DNA from: Xestospongia bergquistia
Taxonomy: Eukaryota > Porifera > Demospongiae > Haplosclerida > Petrosiidae
Assembly: GCA_963965975.1 (NCBI GenBank)
Contig: OZ014412.1
Location: 12,662,849-12,726,848 of the forward strand
DNA: 64,000 bases
Direction: 5' to 3'
Below, piece after piece: positions 1-64,000 of this stretch. Numbering within the stretch: position 1 is the stretch's first letter; every line of letters begins with the position of its first letter. The notes under the pieces were generated by a model. That model made no database searches. It was not told where the DNA came from and saw nothing but the letters and a program-made list of their open reading frames with translations. The position numbers and the translations under genes are program-made.

Positions 1-3000
1 TGAAGTTAACAAAGTAAACAGCTCAGTCTAATGGACTCTAAGGGACTAACTAAATGAACTGTTATTAACAGTTTAGTAGGTTGGTTTGCATTAACACTCT
101 AAAGTCTTTAAATTAAAGACTTTAGAAGGTTTAGACTATTGATTGAAGTTAATAAAGTAACAGCTCAGTCTAAAGGACTCTAAGGGACTAACTAAATGAA
201 CTGTTATTAACAGTTTAGTAGGTTGGTTTGCATTAACACTCTAAAGTCTTTAAATTAAAGACTTTAGAAGGTTTAGACTATTGAGTGAAGTCAAAAAAGT
301 AAACAGCTCAGTCTAAAGGACTCTATGGGACTAACTAAATAAACTGTTATTAACAGTTTAGTAAGTTGGTTAACATTAAGCCACTAAAGTCTTTAAATTA
401 AAGACTTTAGAAGGTTTAGACCATTGAGTGAAGTTAACTAAGTAAACAGCTCAGTCAAATGGACTCTATGGGACTAACTAAATAAACTTTTATTAACAGT
501 TTTGTAAGTTGGTTTGCATTAACACTCTAAAGTCTTTAAATTAAAGACGTTATAAGGTTTAGACTATTGATTTAAGTTAACAAAGTAAATAGCTCAGTTT
601 AATGGACTCTAAGGGACTAACTAAATAAACTGTTATTAACAGTTTAGTAGGTTGGTTTGCATTAACACTCTAAAGTCTTTAAATTAAAGACTTTAGAAGG
701 TTTAGACTATTGATTGAAGTTAACAAAGTAAACAGCTCAGTCTAATGGACTCTATGGGACTAACTAAATGAACTGTTATTAACAGTTTGGTAAGTGGGTT
801 TGCATTAACTCTCTAAAGTCTTTAAATTAAAGACTTCAGATGCTTTAGACTATTGAGTGAAGTTAATAAATAAACAGCTCAGTCTAATGGACTCTATTGG
901 ACTAACTAAATGAACAGTTATTAACAGTTTAGAAAGTTGGTTTGCGTTAACACTCTAAAGTCTTTAAATTAAAGACTTTAGAAGGTTTAGACTATTGAGT
1001 GAAGTCAAAAAAGTAAACAGCTCAGTCTAAAGGACTCTATGGGACTAACTAAATAAACTGTTATTAACAGTTTAGTAAGTTGGTTAGCATTAAGCCACTA
1101 AAGTCTTTAAATTAAAGACTTTAGAAGGATTAGACCATTGAGTGAAATTAATTAAGTAAACATCTCAGTCTAAAGGACTCTATGGGACTAACTAAATGAA
1201 CTGTTATTAACAGTTTTGTAGGTTGGTTTGCATTAACACTCTAAAGTCTTTAAATTAAAGACTTTAGAAGGTTTAGACTATTGATTGAAGTTAACAAAGT
1301 AAACAGCTCAGTTTAATGGACTCTAAGGGACTAACTAAATAAACTGTTATTAACAGTTTAGTCGGTTGGTTTGCATTAACACTCTAAAGTCTTTAAATTA
1401 AAGACTTCAGAAGTTTTAGACTATTGAGTGAAGTTAATAAAGTAAACAGCTCAGTCTAAAGGACTCTATGCGACTAACTAAATAAACTGTTATTAACAGT
1501 TCAGTAAGTTGGTTTGTATTAACACTCTAAAGTCTTTAAATTAAAGACTTTAGAAGGTTTAGACTATTGATTGAAGTTAACAAAGTAAACAGCTCAGTCT
1601 AATGGACTCTCTGGGACTAACTGAATGAACTGTTTTTAACAGTTTAGTAAATTGGTTTGCATTAACACTCTAAAGTCTTTAAATTAAAGACTTTAGAAGG
1701 TTTAGACTATTGAGTGAAGTTAATAAAGTAAACAGCTCAGTCTAAAGGAATGCATGGGACTAACTAAATAAAATGTGATTAACAGTTTAGTAAGTTGGTT
1801 TGCCTTAACACTCTAAAGTCTTTAAATTAAAGACTTTAGAAGGTTTAGACTATTGAGTGAAGTTAATAAAGTAAAGAGCTCAGTCTAAAGGACTCTATGG
1901 GACTAACTAAATAAACTGTTATTAACTGTTTAGTAAGTTGTTTTGCCTTAACACTCTAAAGTCTTTAAATTAAAGACTTTAGAACGTTTAGACTATTGAT
2001 TGAATTTAACAAAGTAAACAGCTCAGTCTAATGGACTGTAAGGCACTAAATAAATGAACTGTTATTAACAGTTTAGTAAGTTGGTTTGCCTTAACACTCT
2101 AAAGTCTTTAAATTAAAGACTTTAGAAGGTTTAGACTATTGAGTGAAGTTAATAAAGTAAACAGCTCAGTCTAAATGACTCTATGGGACTAACTAAATAA
2201 AATGTTATTTACAGTTTAGTAAGTTGGTTTGCATTAACTCTCTAAAGTCTTTAAATTAAAGACTTTAGATGCTTTTGACTATTGAGTGAAGTTAATAAAG
2301 TAAACAGCTCAGTCTAAAGGACTCTATGGGACTAACTATATAAACTGTTATTAACAGTTTAGTAAGTTGGTTTGTATTAACACTCTAAAGTCTTTAAATT
2401 AAAGACTTTAGAAGGTTTAGACTATTGAGTGAAGTTAATAAAGTAAACAGCTCAGTCTAAAGGACTCTACGGGACTAACTAAATAAACTGTTATCAACAG
2501 TTTAGTAAGTTGGTTTGTATTAACAATCTAAAGTCTTTAAATTAAAGACTTTAGAAGGTTTAGACTATTGAGTGAAGTTAATAAAGTAAACAGCTCAGTC
2601 TAAAGGACTCTATGGGACTAACTAAATATACTGCTATTAACAGTTTAGTAAGTAGGTTTTCATTAACACTCTAAAGTCTTTAAATTAAAGACTTTAGAAG
2701 GTTTAGACTATTGAGTGAAGTTAATAAAGTAAACAGCTTTGTCTAAAGGACTCTATGGGACTAACAAAATAAACTGTTATTAACAGTTTAGTAAGTTGGT
2801 TTGCATTAAGACTCTAAAGTCTTTAAATTAAGGACTTTAGAAGGTTTAGACTATTGATTGAAGTTAATAAAGTAAACAGCTCAGTCTAAAGGACTCTATG
2901 GGACTAACTAAATAAACTGTTATTAACAGTTTAGTAAGTTGGTTTGCATTAACACTCTAAAGTCTTTAAATTAAAGACTTTATAAGGTTTAGACTATTGA
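1..3000. repeat. Heterogeneous satellite segment, mixed subfamilies
   Basis: About 21 monomers, with subfamilies interleaved. The GATTGAAGTTAACAAAG / CTAATGG / AAATGAACTG type alternates with the GAGTGAAGTTAATAAAG / CTAAAGG / AAATAAACTG type. A distinctive pair of monomers occurs at about 1747-1950 (GGAATG followed in the next unit by TTAACTGTTTAG and TTGTTTTGCC). The same pair recurs at about 18405-18605 and, in related form, inside the E blocks on the right of the window. No block duplication with near-identity was seen here. Confidence 0.8.
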
Positions 3001-6000
3001 GTGAAGTTAATAAAGTAAACAGCTTAGTCTGAAGGACTCTATGGACTAACAAAATAAACCGTTATTAACAGTTTAGTAAGTTGCTTTGCCTGAACGCTCT
3101 AAAGTCTTTAAATTAAAGACTTTAGAAGGTTTAGACTATTGATTGAAGTGAACAAAGTAAACAGCTCAGTCTAATGGACTCTAAGGCACTAACTAAATGA
3201 ATTGTTATTAACAGTTTAGTAAGTTGGTTTGCATTACACTCTAAAGTCTTTAAATTAAAGACTTTAGAAGGTTTAGACTATTGAGTGAAGTTAAGAAAGT
3301 AAACAGCTCAGTCTAATTGACTCTATGGGACTAACTATATAAACTGTTATTAACAGTTTAGTAAGTTGCTTTGCCTTAACACTCTAAAGTATTTAAATTA
3401 AAGACTTTAGAAGGTTTAGACTATTGATTGAAGTTAACAATGTAAACAGCTCAGTCTAATGGACTCTCTGGGACTAACTAAATGAACTCTTTTTAACAGT
3501 TTAGTAAATTGGTTTGCATTAACACTCTAAAGTCTTTAAATTAAAGACTTTAGAAGGTTTAGACTATTGAGTGAAGTTAATAAAGTAAACAGCTCAGTCT
3601 AATGGATTCTATGGGACTAACTAAATGAACTGTTATTAACAGTTTAGTAAGTGTGTTTGCATTAACACTCTAAAGTCTTTAAATTAAAGACTTTAGAAGG
3701 TTTAGAGTATTGAGTGAAGTTAATAAATTAAACAGCTCAGTTTAAAGGACTCTATGGGACTACCTAAATAAACTGTTATTAACAGTTTAGTAAGTTGGTT
3801 TGTATTAACACTCTAAAGTCTTTAAATTAAAGACTTTAGAAAGTTTAGACTATTGAGTGAAGTTAATAAAGTAAGCAGCTCAGCCTAAAAGACTCTATGG
3901 GACTAACAAAATAAACTGTTATTAACAGTTTAGTAAGGTTGTTTGCATTAAGACTCTAAAGTCTTTAAATTAAAGACTTTATAAGGTTTAGACTATTGAC
4001 TGAAGTTAATAAAGTAAACAGCTCAGTCTAAATGACTCTATGGGACTAACAAAATAAACCGTTCTTAACAGTTTAGTAAGTTGCTTTGCCTTAACACTCT
4101 AAAGTGTTTAAATTAAAGTCTTTAGAAGGTTTAGACTATTGATTGAAGTGAACAAAGTAAACAGCTCAGTCTAATGGACTCTATGGGACTAACTACATGA
4201 ATGTTATTGACAGTTTAGTAGGTTGGTTTGCATTAACACTCTAAAGTCTTTAAATTAAAGACTTTAGAAGGTTTAGACTATTGAGTGAAGTCAACAAAGT
4301 AAACAGCTCAGTCTAATGGACTCTATGGGACTAACTAAATGAACTGTTATTAACAGTTTAGTAAGTTGGTTTGCATTAACGCACTACAGTCTTTAAATTA
4401 AAGACTTTAGACGATTTAGACTATTGAGTGAAGTTAACAAAGTAAACAGCTCAGTTTAAAGGACTCTATGGGACTAACTAAATAAACTGTTATCAACAGT
4501 TTAGTAAGTTGGTTTGTATTAACACTTTAAAGTATTTAAATTAAAGACTTTAGAAAGTTTAGACTATTCAGTGAAGTTAATAAAGTAAACAGCTCAGTCT
4601 AAAGGACTCTATGGGACTAACTAAATAAACTGTTATCAACAGTTTAGTAAGTTGGTTTGTATTAACACTCTAAAGTATTTAAATTAAAGACTTTAGAAGG
4701 TTTAGACTATTGAGTGAAGTTAATAAAGTAAACAGCTCAGTCTAAAGGACTCTATGGGAATAACAAAATAAACTGTTATTAACAGTTTAGTAAGTTGGTT
4801 TGTATTAAGACTCTAAAGTCTTTAAATTAAAGTCTTTATAAGGTTTCGACTATTGAGTGAAGTTAATAAAGTAAACAGCTCAGTCTAAAGGACTCTATGG
4901 GACTAACAAAATAAACCGTTATTAACAGTTTAGTAAGTTGCTTTGCATTAACGCTCTAAAGTCTTTAAATTAAAGACTTTAGAAGGTTTAGACTATTGAT
5001 TTAAGTGAACAAAGTAAACAGCTCAGTCTAATGGACTCTAAGGCACTAACTAAATGAACTGTTATTAACAGTTTAGTAAGTTGGATTGCATTACACTCTA
5101 AAGTCTTTAAATTAAAGACTTTAGAAGGTTTAGACTATTGATTGAAGGTAATAAAGTAAACAGCTCAGTGTAATGGACTCTATTGGACTAACTTAATGAA
5201 CTGTTATTAACAGTTTAGTAAGTTGGTTTGCATTAACACTCTAAAGTCTTTAAATTAAAGACTTTAGAAGGTTTAGACTATTGAGTGAAGTTAATAAAGT
5301 AAACACCTCAGTCTAAAGGACTCTATGGGACTAACCAAATAAACTGTCATTAACTGTTTAGTAAGTTGGTTTGTATTAACACTCCAAAGTCTTTAAATTA
5401 AAGAGTTTAGAAGATTTAGACTATTGAGTGAAGTTAATAAAGTAAACAGCTCAGTCTAAAAAACTCTATGGGACTAACTAAATAAACTATTATTAACAGT
5501 TTAGTAAGTTGGTTTACATTAACACTCTAAAGTCTTTAAATTAAAGACTTTAGAAGGTTTAGATTATTGAGTGAAGTTAATAAAGTAAACAGCTCAGTCT
5601 AGAGGACTCTATGGGACAAACTAAATAAACTGTTATTAACAGTTTAGTAAGTTGCTTTGCATTAACACTCTTCAGTCTTTAAATTAAAGACTTTAGAAGG
5701 TTTAGACTACTTATTGAAGTTAATAAAGTAAACAGCTCAGTCTAAAGGACTCTATGGGACTAATAAAATAAACTCTTATTAACATTTTAGTAAGTTTGTT
5801 TGCATTAACACTCTAAAGTCTTTAAATTAAAGACTTTATAAGATTTAGACTATTGAGTGAAGTTAATAAAGTAAACAGCTCAGTCTAAAGGACTCTATGG
5901 GACTAACAAAATAAACCGTTATGAACAGTTTAGTAAGTTGCTTTGCCTTAACGCTCTAAAGTCTTTAAATTAAAGACTTTAGAAGGTTTAGACTATTGAT

Positions 6001-7150
6001 TGCAGTTAACAAAGTAAACAGCTCAGTCTAATGGACTCTATGGGACTAACTAAATGAATTGTTATTAACAGTTTAGTAAGTTGGTTTGCATTACACTCTA
6101 AAGTCTTTAAATTAAAGACTTTAGATGAATTAGACTATTGAGAGAAGTTAATAAAGTAAACAGCTCAGTGTAATGGACTCTATTGGACTAACTAAATGAA
6201 CTGTTATTAACGGTTTAGTAAGTTGGTTTGCATTAACACTCTAAAGTCTTTAAATTAAAGACTTCAGAAGTATTAGACTATTGAGTGAAGTTAATAAAGT
6301 AAACAGCTCAGTCTAAAGGACTCTATGGGACTAACTAAATAAACTGTTATTAACAGTTTAGTAAGTTGGTTTTTATTACACGCTAAAGTCTTTAAATTAA
6401 AGACTTTAGAGGTTTAGACTATTGAGTGAAGTTAATAAAGTAAACAGCTCAGTCTAAAGGACTCTATGGGACTAACTAAATAAACTGTTTTCAACAGTTT
6501 AGTAAGTTTGTATGTATTAACACTCTAAAGTCTTTAAATTAAAGACTTTAGAAGGTTTAGACTATTGAGTGAAGTTAATAAAGTAAACAGCTCAGTCTAA
6601 AGGACTCTATGGGACTAACTAAATAAACTGTTATTAACAGTTTAGTAAGTTGGTTTACATTAACACTCTAAAGTCTTTAAATTAAAGACTTTAGAAGGTT
6701 TAGACTATTGAGTGAAGTTAATAAAGTAAACAGCTCAGTCTAAAGGACTCTATGGGACTAACAAAATAAACTGTTATTAACTGTTTAGTAAGTTGGTTTG
6801 CATTAAGACTCTACAGTCTTTAATTTAAAGACTTTAAAAGGTTTAGACTATTGAGTGAAGTTAATAAAGTAAACAGCTCAGTCTAAAGGACTCTATGGGA
6901 CTAACTAAATAAACTGTTATTAACAGTTTAGTAAGATGGTTTGCATTAACACTCTAAAGTCTTTAAATTAAAGACTTTATAAGATTTAGACTATGAGTGA
7001 AGTTAATAAAGTAAACAGCTCAGTCTAAAGGACTCTATGGGACTAACAAAATAAACCGTTATTAACAGTTTAGTAAGTTGCTTTGCCTTAACGCTCTAAA
7101 GTCTTTAAATTAAAGACTTTAGAAGGTTTAGACTATTGATTGAAGTTAAT
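3000..7150. repeat. Loose 6- to 8-monomer higher-order periodicity
   Basis: A marker monomer with TTGCTTTGCC and usually AACGCTC, preceded by AAACCGTT, recurs at about 3081, 4081, 4939, 5939 and 7079. The spacings are about 1000, 858, 1000 and 1140 bp, which equal 7, 6, 7 and 8 monomers to within a few bases. Each marker is followed by a CTAATGGACTC monomer and, in most cases, by a short TTGCATTACACTC form. The neighbours between markers are similar but not identical, so this looks like an older, partly decayed higher-order repeat. Confidence 0.7.
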
Positions 7151-7699
7151 AAAGTAAACAGCTCAGTCTAATGGACTCTATGGGACTAACTAATGAATTG
7201 TTATTAACAGTTTAGTAAGTTGGTTTGCATTAACACTCTAAAGTCTTTAAATTAAAGACTTCAGAAGTATTAGACTATTGAGTGAAGTTAATAAATTAAA
7301 CAGCTCAGTCAAAGGACTCTATGGGACTAACTAAATAAACTGTTATTAACAGTTTAGTAAGTTTGTTTTTATTACACGCTAAAGTCTTTAAATTAAAGAC
7401 TTTAGAAGGTTTAGACTATTGAGTGAAGTTAATAAAGTAAACAGCTCAGTTTAAAGGACTCTATGGGACTAACTAAATAAACTGTTATCAACAGTTTAGT
7501 AAGTTGGTTTGTATTAACACTCTAAAGTCTTTAAATTAAAGACTTTAGAAGGTTTAGACTATTGAGTGAAGTTAATAAAGTAAACAGCTAAGTCTAAAGG
7601 ACTCTATGGGACTAACTAAATAAACTGTTATTAACAGTTTAGGAAGTTGGTTTGCATTAACACTCTAAAGTCTTTAAATTAAAGACTTTAGAAGGTTTA

Positions 7700-10600
7700 G
7701 ACTATAGAGTGAATTTCATAAATTAAACAGCTCAGTCTAAAGGACTCTACGGGTCTAACTAAATAAAATGTTATTAACGGTTTAGTAAGTTGGTTTGCAT
7801 TAACACTCTAAAGTCTTTAAATTAAAGACTTCAGAAGGTTTAGACTATTGAGTGAAGTTAATAAAGTAAACAGCTCAGTCTAAAGGACTCTATAGGACTA
7901 AGTAAATAAACTGTTATTAACAGTTTAGTAATTTGGTGTGCCTTAACACTCTAAAGTCTGTAAATTAAAGACTTTAGAAGGTTTAGACTATTGATTGAAG
8001 TTAACAAAGTAAAAAGTTCAGTCTAAAGGTCTCTATGGGACTAACTAAATAAACTGTTATTAACAGTTTAGTAAGTTGGTTTGCCTTAACACTCTAAAGT
8101 CTTTAAATTAAAGACTTTAGAAGGTTTAGACTATTGATTGAAGTTAACAAAGTCAACGTCTTAGTCTAATGGACTCTAAGGCACTACCTAAATGAATTGT
8201 TATTAACAGTTTAGTAAGTTTGTTTGCATTACACCCTAAAGTCTTTAAATTAAAGACTTTAGAAGGTTTAGACTATTGAGTGAAGTTAATAAAGTAAACA
8301 GCTCAGTCTAAACGACTCTATGGGACTAAATAAATAAACTGTTATTAACAGTTTAGTAAGTTGCTTTGCATTAACACTCCAAAGTCTTTAAATTAGTGAC
8401 TTTAGAAGGTTTAGACTATTGAGTGAAGTTCATAAAGTAAACAACTCAGTCTAAACGACTCTATGGGACTAACTAACTAAACTGTTATTAACAGTTTAGT
8501 AAGTTGGTTTGCATTAACACTCTAAAGTCTTTAAATTAATGACTTTAGAAGGTTTAGACTATTGAGTGAAGTTCATAAAGTAAACAGCTCAGTCTAAAGG
8601 ACTCTATGGGACTAACTAAATAAACTGTTATTAACAGTTTAGTAAGTTGGTTTGCGTTAACTCTCTAAAGTCTTTAAATTAAAGACTTTAGAAGGTTTAG
8701 ACTATTGAGTGAAGTTAATAAAGTAAACAGCTCAGTCTAAAGGACTCTATGTGACTAACTAAATAAACTGTTATTAACAGTTTACTAAGTTGGTTTGTAT
8801 TAACACTCTAAAGTCTTAAATTAAAGACTTTAGAAGGTTTAGACTATTGAGTGAAGTTAATAAAGTAAACAGCTCAGTCTAAAGGACTCTATGGGACTAA
8901 CTAAATAAACTGTTACTAACAGTTTAGTAAGTTGGTTTGCCTTAAGATTCTAAAGTCTTTAAATTAAAGACTTTAGAAGGTTTAGACTATTGATTGAAGT
9001 TAATAAAGTAAACAGCTCAGTCAAATGGACTCTATGGGACTAACTAAATAAACTGTTATTAACAGTTTAGTAAGTTGGTTTGTATTAACATGCTAAAGTC
9101 TTTAAATTAAAGACTTTAGAAGGTTTAGACTATTGATTGAAGTTAATAAAGTAAACAGCTGAGTTTAAAGGACTCTATGGGACTAACTTAATAAACTGTT
9201 ATCAACAGTTTAGTAACTTGGTTTGTATTAACACTCTAAACTCTTTAAATTAAAGACTTTAGAAGGTTTAGAGTATTGAGTGAAGTTAATAATGTAAACA
9301 GCTCAGTCTAAAGGACTCTATGGGACTAACTAAATAAACTGTTATTAACAGTTTAGTAAGTTGGTTTACATTAACACTCTAAAGTCTTTAAATTAAAGAC
9401 TTTAGAAGGTTTAGACTATTGAGTGAAGTTCATAAATTAAACAGCTCAGTCTAAAGGACTCTATGGGACTAACTAAATAAACTGTTACTATCAGTTTAGG
9501 AAGTTTGTTTGCATTAACACTCAAAAGTCTTTAAATTAAAGACTTTAGAAGGTTTAGACTATAGAGTGAAGTTCATAAAATAAACAGCTCTGTCTAAAGG
9601 ACTCTATGGGTCTAACTAAATAAAATGTTATTAACGGTTTAGTAAGTTGGTTTGCATTAACAATCTAAAGTCTTTAAATTAAAGACTTTAGAAGGTTTAG
9701 ACTATTGAGTGAAGTTAATAAAGTAAACAGCTCAGTCTAAAGGACTCTATGGGACTAAGTAAATAAACTGTTATTAACAGTTTAGTAAGTTGGTTTGCCT
9801 TAACACTCTAAAGTCTTTAAATTAAAGACTTTAAAAGGTTTAGACTATTGATTGAAGTTAACAAAGTAAACAGCTCAGTCTAAAGGACTCTATGGGACTA
9901 ACTAAATAAACTGTTATTAACAGTTTAGTAAGTTGGTTTGCTTAACACTCTAATGTCTTTAAATTAAAGACTTTAGAAGGTTTAGACTATTGATTGAAGT
10001 TAACAAAGTCAACAGCTTAGTCTAATGGACTCTAAGGCACTAACTAAATGAATTGTTATTAACAGTTTAGTAAGTTTGTTTGCATTACACCCTAAAGTCT
10101 TTACATTAAAGACTTTAGAAGGTTTAGACTATTGAGTGAAGTTAATAAAGTAAACAGCTCAGTCTAAAGGACTCTATGGGACTAACTAAATAAACTGTTA
10201 TTAACAGTTTACTAAGTTGGTTTGTATTAACACTCTAAAGTCTTTCAATTAAAGACTTTAGAAGGTTTAGACTATTGAGTGAAGTTAATAAAGTAAACAG
10301 CTCAGTCTAAAGGACTCTATGGGACTAACTAAATAAACTGTTATTAACAGTTTAGTAAGTTGGTTTGCCTTAAGAATCTAAAGTCTTTAAATTAAAGACT
10401 TTAGAAGGTTTAGACTATTGATTGAAGTTAACAAAGTAAACAGCTCAGTCAAATGGACTCTATGGGACTAACTAAATGAACTGTTATTAACAGTTTAGTA
10501 AGTTGGTTTGCATTAACACTCTAAAGTGTTTAAATTAAAGACTTCAGAAGTATTAGACTATTGAGTGAAGTTAATAAAGTAAACAGCTCAGTCTAAAGGA

Positions 10601-10880
10601 CTCTATGGGACTAACTAAATAAACTGTTATTAACAGTTTAGTAAGTTGGTTTGTATTAACACGCTAAAGTCTTTAAATTTAAGACTTTAGAAGGTTTAGA
10701 CTATTGAGAGAAGTTATAAAGTAAACAGCACAGTCTAAAGGACTCTATGGGACTAACTTAATAAACTGTTATCAACAGTTTAGTAAGTTGGTTTGTATTA
10801 ACACTCTAAAGTCTTTAAATTAAAGACTTTAGAAGGTTTAGACTATTGAGTGAAGTTATTAAAGTAAACAGTTCAGTCTA
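7700..10880. repeat. 13-monomer and 10/11-monomer block duplications
   Basis: A monomer with ACAAAGTCAAC and ATTACACCCTAAAG at about 8141-8240 recurs at about 10000-10100; the ACACCC landmarks are 1856 bp apart, close to 13 units. A second pair, CTTAAGATTC at 8941 and CTTAAGAATC at 10369, is 1428 bp apart (10 units). A third landmark, GACTAACTTAATAAAC at 9181 and 10751, is 1570 bp apart (11 units). The shift from 10 to 11 units implies gain or loss of one whole monomer within the block. Confidence 0.7.
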
Positions 10881-11450
10881 AAGGACTCTATGGGACTAAC
10901 TAAATAAACTGTTATTAACAGTTTAGTAAGTTGGTTTACATGAAGACTCTAAAGTCTTTAAATTAAAGACTTTAGAAGGTTTAGACTATTGAGTGAAGTT
11001 CATAAATTAAACAGCTCAGTCTAAAGGACTCTATGGGACTAACTAAATAAACTGTTGTTAACAGTTTAGAAAGTTGGTTTGTATTAACACTCTAAAGTCT
11101 TTAAATAAAAGACTTTAGAAGGTTTAGACTATTGAGTGAAGTTAATGAAGTAAACAGCTCAGTCTAAAGGACTCTATGGGACTAACTAAATAAACTGTTA
11201 TTAACAGTTTAGTAAGTTGGTTAGCATTAAGCCGCTAAAGTCTTTAAATTAAAGAGTTTAGAAGGTTTAGACTATTGAGTGAAGTTAATAAAGTAAACAG
11301 CTCAGTCTAAAGGACTCTATGGGACTAACAAAATAAACTGTTATTAACAGTTTTGTAAGTTGCTTTGCCTTAACACTCTAAAGTCTTTAAACTAAAGACT
11401 TTAGAAGGTTTAGACTATTGATAAAAGTTAACAAAGTAAACAGCTCAGTC

Positions 11451-11480
11451 TAATGGACTCTAACGCTATTAACAGTTTAG
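11451..11480. repeat. Monomer with 18-bp deletion removing the left arm of dyad 2 (first copy)
   Basis: Normal copies of this subtype read AAGGCACTAACTAAATG... before ATTAACAG. Here GGACTCTAACGC joins directly to TATTAACAG at 11465. Eighteen bases are gone (counted against the AAGGCAC type), which removes the left arm of dyad 2 and leaves only its right arm. Equivalent junctions lie at 12305 and 13573. Confidence 0.85.
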
Positions 11481-12290
11481 GAAGTTTGTTTGCATTAAGA
11501 CTCTAAAGTCTTTAATTTAAAGACTTTAGAAGGTTTAGACTATTGAGTGAAGTTCATAAATTTAATAGCTCAGTCTAAAGGACTCTATGGGACTAACTAA
11601 ATAAACTGTTATTAACAGTTTAGTAAGTTGGTTTGTATTAACACTCTAAAGTCTTTAAATTAAAGACTTTAGAAGGTTTAGACTATTGATTGAAGTTAAC
11701 AAAGACAACAGCTTAGTCGAACGGACTCTATGGGACTAACTAAATAAACTGTTATTAACAGTTTAGTAAGTTGGTTTACATTAAGACTCTAAAGTCTTTA
11801 AATTAAAGACTTTAGAAGGTTTAGACTATTGAGTGAAGTTCATAAATTAAACAGCTCAGTCTAAAGGACTCTATGGGACTAACTAAATAAACTGTTATTA
11901 ACAGTTTAGAAAGTTGGTTTGTATTAACACTCTAAATTTTTTAAATACAAGACTTTAGAAGGTTTAGACTATTGAGTGAAGTTAATAAACTAAAGAGCTC
12001 AGTCCTAAGGACTCTATGGGACTATCTAAATAAACTGTTATTAACAGTTTAGTAAGTTGGTTAGCATTAAGCCGCTAAAGTCTTTAAATTAAAGACTTTA
12101 GAAGGTTTAGACTATTGAGTGAAGTTAATAAAGTAAACAGCTCAGTCTAAAGGACTCTATGGGACTAAAAAAATAAACTGTTATTAACAGTTTTGTAAGT
12201 TGCTTTGCCTTAACACTCTAAAGTCTTTAAACTAAAGACTTTAGAAGGTTTAGACTATTGATTGAAGTTAACAAAGTAAACAGCTCAGTC

Positions 12291-12320
12291 TAATGGACTC
12301 TAAGGCTATTAACAGTTTAG
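12291..12320. repeat. Monomer with the same 18-bp deletion (second copy)
   Basis: CTCTAAGGC joins TATTAACAG at 12305. The breakpoint is the same as at 11465, and the copy sits exactly 840 bp downstream, so it was spread by block duplication and not by a new deletion. Confidence 0.85.
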
Positions 12321-12989
12321 GAAATTTGTTTGCATTAAAACTCTAAAGTCTTTAAATTAAAGACTTTAGAAGGTTTAGACTATTGAGTGAAGTTCATAAA
12401 TTAAACAGCTCAGTCTAAAGGACTCTATGGGACTAACTAAATAAACTGTTATTAATAGTTTAGTAAGTTGGTTTGTATTAACACTCTAAAGTCTTTAAAT
12501 TAAAGACTTTAGAAGGTTTAGACTATTGATTGAAGTTAACAAAGTCAACAGCTTAGTCTAATGGACTCTATGGGACTAACTAAATAAACTGTTATTAACA
12601 GTTTAGTAAGTTGGTTTGCATTAACACTCTAAAGTCTTTAAAATAAAGACTTTAGAAGGTTTACACTATTGATTGAAGTTAACAAAGTAAACAGCTCAGT
12701 GTAATGGACTCTAAGGCACTAACTAAATGAATTGTTATTAACAGTTTAGTAAGTTGGTTTCCATTACACTCTAGAGTCTTTAAATTAAAGACTTTAGAAG
12801 GTTTAGACTATTGAGTGAAGTTAATAAAGTAAACAGCTCAGTCTAAAGGAGTCTATGGGACTAACTAAATAAACTGTTATTAACAGTTTAGTAAGTTGGT
12901 TTGTATTAACACTCTAAAGTCTTTAAATTAAAGACTTTAGAAGGTTTAGACTATTGAGTGAAGTTAATAAAGTAATCAGCTCAGTCTAA

Positions 12990-14200
12990 AGGACTCTATG
13001 GGTGTAACTAAATAAACTGTTATTAACAGTTTAGTAAGTTGGTTTGTATTAACACTCTAAAGTCTTTAAACTAAAGACTTTAGAAGGTTTAGACTATTGA
13101 GTGAAGTTAATAAAGTAAACAGCTCAGTCTAAAGGACTCTATGGGACTAACTAAATAAACTGTTATTAACAGTTCAGAAAGTTGGTTTGTATTAACACTC
13201 TAAAGTCTTTAAATAAAAGACTTTAGAAGGTTTAGACTATTGAGTGAAGTTAATAAAGTAAACAGCTCAGTCTAAAGGACTCTATGGGACTAACTAAATA
13301 AACTGTTATTAACAGTTTAGTAAGTTGGTAAGCATTAAGCCGCTAAAGTGTTTAAATTAAAGACTTTAGAAGGTTTAGACTATTGAGTGAAGTTAATAAA
13401 GTAAACAGCTCAGTCTAAAGGACTCTATGGGACTAAAAAAATAAACTGTTATTAACAGTTTTGTAAGTTGCTTTGCCTTAACCCTCTAAAGTCTTTAAAC
13501 TAAAGACTTTAGAAGGTTTAGACTATTGACTGAAGTTAACAAGGTAAACAGCTCAGTCTAATGGACTCTAAGGCTATTAACAGTTTAGGAAGTTTGTTTG
13601 CATTAAAACTCTAATGTCTCTAATTTAAAGACATTAGAAGGTTTAGACTATTGACTGAAGTTCATAAATTTAACAGCTCAGTCTAAAGGACTCTATGGGA
13701 CTAACTAAATAAACTGTTATTAGCAGTTTAGTAAGTTGGTTTGTATTAACTCTCTAAAGTCTTTAAATTAAAGACTTTAGAAGGTTTAGACTATTGATTG
13801 AAGTTAACAAAGTCAACAGCTTAGTCTAATGGACTCTATGGGACTAACTAAATAAACTGTTATTAACAGTTTAGTAAGTTGGTTTGCATTAACACACTAA
13901 AGTCTTTAAACTAAAGACTTTAGAAGGTTTAAACTATTGATTGAAGTTAACAAAGTAAACAGCTCAGTCTAATGGACTCTAAGGCACTAACTAAATGAAT
14001 TGTTATTAACAGTTTAGTAAGTTGGTTTCCATTACACTCTAAAGTCTTTAAATTAAAGACTTTAGAAGGTTTAGACTATTGAGTGAAGTTAATAAAGTAA
14101 ACAGCTCAGTCTAAACGACTCTATGGGACTAACTAAGTAAACTGTTATTAACAGTTTAGTAAGTTGGTTTGTATTAACACTCTAAAGTCTTTAAATTAAA
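12990..14200. repeat. Further copy of the 11.7-12.97 kb block, offset 1268 bp
   Basis: The AGCATTAAGCCGC landmark at 12063 reappears at 13331, the shortened monomer at 12305 reappears at 13573, and ACAAAGTCAACAGCTTAG near 12540 reappears near 13805. The offset of 1268 bp is nine monomers (1287) less 19 bp. With the two 840-bp blocks this makes three relatives of the same block in 3.3 kb. The palindrome in this copy has extra changes (near 13611, CTAATGTCTCTAATTT). Confidence 0.75.
13559..13590. repeat. Monomer with the same 18-bp deletion (third copy)
   Basis: CTCTAAGGC joins TATTAACAG at 13573, 1268 bp after the second copy, with the same breakpoint. Downstream the unit reads AGGAAGTTTGTTTGCATTAAAAC, also shared with the earlier copies. 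Confidence 0.85.
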
Positions 14201-14249
14201 GACTTTAGAAGGTTTAGACTATTGAGTGAAGTTAATAAAGTAAACAGCT

Positions 14250-15000
14250 CAGTCTAAAGGACTCTATGGGACTAACTAAATAAAATGTTATTAACAGTTT
14301 AGTAAGTTTGTTAGCATTAAGCCACTAAAGTCTTTAAATTAAAGACTTTAGAAGGTTTAGACTATTGAGTGAAGTTAATAAAGTAAACAGCTCAGTCTAA
14401 AGGACTCTATAGGACTAACAAAATAAACTGTTAATAACAGTTTTGTGAGTTGCTTTGCCTTAACACTCTAAGGTCTTTAAACTAAAGACTTTAGAAGGTT
14501 TAGACTATTGATTGAAGTTAACAAAGTAAACAGCTCAGTCTAATGGACTCTAACGCACTAACAAAATGAATTGTTATTCACAGTTTAGTAAGTTGGTTTC
14601 CATTACACTCTAAGGTCTTTAAATTAAATACTTTAGAAGGTTTAGAATATTGAGTGAAGTTAACAAAATAAACAGCTCAGTCTAAACGACTCTATGGGAC
14701 TAACTAAGTAAAACGTTATTAACAGTTTAGTAAGTTGGTTTGTATTAACACTCTAAAGTCTTTAAATTAAAGACTTTAGAAGGTTTAGACTATTGAGTGA
14801 AGTTAATAAAGTAAACAGCTCAGTCTAAACGACTCTATGGGACTAACTAAATAAAATGTTATTAACAGCTTAGTAAGTTTGTTAGCATTAAGCCACTAAA
14901 GTCTTTAAATTAAAGACTTTAGAAGGTTTAGACTATAGAGTGAAGTTAATAAAGTAAACAGCTCAGTCTAAAGGACTCTATGGGACTAACTAAATAAACT
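14250..15000. repeat. Four-monomer duplication, offset 571 bp
   Basis: TAAAATGTTATTAACAG followed by TTTGTTAGCATTAAGCCAC occurs at 14281 and again at 14852, 571 bp apart (four units less one base). Flanking monomers are in the same order (GTCTAAACGAC units with TAAGTAAA before). This is a small tandem duplication that has since diverged slightly. Confidence 0.7.
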
Positions 15001-18000
15001 GTTATTAACAGTTTAGTAAGTTGGTTTGCATTAACACTCAAAAGTCTTTAAATTAAAGACTTTAGAAGGTTTAGACTATTGAGTGAAGTTAATAAAATAA
15101 ACAGCTCAGTCTAAAGGACTCTATGGGACTAACTAAATATACTGTTATTAACAGTTTAGTAAGTTGGTTTGCCTTAACACTCTAAAGTCTTTAAATTAAA
15201 GACTTTAGAAGGTTTAGACTATTGATTGAAGTTAATAAACTAAACAGCTCAGTCTAAAGGACTCTAAGGGACTAAGTAAATAAACTGTTATTAACAGTTT
15301 AGTAAGTTGTTTTGCCTTAACACACTAAAGTCTTTAAATTAAAGACTTTAGATGATTTAGACTATTGAGTGAAGTTAATAATGTAAACAGCTCAGTGTAA
15401 CTGACTGTATTGGACTAACTAAATGAACTGTTATTAACAGTTTAGTAAGTTGGTTTGCATTAACACTCTAAAGTCTTTAAATTAAAGACTTTAGAAGGTT
15501 TAGACTATTGAGTGAAGTTCATAAAGTAAACAGCTCAGTCTAGAGGACTCTATGGGACTAACAAAATAAACTGTTATCAACAGTTTAGTAAGTTGGTTTG
15601 TATTAACACTCTAAAGTCTTTAAATTAGAGACTTTAGAAGGTTTAGACTATTGAGTGAAGTTAATAAAGTAAACAGCTCAGTCTAAAGGACTCTATGGGA
15701 CTAACTAAATAAAATGTTATTAACAGTTTAGTAAGTTGGTTTACATTAACACTCTAAAGTCTTTAAATTAAAGACTTTAGAATGTTTAGACTATTGAGTG
15801 AAGTTCATAAATTAAACAGCTCAGTCTAAAGGACTCTATGGGACTAACTAAATAAACTGTTGTTAACAGTTTAGTAAGTTTGTTTGTATTAATACTCTAA
15901 AGTCTTTAAATTAAAGACTTTAGAAGGTTTAGACTATTGATTGAAGTTAACAAAGTAAACAGCTCAGTCTAAGGGACTCTAAGGGACTAACTAAATGAAC
16001 TTTTATTAACAATTTAGTAAGTTGGTTTGCATTAACACTCTAAAGTCTTTAAATTAAAGACTTTAGAATGGTTAGACTATTGATTGAAGTTAATAAAGTA
16101 AACAGGTCAGCGTAATGGACTCTATTGGACTAACTAAATGAACTGTTATTAACAGTTTAGTAAGTTGGTTTGCATTAAAACTCTAAAGTCTTTAAATTAA
16201 AGATTTTAGAAGGTTTAGACTATTGAGTGAAGTTAATAAAGTAAACGGCTTAGTCTAAAGGACTCTATGGGACTAACTAAATAAACTGTTACTAACAGTT
16301 TAGGAAGTTGGTTTGCATTAACACTCTAAAGTCTTTAAATTAAAGACTTTAGAAGGTTTAGACTATTGAGTGAAGTTCATAAATTAAACAGCTCAGTCTA
16401 AAGGACTCTATGTGACTAACTAAATAAACAGTTATTAACAGTTTAGTAAGTTGGTTTGTATTAACACTCTAAAGTCTTTAAATTAAAGACTTTAGAAGGT
16501 TTAGACTATTGAGTGAAGTTAATAAAGTAAACAGCTCAGTCTAAAGGACTCTATGGGACTAACTAAATAAACTGTTATTAACAGTTTAGTAAGTTGGTTG
16601 GCGTTAAGCCACTAAAGTCTTTGAAAATAAAGACTTTAGAAGGTTTGGACTATTGAGTGAAGTTAATAAAGTAAACAGCTCAGTCTAAACGACTCTATAG
16701 GACTAACAAAATAAACTGTTATTAACAGTTTTGTAAGTTGCTTTGCCTTAACACTCTAAAGTCTTTAAACTAAAGACTTTATAAGGTTTAGACTATTGAT
16801 TGAAGTTAACAAAGTAAACAGCTCAGTCTAATGGACTCTAAGGCACTAACTAAATGAATTGTTATTAACAGTTTAGTAAGTTGGTTTCCATTACACTCTA
16901 AAGTCTTTAAATTAAAGAGTTTAGAAGGTTTAGACTATTGAGTGAAGTTAATAAAGTAAACAGCTCAGTCTTAAGGACTCTATGGGACTAACTAAATAAA
17001 CTGTTATTAACAGTTTAGTAAGTTGGTTTGCATTAACACTCTAAAGTCTTTAAATTAAAGACTTTAGAAGGTTTAGACTATTGAGTGAAGTTAATAAAAT
17101 AAACAGCTCAGTCTTAAGGACTCTATGGGACTAACTAAATATACTGTTATTAACAGTTTAGTAAGTTGGTTTGCATTAACACTCTAAAGTCTTTAAATTA
17201 AAGACTTTAGAAGGATTAGACTATTGATTGAAGTTAATAAGGTAAACAGCTAAGTCTAAAGGACTCTATGGGACTAAGTGAATAAACTCTTATTAACAGT
17301 TTAGTAAGTTGGTTTGCCTTAACACACTAAACTCTTTAAATTAAAGACTTTAGAAGTTTTAGACTATTGATTGTAGTTAACAAAGTAAACAGCTCAGTCT
17401 AATGGACTCTATAGGACTACCTAAATGAACTGTTATTGACAGTTTAGTAAGTTGGTTTGCATTAACACTCTAAAGTCTTTAAGTTAAAGACTTTAGAAGG
17501 TTTAGACTATTAAGTGAAGTTAATAAAGTAAACAGCTCAGTCTAAAGGACTCTATGGGACTAACTAAATAAACTGTTATTAACAGTTTAGTAAGATGGTT
17601 TGCCTTAACACTCTAAACTCTTTAAATTAAAGACTTTAGAAAGTTTAGACTATTGATTGAAGTTAACAAAGTAAAAAGCTCAGTCTAATGGACTCTATGG
17701 GACTAACTAAATGAACTGTTATTAACAGTTTAGTAAGATGGTTTGCATTAACACTCTAAAGTCTTTAAATTAAAGACTTCCGAAGTTTTAGACTATTGAG
17801 TGAAGTTAATAAAGTAAACAGCTCAGTCTAAAGGACTCTATGGGACTAACTAAATAAACTGTTATTAGCAGTTTAGTAAGTTGGTTTGTATTAACACTCT
17901 AAAGTCTTTAAATTAAAGACTTTAGAAGGTTTAGACTATTGATTGAAGTTAACAAAGTAAACAGCTCAGTTTAATGGACTCTATGGGACTAACTAAATGA

Positions 18001-20800
18001 ACTGTTATTAACAGTTTAGTAAGTTGGTTTGCATTAACACTCTAAAGTCTTTAAATTAAAGACTTCAGAAGTTTTAGACTATTGAGTGAAGTCAATAAAG
18101 TAAACAGCTCAGTCTAAAGGACTCTATGTGCCTAACTAAATAAACTGTTATTAACAGTTTAGTAAGTTGGTTTGTATTAACACTCTAAAGTCTTTAAATT
18201 AAAGACTTTAGAAGGTTTAGACTATTGATTGAAGTTAACAAAGTAAACAGCTCAGTCTAATGGACTCTCTGGGAGTAACTAAATGAACTGTTTTTAACAG
18301 TTTAGTAAATTGGTTTGCGTTATCACTCTGAAGTCTTTAAATTAAAGACTTTAGAAGGTTTAGACTATTGAGTGAAGTTAATAAAGTAAACAGCTCAGTC
18401 TAAAGGAATGTAAGGGACTAACTAAATAAACTGTTATTAACAGTTTAGTAAGTTGGTTTGCCTTAACACTCTAAAGTCTTTAAATTAAAGACTTTAGAAG
18501 GTTTAGACTATTGAGTGAAGTTAATAAATTAAACAACTCAGTCTAAAGGACTCTATGGGACTAACTAAATAAACTATTATTAACTGTTTAGTAAGTTGTT
18601 TTGCCTTAACACTCTAAAATCTTTAAATTAAAGACTTTAGAAGGTTTAGACTATTGATTGAAGTTAACAAAGTAAACAGCTCAGTCTAATGGACTCTATG
18701 GGACTAACTAAATGAACTGTTATTAACAGTTTAGTAAGTTGGGTAGCATTAACACTCTAAAGTCTTTGAAATTAAAGACTTTAGAAGGTTTAGACTATTG
18801 AGTGAGTTAATAAAGTAAACAGCTCAGTCTAAAGGACTCTATGGGACTAACTAAATAAACTATTATTATCAGTTTCGTAAGTTGGTTTGCCTTAACACTC
18901 TAAAGTCTTTAAATTAAAGACTTTAGAAGGTTTCGACTATTGATTGAAGTTAACAAAGTAAACAGATTAGTCTAATGGACTCTAAGGCACTAACTAAATG
19001 AATTGTTATTAACAGTTTAGTAAGCTTGTTTGCATTAAAACTCTGAAGTCTTTAAATTAAAGACTTTAGAAGGTTTAGACTATTGAGTGAAGTTAATAAA
19101 GTAAACAGCTCAGTCTAAACGACTCTATGGGACTAACTAAATAAACTGTTATTAAGAGTTTAGTAAGTTGGTTTGCCTCAACACTCTAAAGTCTTTAAAT
19201 TAAAGACTTTAGAAGGTTTAGACTATTGAGTGAAGTTCATAAAGTAAACAGCTCAGTCTAAAGGACTCTATTGGACTAACTAAATAAACTGTTATTAACA
19301 GTTTAGTAAGTTGGTTTGCATTACCACACTAAAGTCTTTAAATTAAAGACTTTAGAAGGTTTAGACTATTGAGTGAAGTTAATAAAGTAAACAGCTCAGT
19401 CTAAAGGACTCTATGGGACTAACTAAATAAACTGTTATTAACAGTTTAGTATGTTGCTTTGCCTTAACACTCTAAAGTCTTTAAATTAAAGACTTTAGAA
19501 GGTTTAGACTATTGATTGAAGATAATAAAGTAAACAGCTCAGTCTAAAGGACTCTATTGGACTAACTAAATAAACTGTTTTTAACAGTTTAGTAAGTTGG
19601 TTTGCCTTAACACTCTAAAGTCATTAAATTAAAGACTTTGGAAGGTTTTGACTATTGATTGAAGTTAACAAAGTAAACAGCTCAGTCTAATGGACTTTAT
19701 GGGACTAACTAAATAAACTGTTATTAACAGTTTAGTAAGTTGGTTTGCATAACACTCTAAAGTCTTTAAATTAAAGACTTTATAAGGTTTAGACTATTAA
19801 GTGAAGTTAATAAAGTAAACAGCTCAGTCTAAAGGACTCTATGGGACTATCTAAATAAACTGTTATTAACAGTTTAGTAAGTTGGTTTGCCTTAACACTC
19901 TAAAGTCTTTAATTTAAAGACTTTAGAAGGTTTAGACTATTGATTGAAGTTAACAAAGTAAACAGCTCAGTTTAATGGACTCTATGGGACTAACTAAATG
20001 AACTGTTATTAACAGTTTAGTAAGTTGGTTTGCATTAACACTCTAAAGTCTTTAAATTAAAGACTTCAGAAGTTTTAGACTATTGAGTGAAGTTAATAAA
20101 GTAAAGAGCTCAGTCTAAAGGACTCTATGGGACTAACTAAATAAACTGTTATTAACAGTTTAGTATGTTGCTTTGCCTTAACACTCTAAAGTCATTAAAT
20201 TAAAGACTTTAGAAGGTTTAGACTATTGATTGAAGTAAACAAAGTAAACAGCTCAGTCTAATGGACTCTAAGGCACTAACTAAATGAATTGTTATTAGCA
20301 GTTTAGTAAGTTGGTTTGCATTACACTCTAAAGTCTTTAAATTAAAGACTTTAGAAGGTTTATACTATTGAGTGAAGTAAACAAAGTAAACAGCTCAGTC
20401 TAATTGACTCTATGGGACTAACTAAATAAACTGTTATTAACAGTTTAGTAAGTTGGTTTGCCTTAACACTCTAAAGTCTTTAAATTAAAGACTTTACAAG
20501 GTTTAGACTATTGAGTGAAGTTAATAAAGTAAACAGCTCAGTCTAAAGGACTCTATGGGACTAACAAAATAAACTGTTATTAACAGTTTAGTAAGTTGGT
20601 TTGCATTAACACTCTAAACTCTTTAAATTAAAGACTTTATAAGGTTTAGACTATTGAGTGAAGTTAATAAAGTAAACAGCTCAGTATAAAGGACTCTATG
20701 GGACTAACAAAGTAAACCGTTATTAACAGTTTAGTAAGTTGCTTTGCGTTAACGCTCTAAAGTCTTTAAATTAAAGACTTTAGAAGGTTTAGACTATTTA
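15000..20800. repeat. Heterogeneous satellite segment with scattered block similarity
   Basis: About 40 monomers without a dominant block period. Two local relationships are visible. TAGTATGTTGCTTTGCC occurs at 19447 and 20161, 714 bp apart (five units less one base). The GTTTAATGGACTC unit followed by CTTCAGAAGTTTTAGAC occurs near 17970 and 19971, 2001 bp apart (14 units). An E-like haplotype (GGAATG then TTGTTTTGCC) lies at 18405-18605. Otherwise the monomers vary independently. Confidence 0.7.
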
Positions 20801-22844
20801 TTGCAGTGAAGAAAGTAAACAATTCCGTCTAATGGACTCTAAGGCACTAACTAAATGAATTGTTATTAACAGTTTAGTAAGTTGGTTTGGATTACACTCT
20901 AAAGTCTTTAAATTAAAGACTTTAGATGGTTTAGACTATTGACTGAAGTTAATAAAGTAAACAGCTCAGTCTAAACGACTCTATGGGACTAACTAAATAA
21001 ACTGTTATTAACAGTTTAGTAAGTTGGTTTGCATTAACACTCTAAAGTCTTTAAATTAAACACTTTAGATGATTTAGACTATTGAGTGAAGTTAACAAAG
21101 TAAACAGCTCAGTCTAAAGGACTCTATGGGACTAACTAAATAAACTGTTATTAACAGTTTAGTAAGTTTGTTTGTATTAACACTCTAAAGTCTTTAAATT
21201 AAAGACTTTAGATGGTTTAGACTATAGATTGAAGTTAACAAAGTAAACAGCTCAGTCTAATTGACTCTATGGGACAAACTAAATGAACTGTTATTAACAG
21301 TTTAGTAAATTTTTTGCATTAACACTCTACAGTCTTTAAATTAAAGACTTTAGATGATTTAGACTATTGAGTGAAGTTAATAAAGTAAACAGCTCCGTGT
21401 AATGGACTCTATTGGACAAACTAAATGAACTGTTATTAACAGTTTATTAAGTTGGTTTGCATTAACACTCTAAAGTCTTTAAATTAAAGACTTTAGAAGG
21501 TTTAGACTATTGAGTGATGTTAATAAAGTAAACAGCTCCGTCTAAAGGAATCTATGGGACTAACTAAATAAACTGTTATCAACAGTTTAGTAAGTTGGTT
21601 TGTATTAACACTCTAAAGTCTTTAAATTAAAGACTTTAGAAGGTTTAGACTATTGAGTGAAGTTAATAAAGTAAACAGCTCAGTCTAAAGGACTCTATGG
21701 GACTAACTAAATAAACTGTTATTAACAGTTTAGTAAGTTGGTTTACATTAACCCTCTAAAGTCTTTAAATTAAAGACTTTAGAAGGTTTAGACTATTGAG
21801 TGAAGTTCATAAATTAAACAGCTCAGTCTAAAGGACTCTATGGGACTAACTAAATAAACTGTTATTAACAGTTTAGTAAATTGGTTTGTATTAATACTCA
21901 AAAGTCTTTAAATTAAAGACTTTAGAAAGTTTAGACTATTGATTGAAGTTAACAAAGTAAACAGCTCAGGCTAATGGACTCTAAAGGACTAACTAATTGA
22001 ACTGTTATTAGCAGTTTCGTAGGTTGGTTTGCATTAACACTCTAAAGTCTTTAAATTAAAGACTTTAGATGGTTTAGGCTATTGATTGAAGTTAACAAAG
22101 GAAACAGCTCAGTCTAATGGACTCTATGGGACTAACTAAATGAACTGTTATTAACAGTTTAGTAAGTTTGTTTGCGTTAACACTCTACAGTCTTTAAATT
22201 AAAGACTTTAGATGATTTAGACTATTGAGTGAAGTTAATAAAGTAAAAAGCTCAGTGTAATGGACTCCATTGGACTAACTAAATGAACTGTTATTGACAG
22301 TTTAGTAAGTTGGTTTGCCTTAACACTCTAAAGTCTTTAAATTAAAGACTTTAGAAGGTTTAGACTATTGAGTGAAGTTAATAAAGTAAACAGCTCAGTC
22401 TAAAGGACTCTATGGGACTAACTAAATAAACTGTTATCAACAGTTTAGTAAGTTGGTTTGTATTAACACTGTAAAGTCTTTAAATTAAAGACTTTAGAAG
22501 GTTTAGATTATTGAGTGAAGTTAATAAAGTAAACAGCTCAGTCTAAAGGACTCTATGGGACTAACAAAATAAACTGTTATTAACAGTTTAGTAAGTTGTT
22601 TTGCATTAACACTCTAAAGTCTTTAAATTAAAGACTTTAGAAGGTTTAGACTATTGATTGCAGTGAACAAAGTAAACAACTCAGTCTAATGGACTCTAAG
22701 GCACTAACTGAATGAATTGTTATTAACAGTTTAGTAAGTTTGTTTGCATTACACTCTAAAGTCTTTAAATTAAAGACTTTGGATGGTTTAGACTATTGAC
22801 TGAAGTTAATAAAGTAAACAGCTCAGTCTAAAGGACTCTATGGG

Positions 22845-22885
22845 ACTAACTAAATAAACTGTTATTAACAGTTTAGTAAGTTGGT
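22845..22885. repeat. Dyad 2: 41-bp imperfect inverted repeat with perfect 21-bp core
   Basis: The core, 22855-22875 (monomer 55-75), is TAAACTGTTA, one base T, then TAACAGTTTA: perfect 10-bp arms. Extending outward to 22845-22885 gives 20-base arms that match at 17 of 20 positions. One of the three mismatches would be a G:T wobble in single strands. The TGAACTG and TGAATTG subfamilies lose one or two pairs of the core. Centre variants are frequent (GTTATCAAC, GTTTTTAAC, GTTGTTAAC), leaving the stems intact or shortened by one pair. Confidence 0.9.
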
Positions 22886-22898
22886 TTGCATTAACACT

Positions 22899-22925
22899 CT
22901 AAAGTCTTTAAATTAAAGACTTTAG
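22899..22925. repeat. Dyad 1: 27-bp palindrome, 13-bp arms (reference copy)
   Basis: The left arm CTAAAGTCTTTAA and right arm TTAAAGACTTTAG are exact reverse complements separated by one base (A, monomer position 112). The element is present in almost every monomer and is the most eye-catching conserved stretch of the unit. Variants often change only the centre base: T in the ATTTAAAG form (for example near 6820 and 11511) or G in the AAGTTAAAG form (for example near 33644 and 44692). Arm changes also occur (CTTCAG, TTAATGAC, TTAAACTAAAG). A symmetric site of this size could bind a homodimer or extrude a cruciform, but no protein is implied by sequence alone. Confidence 0.93.
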
Positions 22926-22929
22926 AAGG

Positions 22930-22975
22930 TTTAGACTATTGATTGAAGTTAACAAAGTAAACAGCTCAGTCTAAA
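22930..22975. repeat. Dyad 3: inverted repeat straddling the monomer boundary
   Basis: TTTAGACT at monomer 130-137 is the reverse complement of AGTCTAAA at 25-32 of the following monomer. GAG at 141-143 can also pair with CTC at 22-24, leaving ATT as a bulge and about 21 nt as the loop. In this reference copy the last base is T, so the inner GAG:CTC helix is incomplete; most GAGTGAAG copies have it. In copies with CTAATGG the outer pair is lost. It is weaker than dyads 1 and 2. Confidence 0.7.
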
Positions 22976-23394
22976 GGACTCTATGGGACTAACTAAATAA
23001 ACTGTTATTAACAGTTTAGTAAGTTTGTTTGTATTAACACTCTAAAGTCTTTAAATTAAAGACTTTAGAAGGTTTAGACTATTGATTGAAGTTAACAAAG
23101 TAAACAGCTCAGTTTAATGGACTCTATGGGACTAACTAAATGAACTGTTATTAAGAGTTTAGTAAATTAGTTTGCATTAACACTCTACAGTCTTTAAATT
23201 AAAGAATTTAGATGATTTAGACTATTGAGTGAAGTTAATAAAGTAAAAAGCTCAGTGTAATGGACTCTATTGGACTAACTAAATGAACTGTTATTGACAG
23301 TTTATTAAGTAGGTTTGCCTTAACACTCTAAAGTCTTTAAATTAAAGACTTTAGAAGGTTTAGACTATTGAGTGAAGTTAATAAAGTAAACAGC

Positions 23395-24490
23395 TCAGTC
23401 TAAAGGACTCTATGGAACTAACTAAATAAACTGTTATCAACAGTTTAGTAAGTTGGTTTGTATTAACACTGTAAAATCTTTAAATTAAAGACTTTAGAAG
23501 GTTTAGATTATTGAGTGAAGTTAATAAAGTAAACAGCTCAGTCTAAAGGACTCTATGGACTAACTAAATAAACTGTTATTAACAGTTTAGTAAGTTGGTT
23601 TACATTAACACTCTAAAGTCTTTAAATTAAAGATATTAGAAGGTTTAGACTATTGAGTGAAGTTCATAAATTAAACAGCTCAGTCTAAAGGACTCTATGG
23701 GACTAACTAAATAAACTGTTATTAACAGTTTAGTAAGTTGGTTTGTATTAAAACTCTAAAGTCTTTAAATTAAAGACTTTAGAAGGTTTAGACTATTGAG
23801 TGAAGTTAATAAAGTAAACAGCTCAGTCTAAAGGACTATATGGGACTAAATAAATAAACTGTTATCAACAGTTTCGTAAGTTGGTTAGCATTAAGCCACT
23901 AAAGACTTTAAATTAAAGACTTTAGAAGGTTTAGACTATTGAGTGAAGTTAATAAAGTAAACAGCTCAGTCTAAAGGACTCTATGGAACTAACTAAATAA
24001 ACTGTTATCAACAGTTTAGTAAGTTGGTTTGTATTAACACTGTAAAATCTTTAAATTAAAGACTTTAGAAGGTTTAGATTATTGAGTGAAGTTAATAAAG
24101 TAAACAGCTCAGTCTAAAGGACTCTATGGACTAACTAAATAAACTGTTATTAACAGTTTAGTAAGTTGGTTTACATTAACACTCTAAAGTCTTTAAATTA
24201 AAGACTTTAGAAGGTTTAGACTATTGAGTGAAGTTCATAAATTAAACAGCTCAGTCTAAAGGACTCTATGGGACTAACTAAATAAACTGTTATTAACAGT
24301 TTAGTAAGTTGGTTTGTATTAAAACTCTAAAGTCTTTAAATTAAAGACTTTAGAAGGTTTAGACTATTGAGTGAAGTTAATAAAGTAAACAGCTCAGTCT
24401 AAAGGACTATATGGGACTAAATAAATAAACTGTTATCAACAGTTTCGTAAGTTGGTTAGCATTAAGCCACTAAAGACTTTAAATTAAAGA
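23395..24490. repeat. Nested tandem duplication of four monomers (571 bp)
   Basis: TATGGAACTAAC occurs at 23411 and 23982 (571 bp). The four units that follow are the same in order: ACTGTAAAATC, CTCTATGGACTAAC (one G missing), GTTCATAAATTAAAC, and ATATGGGACTAAATAAA with TTTCGTAAG and CCACTAAAGAC. I read the two copies as identical over nearly the whole length, the visible differences being AGATATTAG at about 23633 and the fourth unit ending in TTTAGAGTATTG in the second copy only. Confidence 0.88.
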
Positions 24491-25210
24491 CTTTAGAAGG
24501 TTTAGAGTATTGAGTGAAGTTAATAAAGTAAACAGCTCAGTCTAAAGGACTCTATGGGACTAACTAAGTAAAATGTTATTAACAGTTTAGTAAGTTTGTT
24601 TGCATTAACACTCTAAAGTCTTTAAATAAAAGACTTTAGAAGGTTTAGACTATTGATTGAAGTTAACAAAGTAAACAGCTCAGTCTAATGGACTCTATGG
24701 GACTAACTAAATGAAATGTTATTAACAGTTTAGTAGGTTGGTTTGCATTAACACTCTAAAGTCTTTAAATTAAAGACTTTAGAAGGTTTAGACTATTGAT
24801 TGAAGTTAATAAAGTGAACAGTTCAGTCTAAAGGACTCTATGGGACTAACTAAATAAACTGTTATTAACAGTTTAGTAAGTTGGTTTGCCTGAACACTCT
24901 ACAGTCTTTAAATTAAAGACTTTAGAAGGTTTAGACTATTGATTGAAGTTAACAAAGTAAACAGCTCAGTCAAATGGACTCTATGGGACTAAATAAATGA
25001 ACTGTTATTAACAGTTTAGTAAGTTGGTTTGCATTATCACTCTAAAGTCTTTAAATTAAAGACTTCAAAAGTATTAGACTATTGAGTGAAGTTAATAAAG
25101 TAAACAGCTCAGTCTAAAGGACTCTATGGGACTAACTAAATAAACTGTTATTAACAGTTTAGTAAGTTGGTTGGTATTAACACGCTAAAGTCTTTAAATT
25201 AAAGACTTTA

Positions 25211-25345
25211 GAAGGTTTAGACTATAGAGTGAAGTTCATAAAATAAACAGCTCTGTCTAAAGGACTCTATGGGTCTAACTAAATAAAATGTTATTAACGG
25301 TTTAGTAAGTTGGTTTGCATTAACAATCTAAAGTCTTTAAATTAA
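25211..25345. repeat. Monomer shared with 9548-9682, 15.66 kb away
   Basis: The unit reads CTATAGAGTGAAG, TTCATAAAATAAACAGCTCTG, GGGTCTAACTAAATAAAATG, TTAACGGTTTAG and TTAACAATCTAAAG. Every one of these uncommon bases also occurs in the monomer whose ATAGAG lies at 9561 (here 25224), offset 15663 bp. A more diverged relative is at about 7700-7815. The neighbours on either side at 25 kb are otherwise those of the 24.8-25.2 kb context, so only about one monomer is shared. Confidence 0.8.
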
Positions 25346-26049
25346 AGACTTTAGAAGGTTTAGACTATTGAGTGAAGTTAATAAAGTAAACAGCTCAGTC
25401 TAAAGGACTCTATGGGACTAACTAAATAAACCGTTATCAACAGATTAGTAAGTTTGTTTGTATTAACACTCTAAAGTCTTTAAATTAAAGACTTTAGAAG
25501 GTTTAGACTATTGAGTGAAGTTAATAAAGTAAACAGCTTAGTCTAAAGGACTTTATGGGACTAACTAAATAAACTGTTATTAACAGTTTAGTAAGTTGGT
25601 TTGCATTAACACTCTAAAGTCTTTAAATTAAAGACTTTAGAAGGTTTAGACTATTGAGTGAAGTTAGTAAAGTGAACAGCTCAGTCTAAAGGACTCTATG
25701 GGACTGACTAAATAAGCTGTTATTAACAGTTTAGTAAGTTGGTTTGCCTTCACACTCTACAGTCTTTAAATTAAAGACTTTAGAAGGTTTAGACTATTGA
25801 TTGAAGTTAACAAAGTAAACAGCTCAGTCAAATGGACTCTATGGGACTAACTAAATGAACTGTTATTAACAGTTTAGTAAGTTGGTTTGTATTAACACTC
25901 TAAAGTCTTTAAATTAAAGACTTCAAAAGTATTAGACTATTGAGTGAAGTTAATAAAGTAAACAGCTCAGTCTAAAGGACTCTATGGGACGAACAAAATA
26001 AACTGTTATTAACAGTTTAGTAAGTTGGTTTGCATTAACACTCTAAAGT

Positions 26050-28060
26050 CTTTAAATTAAAGACTTTAGAAGGTTTAGACTATTGAGTGCAGTGAACAAA
26101 GTAAAAAACTCAGTCTAATGGACTCTAAGGCACTAACTGAATGAATTGTTATTAACAGTTTAGTAAGTTTGTTAGCATTACACTCTAAAGTCTTTAAATT
26201 AAAGATTTTGGATGGTTTAGACTAATGACTGAAGTTAATAAAGTAAACAGCTCAGTCTAAAGGAGTCTATGGGACTAACTAAATAAACTGTTATTAACAG
26301 TTTAGTAAGTTGGTTTGCGTTAACACTCTAAAGTCTTTAAATTAAAGACTTTAGAAGGTTTAGACTAATGATTGAAGTTAACAAAGTAAACAGCTCAGTC
26401 TAAAGGACTCTATGGGACTAACTAAATAAACTGTTATTAACAGTTTAGTAAGTTGGTTTGTATTAACACTCTAAAGTCTTTAAATTAAAGACTTTAGAAG
26501 GTTTAGACTATTGATTGAAGTTAACAAAGTAAACAGCTCAGTTTAATGGACTCTATGGGACTAATTAAATGAACTGTTATTAAGAGTTTAGTAAATTAGT
26601 TTGCATTAACACTCTACAGTCTTTAAATTAAAGAATTTAGATGATTTAGACTATTGAGTGAAGTTAATAAAGTAAAAAGCTAAGTGTAATGGACTCTATT
26701 GGACTAACTAAATGAACTGTTATTGACAGTTTATTAAGTAGGTTTGCCTTAACACTCTAAAGTCTTTAAATTAAAGACTTTAGAAGGTTTAGACTATTGA
26801 GTGAAGTTAATAAAGTAAAGAGCTCAGTCGAAAGGACTCTATGGAACTAACTAAATAAACTGTTATCAACAGTTTAGTAATTTGGTTTGTATTAACACTG
26901 TAAAATCTTTAAATTAAAGACTTTAGAAGGTTTAGATTATTGAGTGAAGTTAATAAAGTAAACAGCTCAGTCTAAAGGACTCTATGGACTAACTAAATAA
27001 ACTGTTATCGACAGTTTAGTAAGTTGGTTTACATTAACACTCTAAAGTCTTTAAATTAAAGACTTTAGAAGGTTTAGAGTATTGAGTGAAGTTCATAAAT
27101 TAAACAGCTCAGTCTAAAGGACTCTATGGGACTAACTAAATAAACTGTTATTAACAGTTTAGTAAGTTGGTTTGTATTAACACTCTAAAGTCTTTAAATT
27201 AAAGACTTTAGAAGGTTTAGACTATTGAGTGAAGTTAATAAAGTAAACAGCTCAGTCTAAAGGACTATATGGGTCTAAATAAATAAACATTTATCAACAG
27301 TTTCGTAAGTTGGTTAACATTAAGCCACTAAAGACTTTAAATTAAAGACTTTAGAAGGTTTAGAGTATTGAGTGATGTTAATAAAGTAAACAGCTCAGTC
27401 TAAAGGACTCTATGGGACTAACTAAATAAACTGTTATTAACAGTTTAGTAAGTTGGTTTGCATTAACACTCTAAAGTCTTTAAATAAAAGACTTTAGAAG
27501 GTTTAGACTATTGATTGAAGTTAACAAAGTAAACAGCTCAGTCTAATGGACTCTATGGGACTAACTAAATGAAATGTTATTAACAGTTTAGTAGGTTGGT
27601 TTGCATTAACACTCTAAAGTCTTTAAATTAAAGACTTTAGAAGGTTTAGACTATTGAGTGAAGTTAATAAAGTGAACAGTTCAGTCTAAAGGACTCTATG
27701 GGACTAACTAAATAAACTGTTATTAACAGTTTAGTAAATTGGTTTGCCTTAACACTCTACAGTCTTTAAATTAAAGACATTAGAAGGTTTAGACTATTGA
27801 TTGAAGTTAACAAAGTAAACAGCTCAGTCAAATGGACTCTATGGGACTAACTAAATGAACTGTTATTAACAGTTCAGTAAGTTGGTTTGCATTAACACTC
27901 TAAAGTCTTTAAATTAAAGACTTCAAAAGTATTAGACTATTGAGTGAAGTTAATAAAGTAAACAGCTCAGTCGAAAGGACTCTATGGGACTAACTAAATA
28001 AACTGTTATTAACAGTTTAGTAAGTTGGTTGGTATTAACACTCTAAAGTCTTTAAATTAA
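26050..28060. repeat. Right copy of the 3429-bp-offset duplication, one four-mer shorter
   Basis: This copy follows the order of 22.66-25.2 kb but has one copy of the four-monomer unit where the left copy has two. It carries private changes such as CAGTCGAAAGG at 26826, AATTTGG at 26879 and GTGATGTTA at 27372. The left copy therefore gained, or this one lost, exactly 571 bp. Confidence 0.85.
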
Positions 28061-28169
28061 AGACTTTATAAGGTTTAGACTATTGAGTGAAGTTAATAAA
28101 GTAAACAGCACAGTCTAAAGGACTCTATGGGACTAACTAAATAAACCGTTATCAACAGATTAGTAAGTT

Positions 28170-28930
28170 GGTTGGTATTAACACTTTAAAGTCTTTAAAT
28201 TAAAGACTTTATAAGGTTTAGATTATTGAGTGAAGTTAATGAAGTAAGCAGCTCAGTCTAAAGGACTCTATGGGACTAACTAAATAAACTGTTGTCAACA
28301 GTTTAGTAAGTTGGTTTGTATTAACACTATAAAGTCTTTAAATTAAAGACTTTAGAAGTTTTAGACTATTGAGTGAAGTTAATAAAGTAAACAGCTCAGT
28401 CTAAAGGACTCTATGGGACTAACTAAATAAACTGTTATTAAGAGTTTAGGAAGTTGGTTTGCATTAAGACTCAAAAGTCTTTAAATTAAAGACTTTAGAA
28501 GGTTTAGACTGTTGAGTGAAGTTCATAAATTAAACAGCTCAGTCTAAAGGACTCTATGGGACTAACTAAATAAACAGTTATTAACAGTTTAGTAAATTGT
28601 TTTGCCTTAACACTATAAAGTCTTTAAATTAAAGACTTTAGAAGGTTTAGACTATTGAGTGAAGTTAATAAAGTAAACAGCTCAGTCTAAAGGACTCTAT
28701 GGGACTAACTAAATAAACCGTTATTAACAGTTTCGTAAGTTGGTTGGTATTAACACTCTAAAGTCTTTAAATTAAAGACTTTATAAGGTTTAGATTATTG
28801 AGTGAAGTTAATGAAGTAAACAGCTCAGTCTAAAGGACTCTATGGGACTAACTAAATAAACTGTTATCAACAGTTTAGTAAGTTGGTTTGTATTAACACT
28901 ATAAAGTCTTTAAATTAAAGACTTTAGAAG
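28170..28930. repeat. Four-monomer tandem duplication (572 bp)
   Basis: GGTTGGTATTAACAC with TTATAAGGTTTAGATTATTGAG and AATGAAGTAA occurs near 28171-28245 and again near 28742-28815; the GATTATTG landmarks are at 28221 and 28793, 572 bp apart, exactly four units. The downstream ACACTATAAAG unit is shared as well. Confidence 0.78.
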
Positions 28931-29186
28931 GTTTAGACTATTGAGTGAAGTTCATAAAGAAAACAGCTCAGTCTAAAGGTCTCTATGGGACTAACTAAAT
29001 AAACTGTTATCAACAGTTTAGTAAGTTGGTTTGTAGTAACACTTTAAAGTCTTTAAATTAAAGACATTAGAAGGTTTAGATTATAGATTGAAGTTAATAA
29101 AGTAAACAGCTCAGTCTAAAGGACTCTATGGGACTAACTAAATAAACTGTTATTAACAGTTTAGTAAGTTGCTTTGCCTTAACACT

Positions 29187-29236
29187 CTAAAGTTTTTAAA
29201 CTAAAGACTCTAAAGTCTTTAAACTAAAGACTTTAG
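29187..29236. repeat. Dyad 1 duplicated in tandem within one monomer (23-bp insertion)
   Basis: The first copy, 29187-29209, reads CTAAAGTTTTTAAACTAAAG then ACT. It is followed at once by a second, complete dyad at 29210-29236. The monomer is therefore about 23 bp longer than usual. The first copy has one left-arm change (GTTTTT for GTCTTT) and lacks the last TTAG. Both copies have C in place of T next to the centre (AAACTAAAG). This is the only place where I saw a dyad repeated inside a monomer. Confidence 0.9.
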
Positions 29237-29396
29237 AAGGTTTACACTATTGATTGAAGTTAACAAAGTAAACAGCTCAGACTAATGGACTCTAAGGCAC
29301 TAACTAAATGAATTGTTATTAACAGTTTAGTCAGTTGGTTTCCATTACACTCTAAAGTCTTTAAATTAAAGACTTTAGAAGGTTTAGACTATTGAG

Positions 29397-31110
29397 TGAT
29401 TTAATAAAGTAAACAGCTCAGTCTAAAGGACTCTATGGGACTAACTAAATAAAATGTTATTAACAGTTTAGGAAGTTGGTTTGCATTAACACTCTAAAGT
29501 CTTTAAATTAAAGACTTTAGAAGATTTAGACTGTTGAGTGAATTTCATAAATTAAACAGCTCAGTCTAATGGACTCTATGGGACTAACTAAATAAACTGT
29601 TATTAACAGTTTAGTAAGTTGGTCTTCATTAACACTCTAAAGTCTTTAAATTAAAGACTTTAGAAGGTTTAGACTATCGAGTGAAGTTAATAAAGTAAAG
29701 AACTCAGTCTAAAGGACTCTATGGGACTAACTAAATAAACTGTTATTCATAGTTTAGTAGGTTGGTTTGCATTTACACTCTAAAGTCTTTAAATTAAGGA
29801 CTTTAGAAGGTTTAGACTATCGAGTGAAGTTAATAAAGTAAACAGCTCAGTCTAAAGGACTCCATGGGACTAAATAAATAAACTGTTATTAACAGTTTAG
29901 TAAGTTGGTTTGCATTAACACTCTAAAGTCTTTAAATTAAAGACTTTAGAAGGTTTAGACTATTGAGTGAAGTTAATAAAGTAAACAGTTCAGTCTAAAG
30001 GACTCTATGGGTCTAACTAGATAAACTGTTATTAACAGTTTCGTAAGTTGGTGTGCATTAACACTTTAAAGTCTTTAAATTAAAGACTTTATAAGGTTTA
30101 GGCTATTGAGTGAAGTTAATAAAGTAAACAGCTCAGTCTAAACGACTCTATGGGACTAACTAAATAAACTGTTATTAACAGTTTAGTAAGTTGGTTTGCC
30201 TTAACACTCTAAAGTCTTTAAATTAAAGACTTTAGAAGGTTTAGACTATTGATTGAAGTTAACAAAGTAAACAGCTCAGTCCAATGGACTGTATGGGACT
30301 AATTAAATGAAATGTTAGTAACAGTTTAGTAAGTTGGTTTCCATTAACTCTCTAAAGTCTTTAAATTAAAGACTTTAGAAGGTTTAGACTATTGACTGAA
30401 GTTAATAAAGTAAACAGCTCAGTCTAAAGGACTCTATGGGACTAACTAAATAAACTGTTATTAACAGTTTAGTAAGTTCGTTTGCCTTAACACTCTAAAG
30501 TCTTTAAATTAAAGACTTTAGAAGGTTTAGACTATTGATTGAAGTTAACAAAGTAAACAGCTCAGTCAAATGGACTCTATGGGACTAACTAAATGAACTG
30601 TTATTAACAGTTTAGTAAGTTGGTTTGCATTAACACTCTAAAGTCTTTAAATTAAAGACTTCAGAAGTATTAGACTATTGAGTGAAGTTAACAAAGTAAA
30701 CAGCTCAGTCTAAAGGACTCTATGGGACTAACTAAATAAAATGTTATTAACAGTTTAGCAAGTAGGTTTGTATTACACGATAAAGTCTTTAAATTAAAGA
30801 CTTTAAAAGGTTTAGAGTATTGAGTGAAGTTGATAAAGTAAACAGCTCAGTCTAAAGGACTCTATGGGACTAACAAAACAAACTGTTGTTAACAGTTTTG
30901 TAAGTTGCTTCTCCTTAACACTCTAAAGTCTTTAAACTAAAGACTTCAGAAGGTTTAGACTATTGATTGAAGTTAATAAAGTAATCAGCTCAGTCTAAAG
31001 GACTCTATGGGACTAACTAAATAAACTGTTATTAACAGTTTAGTAAGTTGGTTTGCATTAACACTCTAAAGTCTTTAAATTAAAGACTTTAGAAGGTTTA
31101 GACTATTGAG
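29397..31110. repeat. 12-monomer tandem duplication, first copy (1714 bp)
   Basis: The block opens with the unusual TGATTTAATAAAG (a short unit lacking AAG) at 29397; the same start recurs at 31111, 1714 bp later (12 units less two bases). Internal landmarks appear in the same order in both copies: GACTGTTGAGTGAATTTC, TATTCATAGTTTAG, GACTCCATGGG, TTTCGTAAGTTGGTGTGC, GTCCAATGGACTGTATG with TTAGTAACAG, CTTCAGAAGTATTAG, AGCAAGTAGG and TTGCTTCTCC. I found no difference in the landmarks compared. Confidence 0.9.
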
Positions 31111-32680
31111 TGATTTAATAAAGTAAACAGCTCAGTCTAAAGGACTCTATGGGACTAACTAAATAAAATGTTATTAACAGTTTAGGAAGTTGGTTTGCAT
31201 TAACACTCTAAAGTCTTTAAATTAAAGACTTTAGAAGATTTAGACTGTTGAGTGAATTTCATAAATTAAACAGCTCAGTCTAATGGACTCTATGGGACTA
31301 ACTAAATAAACTGTTATTAACAGTTTAGTAAGTTGGTCTTCATTAACACTCTAAAGTCTTTAAATTAAAGACTTTAGAAGGTTTAGACTATCGAGTGAAG
31401 TTAATAAAGTAAAGAACTCAGTCTAAAGGACTCTATGGGACTAACTAAATAAACTGTTATTCATAGTTTAGTAGGTTGGTTTGCATTTACACTCTAAAGT
31501 CTTTAAATTAAGGACTTTAGAAGGTTTAGACTATCGAGTGAAGTTAATAAAGTAAACAGCTCAGTCTAAAGGACTCCATGGGACTAAATAAATAAACTGT
31601 TATTAACAGTTTAGTAAGTTGGTTTGCATTAACACTCTAAAGTCTTTAAATTAAAGACTTTAGAAGGTTTAGACTATTGAGTGAAGTTAATAAAGTAAAC
31701 AGTTCAGTCTAAAGGACTCTATGGGTCTAACTAGATAAACTGTTATTAACAGTTTCGTAAGTTGGTGTGCATTAACACTTTAAAGTCTTTAAATTAAAGA
31801 CTTTATAAGGTTTAGGCTATTGAGTGAAGTTAATAAAGTAAACAGCTCAGTCTAAACGACTCTATGGGACTAACTAAATAAACTGTTATTAACAGTTTAG
31901 TAAGTTGGTTTGCCTTAACACTCTAAAGTCTTTAAATTAAAGACTTTAGAAGGTTTAGACTATTGATTGAAGTTAACAAAGTAAACAGCTCAGTCCAATG
32001 GACTGTATGGGACTAATTAAATGAAATGTTAGTAACAGTTTAGTAAGTTGGTTTCCATTAACTCTCTAAAGTCTTTAAATTAAAGACTTTAGAAGGTTTA
32101 GACTATTGACTGAAGTTAATAAAGTAAACAGCTCAGTCTAAAGGACTCTATGGGACTAACTAAATAAACTGTTATTAACAGTTTAGTAAGTTCGTTTGCC
32201 TTAACACTCTAAAGTCTTTAAATTAAAGACTTTAGAAGGTTTAGACTATTGATTGAAGTTAACAAAGTAAACAGCTCAGTCAAATGGACTCTATGGGACT
32301 AACTAAATGAACTGTTATTAACAGTTTAGTAAGTTGGTTTGCATTAACACTCTAAAGTCTTTAAATTAAAGACTTCAGAAGTATTAGACTATTGAGTGAA
32401 GTTAACAAAGTAAACAGCTCAGTCTAAAGGACTCTATGGGACTAACTAAATAAAATGTTATTAACAGTTTAGCAAGTAGGTTTGTATTACACGATAAAGT
32501 CTTTAAATTAAAGACTTTAAAAGGTTTAGAGTATTGAGTGAAGTTGATAAAGTAAACAGCTCAGTCTAAAGGACTCTATGGGACTAACAAAACAAACTGT
32601 TGTTAACAGTTTTGTAAGTTGCTTCTCCTTAACACTCTAAAGTCTTTAAACTAAAGACTTCAGAAGGTTTAGACTATTGA
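31111..32680. repeat. 12-monomer tandem duplication, second copy
   Basis: It is the same series as 29397-30970 at offset 1714 bp, ending after AAACTAAAGACTTCAGAAGG near 32665. Downstream the first copy runs into two GAAGTTAATAAAG-type units before the second copy starts, whereas this copy runs into a GATTGAAGTTAACAAAG / AAGGCAC unit. That unit resembles the one just upstream of 29397, as expected for an exchange between similar flanks. Confidence 0.88.
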
Positions 32681-32689
32681 TTGAAGTTA

Positions 32690-35400
32690 ACAAAGTAAAC
32701 AGCTCAGTCTAATGGACTCTAAGGCACTAACTAAATGAATTGTTATTAACAGTTTAGTAAGTTGGTTTCCATTACACTCTAAAGTCTTTAAATTAAAGAC
32801 TTTAGAAGGTTTAGACTATTGAGTGAAGTTAATAAAGTAAACAGCTCAGTCTAAAGGACTCTATGGGACTAACTAAATAAAGAGTTATTAACAGTTTAGT
32901 AACTTGGTTTGCATTAACACTCTAAAGTCTTTAAATTAAAGACTTTAGAAGGTTTAGACTATTGAGTGAAGTTAATAAAGTAAAAAGCTCAGTCTAAAGG
33001 ACTCTATGGGACTAACAAAATAAACTGTTGTTAACAGTTTTGTAAGTTGCTTTGCCTTAACACTCTAAAGTCTTTAAACTAAAGACTTTAGAACGTTTAG
33101 ACTATTGATTGAAGTGAACAAAGTAAACAGCTCAGTCTAACGGACTCCATTGGAGTAACTAAATGAATTGTTATTAACAGTTTAGTAAGTTGGTTTCCAT
33201 TATACTCTAAAGTCTTTAAATTAAAGACTTTAGAAGGTTTAGACTATTGAGTGAAGTTAATAAAGTACACAGCTCAGTCTAAAGGACTCTATGGGACTAA
33301 CTAAATAAACTGTTATTAACAGTTTAGTAAGTTGGTTTGCATCAACACTCTAAAGTCTTTAAATTAAAGACTTTAGAAGGTTTAGACTATTGAGTGAAGT
33401 TAATAAAATAAACAGCTCAGTCTAAAGGACTCTATGGGTCTAACTAAATAAACTGTTAATAAAAGTTTATTAAGTTGGTTAGCATTAAGCCACTAAAGTC
33501 TTTAAATTAAACACTTTAGAAGGTTTAGACTATTGAGTGAAGTTAATAAAGTAAAGAGCTCAGTCCAATGGACTCTATGGGACTAACTAAATGAACTGTT
33601 ATTAACAGTTTAGTAAGTTGGTTTGCATTAACACTCTAAAGTCTTTAAGTTAAAGACTTTAGAAGATTTAGACTATTGAGTGAAGTTAATAAAGTAAACA
33701 GCTCAGTCTAAAGGACTCTATGGGACTAACTAAATAAACTGTTATTAACAGTTTAGTAAGTTGGTTTGCATTAACACTCTAAAGTCTTTCAGTTAAAGAC
33801 TTAGAAGATTTAGACTATTGAGTGAATTTAATAAAGTAAACAGCTCAGTCTAAAGGACTCTATGGGACTAACTAAATAAACTGTTATTAACAGTTTAGTA
33901 AGTTGGTTTGCATTAACACTCTAAAGTCTTTAAATTAATGACTTTAGAAGGTTTAGACTATTGAGTTAAGTTCATAAAGTAAACAGCTCAGTCTAAACGA
34001 CTCTATGGGTCTAACTAAATAAACTGTTATTAACAGTTTAGTAAGTTGGTTTGCATTAACACTCTAAAGTCTTTAAATTAATGACTTTAGAAGGTTTAGA
34101 CTATTGAGTGAAGTTCATAAAGTAAACAGCTCAGTCTAAACGACTCTATGGGACTAACTAAATAAACTGTTATTAACAGTTTAGTAAGTTGGTTTGCCTT
34201 AACACTCAAAAGTCTTTAAATTAAAGACTTTATAAGGTTTAGACTATTGAGTGAAGTTAATAAAGTAAACAGCTCAGTCTAAAGGACTCTCTGGGACTAA
34301 CTAAATGAACTGTTATTAACAGTTTAGTAAGTTGGTTTGTATTAACACTATAAAGTCTTTAAATTAAAGACTTTAGAAGGTTTAGACTATTGATTGAAGT
34401 TAACAAAGTAAACAGCTCAGTCTAATGGACTCTCTGGGACTAACTAAATGAACTTTTTTTAACAGTTTAGTAAATTGGTTTGCATTAACACTCTAAAGTC
34501 TTTAAATTAAAGACTTTAGAAGGTTTAGACTATTGAGTGAAGTTAACAAAGTAAACAGCTCAGTCTAAAGGAATGTGTGGGACTAACTAAATAAACTGTG
34601 ATTAACAGTTTAGTATGTTGGTTTGCCTTAACACTCTAAAGTCTTTCAATTAAAGACTTTAGAAGGTTTAGACTATTGATTGAATTTAACAAAGTAAACA
34701 GCTCATTCTAATGGACTCTAAGGGACTAAATAAATGAACTGTTATTAACAGTTTGGTAAGTTGGTTTGCATTAACACTCTAAAGTCTTTAAATTAAAGAT
34801 ATTAGAAGGTTTAGACTATTGAGTGAAGTTAATAAAGTAAACAGCTCAGTCTAAAGGACTCTATGGGACTAACTAAATAAAATGTTATTAACAGTTTAGT
34901 AAGTTGGTTTGCATTAACACTCTAAAGTCTTTAAATTAAAGACTTTAGAAGGTTTAGACAATAGAGTGAAGTGAATGAAGTAAACAGCTCAGTCTAAAGG
35001 ACTCTATTGGACTAACTATATACAATGTTATTAACAGTTTAGTAAGTTGGTTTGTATTAACACTCTAAAGTCTTTAAATTAAAGACTTTAGAAGGTTTAG
35101 ACTATTGATTGAAGTTAATAAAGTAAACAGCTCAGTCTAAAGGACTCTATGGGACTAACTTAATGAACTTTTATTAACAGTTTAGTAAGTTGGTTTGCAT
35201 TAACACTCTAAGGTTTTTAAATTAAAGACTTTAGGAGGTTTAGACTATTGAGTGTTGTTAATAAAGTAAACAGCTCAGTCTAAAGGACTCTATTGGACTA
35301 ACTAAATGAACTGTTTTTAACAGTTTAGTAAGTTGGTTTGCATTAACACTCTAAAGTCTTTAAATTAAAGACTTTAGAAGGTTTAGACTATTGAGTGAAG
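32690..35400. repeat. E block, copy 1 (about 19 monomers)
   Basis: This is the first copy of the block amplified on the right side. Landmarks: AAACTAAAG units with TTGTTAACAG near 33025; CATTAAGCCAC with AAACACTTTAG at about 33485; two AAGTTAAAG units (centre base G in dyad 1) near 33644 and 33788; two or three TTAATGAC units near 33935 and 34078; then GGAATGTGTGGG at about 34570. The same order recurs at offsets of 11046 (copy 2), then 4139, 4708 and 2711 bp. Confidence 0.82.
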
Positions 35401-38140
35401 TTAATAAAGAAAACAGCGCAGTCTAAAGGACTCTATGGGACTAACTAAATAAACTGTTATCAACAGTTTAGTAAGTGGGTTTGTATTAACACTCTAAAGT
35501 CTTTAAATTAAAGACTTTAGAAGGTTTAGACTATCGAGTGAAGTTAATAAAGTAAACAGCTCAGTCTAAAGGACTCTATGGGACTAACTAAATAAAATGT
35601 TATTAACAGTTTAGTAAGTTGGTTTACATTAGCACTTTAAAGTCTTTAAATTAAAGACTTTAGAAGGTTTAGACTATTGAGTGAAGTTAATAAAGTAAAC
35701 AGCTCAGTCTAAAGGACTCTATGGGACTAACAAAATCAACCGTTATTAACGGTTTAGTAAGTTGCTTTGCCTTAACGCTCTAAAGTCTTTAAATTAAAGA
35801 CTTTAGAAGGTTTAGACTATTGATTGAAGTGAACAAAGTAAACAGCTCAGTCTAATGGACTCTAAGGCACTAACTAAATGAGTTGTTATTAACAGTTTAG
35901 TAAGTTGGTTTGCATTACACTCTAAAGTCTTTAAATTAAAGACTTTAGAAGGTTTAGACTATTGAGTGAAGTTAATAAAGTAAACAGCTCAGTCTAAAGG
36001 ACTCTATGGGTCTAACTAAATAAACTGTTATTAACAGTTTAGTAAGTTGGTTTGCATTAACACTCTAAAGTCTTTAAAATAAAGACTTTAGAAGGTTTAG
36101 ACTATTTAGTGAAGTTAACGAAGTAAACAGCTCAGTCTAAAGGACTCTCTTGGACTAACTAAATGAACTGTTTATAACAGTTTAGTAAATTTGTTTGCAT
36201 TAAGACTCTAAAGTCTTTAAATTAAAGACTTTAGAAGGTTTAGACTATTGAGTGAAGTTAATAAAGTAAACAGCTCAGTCTAAAGGACTCTATGGGTTAA
36301 CTAAATAAACTTTTATTAACAGTTTAGTAAGTTGGTTTGCATTAACACTCTAAAGTCTTTAAATTAAAGACTTTAGAAGGTTTAGACTATTGAGTGAAGT
36401 TAATGAAGTAAACAGCTCAGTCTAAAGGACTCTATGGGAATAACTAAATGAACTGTTTTTAACAGTTTAGTAAATTGGTTTGCATTAACACTCTAAAGTC
36501 TTTAAATTAAAGACTTTAGAAGGTTTAGACTATTGAGTGAAGTTAATAAAGTAAACAGCTCAGTCTAAAGGACTCTATGGGTCTAACTAAATAAACTGTT
36601 ATTAACAGTTTAGTAAGGTGGTTTGCCTTAACACTCTAAAGTCTTTAAATTAAAGACTTTAGAAGGTTTAGACTATTGAGTGAAGTTAATAAAGTAAACA
36701 GCTCAGACTAAAGGACTCTATGGGTCTAACTAAATAAACTGTTATTAACAGTTTAGTAAGTTGGTTTGCATTAACACTCTAAAGTCTTTAAATTAAAGAC
36801 TTTAGAAGGTTTAGACTATTGAGTGAAGTTAACAAAGTAAACAGCTCAGTCTAAAGGACTCTCTGGGACTAACGAAATGAACTGTTTTTAACAGTTTAGT
36901 AAATTTGTTTGCGTTAAGACTCTAAAGTCTTTAAATTAAAGACTTTAGAAGGTTTAGACTATTGAGTGAAGTTAACAAAGTAAACAGCTCAGTCTAAAGG
37001 ACTCTATGGGACTAACTAAATAAACTGTTATTAACAGTTTAGTAAGTTGGTTTACATTAACACTCTAAAGTCTTTAAATTAAAGACTTTAGAAGGTTTAC
37101 AGTATTGAGTGAAGTTAATAAAGTAAACAGCTCAGTCTAAAGGACTCTATCGGACTAACAAAATAAACTGTTATGAACAGTTTAGTAAGTTGGTTTGCAT
37201 TAACACTCTAAAGTCTTTAAATTAAAGACTTTATAATGTTTAGACTATTGACTGAAGGGAACAAAGTAAACCGCTCAGTGTAATGGACTCAAAGGCACTA
37301 AGTAAACGAATTGTTATTAACAGATTAGTAAGTAGGTTTGCATTACACTCTAAAGTCTTTAAATTAAAGACTTTAGAAGGTTTAGACTATTGAGTGAAGT
37401 TAATAAAGTAAACAGCTCAGTCTAAAGGACTCTATGGGACTAACTAAATAAACTGTTATCAACAGTTTAGTAAGTTGGTTTTTATTAATACTCTAAAGTC
37501 TTTAAATTAAAGACTTTAGAAGGTTTAGACTATCGAGTGAAGTTAATAAAGTAAACAGCTCATTCTAAAGGACTCTATGGGACTAACAAAATAAACTGTT
37601 ATTAACAGTTTAGTAAGTTTGTTTGCATTAACACACTAAAGTCTTTAAATTAAAGACTTTATAAGGTTTAGACTATTGAGTGTAGGGAACAAAGTAAACC
37701 GCTCAGTGTAATGGACTCAAAGGCACTAAGTAAATGAATTGTTATTAACAGATTAGCAAGTTGGTTTGCATTACACTCTAAAGTCTTTAAATTAAAGACT
37801 TTAGGAGGTTTAGACTATTGAGTGAAGTTAATAAAGTAAACAGCTCAGTCTAAAGGACTCTATGGGACTAACTAAATAAACTGTTATCAACAGTTTAGTA
37901 AGTTGGTTTGTATTAATACTCTAAAGTCTTTAAATTAAAGACTTTAGAAGGTTTAGACGATCGAGTGAAGTTAATAAAGTAAACAGCTCAGTCAAAAGGA
38001 CTCTATGGGACTAACTAAATAAACTGTTATCAACAGTTTACTAAGTTGGTTTGTATTAACACTCTAAAGTCTTTAAATTAAAGACTTTACAAGGTTTAGA
38101 CTATCGAGTGAAGTTAATAAAGTAAACAGCTTAGTCTAAA
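34570..38140. repeat. Long repeat unit A (3571 bp, 25 monomers)
   Basis: From GAATGTGTGG at 34571 to its recurrence at 38142 is 3571 bp (25 units less four). The start overlaps the tail of E copy 1. Inside are an unusual TCAACCGTTATTAACGG monomer (35736), two runs of GGGTCTAAC units with GTTTTTAACAG, and two AAGGGAACAAAG / GTGTAATGGACTCAAAGG units near 37256 and 37683. Confidence 0.83.
35738..35754. repeat. Dyad 2 variant with paired change in both arms
   Basis: Usual arms are AACTGTTA and TAACAGTT around T. Here they are AACCGTTA and TAACGGTT: the T-to-C change on the left is matched by A-to-G at the pairing position on the right, so the dyad stays perfect. The copy at 40023-40039 is identical and lies in the 4285-bp duplication, so the two represent one event. 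Left-only (CCGTTATTAACAG, near 3059, 4917, 5917) and right-only (CTGTTATTAACGG, near 6202) forms occur elsewhere. Confidence 0.85.
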
Positions 38141-38141
38141 G

Positions 38142-41100
38142 GAATGTGTGGGACTAACTAAATAAACTGTGATTAACAGTTTAGTATGTTGGTTTGCCTT
38201 AACACTCTAAAGTCTTTAAATTAAAGACTTTAGAAGGTTTAGACTATTGATTGAATTTAACAAAGTAAACAGCTCATTCTAATGGACTCTAAGGGACTAA
38301 CTAAATGAACTGTTATTAACAGTTTGGTAAGTTGGTTTGCATTAACACTCTAAAGTCTTTAAATTAAAGATATTAGAAGGTTTAGACTATTGAGTGAAGT
38401 TAATAAAGTAAACAGCTCAGTCTAAAGGACTCTATGGGACTAACTAAATAAAATGTTATTAACAGTTTAGTAAGTTGGTTTGCATTAACACTCTAAAGTC
38501 TTTAAATTAAAGACTTTAGAAGGTTTAGACAATTGAGTGAAGTTAATAAAGTAAACAGCTCAGTCTAAAGGACTCTATGGGACTAACTATATACACTGTT
38601 ATTAACAGTTTAGTAAGTTGGTTTGTATTAACACACTAAAGTCTTTAAATTAAAGACTTTAGAAGGTTTAGACTATTGATTGAAGTTAATAAAGTAAACA
38701 GCTCAGTCTAAAGGACTCTATGGGACTAACTTAATGAACTGTTATTAACAGTTTAGTAAGTTGGTTTGCATTAACACTCTAAAGTTTTTAAATTAAAGAC
38801 TTTAGGAGGTTTAGACTATTGAGTGTAGTTAATAAAGTAAACAGCTCAGTCTAAAGGACTCTATTGGACTAACTAAATGAACTGTTTTTAACAGTTTAGT
38901 AAGTTGGTTTGCATTAACACTCTAAAGTCTTTAAATTAAAGACTTTAGAAGGTTTAGACTATTGTGTGAAGTTAATAAAGTAAACAGCTCAGTCTAAAGG
39001 ACTCTATGGGACTAACTAAATAAACTGTTATCAACAATTTAGTAAGTTGGTTTGTATTAACACTCTAAAGTCTTTAAATTAAAGACCTTAGAAGGTTTAG
39101 ACTATTGAGTGAAGTTAATAAAGTAAACAGCTCAGTCTAAAGGACTCTATGGGACTAACTAAATAAACTGTTATTAACAGTTTAGTAAGTTGGTTTACAT
39201 TAACACTCTAAAGTCTTTAAATTAAAGACTTTAGAAGGTTTAGACTATTGAGTGAAGTTAATAAAGTAAACAGCTCAGTCTAAAGGACTCTATGGGACTA
39301 ACAAAATAAAATGTTATTAACAGTTTAGTAAGTTGGTTTGCATTAACACTCTAAAGTCTTTAAATTAAAGACTTTATAAGGTTTAGACTATTGAGTGAAG
39401 TTAATAAAGTAAACAGCTCAGTCTAAAGGACTCTATGGGACTAACGAAATAAACCGTTATTAATAGTTTAGTAAGTTGCTTTGCCTTAACGCTCTAAAGT
39501 CTTTAAATTAAAGACTTTAGAAGGTTTAGACTATTGATTGAAGTGAACAAAGTAAACAGCTCAGTGTAATGGACTCAAAGGCACTAAGTAAATGAATTGT
39601 TATTAACAGATTAGTAAGTTGGTTTGCGTTACACTCTAAAGTCTTTAAATTAAAGACTTTAGAAGGTTTAGACTATTGAGTGAAGTTAATAAAGAAAACA
39701 GCTCAGTCTAAAGGACTCTATGGGACTAACTAAATAAACTGTTATCAACAGTTTAGTGAGTGGGTTTGTATTAACACTCTAAAGTCTTTAAATTAAAGAC
39801 TTTAGAAGGTTTAGACTATCGAGTGAAGTTAATAAAGTAAACAGCTCAGTCTAAAGGACTCTATGGGACTAACTAAATAAACTGTTATTAACAGTTTAGT
39901 AAGTTGGTTTACATTAGCACTCTAAAGTCTTTAAATTAAAGACTTTAGAAGGTTTAGACTATTGAGTGAAGTTAATAAAGTAAACAGCTCAGTCTAAAGG
40001 ACTCTATGGGACTAACAAAATCAACCGTTATTAACGGTTTAGTAAGTTGCTTTGCCTTAACGCTCTAAAGTCTTTAAATTAAAGACTTTAGAAGGTTTAG
40101 ACTATTGATTGAAGTGAACAAAGTAAACAGCTCAGTCTAATGGACTCTAAGGCACTAACTAAATGAGTTGTTATTAACAGTTTAGTAAGTTGGTTTGCAT
40201 TACACTCTAAAGTCTTTAAATTAAAGACTTTAGAAGGTTTAGACTATTGAGTGAAGTTAATAAAGTAAACAGCTCAGTCTAAAGGACTCTATGGGTCTAA
40301 CTAAATAAACTGTTATTAACAGTTTAGTAAGTTGGTTTGCATTAACACTCTAAAGACTTTAAAATAAAGACTTTAGAAGGTTTAGACTATTTAGTGAAGT
40401 TAACAAAGTAAACAGCTCAGTCTAAAGGACTCTCTGGGACTAACTAAATGAACTGTTTTTAACAGTTTAGTAAATTTGTTTGCATTAAGACTCTAAAGTC
40501 TTTAAATTAAAGACTTTAGAAGGTTTAGACTATTGAGTGAAGTTAATAAAGTAAACAGCTCAGTCTAAAGGACTCTATGGGTCTAACTAAATAAACTTTT
40601 ATTAACAGTTTAGTAAGTTGGTTTGCATTAACACTCTAAAGTCTTTAAATTAAAGACTTTAGAAGGTTTAGACTATTGAGTGAAGTTAACAAAGTAAACA
40701 GCTCAGTCTAAAGGACTCTATGGGACTAACTAAATGAACTGTTTTTAACAGTTTAGTAAATTGGTTTGCATTAACACTCTAAAGTCTTTAAATTAAAGAC
40801 TTTAGAAGGTTTAGACTATTGAGAGAAGTTAATAAAGTAAACAGCTCAGTCTAAAGGACTCTATGCGTCTAACTAAATAAACTGTTATTAACAGTTTAGT
40901 AAGGTGGTTTGCCTTAACACTCTGAAGTCTTTAAATTAAAGACTTTAGAAGGTTTAGACTATTGAGTGAAGTTAATAAAGTAAACAGCTCAGTCTAAAGG
41001 ACTCTATGGGTCTAACTAAATAAACTGTTATTAACAGTTTAGTAAGTTGGTTTGCATTAACACTCTAAAGTCTTTAAATTAAAGACTTTAGAAGGTTTAC

Positions 41101-42250
41101 ACTATTGAGTGAAGTTAACAAAGTAAACAGCTCAGTCTAAAGGACTCTCTGGGACTAACTAAATGAACTGTTTTTAACAGTTTAGTAAATTTGTTTGCAT
41201 TAAGACTCTAAAGTCTTTAAATTAAAGACTTTAGAAGGTTTAGACAATTGAGTGAAGTTAATAAAGTAAACAGCTCAGTCTAAAGGACTCTATGGGACTA
41301 ACTAAATAAACTGTTATTAACAGTTTAGTAAGTTGGTTTACATTAACACTCTAAAGTCTTTAAATTAAAGACTTTAGAAGGTTTACAGTATTGAGTGAAG
41401 TTAATAAAGTAAACAGCTCAGTCTAATGGACTCTATGGGACTAACAAAATAAACTGTTATTAACAGTTTAGTAAGTTGGTTTGCATTAACACTCTAAAGT
41501 CTTTAAATTAAAGACTTTATAATGTTTAGACTATTGACTGAAGGGAACAAAGTAAACCGCTCAGTGTAATGGACTCAAAGGCACTAAGTAAATGAATTGT
41601 TATTAACAGATTAGTAAGTTGGTTTGCATTACACTCTAAAGTCTTTAAATTAAAGACTTTAGACGGTTTAGACTATTGAGTGAAGTTAATAAAGTAAACA
41701 GCTCAGTCTAAAGGACTCTAAGGGACTAACTAAATAAACTGTTATCAACAGTTTAGTAAGTTTGTTTTTATTAATACTCTAAAGTCTTTAAATTAAAGAC
41801 TTTAGAAGGTTTAGACTATCGAGTGAAGTTAATAAAGTAAACAGCTCATTCTAAAGGACTCTATGGGACTAACAAAATAAACTGTTATTAACAGTTTAGT
41901 AAGTTGGTTTGCATTAACACACTAAAGTCTTTAAATTACAGACTTTATAAGGTTTAGACTATTGAGTGAAGGGAACAAAGTAAACCGCTCAGTGTAATGG
42001 ACTCAAAGGCACTAAGTAAATGAATTGTTATTAACAGATTAGTAAGTCGGTTTGCATTACACTCTAAAGTCTTTAAATTAAAGACTTTAGAAGGTTTAGA
42101 CTATTGATTGAAGTTAATAAAGTAAACAGCTCAGTCTAAAGACTCTATGGGACTAACATAATAAACTGTTATCAACAGTTTAGTAAGTTGGTTTGTATTA
42201 ATACTCTAAAGTCTTTAAATTAAAGACTTTAGAAGGTTTAGACTATCGAG
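38142..42250. repeat. Long repeat unit B: copy of A with five extra monomers
   Basis: The first 0.9 kb matches unit A at offset 3571 (GTGTTGTT at 35252 against GTGTAGTT at 38823). From about 39.6 kb the offset is 4285 bp (GTAAGTGGG at 35471 against GTGAGTGGG at 39756; AAAATCAACCG at 35732 against 40017; ACTGAAGGGA at 37251 against 41537). The change of 714 bp is five monomers less one base, inserted between about 39.0 and 39.6 kb. Private differences are few. Similarity fades near 42.25 kb. Confidence 0.83.
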
Positions 42251-42866
42251 TGAAGTTAATAAAGTAAACAGCTCAGTCTAAAGGACTCTATGGGACTAAC
42301 TAAATAAACTGTTATTAACAGTTTAGTAAGTTGGTTTACATTAACAGTCTAAAGTCTTTAAATTAAAGACTTTAGAAGGTTTAGACTATTGAGTGAAGTT
42401 AATAAAGTAAACAGCTCAGTCTAAAGGACTCTATGGGACTAACAAAATAAACCTTTATTAACGGTTTAGTAAGTTGCTTTGCTTAAACGCTCTCAAGTCT
42501 TTAAATTAAAGACCTTAGAAGGTTTAGACTATTGATTGAAGTGAACAAAGTAAACAGCTCAGTCTAATGGACTCTAAGGCACTAACTAAATGAATTGTTA
42601 TTAACAGTTTAGTAAGTTGGTTTGCATTACACTCTAAAGTCTTTAAATTAAAGACTTTAGAAGGTTTAGACTATTGAGTGAAGTTAATAAAGTAAACAGC
42701 TAAGTCTAAAGGAGTCTATGGGACTAACTAAATAAACTGTTATTAACAGTTTAGTAAGTTGGTTTACATTAACACTGTAAAGTCTTTAAATTAAAGACTT
42801 TAGAAGGTTTAGACTATTGATTGAAGTTAGCAAAGTAAACAGCTCAGTCTAAAGGACTCTATGGGA

Positions 42867-42962
42867 CTAACTAAATAAACTGTTATTAACAGTTTAGTAA
42901 GTTGGTTTGTATATCTAACTAAATAAACTGTTATTAACAGTTTAGTAAGTTGGTTTGCATTA
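42867..42962. repeat. Truncated monomer with 95-bp deletion (first copy)
   Basis: GTTGGTTTGTAT at 42901-42912 runs directly into ATCTAACTAAATAAACTG at 42913. The two CTAACTAAATA landmarks that should be 143 bp apart are at 42867 and 42915, only 48 bp apart, so 95 bp are missing, including dyad 1 and dyad 3. Two copies of dyad 2 are brought within 48 bp. The downstream side carries the GGGTCTAAC-type sequence, so the deletion probably joined two different subfamily members. Confidence 0.92.
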
Positions 42963-44050
42963 ACACTCTAAAGTCTTTAAATTAAAGACTTTAGAATGTT
43001 TAGACTATTGAGTGAAGTTAATAAAGTAAACAGCTCAGTCTAAAGGACTCTATGGGTCTAACTAAATAAACTGTTATTAACAGTTTAGTAAGTTGGTTTG
43101 CATTAACACTCTAAAGTCTTTAAATTAAAGACTTTAGAAGGTTTAGACTATTGAGTGAAGTTAACAAAGTAAACAGCTCAGTCCATTGGACTCTCTGGGA
43201 CTAACTAAATGAACTTTTTTTAACAGTTTAGTAAATTGGTTTGCATTAACACTCTAAAGTCTTTAAATTAAAGACTTTATAAGGTTTAGACTATTGAGTG
43301 AAGTTAATAAAGTAAACAGCTCAGTCTAAAGGACTCTATGGGACTAACAAAATAAACTGTTATTAACAGTTTAGTAAGTTGGTTTGCATTAACACTCTAA
43401 AGTCTTTAAATTAAAGACTTTAGAAGGTTTAGACTATTGAGTGAAGTTAATAAAGTAAACAGCTCAGTCTAAAGGACTCTATGGGACTAACAAAATAAAC
43501 CGTTATTAACAGTTTAGTAAGTTGCTTTGCCTTAACGCTCTAAAGTCTTTAAATTAAAGACTTTAGAAGGTTTAGACTATTGATTGAAGGGAAGAAAGTA
43601 AACAGCTCAGTGTAATGGACTCAAAGACACTAAGTAAATTAATTGTTATTAACAGATTAGTAAGTTGGTTTGCATTACACTCTAAAGTCTTTAAATTAAA
43701 GACTTTAGAAGGTTTAGACTATTGAGTGAAGTTAATAAAGTAAACAGCTCAGTCTAAAGGACTCTATGGGACTAACTAAATAAACTGTTATCAACAGTTT
43801 ACTAAGTTGGTTTGTATTAACACTCTAAAGTCTTTAAATTAAAGACTTTAGAAGGTTTAGACTATCGAGTGAAGTTAATAAAGTAAACAGCTCAGTCTAA
43901 AGGACTCTATGGGACTAATTAAATAAACTGTTATTAACAGTTTAGTAAGTTGGTTTACATTAACAGTCTAAAGTCTTTAAATTAAAGACTTTAGAAGGTT
44001 TAGACTATCGAGTGAAGTTAATAAAGTAAACAGCTCATTCTAAAGGACTC
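42962..44050. repeat. Satellite linking segment between unit B and E copy 2
   Basis: About seven or eight monomers. GGGTCTAAC and CTCTCTGGGACTAAC with GTTTTTTAACAG units resemble those inside units A and B (36.5-37.0 and 40.9-41.2 kb). A GTGTAATGGACTCAAAG unit with AAGGGAAG near 43588-43665 and a GTTTACTAAG unit near 43798 (compare 38038) follow. No single constant offset covers the segment. Confidence 0.65.
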
Positions 44051-44059
44051 TATGGGACT

Positions 44060-46270
44060 AACAAAATAAACTGTTGTTAACAGTTTTGTAAGTTGCTTTG
44101 CCTTAACACTCTAAAGTCTTTAAACTAAAGACTTTAGAAGGTTTAGACTATTGATTGAAGTGAACAAAGTAAACAGCTCAGTCTAATGGACTCTAAGGCA
44201 CTAAATAAAGGAATTGTTATTAACAGTTTAGTAAGTTGGTTTCCATTACACTCTAAAGTCTTTAAATTAAAGACTTTAGAAGGTTTAGACTATTGGGTGA
44301 AGTTAATAAAGTAAACAGCTCAGTCTAAAGGACTCTATGAGACTAACTAAATAAACTGTTATTAACAGTTTAGTAAGTTGGTTTGCATTAACACTCTAAA
44401 GTCTTTAAATTAAAGACTTTAGAAGGTTTAGACTATTGAGTGAAGTTAATAAAATCAAAAGCTCAGTCTAAAGGACTCTATGGGTCTAACTAAATAAACT
44501 GTTATTAACAGTTTAGTAAGTTGGTTTGCATTAAGCCACTAAAGTCTTTAAATTAAACACTTTAGAAGGTTTAGACTATTGAGTGAATTTAATAAATTAA
44601 ACAGCTCAGTCTAATGGACTCTATGGGACTAACTAAATGAACTGTTATTAACAGTTTAGTAAGTTGGTTTGCATTAACACTCTAAAGTCTTTAAGTTAAA
44701 GACTTTAGAAGATTTAGACTATTGAGTGAAGTTAATAAAGTAAACAGTTCAATCTAAAGGACTCTATGGGACTAACTAAATAAACTGTTATTAACAGTTT
44801 AGAAAGTTGGTTTGCATTAACACTCTAAAGTCTTTAAGTTAAAGACTTTAGAAGATTTAGACTATTGAGTGAAGTTAATAAAGTAAACAGCTCAGTCTAA
44901 AGGACTCCATGGGACTAACTAAATAAACTGTTATTAACAGTTTAGTAAGTTGGTTTGCATTAACACTCTAAAGTCTTTAAATTAATGACTTTAGAAGGTT
45001 TAGACTATTGAGTGAAGTTCATAAAGTAAACAGCTCAGTCTAAACGACTCTATGGGTCTAACTAAATAAACTGTTATTAACAGTTTAGTAAGTTGGTTTG
45101 CCTTAACACTCTAAAGTCTTTAAATTAATGACTTTAGAAGGTTTAGACTATTGAGTGAAGTTAATAAAGTAAACAGCTCAGTCTAAAGGACTCTATAGGA
45201 CTAACTAAATAAGCTGTTATTAACAGTTTAGTAAGTTGGTTTGCCTTAACACTCTAAAGTCTTTAAATTAAAGACTTTAGAAAGTTTAGACTATTGAGTG
45301 AAGTTAATAAAGTAAACAGCTCAGTCTAAAGGACTCTCTGGGACTAACTAAATAAACTGTTATTAACAGTTTAGTAAGTTGGTTTGTATTAACACTCTAA
45401 AGTCTTTAAATTAAAGACTTTGGAAGGTTTAGACTATTGATTGAAGTTAACAAAGTAAACAGCTCAGTCTAATGAACTCTCTGGGACTAACTAAATGAAC
45501 TGTTTTTAACAGTTTAGTAAATTGGTTTGCCTTAACACTCTAAAGTCTTTAAATTAAAGACTTTAGAAGGTTTAGACTATTGAGTGAAGTTAATAAAGTA
45601 AACAGCTCAGTCTAAAGGACTCTATGGGACTAACTAAATAAACCATTATTAACTGTTTAGTAAGTTGTTTTGCCTTAACACTCTAAAGTCTTTAAATTAA
45701 AGACTTTAGAAGGTTTAGACTATTGATTGAAGTTAACAAAGTAAACAGCTCAGTCTAATGGACTCTAAGGGACTAACTAAATGAACTGTTATTAACAGTT
45801 TGGTAAGTTGGTTTGCATTAACACTCTAAAGTCTTTAAATTAAAGATTTTAGAAGGTTTAGACTATTGAGTGAAGTTAATAAAGTAAAAAGCTCAGTCTA
45901 AACGACTCTATGGGACTAACAAAATGAAATGTTATTAACAGTTTAGTAAGTTGGTTTGCATTAAAACTATAAAGTCTTTAAATTAAAGACTTTAGAAGGT
46001 TTAGACAATTGAGTGAAGTTAATAAAGTAAACAGCTCAGTCTAAAGGACACTATGGGACTAACTATATAAACTGTTATTAACAGTTTAGTAAGTTGGTTT
46101 GTATTCACACTCTAAAGTCTTTAAATTAAAGACTTTAGAAGGTTTAGACTATTGATTGAAGTTAATAAAGTAAACAGCTCAGTCTAAAGGACTCTATGGG
46201 ACTAACTAAATAAACTGTTATCAACAGTTTAGTAAGTTGGTTTGTATTAACACTCTAAAGTCTTTAATTT
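44060..46270. repeat. E block, copy 2 (one monomer and the left end missing)
   Basis: It begins at the second AAACTAAAG unit (TTGTTAACAGTTTTG near 44070) and follows copy 1 at offset 11046 (CATTAAGCCAC with AAACACTTTAG at 33485 and 44531). The GGAAT(G/A)TGTGGG monomer seen in copies 1, 3, 4 and 5 is absent: CTCTCTGGG with GTTTTTAACAG is followed directly by the AACCATTATTAACTG / TTGTTTTGCC unit near 45650. Confidence 0.8.
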
Positions 46271-47760
46271 AAAGACTTTGTAAGGTTTAGACTATTGAGT
46301 GAAGTTAATAAAGTAAACAGCTCAGTCTGAAGGACTCTATAGGACTAACTAAATAAACCGTTATTAACAGTTTAGTAAGTTGCTTTGCCTTAACGCTCTA
46401 AAGTCTTTAAATTAAAGACTTTAGAAGGTTTAGACTATTGATTGAAGTGAACAAAGTAAACAGCTCAGTGTAATGGACTCAAAGGCACTAAGTAAATGAA
46501 TTGTTATTAACAGATTAGTAAGTTGGTTTGCATTACACTCTAAAGTCTTTAAATTAAAGACTTTAGAAGGCTTAGACTATTGAGTGAAGTTAATAAAGTA
46601 AACAGCTCAGTCTAAAGGACTCTATGGGACTAACTAAATAAACTGTTATAAACAGTTTAGTAAGTGGGTTTGTATTAACGCTCTAAAGTCTTTAAATTAA
46701 AGACTTTAGAAGGTTTAGACTATCGAGTGAAGTTAATAAAGTAAACAGTTTGTCTAAAGGACTCAATGGGACTAACTAAATGAAATGTTATTAACAGTTT
46801 AGTAAGTTGGTTTCCATTAACTCTCTAAGGTCTTTAAATTAAAGACTTTAGAAGGTTTAGACTATTGAGTGAAGTTAATAAAGTAAACAGCTCCGATTAA
46901 AGGACTCTATGGGACTAACTAAATAAACTGTTATATCAGTTTAGTAAGTTGGTTTGCCTTAACACTCTAAAGTCTTTAAATTAAAGACTTTAGAAGGTTT
47001 AGACTATTGATTGAAGTTAACAAAGTAAACAGCTCAGTCAAATGGACTCTATGGGACTAACTAAATGAACTGTTATTAAGAGTTTAGTAAGTTGGTTTGC
47101 ATTAACACTCTAAAGTCTTTAAATTAAAGACTTCAGAAGTATTAGACTATTGAGTGAAGTTAATAAAGTAAACAGCTCAGTCTATAGGACTCTATGAGAC
47201 TAACTAAATAAACTGTTATTAACAGTTTAGTAAGTTGGTTTGTATTACACGATAAAGTCTTTAAATTAAAGACTTTAGAAGGTTTAGAGTAATGAGTGAA
47301 TTTAATAAAGTAAACAGCTCAGTCTAAAGGACTCTATGGGACTAACTAAATAAACTGTTATCAACAGTTTAGTAAGTTGGTTTGCATTAACACTCTAAGG
47401 TCTTAAAATTAAAGACTTTAAAAGGTTTTGACTATTGAGTGAAGTTAATAAAGTAAACAGCTCAGTCTAAAGGACTCTATGGCACTAACTAAATAAACTG
47501 TTATTAACAGTTTAGTAAGTTGGTTTGTATTAACACTCTAAAGTCTTAAATTAAAGACTTTAGAAGGTTTAGACTATTGAGTGAAGTCAATAAAGTAAAC
47601 AGCTCAGTCTAAAGGACTCTATGGGACTAACTAAATAAACTGTTATTAACAGTTTAGTAAGTTGGTTAGCATTAAGCCACTAAAGTCTTTAAATTAAAGA
47701 CTTTAGAAGGTTTAGACTATTGAGTGAAGTTAATAAAGTAAACAGCTCAGTCTAAAGGAC
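46270..47760. repeat. F block, copy 1
   Basis: Landmarks in order: CTATAGGACTAAC with AAACCGTT (46340); GTGTAATGGACTCAAAGG (46468); GGCTTAGAC (46570); CAGTTTGTCTAAAGG (46747); GCTCCGATTAAAGG (46892); TTATATCAGTTTAG, a four-base-shorter dyad 2 (46931); CTATGAGACTAAC; ATTACACGATAAAG; and AGTCTTAAATTAAAG, three bases shorter (47541). The same series recurs from about 50.6 kb at offset 4280 bp. The short forms of dyads 1 and 2 are private to F blocks. Confidence 0.85.
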
Positions 47761-47779
47761 TCTATGGGACTAACAAAAT

Positions 47780-50600
47780 AAACTGTTGTTAACGGTTTTG
47801 TAAGTTGCTTTACCTTAACACTCTAAAGTCTTTAAACTAAAGACTTTAGAAGGTTTAGACTATTGATTGAAGTTAACAAAGTAAACAGCTCAGTCTAATG
47901 GACTCTAAGGCACTAACTTAATGAATTGTTATTAACAGTTTAGTAAGTTGGTTTCCATTACACTCTAAAGTCTTTAAATTAAAGACTTTAGAAGGTTTAG
48001 ACTATTGAGTGAAGTTAATAAAGTAAACAGCTCAGTCTAAAGGACTCTATGGGACTAACTAAATAAACTGTTTTAACAGTTTAGTAACTTGGTTTGCATT
48101 AACACTCTAAAGTCTTTAAATTAAAGACTTTAGAAGGTTTAGACTATTGAGTGAAGTTAATAAAGTAAACAGCTCAGTCTAAAGGACTCTATGGGACTAA
48201 CAAAATAAACTGTTCTTAACAGTTTTGTAAGTTGCTTTGCCTTAACACTCTAAAGTCTTTAAACTAAAGACCTTAGAAGGTTTAGACTATTGATTGAAGT
48301 GAACAAAGTAAACAGCTCAGTCTAATGGACTCTAAGGCACTAACTAAATGAATTGTTATTAACACTTTAGTAAGTTGGTTTCCATTACACTCTAAAGTCT
48401 TTAAATTAAAGACTTTAGAAGGTTTAGACTATTGAGTGAAGTTAATAAAGTAAACAGCTCAGTCTAAAGGACTCTATGGGACTAACTAAATGAACTGTTA
48501 TTAACAGTTTAGTAAGTTGGTTTGCATTAACACTCTAAAGTCTTTAAATTAAAGACTTTCGAAGGTTTAGACTATTGAGTGAAGTTAATAAAATAAACAG
48601 CTCAGTCTAAAGGACTCCATGGGTCTAACTAAATAAAACGTTATTAACAATTTAGTAAGTAGGTTAGCATTAAGCCTCTAAAGTCTTTAAATTAAACACT
48701 TTAGAAGGTTTAGACTATTGAGTGAAGTTAATAAAGTAAACAGCTCAGTCTAATGGACTCTATGGGACTAACTAAATGAACTGTTATTAACAGTTTAGTA
48801 AGTTGGTTTGCATTAACACTCTAAAGTCTTTAAGTTAAAGACTTTAGAAGATTTAGACTATTGAGTGAAGTTAATAAAGTAAACAGCTCAGTCTAAAGGA
48901 CTCTATGGGACTAACTAAATAAACTGTTATTAACAGTTTAGTAAGTTGGTTTGCATTAACACTCTAAAGTCTTTAAGTTAAAGACTTTAGAAGATTTAGA
49001 CTATTGAGTGAAGTTAATAAAGTAAACAGCTCAGTCTAAAGGACACTATGGGACTAACTAAATAAACTGTTATTAACAGTTTAGTAAGTTGCTTTGCATT
49101 AACACTCTAAAGTCTTTAAATTAACGACTTTAGAAGGTTTAGACTATTGAGTGAAGTTCATAAAGTAAACAGCTCAGTCTTAACGAGTCTATGGGTCTAA
49201 CTAAATAAACTGTTATTAACATTTTAGTAAGTTGGTTTGAATTAACACTCTAAAGTCTTTAAATTAATGACTTTAGAAGGTTTAGACTATTGAGTGAAGT
49301 TCATAAAGTAAACAGCTCAGTCTAAAGGACTCTATGGGACTAACTAAATAAACTGTTATTAACACTTTAGTAAGTTGGTTTCCTTAACACTCTAAAGTCT
49401 TTAAATTAAAGACTTTAGAAGGTTTAGACTATTGAGTGAAGTTAATAAAGTAAACAGCTCAGTGTAAAGGACTCTCTGGACTAACTAAATAAACTGTTAT
49501 CAACAGTTTAGTAACTTGGTTTGTATTAAAACTCTAAAGTCTTTAAATTAAAGACTTTAGAAGGTTTAGACTATTGATTGAAGTTAACAAAGTAAACAGC
49601 TCAGTCTAATGGACTATCTGGGACTAACTAAATGAACTGTTTTTAACAGTTTAGTAAATTTGTTTGCATTAACACTCTAAAGTCTTTAAATTAAAGACTT
49701 TAGAAGGTTTAGACTATTGAGTGAAGTTAATAAAGTAAACAGGTCAGTCTAAAGGAATATGTGGGACTAACTAAATAAACTGTGATTAACAGTTTAGTAT
49801 GTTGGTTTGCCTTAACACTCTAAAGTCTTTAAATTAAAGACTTTAGAAGGTTTAGACTATTGATTGAAGTTAATAAAGTAAACAGCTCAGTCTAAAGGAC
49901 TCTATGGGACTAACTAAATAAACTATTATTAACTGTTTAGTAAGTTGTTTTGCCTTAACACTCTAAAGTCTTTAAATTAAAGACTTTAGATGGTTTAGAC
50001 TATTGATTGAAGTTAACAAAGTAAACAGCTCAGTCTAATGGACTCTAAGGGACTAACTAAATGAACTGTTATTAACAGTTTAGTAAGTTGGTTTGCATTA
50101 ACACTCTAAAGTCTTTAAATTAAAGATTTTAGAAAGTTTAGACTATTGAGTGAAGTTAATAAAGTAAACAGCTCAGTCTAAACGACTCTATGGGACTAAC
50201 TAAATAAACTGTTATTAACAGTTTAGGAAGTTTGTTTGTATTAACACTCTAAAGTCTTTAAATTAAAGGCTTTAGAAGGTTTAGACTATTGAGTGAAGTT
50301 AATAAAGTAAACAGCTCAGTCTAAAGGACTCTATGGGACAAACTAAATAAACTGTTATTAACAGTTTAGTAAGTTTGTTTGTATTAACACTCTAAAGTCT
50401 TTAAATTAAAGGCTTTAGAAGGTTTAGACTATTGAGTGAAGTTAATAAAGTAAACAGCTCAGTCTAAAGGACTCTATGGGACTAACTAAATAAACTGTTA
50501 TTAACAGTTTAGTAAGTTGGTTAGCATTAAGCCACTAAAGTCTTTAAATTAAAGACTTTAGAAGGTTTAGACTATTGAGTGAAGTTAATAAAGTAAACAG
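47780..50600. repeat. E block, copy 3
   Basis: Starts with TTGTTAACGGTTTTG at 47785. Landmarks: TTTCGAAGG (48557), CATTAAGCCTC with AAACACTTTAG (48670), two AAGTTAAAG units, TTAACGAC and TTAATGAC units, CTCTCTGGACTAAC, GGAATATGTGGG (49755), ACTATTATTAACTG, and AAAGGCTTTAG twice (50265, 50410). Copy 4 follows at 4708 bp. Relative to copy 4 it has one extra AAAGGCTTTAG monomer near its end. Confidence 0.87.
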
Positions 50601-52480
50601 CTCAGTCTAAAGGACTCTATAGGACTAACTAAATAAACCGTTATTAACAGTTTATTAAGTAGCTTTGCCTTAACGCTCTAAAGTCTTTAAATTAAAGACT
50701 TTAGAAGGTTTAGACTATTGATTGAAGTGAACAAAGTAAACAGCTCAGTGTAATGGACTCAAAGGCACTAAGTAAATGAATTGTTATTAACAGATTAGTA
50801 AGTTGGTTTGCATTACACTCTAAAGTCTTTAAATTAAAGATTTTAGAAGGCTTAGACTATTGAGTGAAGTTAATAAAGTAAACAGCTCAGTCTAAAGGAC
50901 TCTATGGGACTAACTAAATAAACTGTTATAAACAGTTTAGTAAGTGGGTTTGTATTAACGCTCTAAAGTCTTTAAATTAAAGACTTTAGAAGGTTTAGAC
51001 TATCGAGTGAAGTTAATAAAGTAAACAGTTTGTCTAAAGGACTCTATGGGACTAACTAAATGAAATGTTATTAACAGTTTAGTAAGTTGGTTTCCATTAA
51101 CTCTCTAAGGTCTTTAAATTAAAGACTTTAGAAGGTTTAGACTATTGAGTGAAGTTAATAAAGTAAACAGCTCCGATTAAAGGACTCTATGGGACTAACT
51201 AAATAAACTGTTATATCAGTTTAGTAAGTTGGTTTGCCTTAACACTCTAAAGTCTTTAAATTAAAGACTTTAGAAGGTTTAGACTATTGATTGAAGTTAA
51301 CAAAGTAAACAGCTCAGTCAAATGGACTCTATGGGACTAACTAAATGAACTGTTATTAAGAGTTTAGTAAGTTGGTTTGCATTAACACTCTAAAGTCTTT
51401 AAATTAAAGACTTCAGAAGTATTAGACTATTGAGTGAAGTTAATAAAGTAAACAGCTCAGTCTATAGGACTCTATGAGACTAACTAAATAAACTGTTATT
51501 AACAGTTTAGTAAGTTGGTTTGTATTACACGATAAAGTCTTTAAATTAAAGACTTTAGAAGGTTTAGAGTAATGAGTGAAGTTAATAAAGTAAACAGCTC
51601 AGTCTAAAGGACTCTATGGGACTAACTAAATAAACTGTTATCAACAGTTTAGTAAGTTGGTTTGCATTAACACTCTAAGGTCTTAAAATTAAAGACTTTA
51701 AAAGGTTTAGACTATTGAGTGAAGTTAATAAAGTAAACAGCTCAGTCTAAAGGACTCTATGGCACTAACTAAATAAACTGTTATTAACAGTTTAGGAAGT
51801 TGGTTTGTATTAACACTCTAAAGTCTTAAATTAAAGACTTTAGAAGGTTTAGACTATTGAGTGAAGTTCATAAATTAAACAGCTCAGTCTAAAGGACTCT
51901 ATGGGACTAACTAAATAAACTGTTATTAACAGTTTAGTAAGTTTGTTTGTATTAACACTCTAAAGTCTTTAAATTAAAGGCTTTAGAAGGTTTAGACTAT
52001 TGAGTGAAGTTAATAAAGTAAACAGCTCAGTCTAAAGGACTCTATGGGACTAACTAAATAAACTGTTATTAACAGTTTAGTAAGTTGGTTAGCATTAAGC
52101 CACTAAAGTCTTTAAATTAAAGACTTTAGAAGGTTTAGACTATTGAGTGAAGTTAATAAAGTAAACAGCTCAGTCTAAAGGACTCTATAGGACTAACTAA
52201 ATAAACCGTTATTAACAGTTTATTAAGTTGCTTTGCCTTAACGCTCTAAAGTCTTTAAATTAAAGACTTTAGAAGGTTTAGACTATTGATTGAAGTGAAC
52301 ATAGTAAACAGCTCAGTGTAATGGACTCAAAGGCACTAAGTAAATGAATTGTTATTAACAGATTAGTAAGTTGGTTTGCATTACACTCTAAAGTCTTTAA
52401 ATTAAAGATTTTAGAAGGCTTAGACTATTGAGTGAAGTTAATAAAGTAAACAGCTCAGTCTAAAGGACTCTATGGGACTA
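50600..52480. repeat. F block, copy 2, with an extra end segment
   Basis: From CTATAGGACTAAC at 50627 the order matches F copy 1 at offset 4280 bp to about 51.85 kb. It then adds AAAGGCTTTAG (51977), GTTAGCATTAAGCCAC (52090), CTATAGGACTAAC with TTTATTAAG (52186) and a second GTGTAATGGACTCAAAGG unit (52315). The added part repeats 50.4-50.9 kb at about 1558 bp, so an end-of-E/start-of-F piece was duplicated before E copy 4 begins. Confidence 0.83.
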
Positions 52481-52489
52481 ACAAAATAA

Positions 52490-55190
52490 ACTGTTGTTAA
52501 CGGTTTTGTAAGTTGCTTTACCTTAACACTCTAAAGTCTTTAAACTAAAGACTTTAGAAGGTTTAGACTATTGATTGAAGTTAACAAAGTAAACAGCTCA
52601 GTCTAATGGACTCTAAGGCACTAACTTAATGAATTGTTATTAACAGTTTAGTAAGTTGGTTTCCATTACACTCTAAAGTCTTTAAATTAAAGACTTTAGA
52701 AGGTTTAGACTATTGAGTGAAGTTAATAAAGTAAACAGCTCAGTCTAAAGGACTCTATGGGACTAACTAAATAAACTGTTTTAACAGTTTAGTAACTTGG
52801 TTTGCATTAACACTCTAAAGTCTTTAAATTAAAGACTTTAGAAGGTTTAGACTATTGAGTGAAGTTAATAAAGTAAACAGCTCAGTCTAAAGGACTCTAT
52901 GGGACTAACAAAATAAACTGTTGTTAACAGTTTTGTAAGTTGCTTTGCCTTAACAATCTAAAGTCTTTAAACTAAAGACCTTAGAAGGTTTAGACTATTG
53001 ATTGAAGTGAACAAAGTAAACAGCTCAGTCTAATGGACTCTAAGGCACTAACTAAATGAATTGTTATTAACACTTTAGTAAGTTGGTTTCCATTACACTC
53101 TAAAGTCTTTAAATTAAAGACTTTAGAAGGTTTAGACTATTGAGTGAAGTTAATAAAGTAAACAGCTCAGTCTAAAGGACTCTATGGGACTAACTAAATA
53201 AACTGTTATTAACAGTTTAGTAAGTTGGTTTGCATTAACACTCTAAAGTCTTTAAATTAAAGACTTTCGAAGGTTTAGACTATTGAGTGAAGTTAATAAA
53301 ATAAACAGCTCAGTCTAAAGGACTCCATGGGTCTAACTAAATAAAACGTTATTAACAATTTAGTAAGTAGGTTAGCATTAAGCCACTAAAGTCTTTAAAT
53401 TAAACACTTTAGAAGGTTTAGACTATTGAGTGAAGTTAATAAAGTAAACAGCTCAGTCTAATGGACTCTATGGGACTAACTAAATGAACTGTTATTAACA
53501 GTTTAGTAAGTTGGTTTGCATTAACACTCTAAAGTCTTTAAGTTAAAGACTTTAGAAGATTTAGACTATTGAGTGAAGTTAATAAAGTAAACAGCTCAGT
53601 CTAAAGGACTCTATGGGACTAACTAAATAAACTGTTATTAACAGTTTAGGAAGTTGGTTTGCATTAACACTCTAAAGTCTTTAAGTTAAAGACTTTAGAA
53701 GATTTAGACTATTGAGTGAAGTTAATAAAGTAAACAGCTCAGTCTAAAGGACTCTATGGGACTAACTAAATAAACTGTTATTAACAGTTTAGTAAGTTGC
53801 TTTGCATTAACACTCTAAAGTCTTTAAATTAACGACTTTAGAAGGTTTAGACTATTGAGTGAAGTTCATAAAGTAAACAGCTCAGTCTTAACGACTCTAT
53901 GGGTCTAACTAAATAAACTGTTATTAACATTTTAGTAAGTTGGTTTGAATTAACACTCTAAAGTCTTTAAATTAATGACTTTAGAAGGTTTAGACTATTG
54001 AGTGAAGTTCATAAAGTAAACAGCTCAGTCTAAAGGACTCTATGGGACTAACTAAATAAACTGTTATTAACAGTTTAGTAAGTTGGTTTCCTTAACACTT
54101 TAAGTCTTTAAATTAAAGACTTTAGAAGGTTTAGACTATTGAGTGAAGTTAATAAAGTAAACAGCTCAGTCTAAAGGACTCTCTGGACTAACTAAATAAA
54201 CTGTTATCAACAGTTTAGTAACTTGGTTTGTATTAAAACTCTAAAGTCTTTAAATTAAAGACTTTAGAAGGTTTAGACTATTGATTGAAGTTAACAAAGT
54301 AAACAGCTCAGTCTAATGGACTCTCTGGGACTAACTAAATGAACTGTTTTTAACAGTTTAGTAAATTTGTTTGCATTAACACTCTAAAGTCTTTAAATTA
54401 AAGACTTTAGAAGGTTTAGACTATTGAGTGAAGTTAATAAAGTAAACAGGTCAGTCTAAACGAATATGTGGGACTAACTAAATAAACTGTGATTAACAGT
54501 TTAGTATGTTGGTTTGCCTTAACACTCTAAAGTCTTTAAATTAAAGACTTTAGAAGGTTTAGACTATTCAGTGAAGTTAATAAAGTAAACAGCTCAGTCT
54601 AAAGGACTCTATGGGACTAACTAAATAAACTATTATTAACTGTTTAGTAAGTTGTTTTGCCTTAACACTCTAAAGTCTTTAAATTAAAGACTTTAGATGG
54701 TTTAGACTATTGATTGAAGTTAACAAAGTAAACAGCTCAGTCTAATGGACTCTAAGGGACTAACTAAATGAACTGTTATTAACAGTTTGGTAAGTTGGTT
54801 TGCATTAACACTCTAAAGTCTTTAAATTAAAGATTTTAGAAAGTTTAGACTATTGAGTGAAGTTAATAAAGTAAACAGCTCAGTCTAAAGGACTCTATGG
54901 GACTAACTAAATAAACTGTTATTAACAGTTTAGTAAGTTTGTTTGTATTAACACTCTAAAGTCTTTAAATTAAAGGCTTTAGAAGGTTTAGACTATTGAG
55001 TGAAGTTAATAAAGTAAACAGCTCAGTCTAAAGGACTCTATGGGACTAACTAAATAAACTGTTATTAACAGTTTAGTAAGTTGGTTAGCATTAAGCCACT
55101 AAAGTCTTTAAATTAAAGACTTTAGAAGGTTTAGACTATTGAGTGAAGTTAATAAAGTAAACAGCTCAGTCTAAAGGACTCTATGGGACT
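52490..55190. repeat. E block, copy 4
   Basis: It follows copy 3 at offset 4708 bp (AACGGTTTTG 47791 and 52499; TTCGAAGG 48558 and 53266; GAATATGTG 49755 and 54462). I noticed few differences: AACAATC for AACACTC near 52954, AGGAAG near 53649, ACACTTTAAG near 54095, and CGAATATG near 54461. It is directly followed by copy 5, with no F block between. Confidence 0.88.
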
Positions 55191-55199
55191 AACAAAATA

Positions 55200-58100
55200 A
55201 ACTGTTGTTAACGGTTTTGTAAGTTGCTTTACCTTAACACTCTAAAGTCTTTAAACTAAAGACTTTAGAAGGTTTAGACTATTGATTGAAGTTAACAAAG
55301 TAAACAGCTCAGTCTAATGGACTCTAAGGCACTAACTTAATGAATTGTTATTAACAGTTTAGTAAGTTGGTTTACATTAAACTCTAAAGTCTTTAAATTA
55401 AAGACTTTAGAAGGTTTAGACTATTGAGTGAAGTTAATAAAGTAAACAGCTCAGTCTAAAGGACTCTATGGGACTAACTAAATAAACTGTTTTAACAGTT
55501 TAGTAAGTTGGTTTGCATTAACACTCTAAAGTCTTTAAATTAAAGACTTTAGAAGGTTTAGACTATTGAGTGAAGTTAATAAAGTAAACAGCTCAGTCTA
55601 AAGGACTCTATGGGACTAACAAAATAAACTGTTGTTAACAGTTTCGTAAGTTGCTTTGCCTTAATACTCTAAAGTCTTTAAACTAAAGACCTTAGAAGGT
55701 TTAGACTATTGATTGAAGTGAACAAAGTAAACAGCTCAGTCTAATGGACTCTAAGGCACTAACTAAATGAATTGTTATTAACACTTTAGTAAGTTTCTTT
55801 CCATTACACTCTAAAGTCTTTAAATTAAAGACTTTAGAAGGTTTAGACTATTGATTGAAGTTAATAAAGTAAACAGCTCAGTCTAAAGGACTCTATGGGA
55901 CTAACTAAATAAACTGTTATTAACAGTTTAGTAAGTTGGTTTGCATTAACACTCTAAAGTCTTTAAATTAAAGACTTTCGAAGGTTTAGACTATTGAGTG
56001 AAGTTAATAAAATAAACAGCTCAGTCTAAAGGACTCCATGGGTCTAACTAAATAAAACGTTATTAACAATTTAGTAAGTAGGTTAGCATTAAGCCACTAA
56101 AGTCTTTAAATTAAACACTTTAGAAGGTTTAGACTATTGAGTGAAGTTAATAAAGTAAACAGCTCAGTCTAATGGACTATATCGGACTAACTAAATGAAC
56201 TGTTATTAACAGTTTAGTAAGTTGGTTTGCATTAACACTCTAAAGTCTTTAAGTTAAAGACTTTAGAAGATTTAGACTATTGAGTGAAGTTAATAAAGTA
56301 AACAGCTCAGTCTAAAGGACTCTATGGGACTAACTAAATAAACTGTTATTAACAGTTTAGTAAGTTGGTTTGCATTAACACTCTAAAGTCTTTAAGTTAA
56401 AGACTTTAGAAGATTTAGACTATTGAGTGAAGTTAATAAAGTAAACAGCTCAGTCTAAAGGACTCTATGGGACTAACTAAATAAACTGTTATTGACAGTT
56501 TAGTAAGTTGCTTTGCATTAACACTCTAAAGTCTTTAAATTAACGACTTTAGAAGGTTTAGACTATTGAGTGAAGTTCATAAAGTAAACAGCTCAGTCTA
56601 AACGACTCTATGGGTCTAACTAAATAAACTGTTATTAACATTTTAGTAAGTTGGTTTGAATTAACACTCTAAAGTCTTTAAATTAATGACTTTAGAAGGT
56701 TTAGACTATTGAGTGAAGTTCATAAAGTAAACAGCTCAGTCTAAAGGACTCTATGGGACTAACTAAATAAACTGTTATTAACAGTTTAGTAAGTTGGTTT
56801 CCTTAACACTCTAAAGTCTTTAAATTAAAGACTTTAGAAGGTTTAGACTATTGAGTGAAGTTAATAAAGTAAACAGCTCAGTCTAAAGGACTCTCTGGAC
56901 TAACTAAATAAACTGTTATCAACAGTTTAGTAACTTGGTTTGTATTAACACTCTAAAGTCTTTAAATTAAAGACTTTAGAAGGTTTAGACTATTGATTGA
57001 AGTTAACAAAGTAAACAGCTCAGTCTAATGGACTCTCTGGGACTAACTAAATGAACTGTTTTTAACAGTTTAGTAAATTTTTTTGCATTAACACTCTAAA
57101 GTCTTTAAATTAAAGACTTTAGAAGGTTTAGACTATTGAGTGAAGTTAATAAAGTAAACAGGTCAGTCTAAAGGAATATGTGGGACTAACTAAATAAACT
57201 GTGATTAACAGTTTAGTATGTTTGTTTGCCTTAACACTCTAAAGTCTTTAAATTAAAGACTTTAGAAGGTTTAGACTATTGAGTGAAGTTAATAAAGTAA
57301 ACAGCTCAGTCTAAAGGACTCTATGGGACTAACTAAATAAACTATTATTAACTGTTTAGTAAGTTGTTTTGCCTTAACACTCTAAAGTCTTTAAATTAAA
57401 GACTTTAGATGGTTTAGACTATTGATTGAAGTTAACAAAGTAAACAGCTCAGTCTAATGGACTCTAAGGGACTAACTAAATGAACTGTTATTAACAGTTT
57501 GGTAAGTTGGTTTGCATTAACACTCTAAAGTCTTTAAATTAAAGATTTTAGAAAGTTTAGACTATTGAGTGAAGTTAATAAAGTAAACAGCTCAGTCTAA
57601 ACGACTCTATGGGACTAACTAAGTAAAATGTTATTAACAGTTTAGTAAGTTGGTTTGCATTAACACTCTCAAGTCTTTAAATTAAAGACTTTAGAAGGTT
57701 TAGACAACTGAGTGAAGTTAATAAAGTAAACAGCTCAGTCTAAAGGACTCTATGGGACTAACTATATAAAGTGTTATTAACAGTTTAGTAAGTTGGTTTG
57801 TATTAATACACTAAAGTCTTTAAATTAAAGACTTTAGAAGGTTTAGACAAATGATTGAAGTTAATAAAGTAAACACCTCAGTCTAAACGACTCTATGGGA
57901 CTAACTTAATGAAGTGTTATTAACAGTTTAGTAAGTTGGTTTGCATTAACACTCTACAGTCTTTAAATTAAAGACTTTAGGAGGTTTAGACTATTGAGTG
58001 TAGTTAATAAAGTAAACAGCTCAGTCTAAAGGACTCTATTGGACTTACTAAATTAACTGTTTTTAACAGTTTAGTAAGTTGGTTTGCATTAACACTCTAA

Positions 58101-58200
58101 AGTCTTTAAATTAAAGACTTTAGAAGGTTTAGACTATTGAGTGAAGTTAATAAAGTAAACAGCTCAGTCTAAAGGACTCTATGGGACTAACTAAATGAAT
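55200..58200. repeat. E block, copy 5
   Basis: It follows copy 4 at offset 2711-2712 bp (AACGGTTTTG 52499 and 55210; TTCGAAGG 53266 and 55977; CATTAAGCCAC 53378 and 56089; GAATATGTG 54462 and 57174). Beyond about 57.6 kb it continues into GACAACTGAG, ATATAAAG, TTAGGAGG and GTGTAGTT units that match the continuation of copy 1 (34.95-35.4 kb) and of unit B (38.5-39.0 kb), not copies 3 and 4. It therefore preserves the longer original context. Confidence 0.87.
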
Positions 58201-58205
58201 TGTTA
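56920..58205. repeat. Nine-monomer tandem duplication, first copy (1287 bp)
   Basis: Landmarks lie exactly 1287 bp (9 x 143) from their partners in the next copy: TAACTTGGTTTGTATTAAC near 56930 and 58217, GAATATGTG 57174 and 58461, GACAACTGAG near 57703 and 58990, GGACTTACTAAATTAAC 58041 and 59328. It covers the right part of E copy 5. The few differences seen include TTTTTTTGC against TTTGTTTGC and GATTGAAG-type against CAGTGAAG near 57282/58569. Confidence 0.9.
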
Positions 58206-59490
58206 TTAACAGTTTAGTAACTTGGTTTGTATTAACACTCTAAAGTCTTTAAATTAAAGACTTTAGAAGGTTTAGACTATTGATTGAAGTTAACAAAGTA
58301 AACAGCTCAGTCTAATGGACTCTCTGGGACTAACTAAATGAACTGTTTTTAACAGTTTAGTAAATTTGTTTGCATTAACACTCTAAAGTCTTTAAATTAA
58401 AGACTTTAGAAGGTTTAGACTATTGAGTGAAGTTAATAAAGTAAACAGGTCAGTCTAAAGGAATATGTGGGACTAACTAAATAAACTGTGATTAACAGTT
58501 TAGTATGTTTGTTTGCCTTAACACTCTAAAGTCTTTAAATTAAAGACTTTAGAAGGTTTAGACTATTCAGTGAAGTTAATAAAGTAAACAGCTCAGTCTA
58601 AAGGACTCTATGGGACTAACTAAATAAACTATTATTAACTGTTTAGTAAGTTGTTTTGCCTTAACACTCTAAAGTCTTTAAATTAAAGACTTTAGATGGT
58701 TTAGACTATTGATTGAAGTTAACAAAGTAAACAGCTCAGTCTAATGGACTCTAAGGGACTAACTAAATGAACTGTTATTAACAGTTTGGTAAGTTGGTTT
58801 GCATTAACACTCTAAAGTCTTTAAATTAAAGATTTTAGAAAGTTTAGACTATTGAGTGAAGTTAATAAAGTAAACAGCTCAGTCTAAACGACTCTATGGG
58901 ACTAACTAAGTAAAATGTTATTAACAGTTTAGTAAGTTGGTTTGCATTAACACTCTCAAGTCTTTAAATTAAAGACTTTAGAAGGTTTAGACAACTGAGT
59001 GAAGTTAATAAAGTAAACAGCTCAGTCTAAAGGACTCTATGGGACTAACTATATAAACTGTTTTTAACAGTTTAGTAAGTTGGTTTGTATTAATACACTA
59101 AAGTCTTTAAATTAAAGACTTTAGAAGGTTTAGACAAATGATTGAAGTTAATAAAGTAAACACCTCAGTCTAAATGACTCTATGGGACTAACTTAATGAA
59201 GTGTTATTAACAGTTTAGTAAGTTGGTTTGCATTAACACTCTACAGTCTTTAAATTAAAGACTTTAGGAGGTTTAGACTATTGAGTGTAGTTAATAAAGT
59301 AAACAGCTCAGTCTAAAAGACTCTATTGGACTTACTAAATTAACTGTTTTTAACAGTTTAGTAAGTTGGTTTGCATTAACACTCTAAAGTCTTTAAATTA
59401 AAGACTTTAGAAGGTTTAGACTATTGAGTGAAGTTAATAAAGTAAACAGCTCAGTCTAAAGGACTCTATGGGACTAACTAAATGAATTGT
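58206..59490. repeat. Nine-monomer tandem duplication, second copy (1287 bp)
   Basis: It is the same nine units at offset 1287 bp, ending at the AAATGAATTG unit near 59480, where the sequence changes to CAGATTAG / CATTACAC. The AAATGAATTG in the unit at 58193 and at 59480 suggests that the exchange point lies within that monomer. Dyads 1 and 2 are intact in most units; the centre of dyad 2 is TTT in several (GTTTTTAAC). Confidence 0.9.
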
Positions 59491-59869
59491 TATTAACAGA
59501 TTAGTAAGTTGGTTTGCATTACACTCTAAAGTCTTTAAATTAAAGTCTTTAGAAGGTTTAGACTATGTAGTGAAGTTAATAAAATAAGCAGCTCAGTCCA
59601 AAGGACTCTATGGGACTAACTAAATAAACTATTATTAACAGTTTAGTAAGTTGGTTTGCCTTAACAGTCTAAAGTCTTTAAATTAAAGACTTTAGAAGGT
59701 TTAGACTATCGAGTGAAGTTAATAAAGTAAACAGCTCAGTCTAAAGGACTCTATGAGACTAACTAAATAAACTGTTATTAACAGTTTAGTAAGTTGGTTT
59801 ACATTAACACTCTAAAGTCTTTAAATTAAAGACTTTAGAAGGTTTAGACTATTGAGTGAAGTTAATAAA

Positions 59870-61870
59870 GTAAACAGCTCAGTCCAAAGGACTCTATGGG
59901 ACTAAGTAAATCAACTTTTATTAACAGTTTAGGAAGTTGGTTTGCATTAACACTCTACAGTCTTTAAATTAAAGACATTAGAAGGTTTAGACTATATATT
60001 GAAGTTAATAAAATCAACAGCTCAGTCCAAAGGACTCTGTGGGACTAACTAAATAAACTGTTATTAACAGTTTAGTAAGTTGGTTTGCCTTAACACTCTA
60101 AAGTCTTTAATTTAAAGACTTTAGAAGGTTTAGACTATTGATTGAAGTTAACAAAGTAAACAGCTCAGTCTAATGGACACTATGGGACTAACTAAATGAA
60201 CTGTTATTAACAGTTTAGTAAGTTGGCTTGCATTAACACTCTAAAATCTTTAAATTAAAGACTTCAGAAGTTTTAGACTATTAGTGAAGTTAATAAAGTA
60301 AACAGCTCAGTCTAAAGGACTCTATGTGACTAACTAAATAAACTGTTATTAACAGTTTAGTAAGTTGGTTTGTATTAACACTCTAAAGTCTTTAAATTAA
60401 AGACTTTAGAAGGTTTAGACTATTGATTGAAGTTAATAAAGTAAACAGCTCAGTCTAATGGACTCTCTGGGACTAACTAAATGAACTCTTTTTAACAGTT
60501 TCGTAAATTGGTTTGCATTAACACTCTGAAGTCTTTAAATTAAAGACTTTAGAAGGTTTAGACTATTGAGTGAAGTTAATAAAGTAAACAGCTCAGTCTA
60601 AAGGACTCTATGGGACTAACTAAATAAACCGTTATTAACAATTTAGTAAGTTGCTTTGCCTTAGCGCTCTAAAGTCTTTAAATTAAAGACTTTAGAAGGT
60701 TTAGACTATTGATTGAAGTGAACATAGTAAACAGCTCAGTCTAATGGACTCTAAGGCACTAACAAAATGAATTGTTATTAACAGTTTAGTAAGTTGGTTT
60801 GCATTAACACTCTAAAGTCTTTAAATTAAAGACTTTAGAAGGTTTAGACTATTGATTGAAGTTAATAAAGTAAACAGCTCATTTTAATGGACTTTAAGGG
60901 ACTAACTAAATGAACTGTTTTTAACAGTTTAGTAGGTTGGTTTGCATTAACACTCTAAAGTCTTTAAATTAAAGACTTTAGAAGGTTTAGACTATTGATT
61001 GAAGTTAATAAAGTAAACAGCTCAGTCTAATGGACTCTATGGGACTAACTAAATGAACTGTTATTAACAGTTTAGTAAGTTGGTTTGCATTAACACTCTA
61101 AAGTCTTTAAATTAAAGACTTTAGATGATTTAGACTATTGAGTGAAGTTAATAAAGTAAACAGCTCAGTGTAATGGACTCTATTGGACTAACTAAATGAA
61201 TTGTTATTAACAGTTTAGAAAGATGGTTTGCATTAACACTCTAAAGTCTTTAAATTAAAGACTTTAGAAGGTTTAGACTATTGAGTGAAGTTAATAAAGT
61301 AAACAGCTCAGTCTAAAGGACTCTATGGGACTAACTAAATAAACTGTTATCAACTGTTTAGTAAGTTGGTTTGTATGAAGACTTTAAAGTTTTTAAATTA
61401 AAGACTTTAGAAGGTTTAGACTATTGAGTGAAGTTAATAAAGTAAACAGCTCAGTCTAAAGGACTCTATGGGACTAACTAAATAAACTGTTATTAACAGT
61501 TTAGTAAGTTGGTTCACATTAACAGTCTAAAGTCTTTAAATTAAAGACTTTAGAAGGTTTAGACTATTGAGTGAAGTTAATAAAGTAAACAGCTCAGTCT
61601 AAACGACTCTATGGGACTAACAAAATAAACTGTTATTAACAGTTTAGTAAGTTGGTTTGCATTAACACTCTAACGTCTTTAAATTAAAGACTTTAGAAGG
61701 TTTAGACTATTGAGTGAAGTTAATAAAGTAAACAGCTCAGTCTAAAGGACTCTATGGGACTAACTAAATAAACTGTTATTAACAGTTTAGTAAGTTGGTT
61801 TACATTAACACTCTAAAGTCTTTAAATTAAAGACTTTAGAAGGTTTAGACTATTGAGTGAAGTTAATAAA
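59870..61870. repeat. 14-monomer block, first copy (2001 bp)
   Basis: It opens with GTCCAAAGG, GGGACTAAGTAAATCAAC and TTTAGGAAG (59880-59940), then GACTATATATTGAAG at 59990. The same opening recurs at 61878 and 61991 at offset 2001 bp (14 units less one). Later landmarks include CTCTGAAGTC, AACCGTTATTAACAATTTAG with TTAGCGCTC (60630), CATTTTAATGGACTTTAAGG (60882) and TTTAGATGATTTAG with GTGTAATGG (61120-61165). Confidence 0.85.
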
Positions 61871-63000
61871 GTAAACAGCTCTGTCCAAAGGACTCTATGG
61901 GACTAAGTAAATTAACTTTTATTAACAGTTTAGGAAGTTGGTTTGCATTAACACTCTACAGTCTTTAAATTAAAGACATTAGAAGGTTTAGACTATATAT
62001 TGAAGTTAATAAAATAAACAGCTCAGTCCAAAGGACTCTATGGGACTAACTAAATAAACTGTTATTAACAGTTTAGTAAGTTGGTTTGCCTTAACACTCT
62101 AAAGTCTTTAATTTAAAGACTTTAGAAGGTTTAGACTATTGATTGAAGTTAACAAAGTAAACAGCTCAGTCTAATGGACTCTAAGGCACTAACTAAATGA
62201 ACTGTTATTAACAGTTTAGTAAGTTGGCTTGTATTAACACTCTAAAGTCTTCAAATTAAAGACTTTAGAAGGTTTAGACTATTGATTGAAGTTAATAAAG
62301 TAAACAGCTCAGTCTAATGGACTCTCTGGGACTAACTAAATGAACTGTTTTTAACAGTTTAGTAAATTGGTTTGCATTAACACTCTGAAGTCTTTAAATT
62401 AAAGACTTTAGAAGGTTTAGACTATTGAGTGAAGTTAATAAAGTAAACAGCTCAGTCTAAAGGACTCTATGGGACTAACTAAATAAACCGTTATTAACAA
62501 TTTAGTAAGTTGCTTTGCCTTAGCGCTCTAAAGTCTTTAAATTAAAGACTTTAGAAGGTTTAGACTATTGATTGAAGTGAACATAGTAAACAGCTCAGTC
62601 TAATGGACTCTATGGGACTAACTAAATGAACTGTTATTAACAGTTTAGTAAGTTGGTTTGCATTAACACTCTAAAGTCTTTAAATTAAAGACTTTAGATG
62701 ATTTAGACTATTGAGTGAAGTTAATAAAGTAAACAGCTCAGTGTAATGGACTCTATTGGACTAACTAAATGAATTGTTATTAACAGTTTAGAAAGTTGGT
62801 TTGCATTAACACTCTAAAGTCTTTAAATTAAAGACTTTAGAAGGTTTAGACTATTGAGTGAAGTTAATAAAGTAAACAGCTCAGTCTAAAGAATCTATGG
62901 GACTAACAAAATAAACTGTTATTAACAGTTTAGTAAGTTGGTTTGCATTAACACTCTAAAGTCTTTAAATTAAAGACTTCATAAGTTTTAGACTATTTAG
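61871..63000. repeat. 14-monomer block, second copy, three monomers lost
   Basis: The offset to the first copy falls in whole-monomer steps: 2001 bp at the start, 1859 bp (exactly 13 units) at GTTATTAACAATTTAG (60631 and 62490), and 1573 bp (exactly 11 units) at CAGCTCAGTGTAATGG (61161 and 62734). One monomer and then two more were removed, always in register. The CATTTTAATGGACTTT unit of the first copy is among those missing. Confidence 0.85.
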
Positions 63001-63024
63001 TGAAGTTAATAAAGTAAACAGCTC

Positions 63025-64000
63025 AGTGTAATGGACTCAAAGGCACTAAGTAAATGAATTGTTATTAACAGATTAGTAAGTTGGTTTGCATTACACTCTA
63101 AAGTCTTTAAATTAAAGACTTTAGAAGGTTTAGACTATTGAGTGAAGTTAATAAAGTAAAAAGCTCAGTCTAAAGGACTCTATGGGACTAACTAAATAAA
63201 CTGTTATCAACAGTTTAGTAAGTTGGTTTGTATGAACACTCTAAAGTCTTTAAATTAAAGACTTTAGAAGGTTTAGATTATTGAGTGAAGTTAATAAAGT
63301 AAACAGCTCAGTCTAAAGGACTCTATGGGACTAACTAAATAAACTGCTATTAACAGTTTAGTAAGTTGGTTTACATTAACAGTCTAAAGTCTTTAAATTA
63401 AAGACTTTAGAAGGTTTAGACTACTGAGTGAAGTTAATAAAGTAAACAGCTCAGTGTAAAGGACTCTATGGGACTAACAAAATAAAACGTTATTAACGGT
63501 TTAGTAAGTTGCTTTGCCTTAACGCTCTAAAGTCTTTAAATTAAAGACTTTAGAAGGTTTAGACTATTGATTGAAGTGAACAAAGTAAACAGATCAGTTT
63601 AATGGACTCTAAGGCACTAACTAAATGAATTGTTATTAACAGTTTAGTAAGTTGGTTTCCATTACACTCTAAAGTCTTTAAATTAATGACTTTAGAAGGT
63701 TTAGACTATTGAGTGAAGTTAATAAAGTAAACAGCTCAGTCTAAAGGACTCTATGGGACTAACTAAATAAACTGTTATTAACAGTTTAGTAAGTTGGTTT
63801 GCATTAACACTCTAAAGTCTTTAAATTAAAGACTTTAGAAGGTTTAGACTATTGTTTGAAGTTAACAAAGTAAACAGCTCAGTCTAAAGGACTCTATGGG
63901 ACTAACTAAATAAACTGTTATTAACAGTTTTGTAAGTTGGTTTGTATATCTAACTAAATAAACTGTTATTAACAGTTTAGTAAGTTGGTTTGCATTAACA
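63025..64000. repeat. Segment paralogous to 42.0-43.0 kb, cut by the window end
   Basis: It aligns with about 41990-42965 at offset 21035 bp: GTGTAATGGACTCAAAGG (41991 and 63025), TTAACAGTC (42341 and 63376), a GTGAACAAAG / AAGGCAC unit, and the 95-bp deletion junction (42912 and 63947). Differences include TGAACAC near 63233, AAAACGTTATTAACGG near 63483 and ATTGTTTGAAG at 63851. The relationship probably continues past base 64000. Confidence 0.85.
63902..63997. repeat. Truncated monomer with the same 95-bp deletion (second copy)
   Basis: GTTGGTTTGTAT ending at 63947 runs directly into ATCTAACTAAATAAAC. The CTAACTAAATA landmarks are at 63902 and 63950, again 48 bp apart. The breakpoint is identical to that at 42912. 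The flanks differ by only a few bases, for example CAGTTTTGTAAG here against CAGTTTAGTAAG there. Confidence 0.92.

Follow-up and report, generated by a model that had tools for sequence, protein, structure and literature searches.

A nested palindrome in a 143-bp satellite of the sponge Xestospongia bergquistia

Introduction

What keeps a long palindrome in the unit of a sponge satellite: a protein that reads it, the copying of the array that carries it, the pairing of its own arms, or the chance symmetries of AT-rich DNA? The question is raised by the window, the whole stretch of 64,000 nucleotides analyzed here, which lies at 12,662,849–12,726,848 of contig C2 of Xestospongia bergquistia. 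An earlier note on this DNA described three inverted repeats (dyads) in a tandem 143-bp unit and suggested that they could form cruciforms or hairpins or present symmetric protein sites. The genome comprises 146,460,797 bases in 21 contigs: 15 of 5.4–28.2 Mb, five of 23–98 kb and C21, of 18,997 bases, which is the mitochondrion. C21 encodes a complete COX1 once TGA is translated as tryptophan. Its first 10 kb hold 12 tRNA genes, on a single strand throughout, which suits a demosponge better than a cnidarian. For Xestospongia muta, the accessible part of PMC12398682 gives 15 chromosomes, a mitochondrion of 18.99 kb and a genome of 158.52 Mb; the chromosome lengths differ.

The satellite array of the window

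A 143-bp satellite occupies positions 1–63944 of the window on the plus strand, in a single orientation (929 forward orientation words vs 0 reverse) and with a TRF period of 143. Circular alignment of the window yields 450 rows, 444 of them nearly complete monomers (exactly 143 bases in 360 and 142 in 78), with a mean identity of 0.954 to the consensus. Window base 22801 is taken as unit position 1, so that one monomer (unit positions 1–143) runs from 22801 to 22943 on the plus strand and the next starts at 22944. The identity between monomers is flat with distance (0.916–0.923 over lags 1–60), and thus the window has no fixed higher-order repeat. Twins of at least 98% identity are found within 60 units for 51% of the window monomers, which indicates local block duplication.

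Several units in the window are irregular. Copies of 125 bp have lost 18 bp at 11423, 12263 and 13531, a 166-bp unit at 29089 contains a 23-bp insertion that duplicates part of dyad 1, and at 42822–42967 a 48-bp stretch holding dyad 2 is duplicated. The window consensus contains no CG at all. Unit positions 95–96 are CG in the old family and CA in the window consensus, a change that is possibly due to decay of a methylated CG.

Distribution and age of the satellite in the genome

The central 27 bp of dyad 1, searched through the whole genome with up to two mismatches, match 37,194 forward and 37,788 reverse sites, and the reversed control matches none. Because this 27-mer is nearly its own complement, the forward and reverse sites mostly coincide. 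The sites amount to at least about 5.3 Mb of satellite, or 3.6% of the genome. The cut-off is passed by 98% of 444 monomers in the window, 98% of 340 on C2, 94% of 137 on C3, 82% of 94 on C4, 72% of 134 on C1 and 60% of 25 on other chromosomes; the true copy number is therefore higher than the site count.

Matches occur on all 15 chromosome-size contigs (C1–C15), with C14 represented by three pattern hits, and among the matches listed they mostly form one internal zone per contig. For instance, among these matches the zones extend at least from 12.276 to beyond 12.81 Mb on C2 (16.1 Mb), from 4.44 to 5.26 Mb on C5 (8.9 Mb) and from 2.37 to 3.10 Mb on C15 (5.4 Mb). Stray matches off the main zones are found on C9 at 3.43 and 4.11 Mb (single hits 1–1.6 Mb away from the main cluster), on C1 at 1.55 and 5.88 Mb and on C4 at 9.06 Mb. 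About three old-type copies make up the stray locus L001 (C1:1.545 Mb), far from the main zone, and those at C1:5.88 Mb and C4:9.056 Mb are short tracts or single hits. In 600-bp samples from C5–C7 and C9–C15, satellite was present in eight of ten; the other two, L061 (C13) and L062 (C14), are other DNA, though they lie inside zones.

The copies differ in age. Identity to the window consensus is 0.81–0.85 at the left edges of the zones on C1, C2 and C3 and in minus-strand copies at a patchy boundary on C4, 0.90 in five plus-strand copies at the same boundary, 0.89–0.96 in interior 10-kb pieces and 0.86–0.97 in eight small samples. Mean pairwise identity is 0.81–0.82 at the C1, C2 and C3 edges vs 0.86–0.93 in seven interior groups. 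Hence, at the edges sampled, namely the left-hand edges on C1, C2 and C3 and the C4 boundary, the copies are older and more divergent, and the interior is homogeneous. Such a gradient of age from edge to interior is usual for centromeric satellites. The window is the homogenized interior of a satellite carried by every chromosome-size contig, mostly in one internal zone each among the matches listed. Judged from sequence, the 143-bp repeat is a centromere-type satellite, and we infer that its zone is either the centromere or flanking heterochromatin.

Other observations were made in and around the zones. A 47-bp variant of the satellite recurs at roughly regular spacing among the matches listed, at 139–147 kb on C4, 152–175 kb on C15 and 205–215 kb on C13, as if very large block duplications had grown the arrays; on C6 its spacing among the matches listed is less regular (65–152 kb). 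At C6:3.155 Mb and C6:3.199 Mb (L050–L053), about 0.3 Mb from the first C6 satellite match listed, there are COX1-like pieces with internal stops, which are probably nuclear copies of mitochondrial DNA. At C2:13.50 Mb (L018) two adjacent copies of a region resemble a retroelement and include a reverse transcriptase frame.

Dyads of the unit compared with shuffled sequence

Dyad 1, at 22898–22926, is a perfect palindrome of 29 bp with 14-bp arms and one central base. Nested in it are two 11-bp palindromes of the form TAAAGWCTTTA, TAAAGTCTTTA at 22900–22910 (axis 105) and TAAAGACTTTA at 22914–22924 (axis 119), with 14 bp between their centers, so that it holds four TAAAG half-sites. It had previously been described with perfect 13-bp arms at unit positions 99–125; the palindrome is present there (22899–22925), and its arms are in fact 14 bp long. 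Dyad 2, at 22848–22882, pairs 15 of 17 positions around a perfect 10-bp core (22855–22875), and direct reading over unit positions 45–85, where it had been placed, gives the same perfect core and 17 of 20 pairs. In the circular consensus, the best ungapped dyad is centered on axis 112 (98–126) with a score of 14, against a maximum of 13 among 2000 dinucleotide shuffles, and the second is centered on axis 65 (48–82) with a score of 11, against a second-best maximum of 9. The comparison with dinucleotide-shuffled sequence that the earlier note had proposed thus places dyads 1 and 2 far beyond the shuffles, with 0 of 2000 reaching either.

The third dyad, said to run from unit position 130 to position 32 of the next unit (22930–22975), falls within chance in the window family. 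The third non-overlapping ungapped dyad of the unit scores 4, which 99.85% of shuffles reach, and the segment from 127 to 47 (64 nt) folds at -4.5 kcal/mol in the window family, a value equalled by 331 of 1000 shuffles. Dyad 3 was therefore rejected as a feature of the window. For the same segment in other families, shuffles fold as well in 5 of 1000 cases (C4 family) and 56 of 1000 cases (C2-edge consensus).

The dyads had also been thought to cover all but about 29 of the 143 positions. Some excess is there, since the span of the three best dyads is reached by 2.55% of shuffles; its extent is smaller than supposed, at 87 of 143 positions. Nor is the picture of a unit built almost wholly of dyads supported: in six satellite 10-kb pieces 38–41% of the sequence lies in exact arms at least 5 bp long, vs 34–35% in four Markov resamples and 19–32% in five flanking pieces. 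The density of short dyads (arms of at least 5 bp, gap of at most 20) shows a modest rise, with 0.56–0.61 in the satellite, 0.44–0.48 in the resamples and 0.24–0.42 in flanking DNA. Arms of at least 10 bp number 65–84 per 10 kb in the satellite, 1–2 in the resamples and 1, 1, 1, 2 and 16 in the flanking pieces, where the piece with 16 (L022) has internal repeats. L022 also contains a frame with an SRCR domain. The proposed spacing of dyad centers by one third of the unit is unsupported: circular self-identity is 0.27 at lag 47 and 0.31 at lag 48, and the best lag, 45, has 0.43, which 2.5% of shuffles reach. A 48-bp ancestral trimer as the source of such a spacing was rejected by the same measure.

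Strand switches in the arrays

The solid satellite stretches examined, 164 kb in the window plus ten pieces of 10 kb, contain a switch of strand in 2 of 11 cases, L010 and L012, and the others keep one orientation. A switch on C2 is at 12,307,577. The switch in L010 is centered exactly on dyad 1, with the left flank of the dyad on both sides, and that in L012 falls in the right part of dyad 2. As a reference, the identity to the wrong flank never exceeds 0.47 in 249 ordinary window dyads. A first search pattern for switches centered on dyad 1 marked nine places, three of which are true switches (L010, L070 on C11 and L073 on C13) and six ordinary dyads. A second pattern marked 12 places, and among the eight examined there were no switches; L082 is a dyad with its left flank deleted. 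Of 16 sites retrieved, the 13 other than L070, L073 and L082 (L067–L069, L071, L072 and L074–L081) have the dyad in ordinary orientation, and the adjacent flanking bases extend the palindrome because the search patterns select for such flanks. Arrays can switch strand, and three of the switches pivot on the dyad-1 axis, with assembly error possible. Three pivots at one axis (L010, L070 and L073) are suggestive; enrichment is not claimable from these counts.

Conservation of dyad 1 and its likeliest role

Dyad 1 coincides with the most conserved part of the unit. In the window, the most conserved 29-mers start at unit positions 98–100 and 104–108 (the top eight of 143, with 98 seventh), and in 56 edge monomers they start at 97–102 (the top six). 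Conservation in the window is 0.975 in dyad 1 vs 0.948 outside dyads 1 and 2, a modest excess that is inflated by the shared ancestry of the copies. Of 20 group consensuses, 16 have the dyad-1 arms paired 14 of 14. Those of the C1 edge, C7, C11 and C12 do not, and the C7, C11 and C12 consensuses were built from 2, 3 and 4 monomers, respectively. At the center, the base changes from group to group: A in the C2, C3 and C9 samples and in C1 L021, G in the C4 interior, C5, C6 and C15, and T at the edges and in C1 L020, C7, C10, C11, C12 and the dispersed L001. Over the 20 consensuses 44 positions vary, of which three are among the 28 dyad-1 arm positions (P 0.008), and over the 10 well-sampled groups 1 of 19 variable positions is in the arms (P 0.09). 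Conservation at dyad 1 is of the sequence. The core of dyad 2 is perfect only in the window family (C2, C1 L021 and the C3 and C9 interior) and has 7–9 of 10 pairs elsewhere, so dyad 2 is family-specific. Dyad 1 is strong and real, dyad 2 is real and specific to a family, and in other respects the repeat is an ordinary centromere-type satellite.

The likeliest role of dyad 1, put forward tentatively, is that of a symmetric protein site. This reading fits because dyad 1 is the most conserved 29-mer region and because its arms are kept while the central base varies. Dyad 1 would then be a putative sequence-specific site of a symmetric (dimeric or tetrameric) DNA-binding protein, recurring once per roughly nucleosome-length unit, and may phase or mark the chromatin of the array. 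The reversal of strand at its axis would be a by-product of its symmetry. Dyad 2 would be a weaker element, variable from one family to another; dyad 3 would be no feature of the window family.

Ranked second, and quite possible, is passive inheritance, by which the dyads were present in the founding sequence and have been carried along by homogenization with no function of their own. The consensus of the C2 edge differs from that of the core at 11 positions, and by hand count the changes balance, three gaining a pair and three losing one. Old or dispersed copies (z of -6.95 at the C3 edge and -8.25 in L001, whose consensus of two monomers has the best fold of the 20 groups) fold no less strongly than the window family (-5.55). 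The block duplications seen in the window, the imperfect dyad-2 core outside the window family and the lack of covariation described below also suit passive inheritance. It accounts less well for the retention of both dyad-1 arms across families while the central base changes, and for dyad 1 being the best-conserved stretch in two sets, the window and the edge.

Tests for selected base pairing

Unlikely, by comparison, is the proposal that the dyads are kept because extruded hairpins or cruciforms draw in centromere proteins or chaperones. Such a role has been proposed for other centromeres (accessible parts of PMC8997354 and PMC9070824), and the monomer does fold well: the comparison with shuffles proposed in the earlier note gives z of -5.66 and -5.23 for DNA and -5.17 for RNA, and in each case none of 200 shuffles folds equally well. 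The abundance of long arms in the satellite and the strand switches at the dyad-1 axis also agree with it. The substitutions in dyads 1 and 2 argue against it. In the window, 290 single changes fall in dyad 1, with 5 double changes where 3.8 are expected and no compensating ones; dyad 2 has 694 single, 18 double (15.9 expected) and 7 compensating. The paired fraction of dyad 1 is 0.870 vs 0.866 in shuffled columns for 56 edge or dispersed monomers and 0.948 vs 0.947 for 1065 core monomers, and that of dyad 2 is 0.706 vs 0.697 and 0.785 vs 0.786, respectively. In these two sets of distinct monomers, which leave out L003, L005, L007, L009, L019 and the L026 copies on the plus strand (several being loci that overlap those included), the compensated cells of both dyads are within the shuffle range. 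The outer pairs of dyad 3 do favor pairing in the core, with 22 compensated cells where 40 shuffles average 13.8 and reach at most 21, but clonal copies could explain this excess.

Mutations that correct the palindrome weigh in the same direction as the absence of covariation. Within 18 bp of axis 112 they rank 247 of 286 axes in 992 core monomers, with no excess, and the same all-axes control ranks them 286 in C4, 237 in C1 L020 and 286 in the edge set, each of 286 axes. When the range is widened to 25 bp, they rank 3 of 286 in the core set, vs 281, 166 and 266 in the C4, C1 L020 and edge sets; as a conjecture, common polymorphisms at a greater distance from the axis would account for the core rank. 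For dyads 1 and 2, selected base pairing was rejected for showing no covariation above shuffled columns, and hairpin-templated mutation at the dyad-1 axis was rejected by the all-axes control (within 18 bp). A selected cruciform or hairpin is thus not favored for either dyad, and the tests address selection rather than formation. As the covariation test illustrates, a satellite monomer with a strong fold score need not have a selected structure.

Chance symmetry in an AT-rich repeat explains dyad 3 in the window family and most short dyads, but for dyads 1 and 2, never reached in 2000 shuffles, this reading is hardly credible and was rejected.

Candidate reader proteins

The domain CENP-C_C was not found in a six-frame one-domain search, a kind of search that can miss it. 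The CENP-B_N model matches 28 places, 6 of them with an internal stop; it also matches 2 of 14 control genomes, both bacterial, and is thus not specific. At C1:23.88 Mb (L066, 1477–3102) an open frame of 541 residues combines CENP-B_N, HTH_Tnp_Tc5 and DDE_1, and by this domain content it is pogo-like, with no link to the 143-bp satellite. The CENP-B box has the motif TTCGNNNNANNCGGG. A scan of the window found no TTCGNNNNANNCGGG on either strand, and the dyad-1 27-mer has no matches in the viral and prokaryote collections searched. A more specific proposal, which we regard as a long shot, is that the sponge centromere is phased or specified through the nested palindrome, with four half-sites per unit, a dedicated symmetric reader and the same palindrome acting as the pivot of array flips.

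Comparison with known systems

The sponge satellite resembles alpha satellite, as described in the accessible part of PMC8997354, in its nucleosome-length AT-rich unit, its internal zone on most contigs among the matches listed, its homogeneous interior with divergent edges and its local block duplications. Unlike alpha satellite, the window has neither a CENP-B box nor a fixed higher-order repeat.

Short dyads (<10 bp) occur at several centromeres and have been proposed to act in CENP-A deposition, and enrichment in dyads is limited to the Y centromere in D. melanogaster, according to the accessible parts of PMC8997354 and PMC9070824. Going by the same parts, the sponge array shares with the dyad-rich centromeres of Kasinathan and Henikoff the presence of dyad symmetries in putative centromeric DNA. 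It differs from them in having one dyad with perfect 14-bp arms where theirs are <10 bp, and its short dyads are only modestly denser than those of resampled DNA.

Arrays of macro-dyads are known from Tribolium and are stated to be documented only in that genus (accessible part of PMC13081366). As in TmSat1 and TmSat2 of Tribolium madens, described in that part of the source, orientation in the sponge reverses inside putative (peri)centromeres, in some cases at a defined point of the unit. In T. madens the inversion sites are highly conserved and present in thousands of copies, whereas the sponge has three verified dyad-1-centered switches and one elsewhere in the unit. Satellites of Trichogramma brassicae and Tribolium brevicornis, in the same excerpt, also have inverted repeats inside the monomer, with arms of about 80 bp and 470 bp, respectively, compared with 14 bp in the sponge.

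Among the search results listed, judged by title and the start of the abstract, no sponge centromeric satellite was found. By word search, the accessible text of the genome papers searched, on sponges or early animals, mentions centromeres and not satellites, and the words sponge, Amphimedon and Porifera are absent from PMC4053949.

Significance

Sponges diverged close to the base of the animal tree. With copies on all 15 chromosome-size contigs, the satellite can serve directly as a probe and as a ChIP target for a sponge centromere. Macro-dyad arrays, as the strand switches suggest, exist outside Tribolium too, in a sponge. If the centromere were indeed phased or specified through the nested palindrome, sponges would possess a centromere satellite that is read by its sequence and has no relation to the CENP-B box.
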